Source of the DNA: Phanerochaete sordida | Lineage: Eukaryota > Basidiomycota > Agaricomycetes > Polyporales > Phanerochaetaceae | Direction of reading: 5' to 3' | DNA: 64,000 bases | Assembly: GCA_019973155.2 (NCBI GenBank) | Contig: BPQB01000005.1 | Location: forward strand, 868,001-932,000 | Shown here: in pieces, positions 1 through 64,000 of the stretch | Numbering within the stretch: the stretch's first letter is position 1 | How the letters are laid out: each line of letters begins with the position of its first letter | The notes under the pieces: model-generated | What the model saw: the letters and a program-made list of their open reading frames with translations, nothing else | Told to the model about the DNA's origin: nothing | Database searches by the model: none | Made by a program: the position numbers and the translations under genes

Positions 1-2174
1 TGTCTCTGCTCAGCTAGAGACAAGAGGAAACTCACGCATCTGAGAAATAATTCCACCGTGATGACCCGGAATAATCTTGAACTGTACACCGCTCTTGACT
101 TTTCCTGACGCATCCGGCTCGTAGGCATCGGCAACGTTCCAGAGTCGTATGTTGTCGTTCGACGCGCTAGAGGCTCCCGGTCAGTGGCGTCAACCTGCGT
201 CTGACTCCACATCACGTACCACGCGAGATGTCGGCCGTCTGGGAAAGCCACCACGCACGAGACATCCCCGGACACCGGAGGATTGCGCAGAGTCTTCAAC
301 AATCGAGGGGTACCCATGTGCGCCGACCCCGTTTGCCTGACGTCCCAGACGTCGACAATGGCATTACGCCGACCGACGTATATTTGGCTGCCATCTGCGC
401 TCCAGCATGCCTAGCGATCTTTATTGAGTAGCGATCTTTCATCCGTTGCAAGCGCTTCGACTCACAGAGACACACCAAGGACGCGTCTTCTCGCCCATCG
501 GGAGCCTTCCGACGCCAGCTCCTAGCGAGTGCACACGCCTGTCCCACAGCATGACCTGACCATCGATGGCTGCCGTCATCAGCACGTCGGGGCTGAATGC
601 ATTGTACGACACCGGATCCAATACCGGTGGCGCGTTCGGTGCGTTTCCCCAGACGACTGGCTGGCGGGGTTGCTGCGGCTGCGTCGCTGGCTGCATCGGA
701 GGGGGATTGCTGGGTTCACTCTTCGGCACAGGAGGCTGTGCGCCAAGGTGCATCCCCATGTCGCCGTCCGCGTCCGGATCGTCGAACAAAGGGTCAAAGT
801 CAGATTTGTCGTCGTCGTCCGGCATCGGTATCATCGAGTCAAATGGAGGCTGATCCTGGACCATGGGCTCCCCGACGTCCTCTTGCTTGAGCATGTTGCT
901 GCTCATCGGAGGGCCGAAGGCGTATCTGCTTTGGTCGATCCAGGATGGGCCATTGAAGTCGGTGGACAGAGGGCGGACGCCGATGGCGGTCAGTTGTGAG
1001 CCGTGGGAGGTGAAGTTCCGCACGATCTGCCCGGTGTTGAGGTCCCATTGCTGCGACACACCTGTCAGTATGCGGCAGGCAAGTGCAGCTGACGCGCTCA
1101 TACTATTGCTTCTCCATCCCAACCCGCGCTGAAGAAACCTTTCTCATCATGAGCCATGCTCATGGAGGAGACGGGCCCTCGGTGTCCGGGGAAGATATGA
1201 CATAGCCTACCAGGCTCGTGTCGTACAGTGAATAGATTTATATGACCAAGCTGGAGCAAGAGCATGAGACGAGCGAGGGAATATCAGCGGCAATAAACCC
1301 ACCTCCGTCCCGGCTAGGGCCCAGAGCGCGTCTGAATGCATCAACAGGCTGTATGGTGCGCAAAGGGGCGGCTCGTCGATGGGTCCTGGCATAGCGGCCA
1401 AGTTCACGGGATTCTCGAACCACAGCCGAATTTGAGCGGCCTTCATTAGGCCTTCCATAACACCGCAATGATGTCGCTGAGGTGCCGTCAGGTATACTTT
1501 GCCGTTCACCCCAGAGAATATATCATAGTCGCGGATGTAGCCGTCGTCTGAGCCGGTGAGGACATGCGACATGCATAGCGAGGAAGCCAAGCAATGTGTT
1601 GGTGCTGGATGTGGGATAGCACAGATAGCCTCCACCGTGAAGGATCTCGGCCACCGCAGGTCAGCCAGTAGTTTGGCCTTACGAAGACCAGCAGGCGACG
1701 TGGATCGCTTGTGCGAGGTAGGTGTCGGTGCTAAATAAACGGTTACATTGAGCTCTCGCACACACTCAATCACTCACATTTTGTAGGCATTTGCTCATCG
1801 TGAGGAGACCCGCCGGGTGGTGAGGGCCCTAGATTAGGAGCTGGGGCCCCTTCGACCACCTGCGTTATGGGCAATTGTGGCTCACTGACGGGGACGGCGG
1901 ACGGCGGTGGCGGGGGCTCGTCGTCGTTGTCATCGTCGTCCGAGTCATTGTCAGAGTCGTCTGTATTTGAATCCTACGTCAACGGCTAGGTGAGTGCAAC
2001 ATAATCACCACGCGCGACCACGCGACAAACCTCTGCTGCCGCTTCCGACGCCGCTTCCTCCGCGGCCAGGTCTTCCTCGAGGGCGTCAAGAATGTCTTCG
2101 TCAATCTCGTTCTCCTCGTCGTCGGAAGAGCCATTAAATTCGAGGTCGTCGAGAGCTTCTTCCTCCGAGTCCAT
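1..2174 (-). CDS. SPT8: SAGA complex subunit Spt8, WD40 protein (3' end outside window)
   Basis: Transcriptional co-activator subunit that helps SAGA contact TBP in the nucleus. Read on the minus strand, the start is taken at the Met of MDSEEEALDDLEFN, followed by a very acidic Asp/Glu stretch and a Pro-rich linker, as in fungal Spt8. Then come the family-specific block around 1380-1620 (TGSDDGYIRDYDIFSGVNGK, then QRHHCGVMEGLMKA) and WD repeats (QWDLNTGQIVRNF, VMLWDRR, GRRNAIVDVWDVR, NDNIRLWNVADAY). An acidic insert lies at about 700-860, between two WD repeats. The gene is split by several short introns and runs off the left edge within the last WD repeats. It is divergent from SRP54 with only 110 bp between the start codons. 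Family identity is clear; exon limits are approximate. Confidence 0.9.
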
Positions 2175-2284
2175 GGTCCTTGTTGAACCTAGTGTCGGAT
2201 GATGCGCCTTCCTTTCCGGGACCGCGAAACCGCGCGCCATGATGGGCGGCTAACGAACGCTACTCCTTGCCGCCGCTGTCCACG
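2175..2284. promoter_or_regulatory. Shared divergent promoter of SPT8 and SRP54
   Basis: Only 110 bp separate the two start codons, so both promoters and both 5' leaders must fit here or overlap the genes. I see no TATA box. The stretch is GC-rich, typical of housekeeping divergent promoters. Confidence 0.5.
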
Positions 2285-4423
<2,139 letters not shown>

Positions 4424-4762
4424 CTGGGAATCTACGGACGTTGTATCGTTGTTATGTACCTGTAGAACATGGCCATTTAATACTGTATTGCATAGGATGT
4501 CTTCTCTTCACGACCTCGGGCGACGGGGAGATGTCCTTCAGCACACAGGTACGAGCGGATTGCAGCAAGTTGCCTCATTCTCTGTTCCTGAGATAAAAGT
4601 ACACACAAAGGAACGACAACCACATAACCCCGTAAGCGGGTGAAAAGGGCAAACAGAGCGAGCAGCGAGAGCTGGAGGCTTCAACAATACTGGTACAACT
4701 CACAACGGCGATAGAAAGGAGGGTCCGCGAGAACATCGAAATATGCTACTTCTCGGAGACGC
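4424..4762. other. Convergent 3' intergenic region SRP54/PAB1
   Basis: Holds the 3' UTRs of the two convergent genes. No open frame with coding character and no repeat is seen. Confidence 0.6.
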
Positions 4763-7724
<2,962 letters not shown>

Positions 7725-9017
7725 TTACCCTCTGGTGAAATATGCTTTGGCACCATGCGTGGCCAGCTCTCCCTTGGCCTGTTAATAGATCAAAGGCAGT
7801 GCGTCAGCGGTCCCATCAGATCGGAGAAGCCTTGTCTTCTCACCTTCGCGAAGGTGTGACCTTGCGCTTTCCGGTGCTGCCAGATCTGAAGCGAACACGT
7901 CGGCCTGAGAACGACAGTGGTGGCAGATGCAGCAAACGGATACGTACCTGGCGGTAGTACATAGCATTCCCAAGTCCTTGTATGACCCAGCCTACCAAGG
8001 CTATTGTGCACAAGATGGCGGCGACCCAATGGTGTTCCACGAACATCTTGATGGTTTCAATAATACCAGCGCCACCCGTGCTAACGCCTTCGTGTGAGCA
8101 ACGCCTCAGCGGAAACTGGTTTCAGCTCACCTCGGGATACCAATGATACTGGCAACAAACAGTTGTCAGCGCAAGCCACGTCGAGAAGGCGATGCACCTA
8201 CGCGTAAAGCGAGAAGGCGAGGTGGAATCCGCAAAATATGAAGTACATGTCTGGAGGGAATGTTAGCTCGTGGACGCGACTGGGGCGAAAGCCAGTGTCG
8301 CACAGTAATACAGCGCTTGCTCCTGGTCGAGCTGTCAGTTTGAGCGGATGAGCACGAGAGCTGAGAGCACGTACCTTCATGTAACCATTGTATATCGGAC
8401 GATACCACAGAAGGAATGACAGAGGGGGAATGACGATGAGGTATCTATCGCTAGTAAGAACACGCCTCGATAAAAGTAGCCGTCGCCAAGGGAAGACGCA
8501 CCCTATACTTGAACCCAGAGCGCTCCCGCCTTTACCTGCAATGAGGATAAAGATGCATGCGACCATGTTCACGATCAGGACGAGCACTAGAAGAAGCCAT
8601 AGCTGATAGAGACGGGTGATCAGAGGACGAGAGGCTTCTGGAATCTCCTCTTGAATAGAGTGGAAGATGAGCGGGTAGACTGGATTGCGGGGGCGGTGAG
8701 GGGTTTAGCAGCGCGCGCAGCAGGTGCGGGATAGCGGACGCACACGGAGGCCAGTTGTTGCGCCCATGCTTGCGGATGTGGTCTGCCTTCTGGGAGAGCT
8801 CTGTCTCGCGTCTTTGAAGGTCTCGCTCGCGCCGCTCGAGGTCCTCGAGACGCGTGACATCGACCTTGGAGGTGCTGGTGGAGGTCGAGACGGGGTCGTC
8901 GAAGGGATTAGCATCGAGGGACTGGGTGGAAGCAAACGGGTTTTCGGTGTAGTGATCTGGGGAGGCAAATGGTCAGGGCTGGGGTGGGCTGAACGGAGCA
9001 TCCAGGGCTTTACTCAT
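7725..9017 (-). CDS. Secretory carrier membrane protein (SCAMP family)
   Basis: Integral membrane protein of the Golgi/endosome recycling route. The start codon is split: exon 1 contributes ATGA (9017-9014), then a 57-nt intron with GTAAAG donor, CTGAC branch point and CAG acceptor gives MNHYTENPFASTQSLDANPF. It has two NPF motifs, which bind EH domains, a heptad-like coiled coil (DLERRERDLQRRETELSQKA), the conserved YPLIFHSIQEEIPE segment and four membrane spans, including LYQLWLLLVLVLIVNMVACI and the block with LIVIPPLSFLLWYRPIYNGY. The likely end is AKGELATHGAKAYFTRG followed by TAA at 7725-7727. That TAA overlaps a possible donor (GGTAAGCC), so a further 3' exon cannot be excluded. Confidence 0.85.
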
Positions 9018-9812
9018 GACGGGTCGTGCCAGTGGATCGTGAGGTGAAGCAAGTCGGGCGATGTCCAAATGCGGATGTTACGTCGGCAGCCAGGGCCGCC
9101 GGGCGCTCTGGCGCTCCTTGCCGGGCGGGCGGCGTTAGAGGTCCGCTCCGGCGCGACCGGCGAGGAGCAGCGCCGACGACGACCGGTCATTGTTTACCGG
9201 TGTTATGGCAACTATTGATCCGCGTATGGCAATCAATTGGCCAACGACGTCTGTCGAACTTGACCGGCAGGTCTCGACGCGCACGGCCCCACGTCGCCGC
9301 CGTGCGCCCTCCCGCCCGCCCGTCTGCCGTGCTCTGCAGCCCCGAGAGGCCATGAGCGGATGCACATGCGGGTGCACTGGCCTTTTGGCACAAGCGTTCA
9401 AGCAGAATTGCGGCCCTGGTTTTTTTGAGGGGATTTGACCGATTATTTGTCTCGGCTCGGAGACCTCCGAGGGAGGGTGGTCTGCGGGCGCGGACCTCGT
9501 GCCTGTGGTGTTCTTCGGGAGCGTGGGAGACCTGGTCTCCAGACGGGGTATATTTAACGGCCCTTTCTTCGAAAACGTGCCCTCCCCAACCCTCCCGGTT
9601 TTCTTTCCATTCCTCGTCGTCGTCTGTGCTCGCTTTGACGGTCAGTTACGTATCCTGCCGCGCCTTAGACCCGTCGTTCTCACAGCCTGTCTATATCTTA
9701 CAGCACTCACTCTCCTTATCCCCCACCGGTCTTTATCCCCCTCATCCGCTCAACCGAGCCCCGTCACTCTTTGCGTTGAAGACCTCCACATAGACGATAG
9801 AAGTTAGAAAAC
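9018..9812. promoter_or_regulatory. Divergent upstream region of SCAMP and RlpA-like genes
   Basis: Contains the promoters of both genes. The half nearer the RlpA-like gene is strongly C/T-rich (about 9580-9780), typical of highly expressed fungal genes, below a TATA box. Short open frames here look like chance. Confidence 0.5.
9549..9557 (+). promoter_or_regulatory. TATA box of the RlpA-like gene
   Basis: TATATTTAA on the plus strand, followed by a C/T-rich block and the start codon 264 bp downstream. This implies a leader of about 200 nt or more. Confidence 0.5.
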
Positions 9813-10733
9813 ATGTTCAAGCTTGTCGCCCTCACCCTCTGCGCCATCTCCGCCGTCCGCGGCGTTGTCATTCCCCTCTCTCACCGTGACCTCGCTCACT
9901 ACGACTCGGCGGATCTCGAGGTGTGTACGCGTCGTTCGCGTCCGAATGCTCGCGATTGACACGTTTTTTTCAGCCCTACTCGGACTACAGCACTCGCTAC
10001 CAGCTCCTCGACTGCGCTTCGCAGCACAACACGCAGTTCTTCGACGACTGCTGCCACCCGCTGTTGGTGAGTGCAAGCGCTAGCCTGTTGATCCGCGTTA
10101 GCCAGGGTCAGCGCTGACTGTTGATGATCCCGATTGTAGAAGGGCCAGAGCCTGAGCGATGACCGCAAGCCGTACTGCATCCCGCAGTCTGGTTCGGCGA
10201 GCGTCGCCCCTGCTACGGCTGCTGGTGAGTTTGGCTGCTCTTCTGTGCCCACTCTCAGCTCACCTCTCACCCAGCTGTCCCGTCCGTGGTGAACGCCGCC
10301 GCTCCCCCGCCGAGCTCCAGCGCTGCCAGCCCGACCACGCCTGCTGCCGCTGCCCCCGCGCCGTCTCAGACTGGCCACGGTACCTGGTTTACGCAGAACA
10401 ACAATGCCGGCGCCTGCGGCACTGTTCACCAGGACTCTGACAAGGTCGTCGCTCTCGACTCTGCTATCTACGATAACGGCAAGTGGTGCGGCAAGTCCAT
10501 CACCATCACCAACCTCGCCAACGGCAAGACTGTCCAGGCCACAGTCGCTGACGAGTGCCCCACGTGCGACGACAAATACTCGGTCGACATGTCCCAGGGC
10601 GCTTTCGACGCGATTGGAGCCGAGTCCACGGGCCTCCTGAACAGTGAGTGACAGAAGTTTACTTTACCGTTCATGAGTCTGACCGTATGTATCCTCAGTC
10701 ATGTGGGTGCTCGAGGACTTCGATGGCTACTAA
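9813..10733 (+). CDS. Secreted RlpA-like double-psi beta-barrel (barwin/expansin-like) protein
   Basis: Small secreted protein. N-terminal signal peptide (MFKLVALTLCAISAVRG), a short region with several Cys, a Ser/Ala/Pro/Thr-rich linker likely to be O-glycosylated, then a C-terminal double-psi beta-barrel with the family marks GHGTWFTQNNNAGACGT, DSAIYDNGKWCGKSI and VADECPTCD followed by VDMSQGAFDAI. Four short introns; the last, starting at 10644, joins LLN to IMWVLEDFDGY and TAA at 10731-10733. Relatives include barwin/cerato-platanin-like and expansin-like proteins found in fungal secretomes and some effectors. No catalytic activity can be claimed from sequence. A TATA box and C/T tract suggest strong expression. 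Confidence 0.88.
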
Positions 10734-11379
10734 ACCGTCTCTTTCATTCTTGTTCTCTCCGTCTGCTGTCCTTGTTTCCACATTGCTTTCCTTTCCTTAT
10801 TCCGATGCGTAGGGCTAGACCCTACAGCTGGTATCTGGCTTGCTGCACGGGACACAGGGATTTGTTCACGAGACTTACGACCCCGGTGGCGTAGCACCCT
10901 CTTACTGCAGTGTCTGCTCTGTCCCGTTATGCTGACCTTGATATGATACCTGATACCATCGATGTTTTATAACCTGTTCTGTGAATAACCCTCTTCTGTA
11001 TTACTTGTGTTTCCTGTGAATAAGTGACGTACGGCGCGCGTGTTATGTGCCCTCCATTTGTTTGTCAGTAGTCAGCTATGTCTCTCCATCAAATGGACTA
11101 GATCGTGTCACAATATTTTCGAGGGAGTATTCTGTAGCAGAAACTTGCTAGCAGGCAGGCCTAGGCTCGATTACGTTGTCAGCGGTGGCGGACGCGAAGG
11201 TGATCCGCAGTTTGAGCTTGAGCTTGAGCTTGATCGTCCCGCGGCCGTGACAGGCGGCCGGTACCTGCACCTTACTTTTGACCTCCGTGGACGACACCTG
11301 TGCCCTCTGCGTCCGCTGCCGCAACGGATCAGTGATACATACTCAACGAAGACCCCTCCTCCCTGCGCGCACAGTACAC
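10734..11379. other. Intergenic region RlpA-like/COQ11-like
   Basis: Holds the 3' UTR of the upstream gene and the promoter of the next. The only structure seen is a short run of TTGAGC hexamers (about 3.5 copies) at about 11212-11233. Confidence 0.5.
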
Positions 11380-12656
11380 ATGGAGCTGCTGGTACAGAAG
11401 ATTGTGGTTGTCGGGGGAAATGGATTCGTAGGTGCGCCTGAACACTCTGTTCAAAGCGCGCTCGCGGCCAGACACTGATACCCTCATCCAGGTTCTGCAG
11501 TGTGCAGGCTTGCGCTCTCGCGTGGCTTCCAGGTGACGAGCATCAGGTACGCACACTCTCTCCGTATTTGCCGTCTGCGCCTTAGCCCTCTCCCGCAGCT
11601 CGTCTGGCAGGCCGTACATGACACCCAAAGGCCACTCTCCGGCGTGGACATCCAAAGTGTTTGCTGAATCCCTTGCCCGCGCACACACACCTCTGCTCAC
11701 GCCGCGCCACGCTCTGTAGGTAGACTGGCAGAAGGCCGACGCGCTCCGGCCCGAGACGTACAGGCACCTCCTCCCCGGCGCGACCGCGGTCGTGCACACG
11801 CTCGGCACGCTGCTCGAGGACGCGCGATACAAGGCCGCGCTGAACAAGGGTGACCTCGGCGCGCTCGTGCGCGTCGCTGTTGAGGGCGTGACAAAAAGTG
11901 GCAATCCGCTTGCGGAACGGAGCACGAAAGGAGGCTACGACGAGCTCAACCGCGACTCTGGTGCGTGTCACGCGTGCTCACTACGCTGCGGAGAACTCAT
12001 GATTTCGGGGTATATGCAGCACTCCGTGTATGCGAAGCCTTCCTCGAAAGCGCGCCGAGTACTTCTGTGCCACATCCCCGCGCGTTCGTCTATGTCTCCG
12101 CCGAGGACATCTTCCGGCCCTTCATTCCGGCACGATACATCGAGTCCAAGCGTGAGGCTGAACTGGGCATCGAGCGCATGATGATTGGAAGCACGACTTT
12201 CCGTGGTGTATTCGTTCGCCCGAGTACGCATGCATTCCGCGCTCTCTGCATTGTCGTCCGCTGATCCCACTGCTGCGCGACGCAGGTCTCATTTACCACC
12301 CACACTTCCGTCCGCTGACGTCCCCAGTCGCAGCGCTGCTCGACCTGTCTGCGAGCCTGCACTCGAAGGTGCCCCCGGCAGTCCCGACGCCGTCCGGACT
12401 CTTCCGCACGCTCGCATGGCTCACGTCCCGTGCGGCGCCGGGGTCGCTCGTGGCGCCGTCCCCTCTGGACTCGGTCGCGAACGCGCTGACCATCCCGCCG
12501 ATCCACGTGGACCACGTCGCCGAAGCTATCTGCATTGCGGCAGACAATGCGCGTGAGGACGTGAGCGGCGTCGTGGACGTGCAGGAGATGCGCAGGCTCA
12601 TTGGATGGACGCAAAAGGGGCAGCCTGCAGGGAACCCGAGCCTTGGTTCTTCGTAG
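11380..12656 (+). CDS. COQ11: NAD(P)-binding Rossmann protein, Coq11/YLR290C-like
   Basis: Atypical short-chain dehydrogenase/epimerase-fold protein. In yeast the homologue is a mitochondrial partner of the coenzyme Q synthome. The N-terminus has a beta-strand and dinucleotide loop (KIVVVGGNGFVGSAVC, across an intron), then VVHTLGTLLEDARYK, AFVYVSAEDIFRPFIPARYI with YIESKREAE (YxxxK), FVRPSLIYHP, and an Ile/His segment IPPIHVDHVAEAICIAADN near the end, as in NDUFA9/Coq11-type proteins. At least five introns. Ends GNPSLGSS. The related NDUFA9 complex I subunit is the main alternative, but the short size and the end favour Coq11. Confidence 0.78.
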
Positions 12657-13270
12657 CTGCGTAGATATGTCCGGAACGCAATCTTTCCTTGAAAACATGA
12701 GGGTGGAGTGTGTGTTTGTGTTTTGGGCCTGCAGCGAATCAGCGGTGTGCGAACTCTCCCTCTGCTGGGGACGAGTTGTCTATCAGTTCGCAGCCTTGAT
12801 CTGCATCGCTCCTTTGGTTCTGCCGTGCGCTGACGTCTTCTTTGCGAACCCTCTCCGTGCGATGCGAGAACTGCGAGCTGTGAGAGAGACTGTGCATCGT
12901 CTGCGCGGAGGCCGGCCTGGACAGCTGTGCGGCCCTGTGAGGCCATGCCGCGGCGGGATTGGCTGATCCGCTGAGAGGGGCTCGTGACAGGGCGCAAAGT
13001 GTTTTCTGGCCTGTCCCTCGTTCGTAGCCGCCCCGTATTTACGCTGGGATGACTCTTGGCCATCCCCAACGTCTTGCCAGACCCCTCCACCTTCCCCCGC
13101 CGCGCGCGCACGACGACGCAGCGTCCCCGCGCTCTCTCCGCGTCCTCCTCCCGGCCTGACGGAACGGACATTGAACGCGCGCCTGCCCTGCCCGAAGTGG
13201 GACGATTATAAACCTTAGGTGCGTACGGCACGGACGCGGGACCCAGGCCCAAGGTGCTACAAGTGAGCTC
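12657..13270. other. Intergenic region COQ11/ADK2
   Basis: Contains the COQ11 3' UTR and the ADK2 promoter, with a TATA-like GATTATAAACC at about 13203. A long minus-strand frame across 12293-13609 has no conserved motif and is treated as chance in GC-rich DNA. Confidence 0.5.
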
Positions 13271-14455
13271 ATGCGCACTCGCACGCAGCGCACCGCCCTC
13301 CTGCTCCTCTCTGTGCTCGCCCTGTGCATGTCCGCCCTCTTCGCCCGCCCCAGCCTCCCCGCGGCCGCCCGCGCAGCGGTGCGCGCGCCGCGCGTGCTCG
13401 CCCGGGCGTTCGGCGGGAGCTCGACCTCGCAGAAGGCCCTCCCGTTCTCGCTGCGGGGCGCGCGCGAGAGCACCGCGCAGGCCGACGGCGGCGTCCTCCG
13501 CATGCTCATGTTCGGCAAGCCCGGCGCGGGCAAGGGCACGCTCTCGGGGCGGCTCGTCAAGAAGTACGACATCGTCTCGCTCTCGACAGGCGACCTGCTC
13601 AGGCAGCACATTGCCGAACGGTGCGTGTTCACTACTGCGCGTTCCGTCGGCATAGGGCTGATGTCATGTGCAGGACGGAGGTCGGGCGCATGGCCGAGGA
13701 GATCGTCGCGACTGGAGGACTCATCCCGGATGACATTATGCTCAAGATTCTGACGAGTAGACTTGATTTGCTTCACAACAAGGTACGGATGCCTTTGCTC
13801 TAATGTAAACCGCGTAACTCAAGATAAATTAGCATTGGATCCTTGACGGCTTCCCTCGCACATTGGGTCAAGGAAAACTTCTGGACGACCATCTCCGGTA
13901 TGTATCGTGTGACCCTATAACGCGATCGTCGCCAACCGCTTCCTACCAGCCAACGAGGAACACCACTCAGCCTAGTTGTGAACATCGATGTCGCAGACGA
14001 AATTATCCTGAGCCGTATCTCTGACCGTTGGGTCCACTTGCCCTCTGGCAGGGTATACAACCTTTCGTATAACCCACCGAAAGTCGCCGGTCTCGACGAT
14101 GAAACAGGCGAACCGTTGACGAAGCGTCCAGATGACAATCCTGTATGTTCTCTTACCGTAGATTTTGCGGACAGTGGCTAACATGCATGAGCAGGAGATC
14201 TTCGCGCGCCGCCTCGAGAAGTTTTACGCCTCTACGTCGCCTTTGCTGTCCTACTATGCCGAGCAGGCAGGCAACGGCACCTCGCTAGTAACGCTGAAGG
14301 GCGCAACATCAGACGAAATCTGGCCTCAGCTGGAGAATGTCCTCAACACCTCGTTCCCAACGCTCAAGGAGCGTGCAGATCAAAAGCGCAAAGGTAGCCT
14401 CTCCGAGGCTGTTATGGCGCGGGCAGAGGGCGACTCAGCCGAGCTGGTCCGGTAG
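13271..14455 (+). CDS. ADK2: Mitochondrial GTP:AMP phosphotransferase (adenylate kinase 3 type)
   Basis: Transfers phosphate from GTP to AMP in the mitochondrial matrix. The Arg/Ala-rich N-terminus with a hydrophobic stretch (LLLLSVLALCMSALF) is probably a targeting sequence. Then come the P-loop (MFGKPGAGKGTLSGRL), the NMP-binding block SLSTGDLLRQHI, ILDGFPRTLGQG, and a LID with DRWVHLPSGRVYNLSYNPPK followed by GLDDETGEPLTKRPDDN. This LID matches Adk2/AK3 more closely than cytosolic Adk1. Four short introns. The C-terminus after the kinase core (KRKGSLSEAVMARAEG) is an extra tail. The start is the first in-frame Met before the targeting segment; a later start would lose it. Confidence 0.9.
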
Positions 14456-14647
14456 CCTCGCTTTCACTCACGATTTCGCTATCCTATACGAGTCTGGATG
14501 ATCTTTACTTTACTTCCGTTTTGCTCACTTGGTTTCCCACAAATCTGTATCAGTACTGATGCTCCTTTCGCTTCGCTTTTCCTGACGACTTACATGTACT
14601 TCTCACTCCATCTCTTGATGCTACGCAGATGAAGAGTGTATTCCCTG

Positions 14648-15686
14648 CTACCGTAAAGCATACATTTTGACTTCGTACAAACCCTCGGGGAACCCCCGCT
14701 GAACCTGCTCGTAGACCAGAGTCAACCCGGCTGTCGCGAAGGCAGCTTTCCAAGCCATGTCTGACCTGTGCACGCGCATTACTTATTTCTCGATTGAATG
14801 ATTGAATGACAGAAAGCGCGCTCACCTTGTCAAACTGGAATCGTCTTCGTCGAACACAGTCCTTGCAGAGCCATCCGCATCGTCCGAGCAGAGGTTCTCC
14901 TTTACGACGATGAGGCTCTCCTTCGCGTCCCGCAATGCCTGCTTGCACCGCTTGAAGAACGCGATGAGATCTGCGTCGCTGAGATGGCCAAGACACCACT
15001 GGCACCATACAACGTCGAACTTGCTCTCGAGGTCGTCCTGCGCGGTGGTGTATCCGACGCGACCGACGAGCTTCGTGCCGCGTAGCGGGCTACACGGGTC
15101 GAACGCCTGAAGAGTGCCCTGCACGAGCGTGACGCTCCGGCTCCCGTCCGCGACGCCCTTCCAGCGCGAGCGCACACCGTCTTCGACGAGTGTGCCGTCC
15201 GCGCTCGCCTGCCCGCGCCGGTGCGCCTCCGCGATGAAGCCCTCGACGGGCTCGAGGAGCACGACGTCGTGGACGAGGTGCAGCAGCACGTCTGCGGTGA
15301 CGCGCCCCACGCCTGCACCGACGTCGACTGCGCGGGTGCGGTGCGCGCTGGAGGGCGGGCCGAGGGAGAGGGGGCGTACGGCGGAGGGGACGGTGCACAA
15401 ATCGGGGCGGAGGTGCATGAGGAACTGGCGGGAGCCGAGTGCGTCTACGCGCGGGAGAGACTGCGAAGTGTGATCGTCAGACGAATGCGAGCAGAGCATA
15501 CGCTGTGCATGGATAGGTGCTTACCCCATTGCCGAATCCACCTGCAAGACTCCCTGGTCACGACGCTGGGCTGGGAGGGCGGCGAGGGGGCTCACCAAGG
15601 ACGCCGTCGTAGCTGGCAGGCTGGGTGTTCCAGTATTCGATGCCATCCCGGACGTCGGGCTCAGGTAGTGCTGCCGCTGTGGACAT
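14648..15686 (-). CDS. TAE1: Alpha-N-methyltransferase NTM1 (X-Pro-Lys N-terminal methyltransferase)
   Basis: SAM-dependent enzyme that methylates the exposed alpha-amino group of proteins beginning X-Pro-Lys after Met removal, such as ribosomal proteins and RCC1. Starts MSTAAALPEPDVRDGIEYWN, continues TQPASYDGVLG across two introns, then the SAM motif VDVGAGVGRVTADVL, LLEPVEGFIAEA, the family signature VVWCQWCLGHLSDADLIAFF and the post-motif RDAKESLIVVKENLC, with FDEDDSSLTRSDMAWKAAF near the end. The last exon ends YEVKMYALR at TAG (14648-14650). An insert of about 20 residues follows the LVEDGVRSRWKGVADG region, longer than in human NTMT1. Divergent from CSM3. Confidence 0.88.
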
Positions 15687-15846
15687 CTTCTAAACAAGTG
15701 TGATAAAGACGGAGCAAGTGCAGCGGATGAGGCAGATGAGCGAGGAAGAATTACAGGCGCGTAGGCAAACAGCGTCAAACAACGCGGTAGAGACGCGCTC
15801 ATTGTGCGACACGCTTCTGTTCAACGACCTGCACGCCGCAGCAGAC

Positions 15847-17363
15847 ATGGACCTCGACGACATCTGGGACGAGCCCCTCACGCAGTCGCCGCCACGCTCG
15901 GCACCCGCAGGCGACGCCGCGACACCGCCGCCGCGCTCGCCCGCGAAGCGCCGCCGCACGAACCTCTTCCTCGCGTCCGACTCCGAGGGCGAGAACGACG
16001 CGTCCGCCAACCAGCCGACGTACCGCGCCCGCACGCCGAAGAAGGCCGTGCCGGACATTGATGCGCTCTTTGACGACATCGACGCCGATGTGGGCGGCGA
16101 GGACGATGACGGTCTCGGCGAGCTCGCGCCTGCGCTCGACCTCGACCAGCTTCGCCGGCAGGCTGAGGCGCGGCATGCGCGCGGCCCTCCTCTAACGCCA
16201 CATGAGATCCTCCCAAGCAGCTCGCCAACGCGTGAGCTTGAGGACGACGCGGAAGGAGGTGCGGGCGCAGGCGGGAAGAAGAAGGATGGAGACGGGCTGG
16301 AGGGAAACAAGAAGAGAAAGATCGCGAAGCTGGATGACGCACGACTCTTGGGCTCAAACGGTTTTCCTGCCCTCATCAAGCAGGCTAAGGGCTTCAAACC
16401 AAGAGGGAAGGGCCACGAGGTATGTCAGAGTTTTGTCCTGACGGCGTGTACTCACCCGTACCAGGTCTCCGACCTCAATAGGTTGCTCCAAATGTATCAG
16501 TTTTGGACGCACAAGATGTTTCCAAAAGCAGATTTTCACGATTCAGTACAACGTGTGGAGAAGTTGTGCCATTCGAAGCGCATGCATGTAAGTTTTGCGG
16601 TCTTTCTAGCACTGTATGCAGCTGACGGTATGCGTGCTCGTAGAGCGCATTGGGCGTCTGGCGAGACGAGTATCACGGCTTGCTCAACGGTCGCAAACCA
16701 GAAGAGCTCAACTCTGACGATGAGAGTGGTAGCGACAAAAACGACGAGGACGACGAGCCCCAGACGCAGCAGCGTGGGCCGTCGAGCGACGCTGAAGTAC
16801 CCGGGCCGGAAGAGGCGCGTTCGTCGAGTCCAGCACTCCGCCCTCCTTCATCAGCATCCGAGTTCACACCCGCGCCGGACGACGATTTTGATGTTGACGC
16901 TATCCTCCGAGAAGAGGCAGAAGCACGCAAGGCTGCTGCCGCTTCGAAGAGCACACCTTCTGGCGCAGCAGTGACTAGCGCGTCTACTCAGGCGGCCTCT
17001 CAAGCTCGACCGCCTGTTGGTATGGACGACGACGACGACCAGGCGATGTGGGACGAGCTGCATGCGTTCGAAGAAGACACGTTTCCACCTGCGAAGCCCT
17101 CCAACCCTCCTGCGTCTACACGCACAGCTGATGAAGACATGGATATGGACATGGACGAGGACGTGTGGGACGTTGTCCGCGAGATGGAGCAGGAGCAGGC
17201 GGCCGCAGTCCAACCGAAGCCGAGTACTGCCCCTGCGCTCCCAGCTGTACCCGCTCCCTCTGAGGCCGATACCTCGTCGGCATCCGTCGCGGAGGCACGC
17301 GCTGAACAGCCGGGCCACCCCGCGGCCACCAATGACGAGGGATGGGACGAGATGTACGAGTAG
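15847..17363 (+). CDS. CSM3: Replication fork protection complex subunit Csm3/Swi3 (TIPIN homologue)
   Basis: Partner of Tof1/Swi1; stabilises stalled forks and supports the S-phase checkpoint. The Swi3 domain is clear at about 16335-16590 (ARLLGSNGFPALIKQAKGFK, then DLNRLLQMYQFWTHKMFPKA and FHDSVQRVEKLC). The flanks are long, acidic and low in complexity: an N-terminal MDLDDIWDEPLTQSPPRS, a KRRR nuclear signal, and a C-terminal half rich in Asp/Glu/Ser/Pro ending NDEGWDEMYE. Start choice is uncertain: the frame stays open to ATGs at 15727 and 15736, but these would leave 40 bp to NTM1, and MDLDDIWDEP resembles the usual start. Two introns in the Swi3 region. The tRNA-derived array begins 57 bp after the stop. 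Confidence 0.85.
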
Positions 17364-17420
17364 ACCACGGCCGACTTCCGTACGATATACCCGCTTTCGC
17401 GATCAAGGGGCGGTGGCAGG

Positions 17421-17997
17421 TGCCCCAGTGAGGCTCGAACTCTCAGAACGCGCTAGGTCTGGCATGGGATCTGCCCCAGTGGGGCTCGAACACAGTAAAC
17501 GCGCTTCTGGGGAGGAAAGTGCTCCAGTGAGGCTCGAACAGGATGAGCTGAAAGCACTTCAGTGGGAGTCCTGCGCGGGAAGTGCCCCAGTGAGGCTCGA
17601 ACTCCCAGAACGCACTAGGACTGGCATGGGATCTGCTCCAGTGGGGCTCGAACACAGTGAACGCACTTCTTGGGTTAGGCCTAGGGTGGAAACTGCTCCA
17701 GTGAGGCTCGAACTCTCAGAACGCACTAGAACGGGCATGAGATCTGCCCCAGTGGGGCTCGAACACAGTTGATGCACTTCTCGGTAGGCTTGGGGTGAAA
17801 ACTGCTCCAGTGAGGCTCGAACAGGATGAGCTGAAAGCACTTCAGTGGCCTGCGCGGGAAGTGCCCCAGTGAGGCTCGAACTCTCAGAACGCACTATAAC
17901 TGGCATGGGATCTGCCCCAGTGGGGCTCGAACACAGTAAACACGCTTCTTGGTAGGCCTGGGGTACCGTGGAAAGTGCTCCAGTGAGGCTCGAACTC
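17421..17997. repeat. Tandem array of 11 tRNA-Asn 3'-half (T-arm/B-box) units
   Basis: Eleven units begin at 17421, 17472, 17520, 17583, 17634, 17694, 17745, 17803, 17862, 17913 and 17976. Each opens with the core TG(C/T)CCCAGTG(A/G)GGCTCGAAC or its CTCCAG variant. That core is the reverse complement of the acceptor strand plus T-arm of the tRNA-Asn gene at 19848-19939. Spacers after the core fall into three classes, A (ends near GGCATGGGATC), B (ACAGTAAACGC type) and C (AGGATGAGCTG type), in the order ABCAB-ABCAB-A. So a five-unit higher-order repeat of 273 and 282 bp is present twice plus one unit. All 11 keep GTTCGAGCC, a Pol III B-box core, on the minus strand. No 5' tRNA half (A box) is present, so the units cannot encode tRNAs. 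Confidence 0.92.
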
Positions 17998-19579
17998 CCA
18001 GAGCCGTACATCGGTCTGGTTTCGCGAGCCCCAGTTGCCTTTGCTTGCCTCTCCATTATCTCAGTTTAGGGCTCCAGCCATATAGTGAGTACGTAGGCTG
18101 CATGAGTGTCCTAGTAGTATTCGAGCTTGTGTATTGAAGTCGTTGTCGGTCCAAAGGCTCCAAATCGCAACCTCGGCTTCATCCCCGGGAGCCTTTCAAG
18201 TTAAGACTTCACTAGTGTAAATGGAGACGCCGAAGCCTTCTCTTCGAACTATCATCTGCGGATGGTGAATCATGATAAGTATAATGAGGTATGAGGTTAT
18301 GCTCTTACACGACGTATAGCTTGCCTGGCTATGTAGCGCACACAGATCCCACTAGGTCTTGCGCGCAGAGCACCTCTGTCGCTTACGATCTGGAGAGTCG
18401 ACGAGTCGACACGAGTCTAAAGGCTCTCTACCGGTCCCACTGGCACACAGCGAATCTACCAAAACTGGTGGCATAGACGGTGAGTTCGAAAAAGGCCGTA
18501 CTTATTCTCAATAGCACAGCGGCCGCACTAGTTCTCCTCGACCTCAGAGGGTAGATTGTGACTGAATCTCGTGCTGGCCGGAGCTCCTCCCTGAGCAGAC
18601 GTCATTGCCAATGTGTCTGCTGGCATCGGACTACTAAGGTGCGTATCGTCATTGGAGCCTCTGTGGCTTTCCGCTGATGTGTCGGGCAGAACGCAGCACG
18701 CCCGCGAACCGCGATTGACGGACGGCGGCCCGCTATCTTGGCGTCGCAAAGCTCGCAGGACGCTGATTAGCGAGAACTGAGGTCAGAGATGCTCGACGCA
18801 GCGGTGACGAACGATGGGCCGACACTAGCATTACACGAACGGCGCGCCAGGGACTCCGTGCCATGCGCGGCGGTTAGCTAGAGACCGCAGAAAATCGAGC
18901 TAGCGTCCAGCCGATGCGCGGGATCGTGGTTCCTCGACTCGCGGCGCGTGCTCAGCTCCAGCGACGTGCGAAAGGTCTGCGCTGCACTTACAAGGGGTGA
19001 TCTACTAATATCAGGGCAAACTTGAATCGACTCGGCGAGCGCGGTGTCCCCATCCAGGCGAACAACAGGCTGACATGGGTAAATGATCATGGACATCATA
19101 CTTCTGCTGAAGCTGTACAGTATGAGAACAACGTGGAATCAAGTTTTGAACTATGGGCTGCCCTGGGATGTGCACAGTACGCTGCTCGTGCGCAGCTCGC
19201 GCACGGCCGGCGGTACATCCGCTGCTGGCCGCTGGCCGCCCGCTGACATACATCGGACTCTCGACGTGTGCATGCACATCTTCGTGTACGTCGTTACCTT
19301 CGTCCTACTATCGCGCCCTCTCTGTCTAAGCACTCTACGTGCACTTGTTCTTCACTGCAGACGCTGTCACAGAGCTCGAGGCCCTGAGCACGCTTGGACT
19401 GCGTGAGCGCAACAGCCTCACAGATGGTCAGCTGGGGTGCAGACCACCTGAGGTATGCGCAGACACACGACGTCGACTTTCGGGGTCGAACACACGTTCA
19501 CCGTGTGCATTCCCCGGACCTCTACTTGTCACTACTGGAGATTTAAACACGATCCAGAGCCTAATCCTCGGAGTTGTAT
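17998..19579. other. Gene-poor island A, left part
   Basis: No convincing protein gene on either strand: frames are short and lack conserved motifs or consistent splice patterns. It holds a degraded copy of the short dispersed repeat at about 18067-18094 and a doubled GAGTCGAC motif near 18396-18415. Base composition is less GC-rich than the flanking genes. Confidence 0.5.
18067..18094 (-). repeat. Degraded copy of the GGAGCC-end short dispersed repeat
   Basis: The reverse complement reads ACTCACTATATGGCTGGAGCC then CTA. It matches the 3' end of the copy ending at 41852 (ACTCACTATACGGTTGGAGCC then TTA) apart from three transitions. Only the end of the element is recognisable. It lies 70 bp beyond the tRNA-derived array. 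Confidence 0.55.
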
Positions 19580-19680
19580 AAAACTACATGTGTACAATGT
19601 GTATAACTGTATGTGTACTATATACTGTCAGTGTACAAAAAAGTTCAACATGTATACTATACTATACAGTTGGAGCCTTA
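19580..19680 (+). repeat. Short dispersed repeat, copy 1
   Basis: A 101-bp A/T-rich element running from AAAACTACATGTGTAC to CAGTTGGAGCCTTA, with several internal GTGTAC/GTATAC steps. The same two ends bound the copy at 40382-40486 and, in diverged form, the copy at 41726-41852. The ends are weakly inverted (TAAAACTACA against TAAGGCTCCA), which would fit a MITE, but no clear target-site duplication is seen. The GGAGCCTTA end points at the 3' end of the tRNA-Asn gene, 167 bp away. Confidence 0.8.
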
Positions 19681-19838
19681 CCGGAGTCACATCTACTCCA
19701 GTACTGTGTATCGATCTGGTATCGTAGTTCTCAGCGACATATGCTTCCTTATCCACCGCTACCAGTAGTAAAACAATAACTCCCATAGACTGTATACGGT
19801 GTACACTACACCCCAAGGGTCATATATGCACAGATAGC

Positions 19839-19843
19839 AAAAA
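19839..19843 (-). terminator. Pol III terminator of tRNA-Asn
   Basis: Run of five T on the tRNA sense strand, four bases after the discriminator base (preceded by TTTC). Confidence 0.75.
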
Positions 19844-19847
19844 GAAA

Positions 19848-19939
19848 CTGCCCCAGTGAGGCTCGAACTCACGACCTTCCGATGAAATGATCATGTGATC
19901 TTAACAGTCGGACGCTGTAACCAACTCAGCCATGGGGCA
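19848..19939 (-). tRNA. tRNA-Asn (anticodon GUU) with an 18-nt intron
   Basis: Folds as a full cloverleaf: acceptor TGCCCCA/TGGGGCA, D-stem GCTG/CAGC, anticodon stem TCCGA/TCGGA, loop CTGTTA with anticodon GTT, T-stem GTGAG/CTCAC with loop TTCGAGC, discriminator G. The insert of about 18 nt (containing GATCACATGATC) sits between positions 37 and 38, the canonical eukaryotic tRNA intron site. The overall sequence resembles yeast tRNA-Asn. The first pair is T1:A72 rather than the common G:C, which is unusual. Its T-arm/acceptor segment is identical to the core of the A-type units in the array about 1.9 kb to the left. Confidence 0.9.
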
Positions 19940-20781
19940 TATATTCGTACCGAAGCGGATATGGATATGAACGTCCCTGCGTGTAGGCGTACGCCACGAA
20001 GTCCTAGCCTTCTGTTTTGGGGCGTGTTGGTTAAACACAATTGTGAGCATTAAACAGTACTGTATAAGATGTCTCATCAGCGTCCTTCTGGTACTCACGT
20101 CTCTACACCCTAACTGCTGTGATCTTAGCCTGATTTTGGTGGCCGCAACTCTTCCATCCAGATGTAACGGTCCATAGTCTGACTTCTGAAGATCGCGGGC
20201 AGGACTCGGAGCAATGGGCAAAGCTCATGCATGTATACTTTCATCGAAGATTGAGAAGATAAAGTCCAAAAAAATTGCCGACAACGTCGTACATTATGTC
20301 GCTGCCCTTAAGATCCGTCTTACTATCACTATGACGAGTCTTCCAAGTGTCTTTCAGTTGTGTCGCGTCGTGGGATAGTGTGATCGTCCTCAGAAGGAAG
20401 CAGCATGAATTACCTGCAAACCAGAGCTTACGTTTGGACAAGGCCATCACCTGGGGAACTTCATTGCTCGGACTGCTGTTTCGGAGTCTGCCATGCTCGC
20501 GCGACCAACGCGCGACTTCCTGTCGCGAACTTCCCGTCTGAACTAAATTCCGCCCCTAAGTCTGCAAGCACTAAATTTCACATAAAAATTGAAGTGAATG
20601 AACAGTGTGTGGCCGTTGAGAGGCAGCTGGTCCCGGTCAGACAGGGCCGCTTTGCAGGCCCCAGCAGCGGCCAGACGCGCTGCCGCCTGATGGCGGTACG
20701 TCACAAGCGCTCTCGCTCCGACTTGCTCGCGCACCCCGACCAGGACCAAGTCATTCTTTCTTATCTGCCGCGCAACCCGCC
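19940..20781. other. Gene-poor island A, right part, and VMA8 upstream region
   Basis: No gene recognised. The right end must contain the VMA8 promoter; no TATA box is obvious. Confidence 0.5.
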
Positions 20782-21743
20782 ATGTCCGGCACAGGAGCAC
20801 GAGAGAATGTCTTTCCGACGCGTATGGCGCTGACGAACATCAAGCTGCGGCTCAAGGGCGCGCAGACGGGGCACTCGCTCCTCGCAAAGAAGCGGGACGC
20901 ACTGACGACCCGCTTCAGGGCCATCCTGCGCAAAGTCGACGAGGTACCCGCCTGCGCTGGCCAATGCGAGACTTCTTGGCTCACGAACGTTTTTGTGATG
21001 GCAGGCAAAGCGCAAGATGGGCCGAGTGATGCAGCTCGCGTCGTTTTCCCTGGCTGAAGTCACGTACGCGACGGGCGACATCTCGTACCTGGTGCAGGAG
21101 CAGGCAAAGTCTGCCTCGTTCCGGGTCAAGGCGAAGCAAGAGAACGTGTCTGGTGTTGTGCTACCCGCCTTCGAGGTCGACAGGGTACCTGGCTCAGGTG
21201 CGCAGTTATCTCGCCATCATCGGTAGACATGCTGATGACGCTCCTGGTGCACTACCTAGATTTCAACCTGACTGGTCTTGGTCGTGGCGGTCAGCAAGTG
21301 TTGCGATCGAAGGAGGTCTATGCCAAAGCTGTCGAGACGCTAGTCGAACTCGCGTCGTTGCAGACCGCGTTCATGATCCTCGATGAAGTCATCCGAGCCA
21401 CGAATCGCCGCGTAAATGCTATCGAACACGTCGTAATCCCAAGGCTCGAGAACACTATCAAATATATCAACAGCGAGCTGGACGAGATGGACAGAGAAGA
21501 GTTCTTCCGGTACGTCGCAAGCGTTTCGAGAGTGCTGTACCGCTCACCCTTCGTGGCAGGCTGAAGAAGATCCAGGGCAAGAAGAAGCGCGACGCTGGCA
21601 AGGCAGATGCCGAGAAGGAAGCACAAGACGCAAGAAACTATGCGCAGCAGGGTGCTGGCACAGTTCCCCAAGCCGAAGAAGTCGCAGAAACAGGGGAGAG
21701 TAGCGACCTCCTCGGCACCAAGGACGAGGATGTTATTTTCTGA
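20782..21743 (+). CDS. VMA8: V-type H+-ATPase V1 subunit D
   Basis: Central-stalk rotor subunit of the vacuolar proton pump. The N-terminus [20 protein letters not shown] and the following [20 protein letters not shown] are diagnostic, followed by long alpha-helices ([77 protein letters not shown]). It ends with a variable acidic tail, [11 protein letters not shown] and TGA at 21741-21743. Three short introns; the one after VDRVPGS joins to [15 protein letters not shown]. Normal length for the family (about 260 residues). Convergent with RPL26, 299 bp apart. Confidence 0.95.
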
Positions 21744-22042
21744 TTCGTTCAGTGTTTTCTTACCGCACATGAATGTAATGTATCCGGACAGCAGCATCAA
21801 TCCATATACCACTCTGCACATTGCGACCAATAATACATTGTGGAATGACAGAGCGGAATAGTGTCGTGTAACGACGGAAACCACGAGCCTCACCTGAGCA
21901 AGTCGTGGAAGAAGGCGGCGGGTGGCCTCATGGAGCATATCATGTGCGTGGGGTGCGCATACATACATGGATCGTTTTGGGAGTGCAATACGATAGCCAG
22001 CGAGAGAGAGCACGGGAAGACCAAAAGAAGAAGGGGAGGTGT

Positions 22043-22838
22043 TTACTGCCATGTCATCAATTTTCAGAGCGAACGCCAACTGCATGAATTTACTCACGTC
22101 GACCATCTCGACATCAGCACCGGCAGCCTCCTTCTTGCGGTCCTTGCGGTCGAGGATTGCCCGCCTAAGCAGATTTTAGAACGCCAATTTCGAAGTGCAA
22201 CTTATGAAGCAAAGCGCACCTGTCCTTGTCGAGCTTGATGGTGGTGATAACGACGTTCGAGGGGTGGATGCCAATGGGTACCGACGAGCCGTTCGACTTG
22301 TCGCGCTGGACACGCTCGACGTGGATCACCCACTTCTTGCGGTACACCTGAGTGACCTTGCCCTCCCGGCCCTTGTACTTGCCCCGGACGATCCGAACCT
22401 CGTCATCCTTGCGGATTGGTAGCGAGCGAGTCTATATAGTCCAGACGCACGGACAGGGAGGATTCGATGAGAGGGGCTGTTTCCGCATAAATGAAACTGT
22501 CAAACGTACGTTGTGCTTGCCACGGAGCTCCTTGGAAAGAGCGGAGGACATGATCTTGCGGCGGACGGAGGAGGGCGCCGCGAAGTGCGCCTTGCGCGAC
22601 TTGCGGCGAGAGGAGGAGACGTCTGTAGAGTGTCAAACCAAGCGAGAAGACATACGTTCGTCAGCATTTCGTCCATGAAACGAGCTCCCCAAGCACTGAT
22701 CAAATCCGCCTCATCCCGCCAGTCTCATCCACATCCACCTTCCTCCGCGACCATCCAGCCTCTTCCACCCCTCTAAACGCACGGATTTGACAGAATAGCA
22801 GCAGGACAGCATAACTAACCCGGGTTGAGCTTGGCCAT
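22043..22838 (-). CDS. RPL26: 60S ribosomal protein L26 (uL24)
   Basis: Large-subunit protein near the exit tunnel, with a KOW motif. Reads [20 protein letters not shown], then [20 protein letters not shown], the KOW block [20 protein letters not shown], and [20 protein letters not shown] with [10 protein letters not shown]. The last coding residues are GADVEMVD. The codon after GAC is not a stop; an intron of about 51 nt (GTGAGT ... GGCAG) intervenes and the stop codon TAA stands alone at 22043-22045 at the start of the last exon. Several introns, as usual for fungal ribosomal protein genes. Divergent from FRG1. Confidence 0.93.
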
Positions 22839-22990
22839 CAGGGCGATTCCGTCGTTCTTGAGGGTCTTGAGGATGTCCGGGACTCGATGGGCACAAATGT
22901 GGGATGCTCGGCGGTGAAGACAAGCGCCCAAAGCCGAGTAAGCGCTAGGGTTAGGTTTAGGTCGTTCATCTACCCCCACTTCCTCTGCAC
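22839..22990. promoter_or_regulatory. Divergent RPL26/FRG1 promoter with telo-box
   Basis: A 152-bp shared promoter. TAGGGTTAGGTTTAGG at 22946-22961 is three telomere-like steps. TTAGGG-type motifs in ribosomal protein promoters are bound by Tbf1-family Myb factors in several fungi. The match is seen directly; the binding is inferred. Confidence 0.6.
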
Positions 22991-24012
22991 ATGTCTGAAG
23001 ACAAGGTCCGTCCCTCGAAGCTCAAGTTCAAAGGGGAAAAGACCAAGAAGAAGCGCAAGCGTGAGCCTGACGAAGAGGGCGAAAGCACGAGTCGCCGCCG
23101 TCGCAGAGATGAAGATGACGATGCTCCGGAGACATGGGTCCTCCCAGAGGAAGCCAACGACATACGGGGTCCGACGTTCGTCATTCATCCCTCAGACCCT
23201 TCACCTATATGTATCACCTACGACACAACGCGCGGACGTATTGTCCTACAGTCGCTAGACAAGGAGAAGACAGAGGACGACCAGGAACCGCCGAAATTGC
23301 TGGACCGCATCCCTACCGAAGTCTCGCAGGTCTGGGTCATCACTCGTGTAGCCGGGTCACCAACAATCAATCTGCGCACCGGCGTCGGCGAGGGCAAGTT
23401 TTTGTCCTGCGATAAACACGGTATCGTGTCCGCAGACAGAGAAGCCCGGGGACCGCAAGAAGAATGGACTCCTGTAGTATTCCCAGACGGCATGGTCGCT
23501 TTCCAGAACATCTACGAGAAGTATCTTGCTGTCGATGAGGTTGCTGGTGGGCAGCTTGCTCTACGAGGAGATAGCGAGGAAGTCGGATTTAGAGAAAGGT
23601 TCTGGGTCAAGATACAGAGCAAGTACAAGAAGGAAGCGCACGCCGAGGAGAGGAAGAGGAAAGAAGGGATGTCGATAGATGACAATCTAGACGAAGCTTC
23701 AGCGAAGTACGTGGCGCGTTCCCTAGTTGCAACACCTACAGCTGACACTGCTCGCCGCTCCATAGCAAGACATTCCAGGCATGGGGCGCTGGCAGATCTA
23801 TCTTGTCTACCGATGACAAGAAAGAGGTACGTGCCACAGGGATCACACTTAAGTCGGTATTAACCTCGTCGTACACAGCTCAAGAAGGCGAAGAAGGAAG
23901 GACGACTCGCCGAAGCTCTACTTGATCGTCGTGCGAAGCTGAAAAGGTATGCTGTCCCGTCGCGCTATAGCCGTCTCCTCTGACATCTCCAAACAGCGAC
24001 AGGTTCTGCTAG
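22991..24012 (+). CDS. FRG1: FRG1-like protein (beta-trefoil, actin-bundling/RNA-linked)
   Basis: Homologue of human FRG1, a nuclear/nucleolar protein linked to splicing and F-actin. The N-terminus is Lys/Arg-rich (KLKFKGEKTKKKRKREP; RRRRRDEDDD), giving nuclear signals. The fascin-like beta-trefoil follows, with family blocks LRTGVGEGKFLSCDKHGIVS, GPQEEWTPVVFPDGMVAFQN and YEKYLAVDE. The basic tail after two introns contains KTFQAWGAGRSILS and KKELKKAKKEGRLAEALLDR, and the last intron adds SDRFC and TAG at 24010-24012. Complete in length (about 275 residues). Confidence 0.9.
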
Positions 24013-24339
24013 TCTGCCATACGTATAGGTTGCGTGATCCATGTACTTACCTTCACGGACTGTTGTATTTCATTGTATTCTAGTCTGGATTCGCCATAGA
24101 TTTGCGGTAGTCTGACACGATCTTCACTTTCAAGGATTCGGCTGCACACTCACCAACATCCTGCGAGTATGCTATGGACACTGAGCTCTGGACTGAGTCT
24201 GACTGACCCACGAAAGGCTGGACGCTCTCCATTGGTGGCCCTTCGCGTGGCACAAGCGCCCAAGACACACGACGCGACCATTTATATACGCGCTTCCGGT
24301 CGCGTTTTTCTCCCACCCCCATCTGCCCCGCATTCCGCG
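24013..24339. promoter_or_regulatory. Intergenic region FRG1/J-protein with TATA-like site
   Basis: Contains TTTATATACG at about 24281-24290, 50-60 bp before the J-protein start. Nothing else is recognised. Confidence 0.45.
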
Positions 24340-26209
24340 ATGCCTGTCTCGCGCACAAAGATCACCGAGGCGTACACCGTCCTTGGCCTTGGCGACGTAA
24401 GAGATGGCCTCCAGCTTCAGTGGTTCAGCACTGACACTACCATATGTAGGGAACGTCCCTCGAGGTCGTCAAAAGCACATACAAGCAGGCGAGTTCTGTT
24501 CGGCCACATCTGAACATCACAGCTGACACGGCAGCAATCTCGTGCAGCTTGCATTGCGCACTCATCCAGACAAGAACCCAGACAATCGCGAGTCGGCCAC
24601 TGCAGAGTTCCAACGGTTGAGCGAAGCATACAATGTCCTTCTGAAACATCTCGATACATCGGAGCCACCCCCGCGTACCGGACACTACGGCGCGCACGAT
24701 GAAGACTACGAATACTACGACGATTCTGACGAAGGTTATTGGTATCACGATTCTGACTATGACGACTCCGAGGACGACTTCTACTTCGATTCGCGCTCAG
24801 ATAGATTCGCGTTCTTCATGTAAGCATGAAATATTTGTACTCTATTTGCGCGACTCAGCGACGTTCAGGTACATGTTCGACGAGCTGCTTCATAACAGGG
24901 GCAACCGTTCGTCCCAGCAATGTAAGTGCCACTCTCCTTGTATCGCGAAAAAAGTCCAACCTCCACTTAGCGTATTATCAGCACCATTGTCCTCACCACC
25001 ACCACCACCATCACCACCATCATGAGGATGTGCCACCCGAGAGTCAGGAGGCATTTGAGGCCCGGATCCGTCGTGCTCGGGAAGAGCAGGAGCAGGCTGC
25101 CGAACGGCGGAAGATCGAAGAGACGCGCCGCAAGGAAGAACAGGAGCAAGCAAGAGCAAGAGGTGCGTCGATGCGTGCATCTTCGTCTTGCCTCGCACTA
25201 AAGTTGCTCCGCAGAACGCAAGATCGCAGAGGATAGACAGAAAGCCAAGGCCTCAAACAAGAAGGCACAGGCCGAAGCCGCTCGCAAGTTAGCCGAAGCC
25301 AAGGCTAAGGCACTACAGGAACAGTCTCAAGCTTCGCGATCCGCAGTCTTCGCTGCTGCACGAAATGGTGACTCCGCTAAAGTCAAGAAGGGCGTTTACG
25401 AGAACAACGTCGACGCTGCGGGAGGCGAGATCAGACGTGGCTGCGATGCCTACGTGAAGACACCTCCCAAGGATCGTTCAGAGACGCTGTCTCACATCGC
25501 GGCGAAACGCGGCGACACCGATTTGGTGCAGTGGCTCGACACGCATGGTTAGTACCGCAGGCTATATGCGCGTACATACTTACCAAAGAAATGCACAGGA
25601 GCTGACATGGAGGAGCGCGACAAAGCAGGTTTCACTCCATTCCATATCGCCTTGCGCAAAGGCCACATTCCTATCATTGCGTACTTCTTTGATGCGCATG
25701 AACCTGACGGCTCCGAGGCTATCTATGAAGCTCCGCCGAAGACGTCGCTCCTGAGTCTCGCCCTAGAGTCAACAGAGCCAGAGGCGGTATGGTTCATTCT
25801 GAACAAGAAGCTCGCATCTGCAGAAGACATCGCCGACTCTTATAAAGCCATCCTAAAGCAGCAAAGTCGACAGAAGTCGTCCATCAAGGTGCAGGAAATT
25901 ACGAATTTGCTCATCACCTTCGGCGGGCTCTCGAAGGACATCCATCCCGAGCCTGACGTCCAGCCTCAATCCACCAATGGCGAATCGTGCAGAATATCAC
26001 CAGAGCCGCCGTCGGTGAACCAAGAAGCCGCCAGCCAGACAGGTTCCGCGAGCTCCACACACCTGTCTGGTCAGGCGACACCGCGTGACGTGCCAGAGGC
26101 AAACAGTCATCCTCCGCTGCCTCAAGGCCGAGGACGCGGCCGCGGTAGAGGCCGTGGGCGTGGACGCGGATCCAGAGGTCGTGGACGTGGGGGCCCCCCT
26201 CCTGCGTAG
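24340..26209 (+). CDS. J-domain protein with His run, coiled coil, ankyrin repeats and RG tail
   Basis: Likely Hsp70 co-chaperone. The N-terminal J domain is split by two introns: ITEAYTVLGLGDGTSLEVVK, then LALRTHPDKNPDNRESATAE with the HPD motif, then FQRLSEAYNVL. Next come a very acidic Tyr/Asp segment (24690-24820), a run of about ten His at about 24995-25023 following HQHHCP, a charged coiled coil (EEQEQAAERRKIEETRRKEE), and ankyrin-type repeats (SETLSHIAAKRGDTDLVQWL; DKAGFTPFHIALRKGHIPII). A Ser/Pro-rich region leads to a C-terminal RG/GR tail (GRGRGRGRGRGRGRG). J domain plus ankyrin resembles architectures seen in basidiomycete proteins; the client is unknown. The exon edge near the His run is the least certain part. 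Confidence 0.78.
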
Positions 26210-26517
26210 AATTCCTTGCTTTTTGTCGCTATCTTGGTCCCCCTTTCTTGCCACGGACTATGTACTCTGCATGTTCTCGACTCGTGTGTCATACCTGCTG
26301 TTCACTAGTGTCTTACTGATATCCATAATTGTCTAGTCTTCAATCGTCGGCATCTCGTAAATGCACGAGGCACGTTATGAGCGATATATGGGCGCATGTG
26401 GTCGCCTCGTGTCGCGGCTACCGTCGCATTTGGCGACTCGCCGCGATGCTAAGCGAATGTGCGAAATTCTAGCTCGGGGTATTGTTACATGGTTGCAAAA
26501 CCTTCAAATGCAGCGAG
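26210..26517. other. Intergenic region before the orphan gene
   Basis: 3' UTR of the J-protein gene and upstream region of the next gene; no feature recognised. Confidence 0.5.
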
Positions 26518-27659
26518 ATGTACGCGGTACATGCTCAGATACCACGACCCATGCCTCGTAAGTCCCTCCCTGCTGGATTCCTCTCGAATCCGCGACATTG
26601 ACTGTTCCGTGGGCAGGCGAAGCATCGTACCGTGGAAGTATAAGCCCGACATCCACTCTGGCTTCGTGCAGCCCCAAGTCTGTACCGGGCCCGAAACCAA
26701 CAATTGCGGTGCCCGTCATCCCGCGTCCGAAGAAGATGGCCGCAGCTGTATTCGTCAACGAGAAACATCACGAAGACTCTCTCCAGGTGCAGATGGGACT
26801 GACCAAGCGTAGACTTAAGTCGCTTATTGTAAGCATCTCCTTCGCGTTGCATGATGGCTGGCTCAGTATTGTGTGACAGCCCGCCATGCGTAAGCTGATT
26901 GTGAAGCATATGAATGGCGATATACCATATGACAAGCAGCCGAAGGCACTTCTTCTGGCTTACGAGGCCGATGTGAGTGAGGTAGACGGCAGAAACTGAC
27001 ACCACGCCGTACACTGACTTCGGACAACTATGTAGTGCTCTCGGCTGCCTGAGCTCCGTCGCTATCCGAATGGTTGGCCTGCCCTCCCGTATTGTAGGCT
27101 GTACTTAGCCGGCCACTGCCGGTATTTGCGCAACAAAAGGCGCGCCCTGAGTCCGGAGGTGCCCGTGGTAAGTACCCTTGACCTTCCCAACGTGCGATCT
27201 ACTAAGTGAGTGAAACAACAGCCCCGGCCGATGGCGAAACAGGAGGAGGAGGATGTTGACGAACCTCCACGAACGCCGTCACCGACAGCGATCCCTTCCA
27301 CGCCGGTCGCGAAACCTTCACGCAGGAATGTGGAGCCACCGTCGCCAACTACAAGCTTGACAGCACCTGGAACGCCCGTCACTCGCCGTCACCTTGCAAG
27401 TGCTTGCTCTAGCGGGTCCAGTCATGCGCCATCGCTGAGCAAGTTCTTTGCTACGTTCGAACCGCCCCACAACAGCCAGATCCTGAAAGTCTTCACGGAG
27501 GCCGGAGTGCGAGGTCCGAGGGATCTAGAGGCGATTGCTAGCAACGACCACTTGGAGGAGTTATTCTTTTCGCCCCTAAGGCTCAATGGGAAACTCACGC
27601 ACTTGCAAGAGTGTTTGGTCAAGGCGGCGATGCGTCGAGAGTTTCCGCCAGCATCCTAG
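26518..27659 (+). CDS. Hypothetical protein with C-terminal SAM-like helical domain
   Basis: Not recognised. The best model starts MYAVHAQIPRPMPR, splices at 26556 into EASYRGSISPTSTLAS, and continues KKMAAAVFVNEKHHEDSLQV. Two further introns lead to a compact block with two Cys (ELRRYPNGWPALPYCRLYLA; GHCRYLRNKRRALSP), a Pro/Thr/Ser-rich linker, and a C-terminal helical region (LSKFFATFEPPHNSQILKVF; TEAGVRGPRDLEAIASNDHL; LNGKLTHLQECLVKAAM). The last block has the spacing of a SAM-like domain but is too diverged to name. Such proteins recur as uncharacterised genes in Agaricomycetes. The start and first intron are tentative; the C-terminal exon (27219-27659) is well supported. Confidence 0.55.
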
Positions 27660-27996
27660 TTAGCTAACAAATAGACAAAGCCCGGCTCAATATTGTATAC
27701 TAGTCGTACCTAAAGTTCAGTGTCTTGCTCAATCAATGCTGGCCTCATTTGCTCGTACAATCCCACCTGTCGATGCTCATCGATCATGCGTAGACATCAA
27801 CAGAGAAATGCAGTACAGACGTACATGGTCCAAAACATATGTGACGGTAAGGTGTACAGGAATCTGTAACATGAGCGGTCTTGTCGTTCATTATACTGTA
27901 CATAAGACGACGATCCGTACAAGGTCCCAAGAATAGCCATAAAAACATGTGTACATGACTACGTCGACAACCGCGACGCCGAGTGCGCCGATATCG
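27660..27996. other. Convergent 3' intergenic region
   Basis: Between the orphan gene and the CCCH gene. A/T-richer, with no gene or repeat recognised. Confidence 0.5.
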
Positions 27997-30900
27997 TTAT
28001 GAAGGCGGGAAGGCCTTCAAGTGGGCAGCAGGAGGCGCATGTTGTACGAAAGGCGACTGTCGTGCCTGCACTGTGTTCAGAGCGTTCGTGGTGACCGACG
28101 GCGAAGGCACACCGTTCGCGGCGCGTCCGTTATTGGGAGGGGGCATGGGCGACAGGACGACGGGGCTGGTAGCTGGGGCTGGCGAATGGGAATGAGTTTG
28201 GGCGATTGGGTCAGGCGCATGGGCAGACGAAGGTAGGTGACCGGGAGTGTGCTGGTGGGGAGGAGCTGGTTGGTGGGCGGGAACTGGTAGGCGGGAAGGC
28301 GCAAGCTGTTGGGCTGGTGCAGGCTGATGGGCAGGTGCAGGCTGATGGGCAAGACCAAGTTGGTGGACAGAACTAGGCTGTTGGGCTGGGACTGCCTCAG
28401 GCGCATACGCATGAGGCTGAGCAGGCACAGCGGCCGCCTGTTGCGTCTGGGCAGCAACCGATTGGTTCATCCAGTTGTAGATGACTTGCACCGTCTGGAA
28501 CGTAAGCTGCAGCTTGCTCATGAGGTTCTGCGCGACCTGCGCGTTCTGAATCTTGATCGTCTGCTGCACCTCGTCGTGCATTTCCTGCAATGGCCCCCGA
28601 ACGTCGTTTCGTATGCTTTCTAGCACCATTGGCGTGATGAGTTCTGCGATCGACTGAAGATCTGGTATTTGCGGGGGAACTGGCGGTGCCGGTGGAGGAG
28701 CTGGAGGAGGCGATGCAGGGCGAGCTATGTACGCTTGGAGGGCGGCATTTAGGGCATCCATCTCGGATTTGTACGTGTGCATAGCTTCGGTATTTTCTTC
28801 AAGCCGTCTCTCCATCTTTTTACAAAGGTTAGCATCAGTGGGCTCAGACATAACCAATGAAGTCGTCTCACCTCGACAACTCGCGTTTTCAGCTCTTCAT
28901 TCTCCTTGGTCAGCCTCCCGACCTCGGTTGCCTGAGACCGCGACTGCTGGATTACCTGTACGATTTCTTCAACGATCTCGGTGATCTCTTTGCCTACTCT
29001 TTGAGCCTCCTGCTCGACATCCTGTAAGCGTTGCAGTAGCGTGCGAGGCTTCTGCGGCGCTCCCTCGCCCTCAGCTTGCTCGGAGCTTGCGCCCTGGGGC
29101 TGGTCAACGTCCATGCTCTCCTCCGGAGCCGTGTCCACGCCACCGAAGCTCATCTTTTGGAAACGCTCCTCATTACGACGATCGAGCTCGTCAATAACGT
29201 CTGAGTTGCACTGGACCATGCTGTTTTCTAGATCAGCCACGCGATCGTCGAGGGCATAGAGGCGGTCCATGATCTCATCAACCTCCTGCGGAAGCACCGC
29301 AGGAGAGTGAGAGGCGGGCAGGGCAGGGTCAGGCGTAGGAACGGAGGGCGCTGGGGCAGCGGACGAAGTGGTGAGCGTCGATGAACGAGCGATCGAGGTG
29401 GTGTCCTCAACTCCCGCATTCGAGGTCCTTCGCCTCTTGGTCGGCCGCTTGTCGCCGTCGGTCGTCTGGTCGTCTCCTGATAGACGGGCCCCCGACGCTG
29501 AGGAGGACGCGCTTCGTACCTCGCCCATCATCTTGTACAGCTCGGAGACGCCATCGCGTACCTGCCATACCACAGTCCTGAGCTCTGTGAACCGCTCCTC
29601 TGCTTCGGTCTCCTTGGCGTCCCAGGTGGGCTCTTTCTCCTTCCCTTTACCCTTCGGATCCGCCTTCGGCTCGCCTCTAAGTGCTTTCCAGCCGAGAGGA
29701 AGGTCCCAAAAGTCGTTGTCGACGAGCTTGTAGACACATGCGTTGAGCTCAGACTTCTTCTGCGCGACGCGCTCCTCTGCATCCTCGACTTTCTTGAACA
29801 TTTTCTCGCGAGCGGAGTCGGAAAGGTTTCCGTATTTCTCGGAATTGGCCAGGGCGCGGAGTGAGGACAGCTCACGCTCTGCAGCGATATGCTGCGTACG
29901 AGCTTGAACAGCTTCTGCGATTGCCCTATTCCGCGACGATGTCATGTCAGTATCCCAACTCGTACATCGAACGCGTTCACGTACTTGATACGATCCGCCC
30001 AAACCTGGATCTTCTCCGGGCGAGTTGCACTTGGCTCGTTCGTGTCAGTCTTTGCTGCTGCCTGCGTTGGCGTGGCCATAGGCGACGCGGCAGTGTTTGG
30101 GATAGGCGTGGTCCGGTCTTTGAGCTGTGGCGGGGGCGGCAACGCGCTGGGCGCTGGAGAACGCGTAGCTGCAGGGTTCGGGGGTGTCTGTGGCGCAAAT
30201 GAACTCGCCGCGCTGTCTTGCCTAGACCTCACGAACGTCGTTGCAGCACGAGAGCGGGGCTCAGACGGCGTGTTGGGGGGCAGGGACCGGTCCCCGTACC
30301 TGTCCCAGTCGCGGTCATGGTCGCGTTCTTTGTCGGCGTCGCGGTATGAACCTCGGTCGTTGTAGCTGCTCCTGGAGACCGATGCACTGGATGCCGTGCG
30401 TGACACGAGAGTGTCGTTGCGGCCGTAGCTAGAGGGTGCTATCGGCGTTGCGATTTGAGTCTGAGTTCTGGACATCGAGTCTGCCCGCGACAAAGACGGC
30501 GGGAGGGGTTTGTTGGGTAAGTCTGGGCGGGATGTCGCCCTCGGCGGGAGACCTTGAATGCCTGTCACAGGAGGTGCATTGAAGGAGCCCGACGCAGGCC
30601 GAGTGCGAGGGTCCCTGCTCGTGGCGTAGGACGGGGACATGCTGGGGCCTGTCTGAGTTGATGGTCCGGCACGAGGCGGCGATCTTGGCCTCTCCCGCTC
30701 GCGCTCTCTCTCTCGCGAGTCCCTCTCCCTCTCCCTCTCCCTCTCTCTGCCCCTTTCCCTTTCCCTCTCCCTTTCTCTTTCTCTTTCCTTCTCCTTCTCC
30801 CGCTCTCTCTCTTTTTCCCTCTCCTCCCTCTCTCTGTCTCTCTCGCGTACCCGCGCACGCTCTCTCTCTCGCACAGCCTCCCAGTCCTTGCCTCTGCTAG

Positions 30901-31202
30901 CCTCGATGAGACGTCCTCTCGTTTCCCTGTCTCCTGCCATAGCCTGCTTTTCTCCCTCCGCATTGGGATGAGGCGTAGGTTTCAAGTCATCCCATTTCGC
31001 ATCTTCTGGATGTATAAAGTGGCATTTGTGATAATGGCAGCCCCAGTCGCCGTTGCGCTGCAATCGTTTCGACCCGTCGTTATTGAACCACTGCGGGTCC
31101 CGTTGTTAAAATGAACTGGAGACGATGCAGGTGCTGCAAAGACGCAAGGGGACGTACATGGCAACGTGTGGGGGCCCTGTTCGGGTCCCAGTAGCTGGGC
31201 AT
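27997..31202 (-). CDS. CCCH zinc-finger protein with Arg/Glu repeat and coiled coils
   Basis: Large, mostly disordered protein of unknown role, probably RNA-linked. Starts MPSYWDPNRAPTRCH; an intron joins it to WFNNDGSKRLQRNGDWGCHY and HKCHFIHPEDAKWDDL, giving a C...C-x4-C-x3-H finger with a long first gap. A run of about 80 residues of Arg/Glu/Lys/Asp dipeptides follows (encoded by the C/T-rich tract at 30690-30860), then Ser/Pro/Thr-rich sequence. An intron joins WADRIK to AIAEAVQARTQHIAAERELS, opening a second half with coiled coils (ADLENSMVQCNSDVIDELDR; GKEITEIVEEIVQVIQQSRS) and a Pro/Gln/His/Ala-rich tail. The two halves could be two genes, but the in-frame splice at 29988 and lack of a promoter between them favour one. 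Confidence 0.72.
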
Positions 31203-31563
31203 CCTCTTCTACTCCTACAAAATATGACCTAGTCGGGCGCACGGGGCCTAGTCCGCACGTAGATAGGGCTTTTTGGAGCCCGCAACGAAGGTTGGTGGTG
31301 AAGATGTGCGGCGACGCAGCTGTCAAGTCGTGCAGTCGTCGAATGGACTATATGCGCCCGAGAATGGTGGGTAGAAGTTGCTGAAAATGAGCTGCATGAC
31401 CGTGTCTTCTCCAGCTTTACTAACGCACACCGCATCCCGAAATGGTAGCTGCAGTGTTACCGCGAAATTCACGAGGTATCATGACATCCTGCCAGCTAGC
31501 CTAGCAGGAACGGAATACACGAGACAAGATGCATATGCTCAGGATAGCATACACGAAGATGTG
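31203..31563. other. Intergenic region CCCH gene/SPB4
   Basis: Promoter of the CCCH gene and 3' UTR of SPB4. No feature recognised. Confidence 0.5.
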
Positions 31564-34088
31564 CTATAGATCAGCGAACTGGTTGTCGAACTCGCTTTGC
31601 GAGATCTCGCCTCGCTTGAGCTTCTTCGCCATCCGCTCCTCCTTCGCCAGCTCCTCCCACTCGTCGCCGTCGTCGCCAGCCCCATCGCTGTCGTCGTCTC
31701 TTGCTCTTTTCTTGTCATCTGCGGGGACGACTTGCTCCTGCTGCTTGAGCCATCGCTTCTTGCTCTCTTTCTTTTGCTTCCGCTTCTCCTTCTCCTCCTT
31801 CTTCGTCACCTTGCTGCTCCAAGCGGCGTTCGCTTTTTTCTTCTCCGCGAACTGCTTCCGGCGACGCTCCTTCTCTGCTGCGACGTCTATTTGCCTCTTC
31901 TTCTCCAACTCAGCAAGGCGTGTGGCCTCTTTGGCGGAGTCGACGTAGGCGTATGTGTCCCACTGCAGCAGGAGTTAGTAATTCACAACGAGACAGCTAC
32001 AAACAGAGCAGCTTACATCAACGTCAGCGTCCTGCCAGCCGTCTCGACTGACATCTTTGAGCTCTGGCATCCGCGGCAAGCGCAGCAGCCCGAAGCTCTT
32101 GGCGACACCGACAAGGTCGAGGTCTTTTATCCGGAAAATGTAGGATGCTTCATGCTTCGAATATGCTCTGGTAAATGACACGAATGCCTTGACCGCCTTG
32201 AGAAGCAGCAGTCAGACTAGTGCACGATCGCATGGCGGAGATTAGAGAGTACCTTGTCGTACAATGTTCGGTCCTTGAGGAGGACGCCGCGGACCGTATC
32301 GAGAGTCGAATCCACCGCTGCATCCTCCGGATCGCCCTCCACCACGGTGAGCGCGGAGCCATCCTCGCTGAACGCGGGGCGCTCCTTGATGGGTATCTTG
32401 CGAACGGATAGGAAATCTAGGGAGCCTTATGATCAGATTATGACAACGGTTGCGCAGCGCGGCGACCTACCGACATAGTCGATCTCTCGTCCGACCAAGA
32501 AAGTCCACGCCCGGCCGCTTCTCCCTGCGCGCGCCGTGCGTCCACACCGATGTGAGAACGTCTTCGGGTCAGACGGGGGATCGAACTGAATGACAATATC
32601 GACATCAGGGAGATCGAGACCCCGCGCCGCGACATCGGTAGCGAGCAGGATCTGCGGCGACGTAGGGGTGGCGACTCCTGACGCGAATGCATGCAGCGTC
32701 TTCGTGCGAGCGGTTGGCGGAAGATGGCCATGGAGCGAGTGCAGTGCAACGTGTGAGGGTAGCACCGCCGGCAAGATCTACGTGGTAACGAGCTAATCAG
32801 CAAATGGGTCCTGTGACGGGAGAGTTCGTGCCGTCCCTACCCTGTAGAAGTAGTCGACGCATGCACATGTCGCAAAATAGACGATAAAGCGGGAGGACTG
32901 CTGATGTTGGCATTCATGCTGTATCAGCCGGACGAACTGTATCAGCTTCTCGGACGAGCGGCATGTGAGATAGAAGTTCTGGAGGCTAGTCGTAGCAGGG
33001 TCATTCGGTCAGCTCGACTGCGCTTCGCCTGTAGGAATGATACCAAACACGTACTTTGCTGGTATGCGACGCTCCTCTATCACGTCTGTGATTATCTTCC
33101 CATCCTGACCATCACTGCCCTTCAATTTCGTCCTTTTTGACTGCACTTTGACGACGACCCGAGCGGGATTACGGAGGCCCACGCGAACCAATTCCGATAT
33201 CGCGTCTGCATCTGTCATAGTAGCACTGAACAGACCCGTGCGACGCTGCTTCGGCAGATGCGTCAAGATACGTGTGAGTGCCTGGTGAAATCCCAAGTCA
33301 AGTAAGCTAGCGACGGCAACTATATTAGCGGCAAGGTAACGGCTGCATGTCGCGACATGGACTTACCGATCAGCTTCGTCTAATACAAGAATTTCCAGCT
33401 CCTTGACGTTGACGACGTTCTTCCCCTTGCCAAGAAGGAACTCCTCCACGCGGCCAGGGGTACCCACGACAATATCCGCACCGGTTGACATGAAGCGTTG
33501 CAAGTCTTGTGCGGGCGAAGACTCGGATGAAACCAAAAGCAGGGGCGGCGGGTATTCCCAGCGAGACTCGGGTGGTTCTGCAGTTCCATCATCGTTCGAG
33601 GGTCCTGGAGACGGCGAACGCGACTGTCGCGCTGACGGCTGAGAGCGCAGAAAGAGCTCAAATATAGAATGGATTTGGCTCGCTAGTTCTCTAGCGAAAT
33701 GGTCGTTTCAGGATAAATGAACGCGAGGGACAAGCGACGTACCTTGTCGGGCTGATAACTAGCGCACCAATCTCGTTCTTCTTTAGCTTAGACTCTCGCC
33801 GTATGAGCTTCTCCAGTATAGGTATGACGAAGGCTAGGGTCTTGCCAGAGCCCGTGACAGCCTCGACCACGACGTCCTTGTTCCGCATGAACAAGGGGAT
33901 GGTAGATGCTTGGACTGGCGTCATGTGTGTATGTCCCATGGACTGAATAACGTCTAATCTGGAACATTTAACTGAGCAGGTCGTCCTGAGCAAGCTCGCT
34001 TCTCCGGGGCCTGGTGTACTCACATCCATGGGGTAAGGGTTGTGGGCAAGGACGACCAGACTCCAGCGTATGGAGATGACGACGCCAT
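31564..34088 (-). CDS. SPB4: DEAD-box ATP-dependent rRNA helicase Spb4 (DDX55)
   Basis: Nucleolar helicase for 60S subunit assembly. The start is placed at [20 protein letters not shown], spliced to [20 protein letters not shown], which is the Q motif. Then come motif I ([20 protein letters not shown]), motif Ib/GG ([16 protein letters not shown]), motif II ([11 protein letters not shown]), motif III (LFSATMTD), motif IV ([19 protein letters not shown]), motif V ([20 protein letters not shown]) and motif VI ([17 protein letters not shown]). The C-terminal extension is typical of Spb4: [40 protein letters not shown], then a Lys/Glu-rich tail ending [12 protein letters not shown]. An acidic/Pro-rich insert lies between motifs Ia and Ib (33530-33640). 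Full length, with about ten short introns. Confidence 0.93.
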
Positions 34089-35150
34089 GTTGTAGTCTTG
34101 CTGGGTCTCTCGGCCGCAGAGAGAGGGAGGGTAGGACGAGAGGCTAGGTAGGATGCTACTTGGTGGAATTCAAGAAAAGTGAAGCGCCCGGTGCCGCCTG
34201 CGGCTCGCGCTTCTGCGCGCTTCCGGCGATCCGTCCCGGTTTGGGATGCACTGTGTTGCACACCGATCCCTCGGCATCTTACTGTACCACCTACGTCTGC
34301 CCCTCTGCCGACGGCATATCATTCGGAATAGTCCAACATAGCGCGAGTCAGAACGTTTGCTGTTTCGTGGGCGCATCCCGCGGCGGCCCGCGCCACAGGC
34401 CCCATTGCGTAGGGCATTGCAACGGTGACCACGCTCAGTGACCGAGGTATTCGCCAGGGCCTCAGGCAATGACAAGATCGAACCCCATGCGCGTGGCAGC
34501 TTTGCATCCGAGTGGTGTCGGAGGATGATGGTCTAATTCCGCACACGCATTGTCTCTGCTCGGCGACCGACGTGCCCTCCTCCCGCCCTTGTGTCTGGGG
34601 CGGGTCACGCAGCATGTGTTGCCCAAGTTTCACGCCTGGCAACCCAGGGAGATCGCAGCATATTGATTCGTTTTACTTCGCTCGCGCACAGCGGGGCGGG
34701 AGATTCCAGCTCTCAGGCAGTCGGGCACGGCTGAAACACCTGGTTGGGCACCCGACGCCATTCAGGACGTCTTTGTCAAATTGTCCAGTTGGTCGCCCAG
34801 CGATACGCTGTCAATGTCAGCGTGCGGTCGTCATGGGGTGGTGAGACATTTTGGAACGCTCAGAGGCGTGGAAGTGAACACGGAGCGCACTGGGCGTTTG
34901 CGCGAGCTCCCCACGTCCTCCCAAAACGAACCGTCCGTCGATCATCCGTACCGTATCGATCTATTCTTTGTAGGTGTCCAATCACAGATCCGAATCTAGC
35001 CAGCGTCGACCGTCGTCTGTTCACTCCGCGGTCTACGAATCACGGTTGTCATCCTGTCTTATAAAGGGTCTTGTGCGGCTGCTGCGTCCTTCCCGAGCTC
35101 CTCGACCATCTCCCGCTCGCACCGCCGCCTGCTGGTGTCTTTGAGGGGCC
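34089..35150. other. Intergenic region SPB4/Zn2Cys6 regulator (1.06 kb)
   Basis: Divergent upstream region of both genes. Frames on both strands are short and show no family motif, and I see no repeat. A long upstream region is common for regulatory genes. Confidence 0.5.
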
Positions 35151-38100
35151 ATGTCCGGACACCCGTCCTCGTCGTCCCACATCCCGCTTGCCACTGCGCA
35201 TGGCGGGCCTTCAAATAGCGCCACACGCCAGCGTCGAACCAACCGACCAAGGAACGACCTCATTGTCGTCGAATTTCGCCACGACCAGTACGCTCAGGCT
35301 TCCTCCAGCGAGTCTGAGGAGGAGTCTTCCAGGCCGCCTCGCTCGCGAAAACGCGGACACGATCAGGCGGGGAACAAACCGTGAGAATGCCTCCCGAGGA
35401 GCCTTGCTTGCTGGTGGCTGATCCTTTTCTGCAGGCCTGGCGCGTGCGTGCATTGCAAATCCCTCAAGGTAGAGAGACAGCAGCGCTCTGCCTGCACTCT
35501 TGACCTGACTAAAATTCATCTTAGGTCAGGTGCCAATTTTCCCCAGGAGAGACTCGTTGCAATCGGTGCACCGCCGGGAACCACGAGTGTGTCGCTCGCA
35601 CTCGAAAAAGGCGAAAAGCAGCGCCGTAAGTCTCACCTGTTTACTTGATGATGCGAAGTTACCGGGCTAGGCTCACCCGGTCGCATCAGCACGCACGATG
35701 ACCTCCGGGTGCGAGCTCGGCAGCAGGACTTACAAATCCAGTCGCTGCTCGCCAAGCTTGACCAATTGCACATCGACGCCAAGGTGACGAAATGGGTCGA
35801 ACAATCTCAAGAGCTTGACAAGCTCAGAGGCGACGAAGTCGGTTGGTGCACCTGGGACTCTGTCGCCATTAACGATTCTCTCGATGGCTAACCGCATTAC
35901 TAGCGCGTCCTCCCGCTCCGGAAACGTGCCATTACTACTCGTCACTCATTGGGCCTTTGGACATTGACCTTTCACGTAGGCCGCCGAAATTTTCTAGACT
36001 GACATAAGTCTGATTTGCATCAGCCAACGGTCCTAGCTATTCTAAAATCCCGATGATATTGAGAACTGGCATCGTCGACTCGCGAGAGGTCATCGACCTT
36101 TTCAACCTGTGAGTATCTAGAGCACCCCATCCCGTTATCGTGAGTAATGCCTGACCGTTTATAGGTACTTCGAGAGGATCAACGTGGGTAGCATGCCGCG
36201 CGCCTTTGTATCCGCGTATCTGACGACATCCAGCCTTTCTTCACGTTATTGGATGGCGAGCTGCACTGCCCACAAAGGCTGATATGGAGGAGCTCCCTAC
36301 TGTTCACAGTCAGTAAGTAGACTTTGTACTTACATCTGCTGATTCTACCAACACGTGGGCGATTGCTGACCGCAACTCCAGTCATCGCATGCGCGGCTCG
36401 CCACCACAAACGCCAGGGACTATGGGCTCTTGCCATGGACATTGCGCGAGACTCAGCGGCCGATGCACTCATCATGGGCCCTGTCGACGTCGAGACTGTC
36501 CAGTCCCTGCTCATCCTCGCTGTCTATCCTGTGCCGAAGAAGAAATGGCTAGAGGATAAGAGCTGGTTGTTCATGGGCGCCGCTATCCGGTACGTTCCAG
36601 CGAGGCTCTTATATCTGCTATGCGTACGGCGCAGCTAATGCTTTGCCAAGAATGGCCCAGGAAATCGGACTCGACAAACCGCAGACCGGCACAGACATAC
36701 GCGAGAACATCAATCGCACTCGAGCGTGGATCAACGCCTATTGCGTCGACGGCTCGCATGCGACACAATTCGGTAAGATGCCGATGATCAAGTATGACGA
36801 CTATGTCATCCGCAAGTACGCCCGTACGTGGTACATGTCACTCGACAACTCGCCCTACGACAATACGCTCTGTGGGTACGCCGAGTTGCTCCAAGATATG
36901 CTGAGGTTCCGCCGCCAAGTCGGTCCCATGAGCGCTCTGCCCGACCGTTTCCGCGAGGTGCGTTGACTCTGAAAAATCTCTAGGGACGTTTGCTATCTTG
37001 TTTAAGAGGCTCATTAGTTCACCTCTAGGGCTTTGACATCGTTTCGCACTCCATAGAGTTCGACAAACAGTTTGTCGAACTGATCAGCTTCTGGCGGGAG
37101 CGCCTCGAGGGTGACCCAAATGTGAAGCTATGTGAGCCCACGTCTGCAGGCTTGGCGTGGAATTGCTGCTGAGTGCTCTTGTCTAGGTCCGGTAATCCGT
37201 TACCGTTGCCACAACTTTCGCATGTAAGTCCACAACACCTTTTTCAGCGGTACTCAGTATTGACTGGATCGTCAGGATAGCTTCGTATCTTCGGCTCGTC
37301 ATTTTATCGGTTGGATTTCAGTATCGCCTCAAACAGGGATTAACACGTGGAGACTATATAGTGGAAGAGGTATGCCGCCCACCGCCACGGAGATCAAACT
37401 CTTCTGACGAGTGGCCAGTCCGTAAAAGTTGCGAAGGACGGCATTCGAACCGTGATCGAGCTCTTATGGCCTTCCGGCTTTCTAAGCTGGGCAATGGAAG
37501 CCAACTTCTTGTATATGGCTTTTTGCGCCGGTTTCTTGCTCAACGTAAGCACGAATCCCACTTCGCGCCTACAAGCGATCCCTGAAATGCGCCCGTCAGC
37601 TTCTTCGTCCGAAACTCCTGCCTCTTCTCGACGCAGAGCATTGTCGGGACATCGTCAAGCTCGTCAAAGAGCTCATTGCGATCATCAGTTCGAAGGAGGT
37701 CATTCTCGACGGGCGGCACTCACCTGCGTTGTACTCCAAGTTCCTCATCAATCTGCTCGAGAAGTACTACACTCCAGCGCTACGGGATCGAATCGGCTCT
37801 GCCGAGTCCCCGCCACAGCACTCGGGCGACGAAGATCGGTCGTCGGAGGCGTACTCGTGGCCGGATAGGCCGTCCCACGAGCCGACTCCGGGCCCGGAGC
37901 CAGACGAGGGCCAGTATGGCTCACAGGGCGTACCCGTCGTGCGCGAGCAGGATGGAGACGCGGAGATGGATTTCAGCCTTTCCCACTTCGTAGAAAGCGC
38001 GCTTCCACCTCCCAACCCAGCACCGCCGCAACAGGGCTATTGGCCGATGCCAAACACGTCCGCCGGGACCGCAGGGACGTATCCTATGGACCCGATGCAG

Positions 38101-38172
38101 TGGCAGTATCCGTTCAGCTACCCGGCCATATTTGACATGGCATCCCCACCGCAACACCTCCAGAGCTACTGA
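35151..38172 (+). CDS. Zn2Cys6 fungal-specific transcription factor
   Basis: Nuclear DNA-binding regulator. The Ser/Arg-rich N-terminus with RSRKRGHDQ precedes the binuclear cluster, split by an intron: ACVHCKSLK then VRCQFSPGETRCNRCTAGNH and EC, which gives C-x2-C-x6-C-x8-C-x2-C-x6-C. A short coiled coil (RQQDLQIQSLLAKLDQLHID) may mediate dimers. The middle homology region follows (REVIDLFNLYFERI; LWALAMDIARDSAADALIMG; VQSLLILAVYPVPKKKWLED; WLFMGAAIRMAQEIGLDKPQ), as in the fungal_trans domain. The C-terminal tail is Pro/Tyr/Gln-rich, ending SPPQHLQSY. About ten short introns. The target genes cannot be told from sequence, and no metabolic cluster adjoins it. Confidence 0.88.
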
Positions 38173-38557
38173 GCGCGCCTCGCGTCTCGCAATTTATTGG
38201 CAGCGCTCCTTCACCTCAATTATTGCCCCAGCCGCCAATGTTTCTTCGCCGGTGGTTTGGACCGTTGTCCACATATAACCTCTGTAGCAATAGCTAGCAT
38301 AACATAAACTTTAATTCATTTGTCGCGAAGTGCGACCTTCCCGTTTATGGCCGCTGCAGCTCGTCGAGAGTCTGCGAGTAACTTCTGCTGCCTCAGCCTG
38401 CCTGTGAGTATGCTCGTGGCGCACGCTCACGTAAGCGCCTGACGTGCGCCAAGTTCACCGACACTGACCAAATAGGGATCAACACTGCTCTACCCCGTAC
38501 TCTCACCTATACCAAAAACCCAACGCGAACTTTCCTCCACAAGGAACGATACACAAC
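38173..38557. other. Intergenic region Zn2Cys6 gene/LUC7
   Basis: 3' UTR of the regulator and promoter of LUC7; no distinct element recognised. Confidence 0.5.
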
Positions 38558-39682
38558 ATGGGTCGTCTCGCAGAGATGCAGAGGAAGCTCCTCGAGGTAC
38601 GTACCAAGCCCCTTGCTCCCTGCCTACGTACTGACCTCTCCCCAGCAAATGATGGGTCCAGAGGCTATGGGTGTCGCAAACGCGAACCTGACATGGTCGG
38701 ACGAGAAGGTCTGCCGCAACTTCCTCTGTGGAACGTGCCCGCACACTCTGTTTACGAACACGGTACGTCCCCGCTTTGACCACATCACGTATTGTACTGA
38801 CGTCGTTCGCGTTTACAGAAAATGGACTTGGGTGCCTGTCCGAAGTCGCATACCGAACGCCTGAAGACGGAGTTCCTTGCAGCACGCGAGGCAGACCCAA
38901 ACAATCCCATCTTTGCACGCTTCCAAATGGAATACGAGTCCAACATCTTCGCTTTCGTCGACGAATGCGACCGCAGGATTCGAGCGGCGCACCGACGGCT
39001 GGAGAAGACACCAGAAGAGAACGCGAAGACGACGAACCTCATGCGTGAAATTGCAGAGATTGAGCTTGCAATTCAGGGTGGTACGGAGAAGATCGAGACC
39101 CTCGGCGAAGAAGGGAAGGTGGACGAGTCCATGAGGGAGATGGCCGCCATCGAGGCCCTGAAGAGCGAGAAGTCGGAAAAGGAGGTATGTCAATCAGCCT
39201 GCTCTTTGTATGCGTCTACTGACCCAAGAACAGCGAGAGCTGCAACAACTGACAGACACCTCCGGCGCATCCGGTCACCAGAAGCTCCGTGTCTGCGACG
39301 TCTGCGGCGCCTACCTATCCGTCCTCGATTCGGATCGTCGTCTCGCAGACCACTTCGGTGGTAAGATGCATCTTGGGTACCACGAACTCCGGAACATGCT
39401 TGCGAAGTTCAAGGAGGAGCGTGAGAAGCGCAAGGCGGCACCCCCACCGGGTGGCGCTCCAGGCGGGTCCGTGCCTCCAGGTGGTCCGCCGCGCGGTGGC
39501 GACCGTGACTATAGGTCGTCTCGGGACGACTATAAGGACCGAGACAGAGGATATGAACGCCATGGTTCATCTCGCTACGAGTAAGCAACCTAATTCCTAT
39601 CCTGCAGTCTTCATACTGACACGTTGGTTTTAGTGACCGTCGGAGAGAACGCTCTCGCTCCCCAGGAAGGAGGAGATACTGA
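38558..39682 (+). CDS. LUC7: LUC7-family U1 snRNP protein
   Basis: U1 snRNP-associated factor that helps choose 5' splice sites. Reads MGRLAEMQRKLLE, an intron, then QMMGPEAMGVANANLTWSDE, the CCCH-type finger KVCRNFLCGTCPHTLFTNT with MDLGACPKSHTERLKTEF, a long coiled coil (39000-39240), and the second C2H2-type finger VCDVCGAYLSVLDSDRRLAD with HFGGKMHLGYHELR. The tail is Gly/Pro-rich then Arg/Asp/Ser-rich, ending RERSRSPGRRRY at TGA 39680-39682, an RS-like tail. Four or five introns. Complete; the gene is useful in a genome this rich in introns. Confidence 0.93.
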
Positions 39683-40381
39683 TTGCCGATGGATGTATTT
39701 TATGTGTTATTCTTCTACCTCTGGTGTCGGCTCTTGTCGCTGTGTAGTCCAGTCATTCCTTACACTCCTGTGAGTGAAGCTGAACGGGCATCTGGCCTGC
39801 TGAAGTGATACTTTCTGTGCTAATGTGTAAAGCCCTTGCGAGCTATATACCTCTCATGCGACCTATGTATATTTGTTGACTGTCAGCACTCAGGCTTCAA
39901 GCTTCAAGGGCAGGTTCGCTATGGCTTGGGGCCGCGTAGTTAGGTCAACTCAACGGCCGTATTGCTCGAGTTCGACCCTTGGAGGGACCACTCAATAATG
40001 TATCGCTTCGAGACGCGGTATGAACTTGATTGAGGACTTCAGGCTGGAGCGTGAGTACGGGAGTCTCAAACGGCCTAGGAACGTCAGTTATGTGGAACAC
40101 ATTTCTCATGCTGCTCAGCCACTGTGATTCCTGAGCTCGCGCCGTCGCTCCAGTCTGCCTCGACAATATATCATACAGTAAGGTGTTGCGTGTGTGTCCC
40201 TATTCGTGTAGATCCTCAACAACAGAGTGTAAGCCACTAGTCCTCTCGTACCATTGACCGCCTGATGTTGCTGCTGGTCTGTGACCTTGCACTAGATTGA
40301 CTGTGCAGTTCTCTCCATACTCCTCCAAGAAGAAGGAATAAAGAGAAAGCACTGTACAGAAAATCTGTAGGTGTATAGAAT
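39683..40381. other. Gene-poor island B, left part
   Basis: LUC7 3' UTR followed by sequence without recognisable genes, apart from a tRNA-Ile 3'-half relic at 39967-39990. Confidence 0.5.
39967..39990 (+). pseudogene. tRNA-Ile 3'-half relic (T-arm plus acceptor)
   Basis: CGAGTTCGACCCTTGGAGGG followed by ACCA matches the T-arm, acceptor and discriminator of the tRNA-Ile gene at 41907-42027 in 23 of 24 positions, in the opposite orientation. No matching D-arm or anticodon arm precedes it. The 16 bp to the left (ACGGCCGTATTGCTCG) weakly resemble part of that gene's intron, which may be chance. Confidence 0.75.
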
Positions 40382-40486
40382 TAAGGCTCCAACCGTATAG
40401 TATACGTGTACGAAATTTTTGTACACTCACAGTACACAGTACACACACAGTTGTATACAGTATATACACAGTACACATGTAGTTTT
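40382..40486 (-). repeat. Short dispersed repeat, copy 2
   Basis: A 105-bp element. Its reverse complement runs from AAAACTACATGTGTAC to ACGGTTGGAGCCTTA, the same ends as copy 1, with internal GTGTACTGTGAGTGTAC. The GGAGCCTTA end points left, toward the 3' end of the tRNA-Ile relic about 390 bp away. Confidence 0.82.
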
Positions 40487-41725
40487 CCGGGGAACTCTGC
40501 CAAAAGGGCCCTGGACATCTACTACTTATGACCTACAGCATACAAGGGCAAGCACGGCTTAGCAGCATCCAAAGCCTTCTGCGTGCCTCGCTATCAAGGG
40601 TGGGTAGCCGCCGGTTGACTGGCCCCCATGCTCGGTTAGACGGCGTCGCGAGGCGGCGGCGCGGCGAGGCTATCCGGATCTGAGTCTGAAACTCAGACTC
40701 GGAAGCTTGAGGTCCAGGGCATGCGCGGGGCACGATGAGCGACGTCGACTGCGACGGGCGGTTCGAAGTTCGAACGCGGTGCCTTGCATCGGAGAGCGCA
40801 AGGCGAGCGTCGGTGAACGATCCTGGCCGCGCGCAGGACCGGGCTTGTCGAATCCATGAAGTCCAGCGTTCGTGCACGACCATAGGAAGTACGGCAGAAA
40901 GCCTCCTCTGCACGCCGGAGCGGGCGGTGGTAGGACAGTAGCTAGGCTCGCTCGCTGCCACGCGCGATATCACCATCACCGAGCGGTGACCACGAGAGTC
41001 GACACGTTGAGGGCCTGGTTTGGATTGTTCCCAACCTGGTCCGAGTCGGTCTCTTGCAAGCTGTCTCGCTCGGGTAGCTCGAGCCGCTCAAGCGCGTTGA
41101 CCATGAGCTCTGTCAAAGGCAGGGTACGACGAGTGCTTGAGAAAGAAAACGGCGTCGCATCGCAGGACAGAAGCAGCGAGGCTAGTGAGGCGTGCCGGGT
41201 GCGCATGCAAGCAGGCCCGGTGTCGATACACCTGAGGCTCAATGAGCTGCGCATGAGAAGAGGAATATATGCAGGAGTCTCGAGGGGGCTCACCGTTGAA
41301 CACTTGAACGCTTTGGCCCTCTTCACACTCGCCGTGTATGTCGCCACATTCGAGACTCGTACAGATCTTGCTGTGAGCGTTCATTCAGAGTTGAATCGTC
41401 GAAAGGATACTCGGCATGCAGGACTATGGTGGCTATATGCGGTCCAAGGCCCTGTTGATGTCTGGATGGCTATGCATACTGTCACAGAGGCTCGGTCTGA
41501 GATCTGAACGCTGACAAGCAAGCTTACGGTCCACAGATGGTGGTTCAACGTGAACACTTCGGCGTCTCCGAAGTTCACGCTTGCTCCACTCGCTCGAGGG
41601 CCTCCGGGGATGAGGTTGAGGCCGCAACTTAGTGCATTGCAACCAACGACGTCTTTCATACACAATTTCTGACCCTGATGACAACGATCCAAGCGTTCAT
41701 GCTATGCTTGTCCATGAATTCGTGC
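40487..41725. other. Gene-poor island B, middle
   Basis: No gene that I can support. A minus-strand frame at 41381-41692 contains a protein-like stretch (KDVVGCNALSCGLNLIPGGP; SGASVNFGDAEVFTLNHHLW) but no matching exons around it, so it may be a relic. Two small inverted repeats are seen: GAGTCTGA/TCAGACTC at about 40683-40701 and GTGAACACTTCGG/CCGAAGTTCAC at about 41549-41577. Confidence 0.4.
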
Positions 41726-41852
41726 AAAACTGTGTGTGTACTGTGTAGTATACGGGTAGTCAATGTGTACGGCCAAGACCGTACACTCACAGTACACGTA
41801 TACGGTTGTACACGTATACTCACAGTACACTCACTATACGGTTGGAGCCTTA
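41726..41852 (+). repeat. Short dispersed repeat, copy 3
   Basis: A 127-bp element from AAAACTGTGTGTGTACTGTG to TATACGGTTGGAGCCTTA. The ends match copies 1 and 2; the middle is longer and holds GTACACTCACAGTACAC and a second ACTCACAGTACAC step. The GGAGCCTTA end lies 54 bp from the 3' end of the tRNA-Ile gene. Confidence 0.82.
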
Positions 41853-41901
41853 TATAGAATACAGTGTCGACAAAGATTCATGACTAGGGAAAAGTATAAA
41901 T

Positions 41902-41906
41902 AAAAA
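41902..41906 (-). terminator. Pol III terminator of tRNA-Ile
   Basis: Five T on the tRNA sense strand directly after the discriminator base. Confidence 0.8.
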
Positions 41907-42027
41907 TGGTCCCTCCGAGGGTCGAACTCGGGGCCCTTGCATCACGACTATTGCGTAATTCTCAGGAATACGGCGTTTGCCGAGGTATCCACATAAGTAC
42001 AATGCTCTACCACTGAGCTAAGGGACC
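41907..42027 (-). tRNA. tRNA with 49-nt intron, probable tRNA-Ile (anticodon UAU)
   Basis: Cloverleaf: acceptor GGTCCCT/AGGGACC, D-stem GCTC/GAGC, anticodon stem TTGTA/TGCAA (one G:T pair), T-stem CCGAG/CTCGG with loop TTCGACC, discriminator A. The loop before the insert reads CTTATG, so with a standard 37/38 intron the anticodon is TAT (Ile, AUA codons). tRNA-Ile(UAU) commonly carries an intron in eukaryotes. Position 37 would then be G, not the usual A, so the assignment is probable rather than certain. The intron is about 49 nt. Confidence 0.8.
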
Positions 42028-42257
42028 GTTGTCAAATTCCGAAAGCAAGCCATTCTAGAGACGGTAGCAATAGGCCTAGGAAAGAGCAACACCATTGCAG
42101 AGGACTTGGTGGCGCTCGAGCATGACACAGGACCTGGACGCAAGAAAGGTGCACTGGCGAGCGTTCTACCCGATGAGAAATAATTCACACAAGTACAAGT
42201 GTATCGCTGACCACGTTCCCTGCCAAAACATTCCCCGATACATCCGACAGGTCGTGC

Positions 42258-43464
42258 TCACGCGCTCCGTGGCACATCTTCCTCGTGCAAGCCACCAGCG
42301 GAGATACGAACGACCCTCGTGGCGACCCGCTGACCCTGCTCGTCCGAATGCGTGATCCAGATCAAGGCCTTCAGTCTGCCCTTCCCCTCCCGTACTTCAT
42401 CCAGCAGGTACTTCTCGACTTGTTCGGACGCAGCAGCGTCCAGCGCGGAAGTCGGCTCTGAGGTGCGCGTAAGCATGACGAAAGCCAGCAGACGGTCAGC
42501 ACATACCGTCGAGGAGCAAGATCTCGGCCTGTCCCAGCCCCACGGCTGCTGCGAGAGCAATTCTTTGCGCCTCTCCGCCGCTCAGGTCGCCCCAGGTCCG
42601 GTCCCAGAGCTCTTCGTCGATGCCCCACGCCTTGCCGACATCTACCGCCTTCTCCGTGTTAGGCCGCGCGTCGACTTCTGCGGGGTCGTGCCCGTCACGC
42701 TGGTCCTCTTGGTCTGCCGCTTTCCGGCCGAACCGGAACCAGCTCGACATGCCCGAGCCTGAGTGCCGGGCACTGAAGCCTGCGACAGTGTTCACGAAGT
42801 CTCTGGGTGTGCCGGGCAGCAGCGAGGGCCGTTGTGGGACGTAGAGGACGTGCGTTCGATAGGTTGGTATGCCTGAATGTGCCTGGCGTTAGGAAGCCAA
42901 TGCAGGAACGCGCAAGACGCGTACCGTAGGACTGCGGTGTTCTGCAGATTCGTGAGGACTGACCCCAGGAGTGTTTGACCGTGTACTTACTTTCCTCGGT
43001 ACGAGATGGAGCCCTCATACAGGTTGAGGTGCGATATGCATTTCAGAAGCGTCGTCTTCCTATTCAGTGCCATGAAAGCCTGGTTAGTTTCAGCAACCAC
43101 GAGTCCAAGCCATTCTCCAGGGTTGTGACACTCACCCACTGCCGCTCTTGCCACGCAGGACAATCACATCGCCAGACTTGACCACAAGGTTCGCATGGGC
43201 AAAGATGGGCTGTCCCGGGGCCTTGTAGCAGCCGACGTCTTTCATTTCTAGGAGAGGTTCTTGAGACATGTCTTTCTGTAGAGCGGGTGTCAGTGTTCAA
43301 ACTGCGTGCCCCAGGATAGCAGGGTAGTAGGAGATGGTAAACAGAGGGTTGGGATTGCACACGAGCGGCAGGAGGACGAGTACACCTGCGCTCACCGTCA
43401 GCCGAGTCAGCTCCACTACGTCATCACGCGCCCCTGGTGCGGCCCTCAGGATTTCGCGTCCCAT
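42258..43464 (-). CDS. Stand-alone ABC transporter ATP-binding protein
   Basis: Single soluble ABC ATPase domain with no membrane domain. The likely first exon is MGREILRAAPGARDDVVELT, spliced in phase 0 to KDMSQEPLLEMKDVGCYKAP; a start at the internal Met (43269) is the alternative. Walker A is split by an intron (VLRGKSGSG then KTTLLKCISHLNLYEGSISY). Then the Q-loop region THVLYVPQRPSLLPGTP, a charged insert (42660-42740), the signature WGDLSGGEAQRIALAAAVGL, Walker B AEILLLD joined by an intron to EPTSALDAAASEQVEKYLLD, and the H-switch ALIWITHSDEQGQRVA. All catalytic motifs are intact. It resembles bacterial YbbL/FetA-type ATPases; no partner permease lies nearby. Divergent from TOM40. Confidence 0.83.
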
Positions 43465-43777
43465 GCCGAGCTAGGAGAGTTTTGTGCAGAGGCAAGTTCC
43501 CAAACTTGATGCTGCGCGACATGGCGTATATAGCTCGACGGTGTGGGAAGCCAATAGCTGTCCGCTGCCAACGCCCACGCGCAGAGTTCTTGGTGTTTCT
43601 CACCGCCGCCGAGGTTAGGGTTGTGCCATTCCGGGAATTTTTCGGGCGCCCGAGGGCGGTCCCAAGCGCGCTCTCGCCGACCGTCACACAGAGCCAAACA
43701 CTCACCTTTCCTCCGGGTGGTTCGTGTCATCGCCAGCCGTTTTTGCCTTCCGCCCCGACACGTCCGTCTCGTCCAAG
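43465..43777. promoter_or_regulatory. Divergent ABC ATPase/TOM40 promoter with telo-box
   Basis: A 313-bp shared region holding GAGGTTAGGGTTGTG at 43611-43625, a TTAGGGTT motif of the kind bound by Tbf1-like factors. No TATA box is clear. Confidence 0.5.
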
Positions 43778-45223
43778 ATGGCGTCGCCGCCGATAGGCAT
43801 CCCGCCGACCGCGCCCATCGTCTCAAAAGAAGAGGTCCCCGCTGGCCCGTCGAGCTCGTCGGGAGCTGCGGGAGGCGTGTTTGCGCCGGTGACCAACCTC
43901 TACAACCGCCTCCAGGGATGGAGGCAGTCGCTCGACCTCCCGAACCCGGGCTCGGTCGAGAACATCCAGAAGGAGGTCAAATGTGCGTGCTCTCTCGCCG
44001 TTCGCGCAGTGTAAATGAGCTGACGACATGTTCATCTGCGTCCCTTGCCTTCGCGATTCATTCACGCCCATGACGTCTCGCCACCGTACACCTCGACGCA
44101 TTCGACCATGTCCGATTCGGGTGATCAGCGACTCTCTTGAACAACTTCTTCTTCGACGGTGCTCGCGCGGATTTGACCAAGGCCCTGTCGATGAACCCGC
44201 AGTTCCAGGTCACGCACTCGTTTATGCTCGGCAGCCAAACGATGCCACCATCGTACAACTTCGGTGCCGTGTACGCAACAGAAAAGGTGCGTCCGCTATG
44301 CCGTGTACAGGATAAGCAAAGACTGACCACCCGCTTCTACCCACTCTCGCCACTCGCATCATGTAGACTCTCCTGCAAGGTGGTGTGGACAATGAAGGAA
44401 GCCTGAACGGCCGTCTTCACCAGAACTGGAGCGCTTCTAACCTTAGCAAGATTCAGCTCCAGGTGCGTGTCACGCTTTCAATAAATACCAACGTCGTGCT
44501 AACACTGCGACGCGTGTTCGTCCGATAGCTCTCGAGCACCCCTGGGCACAGTGTTATGCAAGCCGAGCATGACTACCTTGGTCGTGATTACTCGGTCAAC
44601 CTCCGGGCAGCGAACCCATCACCCGCCGACTTCACGGGCATTTACACTGCGTCCGTGCTGCAGTCCGTCACCAAAAGCATTGCCGTCGGTGTCGAGGCGA
44701 TGTTGCAGCGCCCGCAACCGGGCCTGTCCGACGTTGGCCTGCAGTACTACGCCAAGTACACGTCACCGGTCTTCAACAAGGACCAGGGCTGGATCGCGTC
44801 CGCGATGGTCCAACCGCAGGGCATGGTGGACCTCACGTACTACCAGAAGCTCAGCGAAAAGCTGGACTTTGCTGCCCAGCTCCAGGTCGTCAACGTCCCG
44901 CAGAGGCGAGACGCGATCGCCACGCTCGGCGCGAAGTGGGACCTGAGAATGTCCACCTTCCGCGCGCAGCTCGACTCGAGCGGGAAGGTCAGCGCGCTGC
45001 TGGAGCAGCGCTTTGCACCAAGCTTTGCCTTCCTGTTCAGCGGTGAGATTGATCACTTCAAGGTGAGTGCAGCTGGTCCGTTCCCGTTGAATATCACTGA
45101 CGCGACACGACCGTGCAGAACTCGGCGAAGGTCGGTGTCGGCGTGATGATTGAGAGTGCAGCGATGACCCCCGAGGAGATGGGCATGGTGCCTCCTCCGG
45201 GCTACCCGTACCCTCCCCAGTAA
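43778..45223 (+). CDS. TOM40: Mitochondrial import receptor Tom40
   Basis: Beta-barrel pore of the outer-membrane translocase. The N-terminal disordered Pro/Ser/Gly segment (MASPPIGIPPTAPIVSKEEV) leads into NLYNRLQGWRQSLDLPNPGS. The barrel follows: FDGARADLTKALSMNPQFQV, THSFMLGSQTMPPSYNFGAV, GGVDNEGSLNGRLHQNW, VMQAEHDYLGRDYSVNLRAA, SLTKS-type strands, and the C-terminal SAKVGVGVMIES strand, which is the beta-signal used for insertion. Ends GYPYPPQ at TAA 45221-45223. About five introns. The exon edge at the first FDGARADLTK block is approximate. Confidence 0.93.
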
Positions 45224-45606
45224 TTGAGCAGCAGTCCACGCTTGCCAGCCATATGGGACAATTTGGTGATTACTGTACAGATGCCATTAGTTGTCGTGTC
45301 TAGAACTAGTCGATCCTTGCTTGAACACCGCTGCTCTCCCTAAACCCGCTGCGTGCATGGCTGCGATCGATAGAGGACGGAATTTGTCAGGGCGTGTATC
45401 GCGGCACCCTGGGGATGATTCTTGAAGGTCGAGGAGAACACTCGTGTGGTCCTGCAGGCGAGGATCGCCGTGGACAGGGAGAGAAACGACGAGCACCGCG
45501 CGGACAGGAGACCGAAGACGCTCGAACGGTCGGCGGGGCCAGGGAAGGCTCTGGGCGGCAGCGCTTTGGTGGGCGCCAGTGGCCACGTGTGGTGATATCA
45601 GGGCGG

Positions 45607-45650
45607 GAATGGCGTAGAAGGTGCTTGGAAGGTGCGAGAAACTGAAGGAA
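45607..45650 (+). promoter_or_regulatory. Step-type heat shock element
   Basis: GAA triplets begin at 45607, 45617, 45628, 45638 and 45648, spaced 10, 11, 10 and 10 bp. This matches a step-type HSE (GAA every second 5-bp unit). It ends 20 bp before the TATA box. A separate perfect TTCTTGAA pair lies at 45419-45426. Confidence 0.65.
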
Positions 45651-45669
45651 CTCGCCCAACGCAGGCATG

Positions 45670-45677
45670 TATAAAAA
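45670..45677 (+). promoter_or_regulatory. TATA box of HSP70
   Basis: TATAAAAA, 114 bp before the start codon, directly downstream of the GAA repeats. Confidence 0.75.
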
Positions 45678-45790
45678 CCTGGCCTCCGTCGCTGCACGGC
45701 CCTCAAGCTGTTTTCATCTCATCGACGTCTATTTCCTCCTATCTTACGACCTTTCCTCTCTCCCGACTCCCTTAACGACCCTCACACGAA

Positions 45791-47909
<2,119 letters not shown>

Positions 47910-48288
47910 GCGGTGTAAGGACGCTCCCGGACTCTCTGTGTTCTCGAGTTGCTTGTCATTGCTTTCGATGTTTGTGGCAAAATTAAGTAATACTCCATGT
48001 ATTGTACTATAGCATATTAGAGCAAGCATTTTGTTCTTTTTCTCTGGACAACCTTGGTGTGACTGCCTTGAAGCACGGTGTCTTGCGTAAAGAAGCGTAT
48101 GTACTAGTTCGTTCGTGCCTTGTTGTAACGTTCGGACTCGAGTGAAGCGGGAAAGGAGTTAGTGGTCAACAAAACTCTTTCATTCACGAGTAAATTACAC
48201 AAACAAATGTCCGACACTTTGCAACATGCACATGGAGTCTCGATAAATTACAGTTCGGCATAATGGTCGCTGCTCGCTCCTGTCGATC
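47910..48288. other. Convergent 3' intergenic region HSP70/DUF4436-like
   Basis: 3' UTRs of both genes, A/T-rich; nothing else recognised. Confidence 0.5.
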
Positions 48289-49726
48289 TCACACGGCCTC
48301 CTCGTGGACCGATCCCACTACCTTCTCGCGATCTAGCTCTGGCACAGCTTGGTATGCGTAGTCTGCGCCATGCGCAGGCGGCGGAGGGGCCAATTTTGAC
48401 TCCTTAGCCTTGTTGTCCTTGTTGAGACCGATCTGCAGGACGAGGAACATCGAGCAGACGGAGACGATGACCATCTGGAGGAACGTCCCGCAGGAGTCTG
48501 AGTTGGGGCTGAGCATTACGCGTGGAGCAGAGGATCTGGAGGCACGAACCTAACAGAAGACCTGGCAGCGCCGAGGACGCTCAGTGGCCGAGCAGCCCAC
48601 CCAACAGATAGCACCACTCACCGAACGCGGGTGCACCGTCCCACAGCGCCCTCAGCGCAGGGATGGTCAGGATGACGCTGATGGGCAGGAGCAGGATCGA
48701 CTCCGTGACCTCCTGGCCGACGCCGGCCGAGACGGTGATGAACACGACGACGGCGGTGAGGCCCCAGTTGACGACGAAGAGCGTCATGACGTACGTGCGC
48801 GCGAAGCCGGTGCGCGCGAGCGCCATCTCGAGCGTGCGCGTCGGGGCCTCGGTGCCGTTCGCGTCCGCGCCGAGCGTCGCGCGGTCGAAGCGCAGCGCGG
48901 GGCTGAAGTTGTCCGTCGACGAGATCGGGCGGAGCCCGAGGATGGGGAGCGTCGTGTTGCTGGAGGACGCGAGCGCGAGGAACGTCGTCTCGAGCTGGTA
49001 GCCGTCGAACGGGAAGCCGTACTGCTGGTCGAGCCCGCGCCACGCGTAGATCACCAGGAGGTGCGTCGTGCTGAAGCTTTGCATGGCTTGCACGCTACAA
49101 GCAAATAATCAGTAAGCAACCGACAGGTGACCCGATGTAACTTACAAGACTGGTATACGTGTAGTGGGGTCGAGTGGGTTTGCTTTGATGCTATACGAAT
49201 AAGTGGGTTGTGTTGCGCTAGTCGCAGAATATGAGCTTTTGAGATAGCTGACTTCACCGTCCTCTGTGCCTACCCGTCCACGTAGAAGTCGACATCGGTG
49301 TTGAGTCTGCCACAGTAGCCTTTCTTGGAGTAAACGACCGTAGAGTTCAGTCTCAAATCACCGCATCCCAGAATCAGCCACGATACGTCGACCTGACGAG
49401 AGGGTATGTCTATATTGTAGACATGTCCTAGGAAGACGATCTAATGCCTCATGAGCACCAGTGGCACCAGCACACCATCCGCGGCCGCGACGCACCCCAG
49501 TCTGGTTGTTGACGACATCGTCCACCATCTGCGACGCCCAGTCGTCGCTCTGCGACATCGCGACTGCCATGAGGCCCTCGCTGAACACGACCGCGAGCGC
49601 GACGACGAGCAGCGCGAGCCCGTAGAAGATCTTGACGCGCAGCGACGTCTGCCGCCACACGCCGCGGAGCCGCGCGCGCAGGGGGCCCGGTGGGCCCGCG
49701 TCGCTCGCGCGTGTGAACACGCGCAT
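48289..49726 (-). CDS. Four-span membrane protein, DUF4436-like
   Basis: Putative membrane protein of unknown role. Starts MRVFTRASDAGPPGPLRARL, a first span VKIFYGLALLVVALAVVFSE, then an exposed domain built from several small exons (RLNTDVDFYVDG; IKANPLDPTTRIPVL; QQYGFPFDGYQLETTFLALA). After that come three more spans (TYVMTLFVVNWGLTAVVVFI; ESILLLPISVILTIPALRAL; CGTFLQMVIVSVCSMFLVLQ) and a short cytosolic tail. The YxFPFDxY motif before the cluster of spans is like DUF4436 proteins of bacteria and Agaricomycetes; I am fairly but not fully sure of that family. About seven introns; the small middle exons are approximate. Confidence 0.68.
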
Positions 49727-52490
49727 CGCTGGGAAGGGAGAGTGGAGGTGCGAGGATCGTTACCGGGGCGCCGTGGGAGGCGTATATACGGCGGCGCCAT
49801 GCATGCGTCTGCGCACAATAGGCGTGGCGCGCAATCGCGGGAGGCTCGCTGATGGACGCTCGCTGCCGCATTACCGACTGGAGTCTGTTCGCCGCCGGAT
49901 CGCGAGATGCTGCCTCTTGTGGGCAATCGGTGCTGTGTGGCCTTGCAAAGCGTCAGCGAGGCATCGCAGATCGTGCGGCATCAGCCCTTGGTGAGGTGTC
50001 TCGTCGGACGGCGTTCGCGCTCAGCGATGGCCGAGGCGGCCAGATTTCTGCGTATGACAGTGAAACAAAGAAGTGGATCAGCGGCACAGGGCAAACCTAC
50101 CTGGAGGAATGACGGCGACTGTGCGAGCATATTTCACTTCTCCGCGTGCAGTGAGTCGGCGCTGTCGAAGGTCCACGATCAAGGCCTACGTCAAAAAATG
50201 GGAGTGCATCAGGGCTGTAGGCTGAGCTGCGCCTGAATTTCAGATAGTCGCGTACACTCACCTGAGTTCGGCTCACCTTGTGCAATTGTCTGTGGCCATC
50301 ACGCCACGGCCAAGTCAATTCCTGAGGCCAGGCGCGAACTATTCGCCTTCGCGTATCTGCCAAGGGTCCGAGTTGGTTTATTGCTTCACCAGGTTCGGGT
50401 GCCAATCACAAATACACTCACCGTTGAATATGGAGGAAACGCTCATTCCGGGTCCCAGTACGTATGAAGCGGAGACCGAGGATGAGCGATCCCACCACGC
50501 GCCGACGATCGATGGCAAGCCTCTGCAAGTTGCCGTGCAGCTCGCCGCTTCGTTCGTCACGAGAGCCGGCATGAGACCTAAGCGACTAAGTAAGACAGAC
50601 ACAGCGAGCGCAACGTTGTTTGCGCGCAAGAAGGGTGAGCAGCGAACCTGGTGCAGGCCCTGAGGCGCGGCGGCCTGCCGTCGTTCGAGACGAGGCTCTA
50701 GGCCTGCAGAACCAGAGGCGAACTTGTCGAGATGGCGCGGCGCTCACGCGGCGACGGTGCAGACGTGCCTGCACCGCGGCGCCAGCGCACCGCAGAGGGT
50801 CGCAGACGATCCCGAGGAGCGCCCGCGACGCCCGCACGTCGTCTGCACGCGTCGCACGCCCACGCCGCCTCTCGGCCGACAGGGCAGGCCGTGGGCGAAA
50901 CGATCCGCATGCGCGCGCGCGGCGCCTGCGGCGACTGAACCCTGCGGTCGTTCGCCCTCGCGCGCGCGCGCAGCGAAGGCCGCGCAGCGTGGCGAGAATT
51001 CTGGATGCGGGGGCCCCGCGACGGAAAGGACAATAACACTCCTGGGCGGCGGTAAGGGCGCTCTGCAGGGCGGCGATATGAAGACCTGTCAGCGTAACTG
51101 GTCAATTGCTTGTCCTCGAGACGGTCCTCGAGATTGGCTCCGCGCGATATCACCGGTACGCGCCCAAGCTTGGTCACTGGGCGGGGTGTGCGCCTCCGTA
51201 TCGCGGTAGCATCTTGCCAGTCGAGATTCGGAGGAGGTGCGTCGTTGAACCGTTTTTATAAACAGCTTTGTCAAGTATGCTACTCAACCAGGACGGCTCT
51301 AAAGTTTAATTTTCAGTGAGACCCCTCATCTCCTTTGAGGCGTGACCGAGGGCTGCTGGGTCGACAGCAGAGCGGCCCCTGCGACCAAAAGAATGCTGCA
51401 TACGGCCATACGCACTGCCAATAATAGCGCCTTCGACCACACAGGCCACAAAGAAGCCGATGCAATGCGCTCGGAGAAATACAAGCTCAGAGTAGAATTA
51501 GAACGTACTGGAGACAGGTATAGATGCTGTCGTCGCAGCCTTGATCCACAAGCGTAGCATCCAAGCAAACTGATTACTGTAGTATTGCTCAGATGAGTGC
51601 ACAGAAGGAGAAGACGGAGGACGCATCGGGAGCACGGCCTACAATGTTCAGCAGCTGCAGCTGCTGCGGCCGAGTATGCACGAACGCCAAGCACCGAGCG
51701 GCGAGCGGGACCGAGTGCTGTGGCATTACTGGTGCGGTGGCGGCACCCACATGTCCTATGTTCCGAGTACACCCTGCAGCAGGCAGAAAGCTGGATATCG
51801 GAGCTCAGCGTGCACCGCCGCGGGCATTGACCGCAGACACTCGAGTCGACTTCCCACTGCGCGCGGCGCGGGCGGTGCGCGTCGCCCGCTGCGCAATAGA
51901 TCGCATAGGCACATGGCTAGTCAGTTGGAGGGAGCTGGACGAGCTCAGAGCCGGCGTAGTTGGACGCGATACAAACATCCAGAGATAATAACGCGAAGCG
52001 GGGCAGTGCCATCCTGGTGCGGAGTAGGAATGGCTTGAGTTCTTGGATCGGTTTCGAGTCAGTGGTTATGTCATCCGGATCGCGACACCTCGTTGCATGT
52101 GTGAGCTCGGCGCGGACATAGGCTGGCTAGGAGGAAGGGGCCCGCTTGGGAGCGGACTTGGCGTGGCTGCCCGGCGGCGGGCTCGGGGCGGGTGTCGGTC
52201 GCGCTCGCTGCTGCGCACGTCGAGCATGGCCGCTGCTGGAGGCGGTGGCAGGGCCGAAGGGGCGTCGGGGGGCGCGGACGGTCGGGCTGTGTGAGAGGGG
52301 GCGGCAGGCTCGGCACGCGGTGCGGTGAAATCCGGACTGGGTGCTGACGTCAGACTGAGTGTTGCAGGCGGACTCCAACACGACCTCGCCCGCGTCCTTA
52401 TAAACTCCTCCCTGCCCGTTTCACCTCCTCCCACTAGCCCGCACTCACCCCTGCCTCCTTCGACTCTCGTCCCTCCACCATCCACTAGCA
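49727..52490. other. Gene-poor island C (2.8 kb)
   Basis: Between the DUF4436-like gene and PMP3. The part at 50640-51050 is very GC-rich with CGCG runs, so long chance frames appear on both strands. One small frame (50430-50663) is listed separately. The right end is the PMP3 promoter, with a C/T-rich leader at 52400-52490. No tRNA, repeat copy or transposase is seen. Confidence 0.45.
50430..50663 (+). CDS. Small open frame of uncertain status (77 residues)
   Basis: Encodes MEETLIPGPSTYEAETEDER, then HHAPTIDGKPLQVAVQLAAS and FVTRAGMRPKRLSKTD. The composition looks protein-like, and a GT donor follows at about 50588 (AAGTAAGAC), so it might be an exon of an unrecognised or decayed gene. No family motif is seen. 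Confidence 0.25.
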   Translation: MEETLIPGPSTYEAETEDERSHHAPTIDGKPLQVAVQLAASFVTRAGMRPKRLSKTDTASATLFARKKGEQRTWCRP

Positions 52491-52886
52491 ATGGCATTCA
52501 CCGGCTCTGACATCTGCAAGGTATGTCGCTGCTACTTTCTACCCTCGATAGGCAGGATGTTCAACACCCCTTTTGCAGATCATGTCAGTCCAGACGTACT
52601 TGCCTCTCGAAGTACCCTCACTGACTTCTACCTTCTGCTAGTCTTGCCATCATCCTCCCGCCATTGGGTGTGTTCCTCGAGCGTGGATGCAACGCCGACT
52701 TCTTCATTAACATCCTTTTGGTACGTCATCTTCGAGTCCGTTATCTACTTAGAGGCTAATCTCCCTCCTAGACGATCCTGGGTTACATGTACGCATTCCT
52801 GGCAATCAGCAGCAAGCCTCCTCTTACTGACACCATCCTGCAGTCCGGGTATCATCCACGCGCTGTACATCATCCTCAAGTACTAG
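52491..52886 (+). CDS. PMP3: Plasma membrane proteolipid 3 (PMP3/UPF0057)
   Basis: 57-residue, two-span plasma membrane protein that affects cation balance and membrane potential. Five exons: MAFTGSDICK; a 5-nt microexon ATCAT at 52579-52583; then LAIILPPLGVFLERGCNADF and FINILL; then TILGYI; then PGIIHALYIILKY and TAG at 52884-52886. Joining exon 1 directly to 52642 breaks the frame; including the microexon restores KIILAIILPPLGVFLERG, the family signature. All introns keep GT-AG. The microexon is an inference from frame and conservation. Confidence 0.88.
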   Translation: MAFTGSDICKVCRCYFLPSIGRMFNTPFADHVSPDVLASRSTLTDFYLLLVLPSSSRHWVCSSSVDATPTSSLTSFWYVIFESVIYLEANLPPRRSWVTCTHSWQSAASLLLLTPSCSPGIIHALYIILKY

Positions 52887-53273
52887 TTACGCGGCGGCCC
52901 CTAACCCCGTACAAAGCCCCCTGGCCGTTCTTTCACGACTTCACGTTTCACGCCCCGATTCGCATTGTACACCTATCATATTTCCAGGATTTTACTTTCG
53001 CTGTAATAGATAGCCCACTGTTGTATGTAATCGATACCCTTGGGTTACCCTCGGATATTCCACCACCTTTTCGTTCGCATCGTCGACAGTCCAGTCGAGG
53101 GACTCGTCTATGTAAGTCGCATCGCAAGGCACCTCTTGTACCTGACGTCAGAGCTTCTACCGCCGGCTTCAGCGGTGTTGCTGCAATGTTTCGTTGTCCC
53201 GACGAATTTCGGCAGAGGCACAGAGTCAAAGGCAGCTAGAAGCCTCTATTGATACAGACTATATTGTATGCTT
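52887..53273. other. Convergent 3' intergenic region PMP3/eIF2B-epsilon
   Basis: 3' UTRs of the convergent genes; no feature recognised. Confidence 0.5.
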
Positions 53274-56033
53274 TTATTCGTCGTCATCGTCGCTCTCATC
53301 GTCGCTTTCCTGAGCATCAAATTGCTCAATCAGCTTCTGACCCACGACCCAGCCGTACTTCACGCCGTCGAGGAGCGCGCCAGGCTTCAGGCCCTCGCCC
53401 CTCGCCGCAGGCGTCACATGCCACTGCCGGATGTCGTCTTCGTCCACGATGTCGTCCTGGTACAGCTGCGCAAGCAACGGGCCAAACAGCTGGAGCCGCG
53501 GCGATTTCGCGCAATGGTACTGTGAGATGTGGTGTCAGCGGGCCGCGCTCGCGCTCCGACACAAGGAGCGGCACGTACCTGGAGGACCTCGACGGTCTCC
53601 ACGGGGTCCACGCCGCCTATCTGGTTGATGAGCGGGCCCCAGCGCGCGACGAGGCGCGCGATCTCGCGCTTCTGGACGGCAAAGTCCTGCGTGAGCGGCA
53701 CGCGGTCGACGATCGCGGCGACGACGGCCTCGCGCACGCGCCGGAGGTCGACGTTGCTCGCCATGCGCAGCGTCTTGAGCTCGACCGCCGCGTTCTCGAC
53801 GCTGTGGCCCTCCGCGAACGCGCGCTCGAGCGACTGCGTCACCTCGCTCAGGAACTCGCTCTCCGCCGCCGCGCTCGACAGCGCCGCGATGCTCGACTGC
53901 GTCGCCGCCGTCGTGGCCGACACGGACGAGAACGACGACGTGCGCGAGAGCGGCGCGAACGACGAAACGTCGCTCTCGTCGCCCTCGTCCTCCGATGAAT
54001 CCGACTCATCGGCTTCTGCCTGCGCCAGCAGGTCCGCCGCGGCGTCTCCTGCGCGACAGTGGGCCGCCTGTGAGCGCACAGCTGCGGCTAAACACACAAC
54101 CCGACGCACCTATTCGCATGAGCCGCTGGTTGTCGAAACGCTCGACCTCCAGCTCGTCGTCATCTTCGGACGGCCCTTTCGGCCATACGATGGCGTTTGA
54201 GCCTGGGCCCAGGATGGCGGAGGTGTCACCCTGGTCTGCACAAGGCGACGACGTCAGTGCGTGCGCATTAAATGGCGGGGCGGGCACAGCACGACGTACT
54301 CTTCTCGACTTCTTCCCATTCCTCGTCGCTCTCTTCGTCCTCGGAACTCGCTCTCCGCCGAGACACCCGCTCAAACGCCCCAAGCCGCGCGCCCTTCCCG
54401 AGGGTGACGCCGTCGCCGACGAGACATCCGCGCTCGACGCGGGCGCCTTCACCTATGCGTACGCCGCTGCCGACAATGCTCTGCTCCACCACGGCGTCTG
54501 CCTCTATATGCGTGTCGTCGAACACGTACGCGTGCGAGAGCGTGACGTTCGGACCAATCGTGCAGCGCTGCCCGATGACGCTCGCGGTGACGACGGCGCC
54601 CGGGGCAACAGTTGTGTGCGCGCCGATGAGCGTGTTCGCATTGACCCTACACGTTCTGAAGGGCCGCAAACCGGTTAGCTTTGGCGCGCAGACCCGTGAG
54701 GCACGCGCTGGGCATCTCGGGATGCGCAGACGCCGGAGACGTACCGAGATAGAACGACCGAGTTGTCTTTCGCAATGTAGGTGTTACCGCGGAGGTATTC
54801 GTAGGCGTGGCCACCGGGGTGGTTGTCGTCCGGTACGAGCGGGAATGTCCAGCGCGACAGGATATCTTTGCTGCGATGATCGGGTCAGCGCAGATTTCAC
54901 CGCTGCGATGCCGGAGGACATCCTACCTGACGGAGTCGTAACTCCTGGTATCTGACACGCGCGATGCGTAGCCCTCCTTGATGACATAGCAGTATATATC
55001 TTTCATGAGCAGATCCGATGTTAAGACTCCGTGTACGAAGTCTCGCCGAATGTCGCCGTAGTCGAAGTTGTCTTGGAACAACGAGGGCACCTGAATGCAA
55101 CCGCCGAAGGATGAACTACGGGCTGAGACCGGCACCCGAAAAGACGCACCTCTACTGAACAAACATCTATACAACAGTCGATGAGATCGTTACGGATTTC
55201 CACTTCAGGGTGCTCAGCAAGCACATCACGAGGAATCGGCACCCGTCTTGTGGGCGGGTAACCCACGGCGGCCTCGTAGTGCAAGCACTGGGAGGTCTGA
55301 GAGTCTAGAACGAAGATTCCATAGTCCGCTCTTGATCTATTCCGCCGCAGCGTCTGTGAGCGCGGCTCCTGCGTTCCGAGCGCGAAGGGCGCACCTTGTC
55401 CGGTGCACAGCGCCGCTTTCCTTGACCACCATGGTCATGATCGCGTCCTTGTTGACCTTTCTGCGCTCCTTGTGTATCCGGACGACCTCGTCTATGCGGA
55501 CGTTGCTGACGAGGTCGCCCATGACGAGCACGAAGTCGGTCTTGATGATGCCGTGCGTGTAGATGTCGCGCAAGGCGTCTCCGGGCGTGAAGCACTCTTT
55601 GGACGTGATAATCGGGACGATCTTTATGCCTGTGGTGGGCTCGGACCATTTGGAGGCCCTAAGACGCGAATACGGACGCGCGGCAGCAGTCAGCGGGCGT
55701 GCGGGGCGAGGGTGTCCGCAGCGGCGTACCGGATGGCACTCTTGACCTGCTCAGGGTAGGATCGGCAGATGACGAAGATCTCCTGCACGCCGGCTAGCAC
55801 GAGGCTTTCAAACGTCCAGTCGAGGAGGGTCGCGTTGCAAACCGGGAGCAGACACTGTCTCAGGCGGGTGAGCGCACGAGGGCCACGGCGGACGAGGCTG
55901 GACGCACTCTGGGCTTGCCGAGGGTGAGGGGGCGGAAGCGGGTGTTGAAGCTGTCTGCGAGGATGACGGCCTGGAGGACGTCGTCCTCGGTGGCGAGGTC
56001 CTTGTCCTTGCCTGCTGAGGATTTTGGCGGCAT
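53274..56033 (-). CDS. GCD6: Translation initiation factor eIF2B subunit epsilon (Gcd6)
   Basis: Catalytic subunit of the GDP/GTP exchange factor for eIF2. N-terminal nucleotidyltransferase-like domain (DDVLQAVILADSFNTRFRPL; VCNATLLDWTFESLVLAGVQ; FVLVMGDLVSNVRIDEVVRI), then DNFDYGDIRRDFVHGVL, which holds the NF motif important for activity, and a left-handed beta-helix of hexapeptides (VNANTLIGAHTTVAPGAVVT; CTIGPNVTLSHAYVFDDTHI). An acidic linker leads to a C-terminal W2/HEAT domain (SLERAFAEGHSVENAAVELK; LFGPLLAQLYQDDIVDEDDI), ending in an Asp/Glu tail. Starts MPPKSSAGKDKD. About ten introns. Full length. Confidence 0.93.
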
Positions 56034-57216
56034 GTGTGGTCGCAGGCGGTAATGAGAGCAGGTGCGTTTTGCGCCAGGCGCCGGTGCTTGACTCGGGTAT
56101 CGGGCGTCTAGGATCGGGAGGGCGTCGATCGCGTCGGTTTGATCGCGCTGCCTAATGCGGACAGCGGGCGCCTGTGCTGGCGCGCGTGGGCAGTGGCGTG
56201 TCTGCGCCTCGAGGGTCCAGCTGCAGCCTCGGCGCCGACGGCGCACAGCTCGCATCTCCGTCGCGGTCTCCCACCGGCGGTCGCAGTCTCGCAGCGCAGC
56301 GCCCGGGTTTCTTGCAAACAGACGGGGCGGCGGCGGCACGCACACGCTGCGAGCCCTTGTTCCAGATTGGCGCGACGGAGCCCTGGGCGACCGGCAGGGG
56401 AGAGTCTATCAGGAGCTTGGTGTGCCAGACATGTCCGTCCCCGGTGCTCAAGCTCTCTCACTGACGCGGGATCTCTAGCGCACGCGCGCGCCGGCGGCAT
56501 CTCCCTGACCCGCGGTGCGAAGCCGAGAAGGACCTGGGAGGCTACCGAGGCAACCAGCGGGGCGACCGCGGCGAACAAAGTCTGCATTCCTCGCAGGGCC
56601 GCCCGTCGCGGGTTCAGATTGGCACCCTCTGTCAGGTGATTGGGCGACGTTTGGCGACACGCGCAGCTGAACTTTGGCGAGCCCTGCGCTCCTGCAGACG
56701 GGATATTTCAAACTCTAGTCTCACAGGGCAAGGGTGTGGCGGCCGTGTTGGCGCCTGGGGACGCTGCGCGTGCGGCGGCGGCGGCGTGGGCGGCGTGCAG
56801 CGATGCTTTCGCTGTTGGTCGCCGGCGGTGGGTTCTTGGGCTGAACGCAGTGCATCCGAGAGGCCCGGGGACAGGCGATCGCATCTGCTGTGCGTCCGGA
56901 AGGGCTTTGGGGGCGTCTCGCATGACGCTGACCACGCCGGCGACCCTGTGTTTGGCGCCCTCCGAAGGCTTCACGGGAGACGTCGGCGGGCGCCTCTGCG
57001 TGCGCTGGCGCCCGATAGCCGTCAAGATTGGCTCTTTGTGCCTCTCGAGCGCACCGTTAGACGCGGCCGCGGCTTCCCAATGCGCTCACTATTTATTGCC
57101 CTCCGTCCCCGCACCGTCGACATGGCCCCCTCCTCCCCGACAGCCCCCCACGTTTGCCAACCACGCACCGTCCCTGCCCTCCACACACTCCGTGTCGTCC
57201 CTGGTGGGAAGCACAC
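56034..57216. other. Divergent upstream region eIF2B-epsilon/BTB gene (1.2 kb)
   Basis: Very GC-rich. Long frames overlap on both strands with no conserved motif and are taken as chance. No TATA box or repeat is recognised. Confidence 0.45.
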
Positions 57217-58393
57217 ATGGACCGCACAGGCAGCCCCATCCTCGAACGACACCCCTCGCTCTACTATCCCGATGGTGACATCGTCCTCTGCGCACCCAGG
57301 GCCAACGGCGACGTCCTCGCCTTTCGCATCGACAGAGTCTACCTCACCCGCAGCTCGCCTGTCTTCCGAGAACTATTATCGCTTCCATCAGCGGGTAACA
57401 TGACAGAAGCCTTTGACGGGGCCCCAGTACTGCGCCTGTCGGACGACGCAGCCGAACTGGCCAACCTCCTTGAACTCCTCTACAACACTGTGTAAGTTTT
57501 CACCAGGTGGCCCCGGAGGCGCTGCTGTGCGATGCTGATCAGCCAGCGGCCGGCCTTGCAGAACGGTCTCACTCCAGAGGCTTGATCCGAGCTCCCCGCT
57601 GCGCGCCATGGGCGTCCTCCGGCTGGCGACAAAATACGCCATGGACCCTCTCCGGAAGATCATCATGCACTGCATCCAGGCCGACTGGCCGCAGACGCTG
57701 CAGGAGTGGGACTACCTCCAGTCCTCGATCGCACACGCACGCGAGCTCAAGCACGTCGCCGCGCCGACGATGCTCATCGACCAGGGCGCGGAGAGCGCAG
57801 GCGTCCCGCGCGGCGCGTACATCGACGACTCGTACCCGGAGCCCGCGAGCGCGATCCGGCTCGCGGGCGAGTTCGGCCTGCCGGGCGTGCTGCCCGCCGC
57901 GTTCTACCAGCTCGCGATCACCGACCCGAGCGCGGACTGGGACGAGTACCGGGACGGGAGCGACGCGGGCGCGGCGTGGGAGCACCAGTGCGCGCTCGCG
58001 AACGGCGGGCGCACGGCGCGCTGGGGCATGCTCGAGCGCGGGGACCTCATGCGCTTCCTGCGCGGGCGCACGAAGCTCGACGAGTGGCTCAGCGACGTCG
58101 AGGACGCGCTCACGTCGTTCCTCGGCACGGCCGAGTGCGTCGACGCCTTCCACTGCGAGCGCGAGCGCGGGAACTGCCGCCGGCAGTTCCTCCTCGAGGG
58201 CCCCGGCCGCACGCGCCCGTTCGACCCGCTCTACGCGACGCGGCACCTGCTCAACGTCATCCCCCACTACCAGCTCTGCGGCGCGTGCGCGCGCCACATA
58301 CGGAGCGAACTGCTGCGGGTCCGGCAGGAGATCTGGGACGAGATCCCGACCATGTTCAACCTTTCCATGGCCTCTTCTTCATCGACATCATGA
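57217..58393 (+). CDS. BTB/POZ domain protein
   Basis: BTB-fold protein of the type expanded in Agaricomycetes, perhaps a Cullin-3 adaptor or a transcription partner; function unknown. Starts MDRTGSPILERHPSLYYPDG, with the BTB core DIVLCAPRANGDVLAFRIDR, VYLTRSSPVFRELLSLPSAG and PVLRLSDDAAELANLLELLY. One intron (donor GTAAGT at 57493) leads to LDPSSPLRAMGVLRLATKYA and MDPLRKIIMHCIQADWPQTL, the usual BACK-like continuation. The C-terminal half contains a Cys/His pattern (VDAFHCERERGNCRRQFLLE; HYQLCGACARHI). Extreme G/C bias at third positions in exon 2. Confidence 0.85.
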
Positions 58394-59204
58394 CTCGGAC
58401 ATCTGCCTGTGAGTTGTATCACGCATATATACCCCACAACTGCTGTACCCTTAGCGTGCATGTAGTCGCAACCGTCTCGTGTCTGCAAAATTATGGTAGA
58501 CTTGTACAGTAACTAGCATCCTCGTACATGTTACAGCTTGGAACCTTTCCCAAACTTCTATGTAGCATCTACGTTATCGATTCTTGGTTGTATACATCTT
58601 GGCTTGGGCACAGGGTCTCGGTAATAACTAGCTCAATACAAACTCTTGAACGGATTCAACCCGACCTACCAGACACTCGTTGACGCGATGATGACTTCAC
58701 ATTCACGCTAAGACTTACACGGGTATAAGAAAACAACAGATTACAATCGAAATTGTAGAGGACATGCGAGCACGATCCAATGTGAAGGAAAGAGGGTGGG
58801 GTATTTCAATACGCAAAGAGTATCACCGGATCGACTATTAGGAGTGACTGACAACGGATGCGCGAGTTACGAGCCTAGTAGGAGAGCGTGCGGTCATCAT
58901 ATGGAGGAGAGGAACAGCGCCAACAGACAGACTCCCCGATGCTACTATAAACAGGCACCGGCAGCGCCGTCCGTTGTAATAACCCGTCATCGTAAAGTAA
59001 GAGTGGTGCTGGGGGAATAACGGAAGAGGGGAAAGACATGAGAACAGCGGCGGCCTGAAAGAGAAGGGGAATCGCATGGGCAAAATCCAGGAAACCGAAG
59101 ATAAGCTGTAGACACGAGAAAGGGGCATTAGAGCGATGAGGCAGTCGTGAAGGGTCATCAAAGAGAAGAGAAAAGAAAGAGAGCGCATCGCGGGTATCTA
59201 GCGC
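58394..59204. other. Convergent 3' intergenic region
   Basis: 3' UTRs of the BTB and Ala/Glu/Pro-rich genes. A/T-richer than the surroundings, with no gene or repeat recognised. Confidence 0.5.
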
Positions 59205-60422
59205 TTATGCAGCGGCGGCGACCTGAGGCGCAGCGGCGGGAGCCTCGACCTTGGGCTCTTCCGTCGCGGCTGGTGCCTCAGCGGCGGGTGCGGGCGCAGC
59301 CTCCTCAGCGGCAGGGTTCTCCAGGGGAGCGACGGGGGCCGGCTCCTCGATCTTGGGGGGCGCGTCCTCAGCCTCGGTGACCTTGGGGGGAACAGAGGGC
59401 TCCTTGGGCTTTGACTTGAAGAAGTCACCGACACGCGCAGACAGGCGACGGCCGACCTTGGGGGACTTGGGCTTCTCCTCCTTCTTCTCTTCCTTCTGCA
59501 GGGTCACTCGATCAGTCGTCATGCTTACAGATTGATGGGCGTCAACATACCTTCTCCTCCTTGGGGGCCTCAGCAGCAGGGGCCGGCGCAGCCTCAGCAG
59601 GTGCGGCCTCGGTCTCCTCAGCCGCAGGAGCAGCAGTGGTCTCGCTGGAAACAATCTTCAGCTGATGTTCCGCGATTCGCAACGAACAGAAAACTTACGT
59701 CTCCTTCGCAGGCTCGGCGGCAGCAACCTCCTCAGCAGGTGCGGGGGTGGGCTCAGCAGGAGCCTCGACCGCCGCCTCCTCCGCGGGCGCAGCCTCCTTG
59801 GGTGCCTCCTCAGCAGCAGGGGCGGGAGCGGGGGCAGGCTGGAACAAAGCGCATTAGAAATCATTTCAAAAATCTCGCGCGCAGATGCCCACCTCCTCCT
59901 TCTTCTCGGTCTTCTTCTTCTCGACCTTCTCCTTCACCTTCTTCTCAGTCTTCTTCTCACCGTTCTTGAAGGGAGCAAGAATCTTGGCGAGGAAACCGGG
60001 GCTCTTGGGCCTCTCCGGCTTCTCTTCCTTCTTGGGGGCCTCCTCGGCCTGGGTTGAGGGTTAGGAACACGTTGTACCTGCACATGACAGTAAGCACGTA
60101 CGGGCTTTGCCTCCTCGGTTGCGGGGGCAGGCTCGGCGGGGGCAGCGGGGGTCTCGGCGGCTGCCTCAGTGGTAGCGGGAGCAGCGGCAGCGGGCTCCTG
60201 CAAAGCGATGTTAGACGTGTCGAAAGACCAGTCACGCGACATTTCGGCGCTCACCTCAACCTTGGCCTCCTCAGCGGGAGCCTCGGTGGTAGCAGGAGCC
60301 GCCTCCTCAGCCTTGGGCTCCTCGACCGCGGCGGCGGCGGGAGCGGGCTCAGCAGCGGGTGTCTCGATGGGCTTGACCTCCTCGACGGGAGCAGCAGCGA
60401 CGGTCTCAGCAGGGGCAGACAT
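59205..60422 (-). CDS. Ala/Glu/Pro/Lys-rich low-complexity protein
   Basis: Not recognised as a named family. Five exons joined by four clear 50-60 bp introns encode about 330 residues of (P)AxEE-type repeats, starting MSAPAETVAAAPVEEVKPIE and ending APAAAPQVAAAA. Two short basic, amphipathic modules break the repeats: ERPKSPGFLAKILAPFKNGE and KPKSPKVGRRLSARVGDFFK, both opening with PKSP, a possible proline-directed phosphosite. The regular exon structure and steady codon use show a real gene, probably abundant and disordered. Location cannot be told: there is no signal peptide or membrane span. Confidence 0.75.
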
Positions 60423-61554
60423 TACGAATAACTAAAGAAGTGTCGTGAGCTGAATGAAGAGAGCGCGTTAGCTGGGACTTGTTTGAAGGCAACAAAAGGG
60501 GTCGTCAGGAAAGCGTCGCGAGGACGACTGAAGGGCTGAGGAGGGTGTGGAAGGCGTGGAGGAGAGGAAAATACGCACGATAATGGGTATGGGCTGAGAA
60601 GAGAGAGACGGGCAGGGCTGGCCTATGCCTGAGGCAAGAAAGGGAGCGAGACGAGAGAGGAAGAGATAGGGAAGGAGCAAGAACACGGCGCCCTACTTAT
60701 CCCAAAATGTGCAGGTCACAAACAAGGCGAAACAACGCCTCTCACACGCTAAACCCCCTTTCGGCCATCTCCCGTCTCGCATTGACGACACCGACACTGA
60801 CTCGACTGCCCCCGCTGCCCTTCCAGGCTCTTCCAGGGCCTCTGCGCGCTGCTCGCCGTGCCCTCAGCATTATCTCTCGCATTTTCTGGCATTTTGGGAG
60901 GTGCTGTACAGCTGCTGGAAAAAAAGGATCCCTCGTGGGACATCAATTGTCGTCAGGTGCGAGACCGACAGCAGTGTTCTAGCGCGGATCGCGAATCACA
61001 GCGGTATCAAGCTCCGCCAACACTTTATGCCTTGGCCTCGTCAAAAAGGCCTCGCCTGGCGCCGCGAGCAGCCTCTGCACGCTGCACGGCCGCGCGTTGA
61101 GCCAGCAAGGCGCCGCCAGCGTGCGCCCTCGCAGCGCGGACGCTGTCCCAGGCCGTCGCGTTGCACTGGGCAACGGGGAAGGCGCACCGTTTCAGACGCT
61201 CTGGGCCGATCGCTTGTTCCGTTCTTCCCACGCACCGTGTTTTGGGTCCGCGTCGCATCAGAAGACGTCGGCCATAAAAGAAGCCATTACGTCGACGCGC
61301 CCGCGACCGCCCACAGCGAGCTCGACGTCTGCCTCTTCGCCCGCACTCCCGCTCGCGTCCTCCACAGGCAGCTTCTGCGACATCCACCGACGGCCCCAAT
61401 GCCCCCACAACAATGCCTCCTCGTGCCATCCGCGGTCGACCCACCAAAGCTTATATCTGCAGCGGCTCCTGCACCCTGATGCCAGTACCCCAGCTCTCTG
61501 GGTACCTTATATCCCTGCGGCGACCCCCAGCTCTCGCCCTAGCAGACTCTCGCC
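60423..61554. other. Divergent upstream region (1.1 kb)
   Basis: Between the Ala/Glu/Pro-rich gene and the SUR7-like gene. Purine/pyrimidine-rich near the first (60480-60690). Frames at 60709-61479 lack motifs. TTATAT-like motifs lie at about 61451 and 61507, upstream of the SUR7-like start. Confidence 0.45.
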
Positions 61555-62531
61555 ATGCTCTGGATCGTCGCACCCGTCCTCGCCTTCGCAGCCTTTCTCC
61601 TCTTGCTCCTTGCCTCGCTTTCGGTGCCCATCACCCACAGCATCTACCTCATCCGCCTCACCGGACACACCGCCATCCCCTACCTCGACGCCTCCGCGAC
61701 CAGCGCCGTGCGCTTTGGAGTCTGGGGCTACTGCATTACAGCCTTTGATCTCTCGTGAGCGCATCTTTCCGTAGTTCATCCGCCGTCACCCTCTGACGCA
61801 TTCAATTCCAATATGCGTACGTGTATCGCGCACTGAATCTGTCTGCTGCTGCCCCATCCCGGCATGTGGTGACCCTGCAGTCTCGGCAACGTACACGATG
61901 ATACTCCCGGCTTCTGTTCCCCACCCAGACTCGGCTACAAATTTGACAGCACCGTGCAGGCAGCGCTGAATGCCAACGGAGTCAATGTGAAAGCCATGAA
62001 CAGGTCTCTAACTGCGCTGCTGGTTCTGCACCCCATTAGTGCGTCGCGGGCAGGGTTTGGTCTTATCCAGACGCTCACAGGTCATCCCCCGCAGCATGTG
62101 GCTTTGCTTTCCTAACCTTGTTGCTCTCGCTGTCCGTGGTGCGCCGGCACGGCGCCATCTCACGCGGCGCGTCCTTCCTCACGTTCACCGTGGGGCTCTT
62201 CGCGTCGCTTCTCACGGGCTTCCTGTTCACCCTCGACGTCGTGTTCGTCGCGATCTCCATGCACGACGTCAAGAAGAACACGAACGGGCAGGTCACAGGC
62301 GCGTTCGGGGCTGTCGTGCGTCGCTCCCCGCGCTCCGGCACATGACGCAGCTGACCGCGAAGCTTGCGCACAGACGTGGATGGTGCTCGCCGCGGCCCTG
62401 CTGCTCAAGGGCGCGCTCGTCAGCACGTGCGTCACGCTCGCGCGCACGAAGCGCAAGCCGCGGTGCGTCCCCGCGCGCCGGACGCGCCTCTGCCCGTTGC
62501 TCACGGACGCCACAGCGGCGTGCGCTACTAG
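61555..62531 (+). CDS. SUR7/PalI-family four-span membrane protein
   Basis: Plasma-membrane protein of the claudin-like SUR7/Rim9/PalI group, linked to eisosomes or ambient-pH sensing. The first span is MLWIVAPVLAFAAFLLLLLA, then an extracellular segment with FGVWGYCITAF, which matches the family W-G/L-x-x-C pattern, across an intron LGNVHDDTPGFCSPPRLGYK. Then come ITCGFAFLTLLLSLSVV, SFLTFTVGLFASLLTGFLFT with LDVVFVAISMHDVKKNTNGQ, and TWMVLAAALLLKGALVSTCV. The last splice adds GVRY and TAG at 62529-62531. About four introns. Which branch (Sur7 or PalI) cannot be settled. Confidence 0.82.
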
Positions 62532-63342
62532 CGGCCCGCGCACGCCTGCCCGCTGGCGTGTGACGACAGCGGCGCCGTTTGCCACGGATCGGCACGCGGC
62601 GCCTCGCTGCCAGCGGGCCACATGCACCGCACGTCTGCGCGGTTCTGACACCTTCTTACATCATATGTGCTCGGGCGTGGCTCATGCGCTCGTGCTCCCT
62701 TCTCTTTCTGTGCGCGTGGGCGCGTCCCTTCTATCCCGCGATGCGGCGTGTATCATATGTACTCTACCGGAATGTATCTTGCGAAGACCTAGAACTTTGG
62801 ACCCCAATAAAATCCTCAGCGAGCTCGAGCCTCGGCCGCGCTTGGCGGCGACGCAGTGCACTCGTGCGCTCTCGCGGAAGAAGCTGCACTGCAGCAGCCA
62901 CATGTGTTGAACCATAATGAACTGGCGGAACCTTCACGACCGGAGAGCGCACGCCTGCTTCGGCGACGGGTAATCATGCGCGGAGACGGAAGAGGCGCAC
63001 CCGCTCTCGGAGGTGGCAACGGGCGCCCGCAGCCTAGGGACTGACCCGCGTCCCAGCCCGGCGAGCGACTCGCGCACCGGGGTGTCCCATCGCGGACGCT
63101 GCGGAGGGCGCGCCGCCGGGGCGCCGTGCGCCTGCGGTGCCAGACACACCGAGCTTAATGAAAACACAAACGCCGTGCACAGCGTCCGTCTCCCGCACGC
63201 GCCGCCGCGCTGTGCAGGCGGCACGCGAGCGCCACACGGCGCCGGACGCCGCCCCAGGGCCCCCAGGCGCGCCGGCGCACACACTCGGCACAGACACACA
63301 CGATACGAGAGATGAAACCACGATGTCTATTGCGGCGACGGA
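62532..63342. other. Convergent 3' intergenic region SUR7-like/NOP2
   Basis: GC-rich with chance frames on both strands. Otherwise 3' UTR sequence of both genes. Confidence 0.45.
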
Positions 63343-64000
63343 TCACGCTGCTGCCGGGACAGCTTTTGGGCGCGCAGACACGCGCAGGCCCTTGGCCTTC
63401 ATGCTCTTCCGCTTCATGCCCTCCTTCGCCTCTGCAGACTGCGGTCAGCACCGGTCGCGCCACAGACGAGACGGCTCGGAACGCACCCTCGATGATCGCC
63501 TTGTCAGCCTCGTCGTCGAACGCGAACGCGGGCGCGGTGTCGCCGTCCTCGGCGCCGCCCGCCTGCTGCGCGCCCGCGGGCTTCTTCGTGCGCTTCTCGA
63601 CCTTGAACTTGGCGACGAAGAAGCCGTCCATGTTGTGCACGTGCGGGTAGAAGCGGCGCGTCATGCTCACGCGCGGGTCGAACGTCTTCCCGCGGAAGCT
63701 CTTGAAGCCGGGCACGCCGAACTCGAGCCCGGTCTCGACGAGCTTCACGTTCGGCCGCTTGCGCAGCGCGTAGTCCACGACCGCCTCGTTCTCGTCGACC
63801 GTCACCGAGCACGTCGAGTACACGAGGTACCCGCCCGTCTTGCTGTCCGGCTGCACGCTGTCGATCGCGCACAGGATGAGCTGCTTCTGCAGGTGCGAGA
63901 GCAGCGTGAAGTCGCGCTCGGACTGTGGGGCGCGGATGAGCGTCAGACGATCCAAAGGACAGAAATGCAACGTACCTTGTTGGTCTTCACGCTAGCGTCC
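63343..64000 (-). CDS. NOP2: 25S rRNA (cytosine-C5)-methyltransferase Nop2, C-terminal part
   Basis: Nucleolar enzyme for 60S biogenesis. Only the 3' end lies in the window. It reads DASVKTNK, an intron at about 63955-63975, SERDFTLLSHLQKQLILCAI, the motif GGYLVYSTCSVTVDENEAVV with the conserved TC catalytic region, DYALRKRPNVKLVETGLEFG, then RFYPHVHNMDGFFVAKFKVE. A Lys/Ala-rich tail crosses an intron to KGLRVSARPKAVPAAA and TGA (63343-63345). The N-terminal region, the SAM motif I and the first catalytic Cys lie beyond the right edge. Confidence 0.92.

Follow-up and report, generated by a model that had tools for sequence, protein, structure and literature searches.

Minisatellites and satellites derived from tRNAs are a known class of repeat, and the ETC loci of budding yeast are known as single sites. 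Yeast TFIIIC is held chiefly by the B-box, with tau91 reading bases downstream of it, and this contact is conserved in eight ETC loci (PMC11724288). The IR-L element of S. pombe has five B-boxes within the span of a 327-bp deletion (PMC4502379). In C. elegans, CeRep3 repeats lie at extra-TFIIIC sites and are thought to be tRNA pseudogenes (PMC6950938).

The window analyzed here, a stretch of 64,000 nucleotides of Phanerochaete sordida DNA, contains eleven tandem copies of the 3′ end of a tRNA-Asn gene. It is the sole such array in the assembly at up to 3 mismatches, and its tRNA-matching core is conserved in preference to the spacers. The array resembles the ETC loci (PMC11724288) in having B-boxes (intact in 11/11 units) without a functional tRNA gene or A-box and in being conserved downstream of the B-box, but differs in having eleven putative sites in tandem. 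With the fission yeast IR-L and IR-R elements it shares a clustering of B-boxes without a tRNA gene, eleven of them within 577 bp, and the density at IR-L (five spanned by a 327-bp deletion) is like that of the array (PMC4502379). It differs from these elements in that no inverted-repeat partner, and no inverted pair flanking a domain, was found at up to 3 mismatches to the core and in that ordinary genes flank both sides. At the worm sites Box-A occurs together with Box-B, and the CeRep3 repeats are interspersed (PMC6950938), whereas the array has Box-B only and occupies one place.

Like tRNA-derived satellites and minisatellites, the array is tandem, shows higher-order repetition and contains a segment of tRNA origin, but here only 20 to 22 bp of 3′ end is recognizably tRNA, and this is the conserved part of the unit. 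No recognizable 5′ half or anticodon arm, as in a tRNA gene or pseudogene array, was found. A literature search covering titles and the beginnings of abstracts did not find a tandem array of tRNA 3′ ends.

We tentatively propose, at a likelihood just short of even, that the locus is a local minisatellite seeded by the tRNA-Asn 3′ end, in which eleven B-boxes lacking A-boxes probably constitute an ETC- or COC-like TFIIIC cluster. The tRNA-Asn 3′ end, from B-box to acceptor end, would have seeded a locus-specific minisatellite 1.85 kb away, whose growth, to judge from the order of the unit classes, would have proceeded several units at a time through unequal exchange or through slippage during replication. 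The resulting array would most likely dock several TFIIIC complexes with no tRNA being made and may act locally, between CSM3 and the tRNA gene, as a clamp or roadblock. An array of B-boxes as TFIIIC sites is plausible in view of the preferential conservation of the core, the lack of good A-boxes and the fact that the 5′ strand of the T-stem has been lost; we infer that TFIIIC may bind there, and a clamp, boundary or roadblock role is speculative. If TFIIIC binds, the locus would provide a dense, naturally occurring array of B-boxes unaccompanied by A-boxes and would show a route from tRNA genes to gene-free TFIIIC sites, and B-box copy number alone as the maker of a clamp or boundary would become directly testable.

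Structure of the array

Eleven copies of TGCYCCAGTGRGGCTCGAAC are arranged head to tail in a single orientation (Table 1), as described in the first-pass annotation, which had reported same-orientation cores of about 20 bp; all eleven were confirmed. Each reads on the + strand with 0 mismatches to TGCYCCAGTGRGGCTCGAAC, the corresponding B-box strand being the minus strand, and the cores vary at position 4 (C/T) and position 11 (A/G) only. The presence of GTTCGAGCC in 11/11 cores indicates that the B-box is intact throughout. With the 16-mer CCAGTGRGGCTCGAAC and up to 3 mismatches, 14 matches were detected in the window (11 in the array, 1 in the tRNA gene and 2 others with 3 mismatches), compared with a mean of 1.53 over 100 shuffles, and 0/100 shuffles attained 14.

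Core-to-core spacings along the array are 51, 48, 63, 51, 60, 51, 58, 59, 51 and 63 bp (range, 48 to 63 bp), and the units fall into classes in the order A B C A B A B C A B A. By class, these lengths are 51 bp for A1 to A4; 48, 60, 58 and 63 bp for B1 to B4; and 63 and 59 bp for C1 and C2. A second box, GAACGCAC, which follows the core, is common to the A and B units and less clear in the C units, and the units therefore look homologous. The class order points to growth by multi-unit duplication, and the array consists, as a minisatellite does, of head-to-tail units of 10 to 100 bp grown by duplication. By analogy with TFIIIC/tau91 and IR-L (PMC11724288 and PMC4502379), eleven B-boxes at 48- to 63-bp intervals would look like a multisite TFIIIC dock. 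A neutral minisatellite comes close to this TFIIIC cluster in likelihood. A tRNA-Asn 3′ fragment would have been copied nearby, through template switching or end repair, and multiplied by slippage without acquiring a function; we consider this a serious possibility, if somewhat below even, and a higher-order order of repeats such as that seen here is typical of unequal exchange.

Table 1. Positions of the array, its cores and the neighboring genes in the window
Feature	Positions	Strand	Evidence or remarks
Whole array, 11 tRNA-Asn 3′-end cores	17421..17997	-	Core matches, shuffle control, class order
Core A1	17421..17442	-	22 bp identical to tRNA-Asn 3′ end
Core B1	17472..17491	-	
Core C1	17520..17539	-	
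Core A2	17583..17604	-	22 bp identical to tRNA-Asn 3′ end
Core B2	17634..17653	-	
Core A3	17694..17715	-	Best match to window tRNA, 26/27 when the 5-bp flank at 17689-17693 (GAAAC) is included
Core B3	17745..17764	-	
Core C2	17803..17822	-	
Core A4	17862..17883	-	22 bp identical to tRNA-Asn 3′ end
Core B4	17913..17932	-	
Core A5	17976..17997	-	Last unit; sequence beyond core unlike other A units
tRNA-Asn(GTT) gene, 18-nt intron, probable source of core	19848..19939	-	ARAGORN, Rfam
CSM3/Swi3 gene with introns	15847..17363	+	Swi3 domain, 7.4e-27

Origin of the core

The core corresponds to the 3′ end of tRNA-Asn(GTT), from the B-box to the acceptor end without CCA (GTTCGAGCCTCACTGGGGCA on the minus strand), the shared length being 20 bp in every copy and reaching 22 bp in A units. 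The core had originally been described as the acceptor and T-arm of a tRNA-Asn gene 1.9 kb away. The tRNA-Asn match and the nearby gene both stood, but the shared piece comprises the 3′ strand of the acceptor stem, the T-loop and the 3′ strand of the T-stem only, and the gap is 1,853 bp, the array being oriented like the gene and lying 3′ of it. In intron mode ARAGORN called this gene as Asn(GTT), and without introns miscalled it as Leu(AAG); the Rfam tRNA score was 56.3 bits. The core 20-mer also ends four more tRNA genes, on contigs C27, C42, C52 and C64, which in intron mode were called as Tyr, Asn, stop suppressor and Pyl, respectively. The non-Asn calls arose because ARAGORN puts the intron elsewhere, and as the exon sequence is near identical by eye in all five genes, all five were counted as tRNA-Asn.

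The match of core A3 continues past the end of the tRNA gene in the window and into the flanking sequence there, a hint of local origin that also favors the neutral minisatellite. The tRNA-Asn genes of the window (contig C5) and of C27 look like duplicates, since flank is shared along with the gene (window 19768-19940 and L038:4745-4927; 80% over 183 bp, including ∼80 bp of downstream flank). An AT-rich stretch with repeated TGTACA/GTATAC-like words, identified by eye, adjoins the tRNA gene at 19540-19800 of the window.

Complementarity to a tRNA 3′ end is also a property of primer-binding sites, and the array could in principle be a remnant of those of LTR retrotransposons or a tRNA-derived SINE. 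Such an origin is extremely improbable: TGGC, the complement of discriminator plus CCA, precedes 0/11 copies, and the copies are not dispersed as for a SINE but occur, at up to 3 mismatches, as one array and one lone fragment.

Conservation of the core and loss of other tRNA features

In an alignment anchored by the core, which presumes homology among the spacers of classes A, B and C and in which the left edge of the core is the tRNA end and the right edge (20 bp) is where the copies stop agreeing, 18/20 core columns were invariant across the 11 units compared with 2/25 ungapped noncore columns (Fisher test, 3.5e-8). All 21 gapped columns were in spacers. These values agreed with the initial description of a core kept in all 11 copies while spacers differ. 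Within classes (A1 to A4, B1 to B4 and C1 to C2, with A5 omitted), variable sites amounted to 2/60 in the core and 16/98 in the rest (P = 0.018). When this test was split, P was 0.03 for the B units, and the C units had no variable site in core or spacer and differed by a 4-bp gap only. For the A units alone, the strictest test of constraint, the difference was nonsignificant with either a 20-bp (P = 0.13) or a 22-bp (P = 0.12) core, a result in keeping with a neutral minisatellite, for which conservation of the core would be attributable to chance, recency or conversion from tRNA-Asn. Against neutrality, core changes were fewer than spacer changes in the pooled test, and the difference was clearer between classes. 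The preferential conservation, and with it the apparent support for constraint, is real but modest.

The kept core extends to the exact tRNA end, beyond the need of a B-box alone, which counts against a TFIIIC dock; reading by tau91 past the B-box would account for a conserved core longer than the B-box (PMC11724288).

In all 11 units the best A-box nearby carried 3 mismatches, compared with 0 for the tRNA gene, and no tRNA was called in the array by ARAGORN or Rfam. No significant trace of the tRNA 5′ half was detected when scores were summed over the 11 units (P = 0.22, dinucleotide shuffles), consistent with the original claim that the array was made solely from the 3′ part of a tRNA. T-stem pairs numbered 4/5 in the five A units, 3/5 in the four B units and 1/5 in the two C units, and folding of the array was ordinary on both strands (z = −0.14 and −0.98; 20 shuffles each), suggesting that an RNA T-arm is not the conserved feature. 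A run of four T's on the minus strand was present once in the array, after core C2. In the region from 15000 to 24000, Rfam yielded the tRNA plus one match far under the gathering score and nothing else; a structured RNA was rejected on this result and the ordinary folding energies.

On these features, neither a gene transcribed by Pol III nor a T-arm in an RNA is likely to be the conserved entity. The portion retained in the units is the B-box and the bases downstream. As the T-stem 5′ strand, A-box and tRNA 5′ half have been lost, binding of TFIIIC to the DNA would fit better than an RNA product, and docking of TFIIIC without a tRNA appears most likely.

Derivation of the unit from a tRNA pseudogene with an internal deletion was also considered. 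A C-unit stretch matched the tRNA 5′ half at P = 0.002 with single-base shuffles (2/12 stretches), but under dinucleotide shuffles the 11 units together were not significant, as given above, and C1 alone was borderline (P = 0.02 and 0.05). For several units other tRNA segments scored equally high or higher, and this candidate was rejected as unproven.

Occurrence of the core in the assembly

The assembly searched comprised 40.8 Mb in 222 contigs, with the window at G000:C5:868001-932000. At up to 3 mismatches, the core was found in 27 places, namely, 11 in the array, 5 in tRNA-Asn genes, 1 in a lone fragment and 10 others; these ten all had 3 mismatches, and a reversed control gave 9. A genome search of this kind, as suggested in the first-pass annotation, recovered the array and, at up to 3 mismatches to the core, no second array in the 40.8 Mb. 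When the whole array was used as a DNA query, it matched itself only among the best candidates scored, and no inverted copy of the core was present within 17300-20000. The count of GTTCGAGCC in the assembly was 618, compared with 715 for a reversed control, so that the motif is not generally overrepresented. In 311 kb scanned (the window and other, partly overlapping loci, with loci repeating the array left out), three GTTCRANNC motifs lay within 200 bp of sequence in the array only. A sequence model of the unit, applied to the window and four 10-kb tRNA-Asn loci, detected the lone fragment, the five tRNA genes and the 11 units and nothing else. The failure to find a second array favors a neutral minisatellite; the single array, the ordinary genes on both sides, the failure to find a paired element and the lack of a general excess of GTTCGAGCC are counterpoints to a TFIIIC dock.

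The lone tRNA-Asn 3′-end fragment (C64:43640-43659; L037:6641-6660) has 1 mismatch to the core. It shares the orientation of the C64 tRNA-Asn gene and sits 1.64 kb 3′ of it, the similarity to the 1.85 kb of the array being a coincidence noticed after the fact. Like some array units, the fragment has T for C in the core and AGGGTGG in its flank, and it is 89% identical to one unit over 35 bp. No homology between C64 and the array stretch was detected beyond the tRNA genes and this fragment, where ARAGORN made no tRNA call. A fragment at this distance from its tRNA gene suggests that such pieces arise locally and need no function to do so, in favor of a neutral minisatellite. Against this, tRNA-adjacent fragments are not general: a second 12-mer of the locus's own tRNA was found at 0/6 other tRNA loci (±3 kb) and 0/3 further tRNA-Asn loci (10 kb), unlike the C64 locus, which does hold one. 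A second 14-mer was found at 0/30 tRNA loci (±1.5 kb), a range too short to catch either the array or the C64 case, and with 3/30 loci on contig C222, which looks mitochondrial.

Under a fuller version of the TFIIIC-cluster proposal, which we regard as unlikely, the tRNA gene would have seeded a neighboring TFIIIC clamp, its fragment being copied ∼1.8 kb downstream and multiplied to eleven, with selection keeping only the tau-B footprint (B-box and downstream bases) while the spacers decay; the C64 fragment would represent the starting stage.

The possibility that the lone fragment is a decayed full tRNA was rejected, as alignment to the tRNA 5′ part was not above shuffles (P = 0.78 and 0.99), and an A-box-like GGACTCAGTGG with 2 mismatches was matched by 16% of shuffles. 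An imperfect palindrome (75%) of ∼100 bp lies directly downstream of the C64 tRNA-Asn gene (L037:5078-5180).

Genomic neighborhood

The array had been placed just downstream of CSM3, and its first core indeed begins 57 bp beyond the TAG stop codon (17361-17363); the CSM3 start codon was picked by eye, and further in-frame ATGs are present upstream. This position, together with the complementarity of the + strand to the tRNA, raises the possibility of an RNA-level element in the CSM3 3′ UTR, antisense to the tRNA-Asn 3′ end, that is targeted by or soaks up an Argonaute-loaded 3′ tRNA fragment. Both core variants (C to T and A to G) retain G-U pairing with the tRNA, and the genome has 30 Piwi-domain (Argonaute) stretches, on contigs C1, C4, C8, C9, C18 and C127, some with in-frame stops. 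We nevertheless consider such an element very unlikely, because by our own estimate a wobble fit of two transitions would arise by chance in about one in four cases and because, with eleven near-perfect sites, silencing of CSM3 would be expected.

A protein-coding repeat is scarcely credible. One + frame is open to 17769, a minus frame is open from 17562 to 18065, and 8/10 spacings are divisible by 3, but the variable sites of A1 to A4 number 4, 1 and 3 at codon positions 1, 2 and 3 of this + frame, with no enrichment at the third. Stops and a shift occur in the + frame from B3 onward, and neither open frame had a Pfam match.

Beyond the array, no stop-to-stop frames of at least 130 codons were found between 18065 and 20384. 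An ATP-synt_D family gene, which we take to encode V-ATPase subunit D, is located at 21058-21561, and an FRG1-like gene is located at 22961-23860. Recognized genes thus restart within ∼3.7 kb of the CSM3 stop, so that the array lies in an intergenic gap of ∼3 kb rather than at the edge of a gene-poor island, and no sharp step in GC content was detected at the array. Of the two readings offered in the first-pass annotation, a tRNA-derived satellite was supported. A boundary separating densely packed genes from a gene-poor island was not, given these genes and a search with up to 3 mismatches to the core that turned up no further array.

A scan of 17364-20000 for AATAAA-like signals gave TATAAA at 19577 only, and a promoter and terminator scan of bacterial type gave nothing useful. 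No chromo-shadow (HP1) matches were obtained here or in any control, and this negative therefore carries no information. The B-block_TFIIIC domain had one match (26.8 bits), the same family matching 4/14 prokaryote controls, and this shows only that the domain of the factor is present. Elsewhere in the window, a minus-strand open reading frame at 28752-30044 had a weak, below-cutoff match to CENP-H (E = 0.0013).
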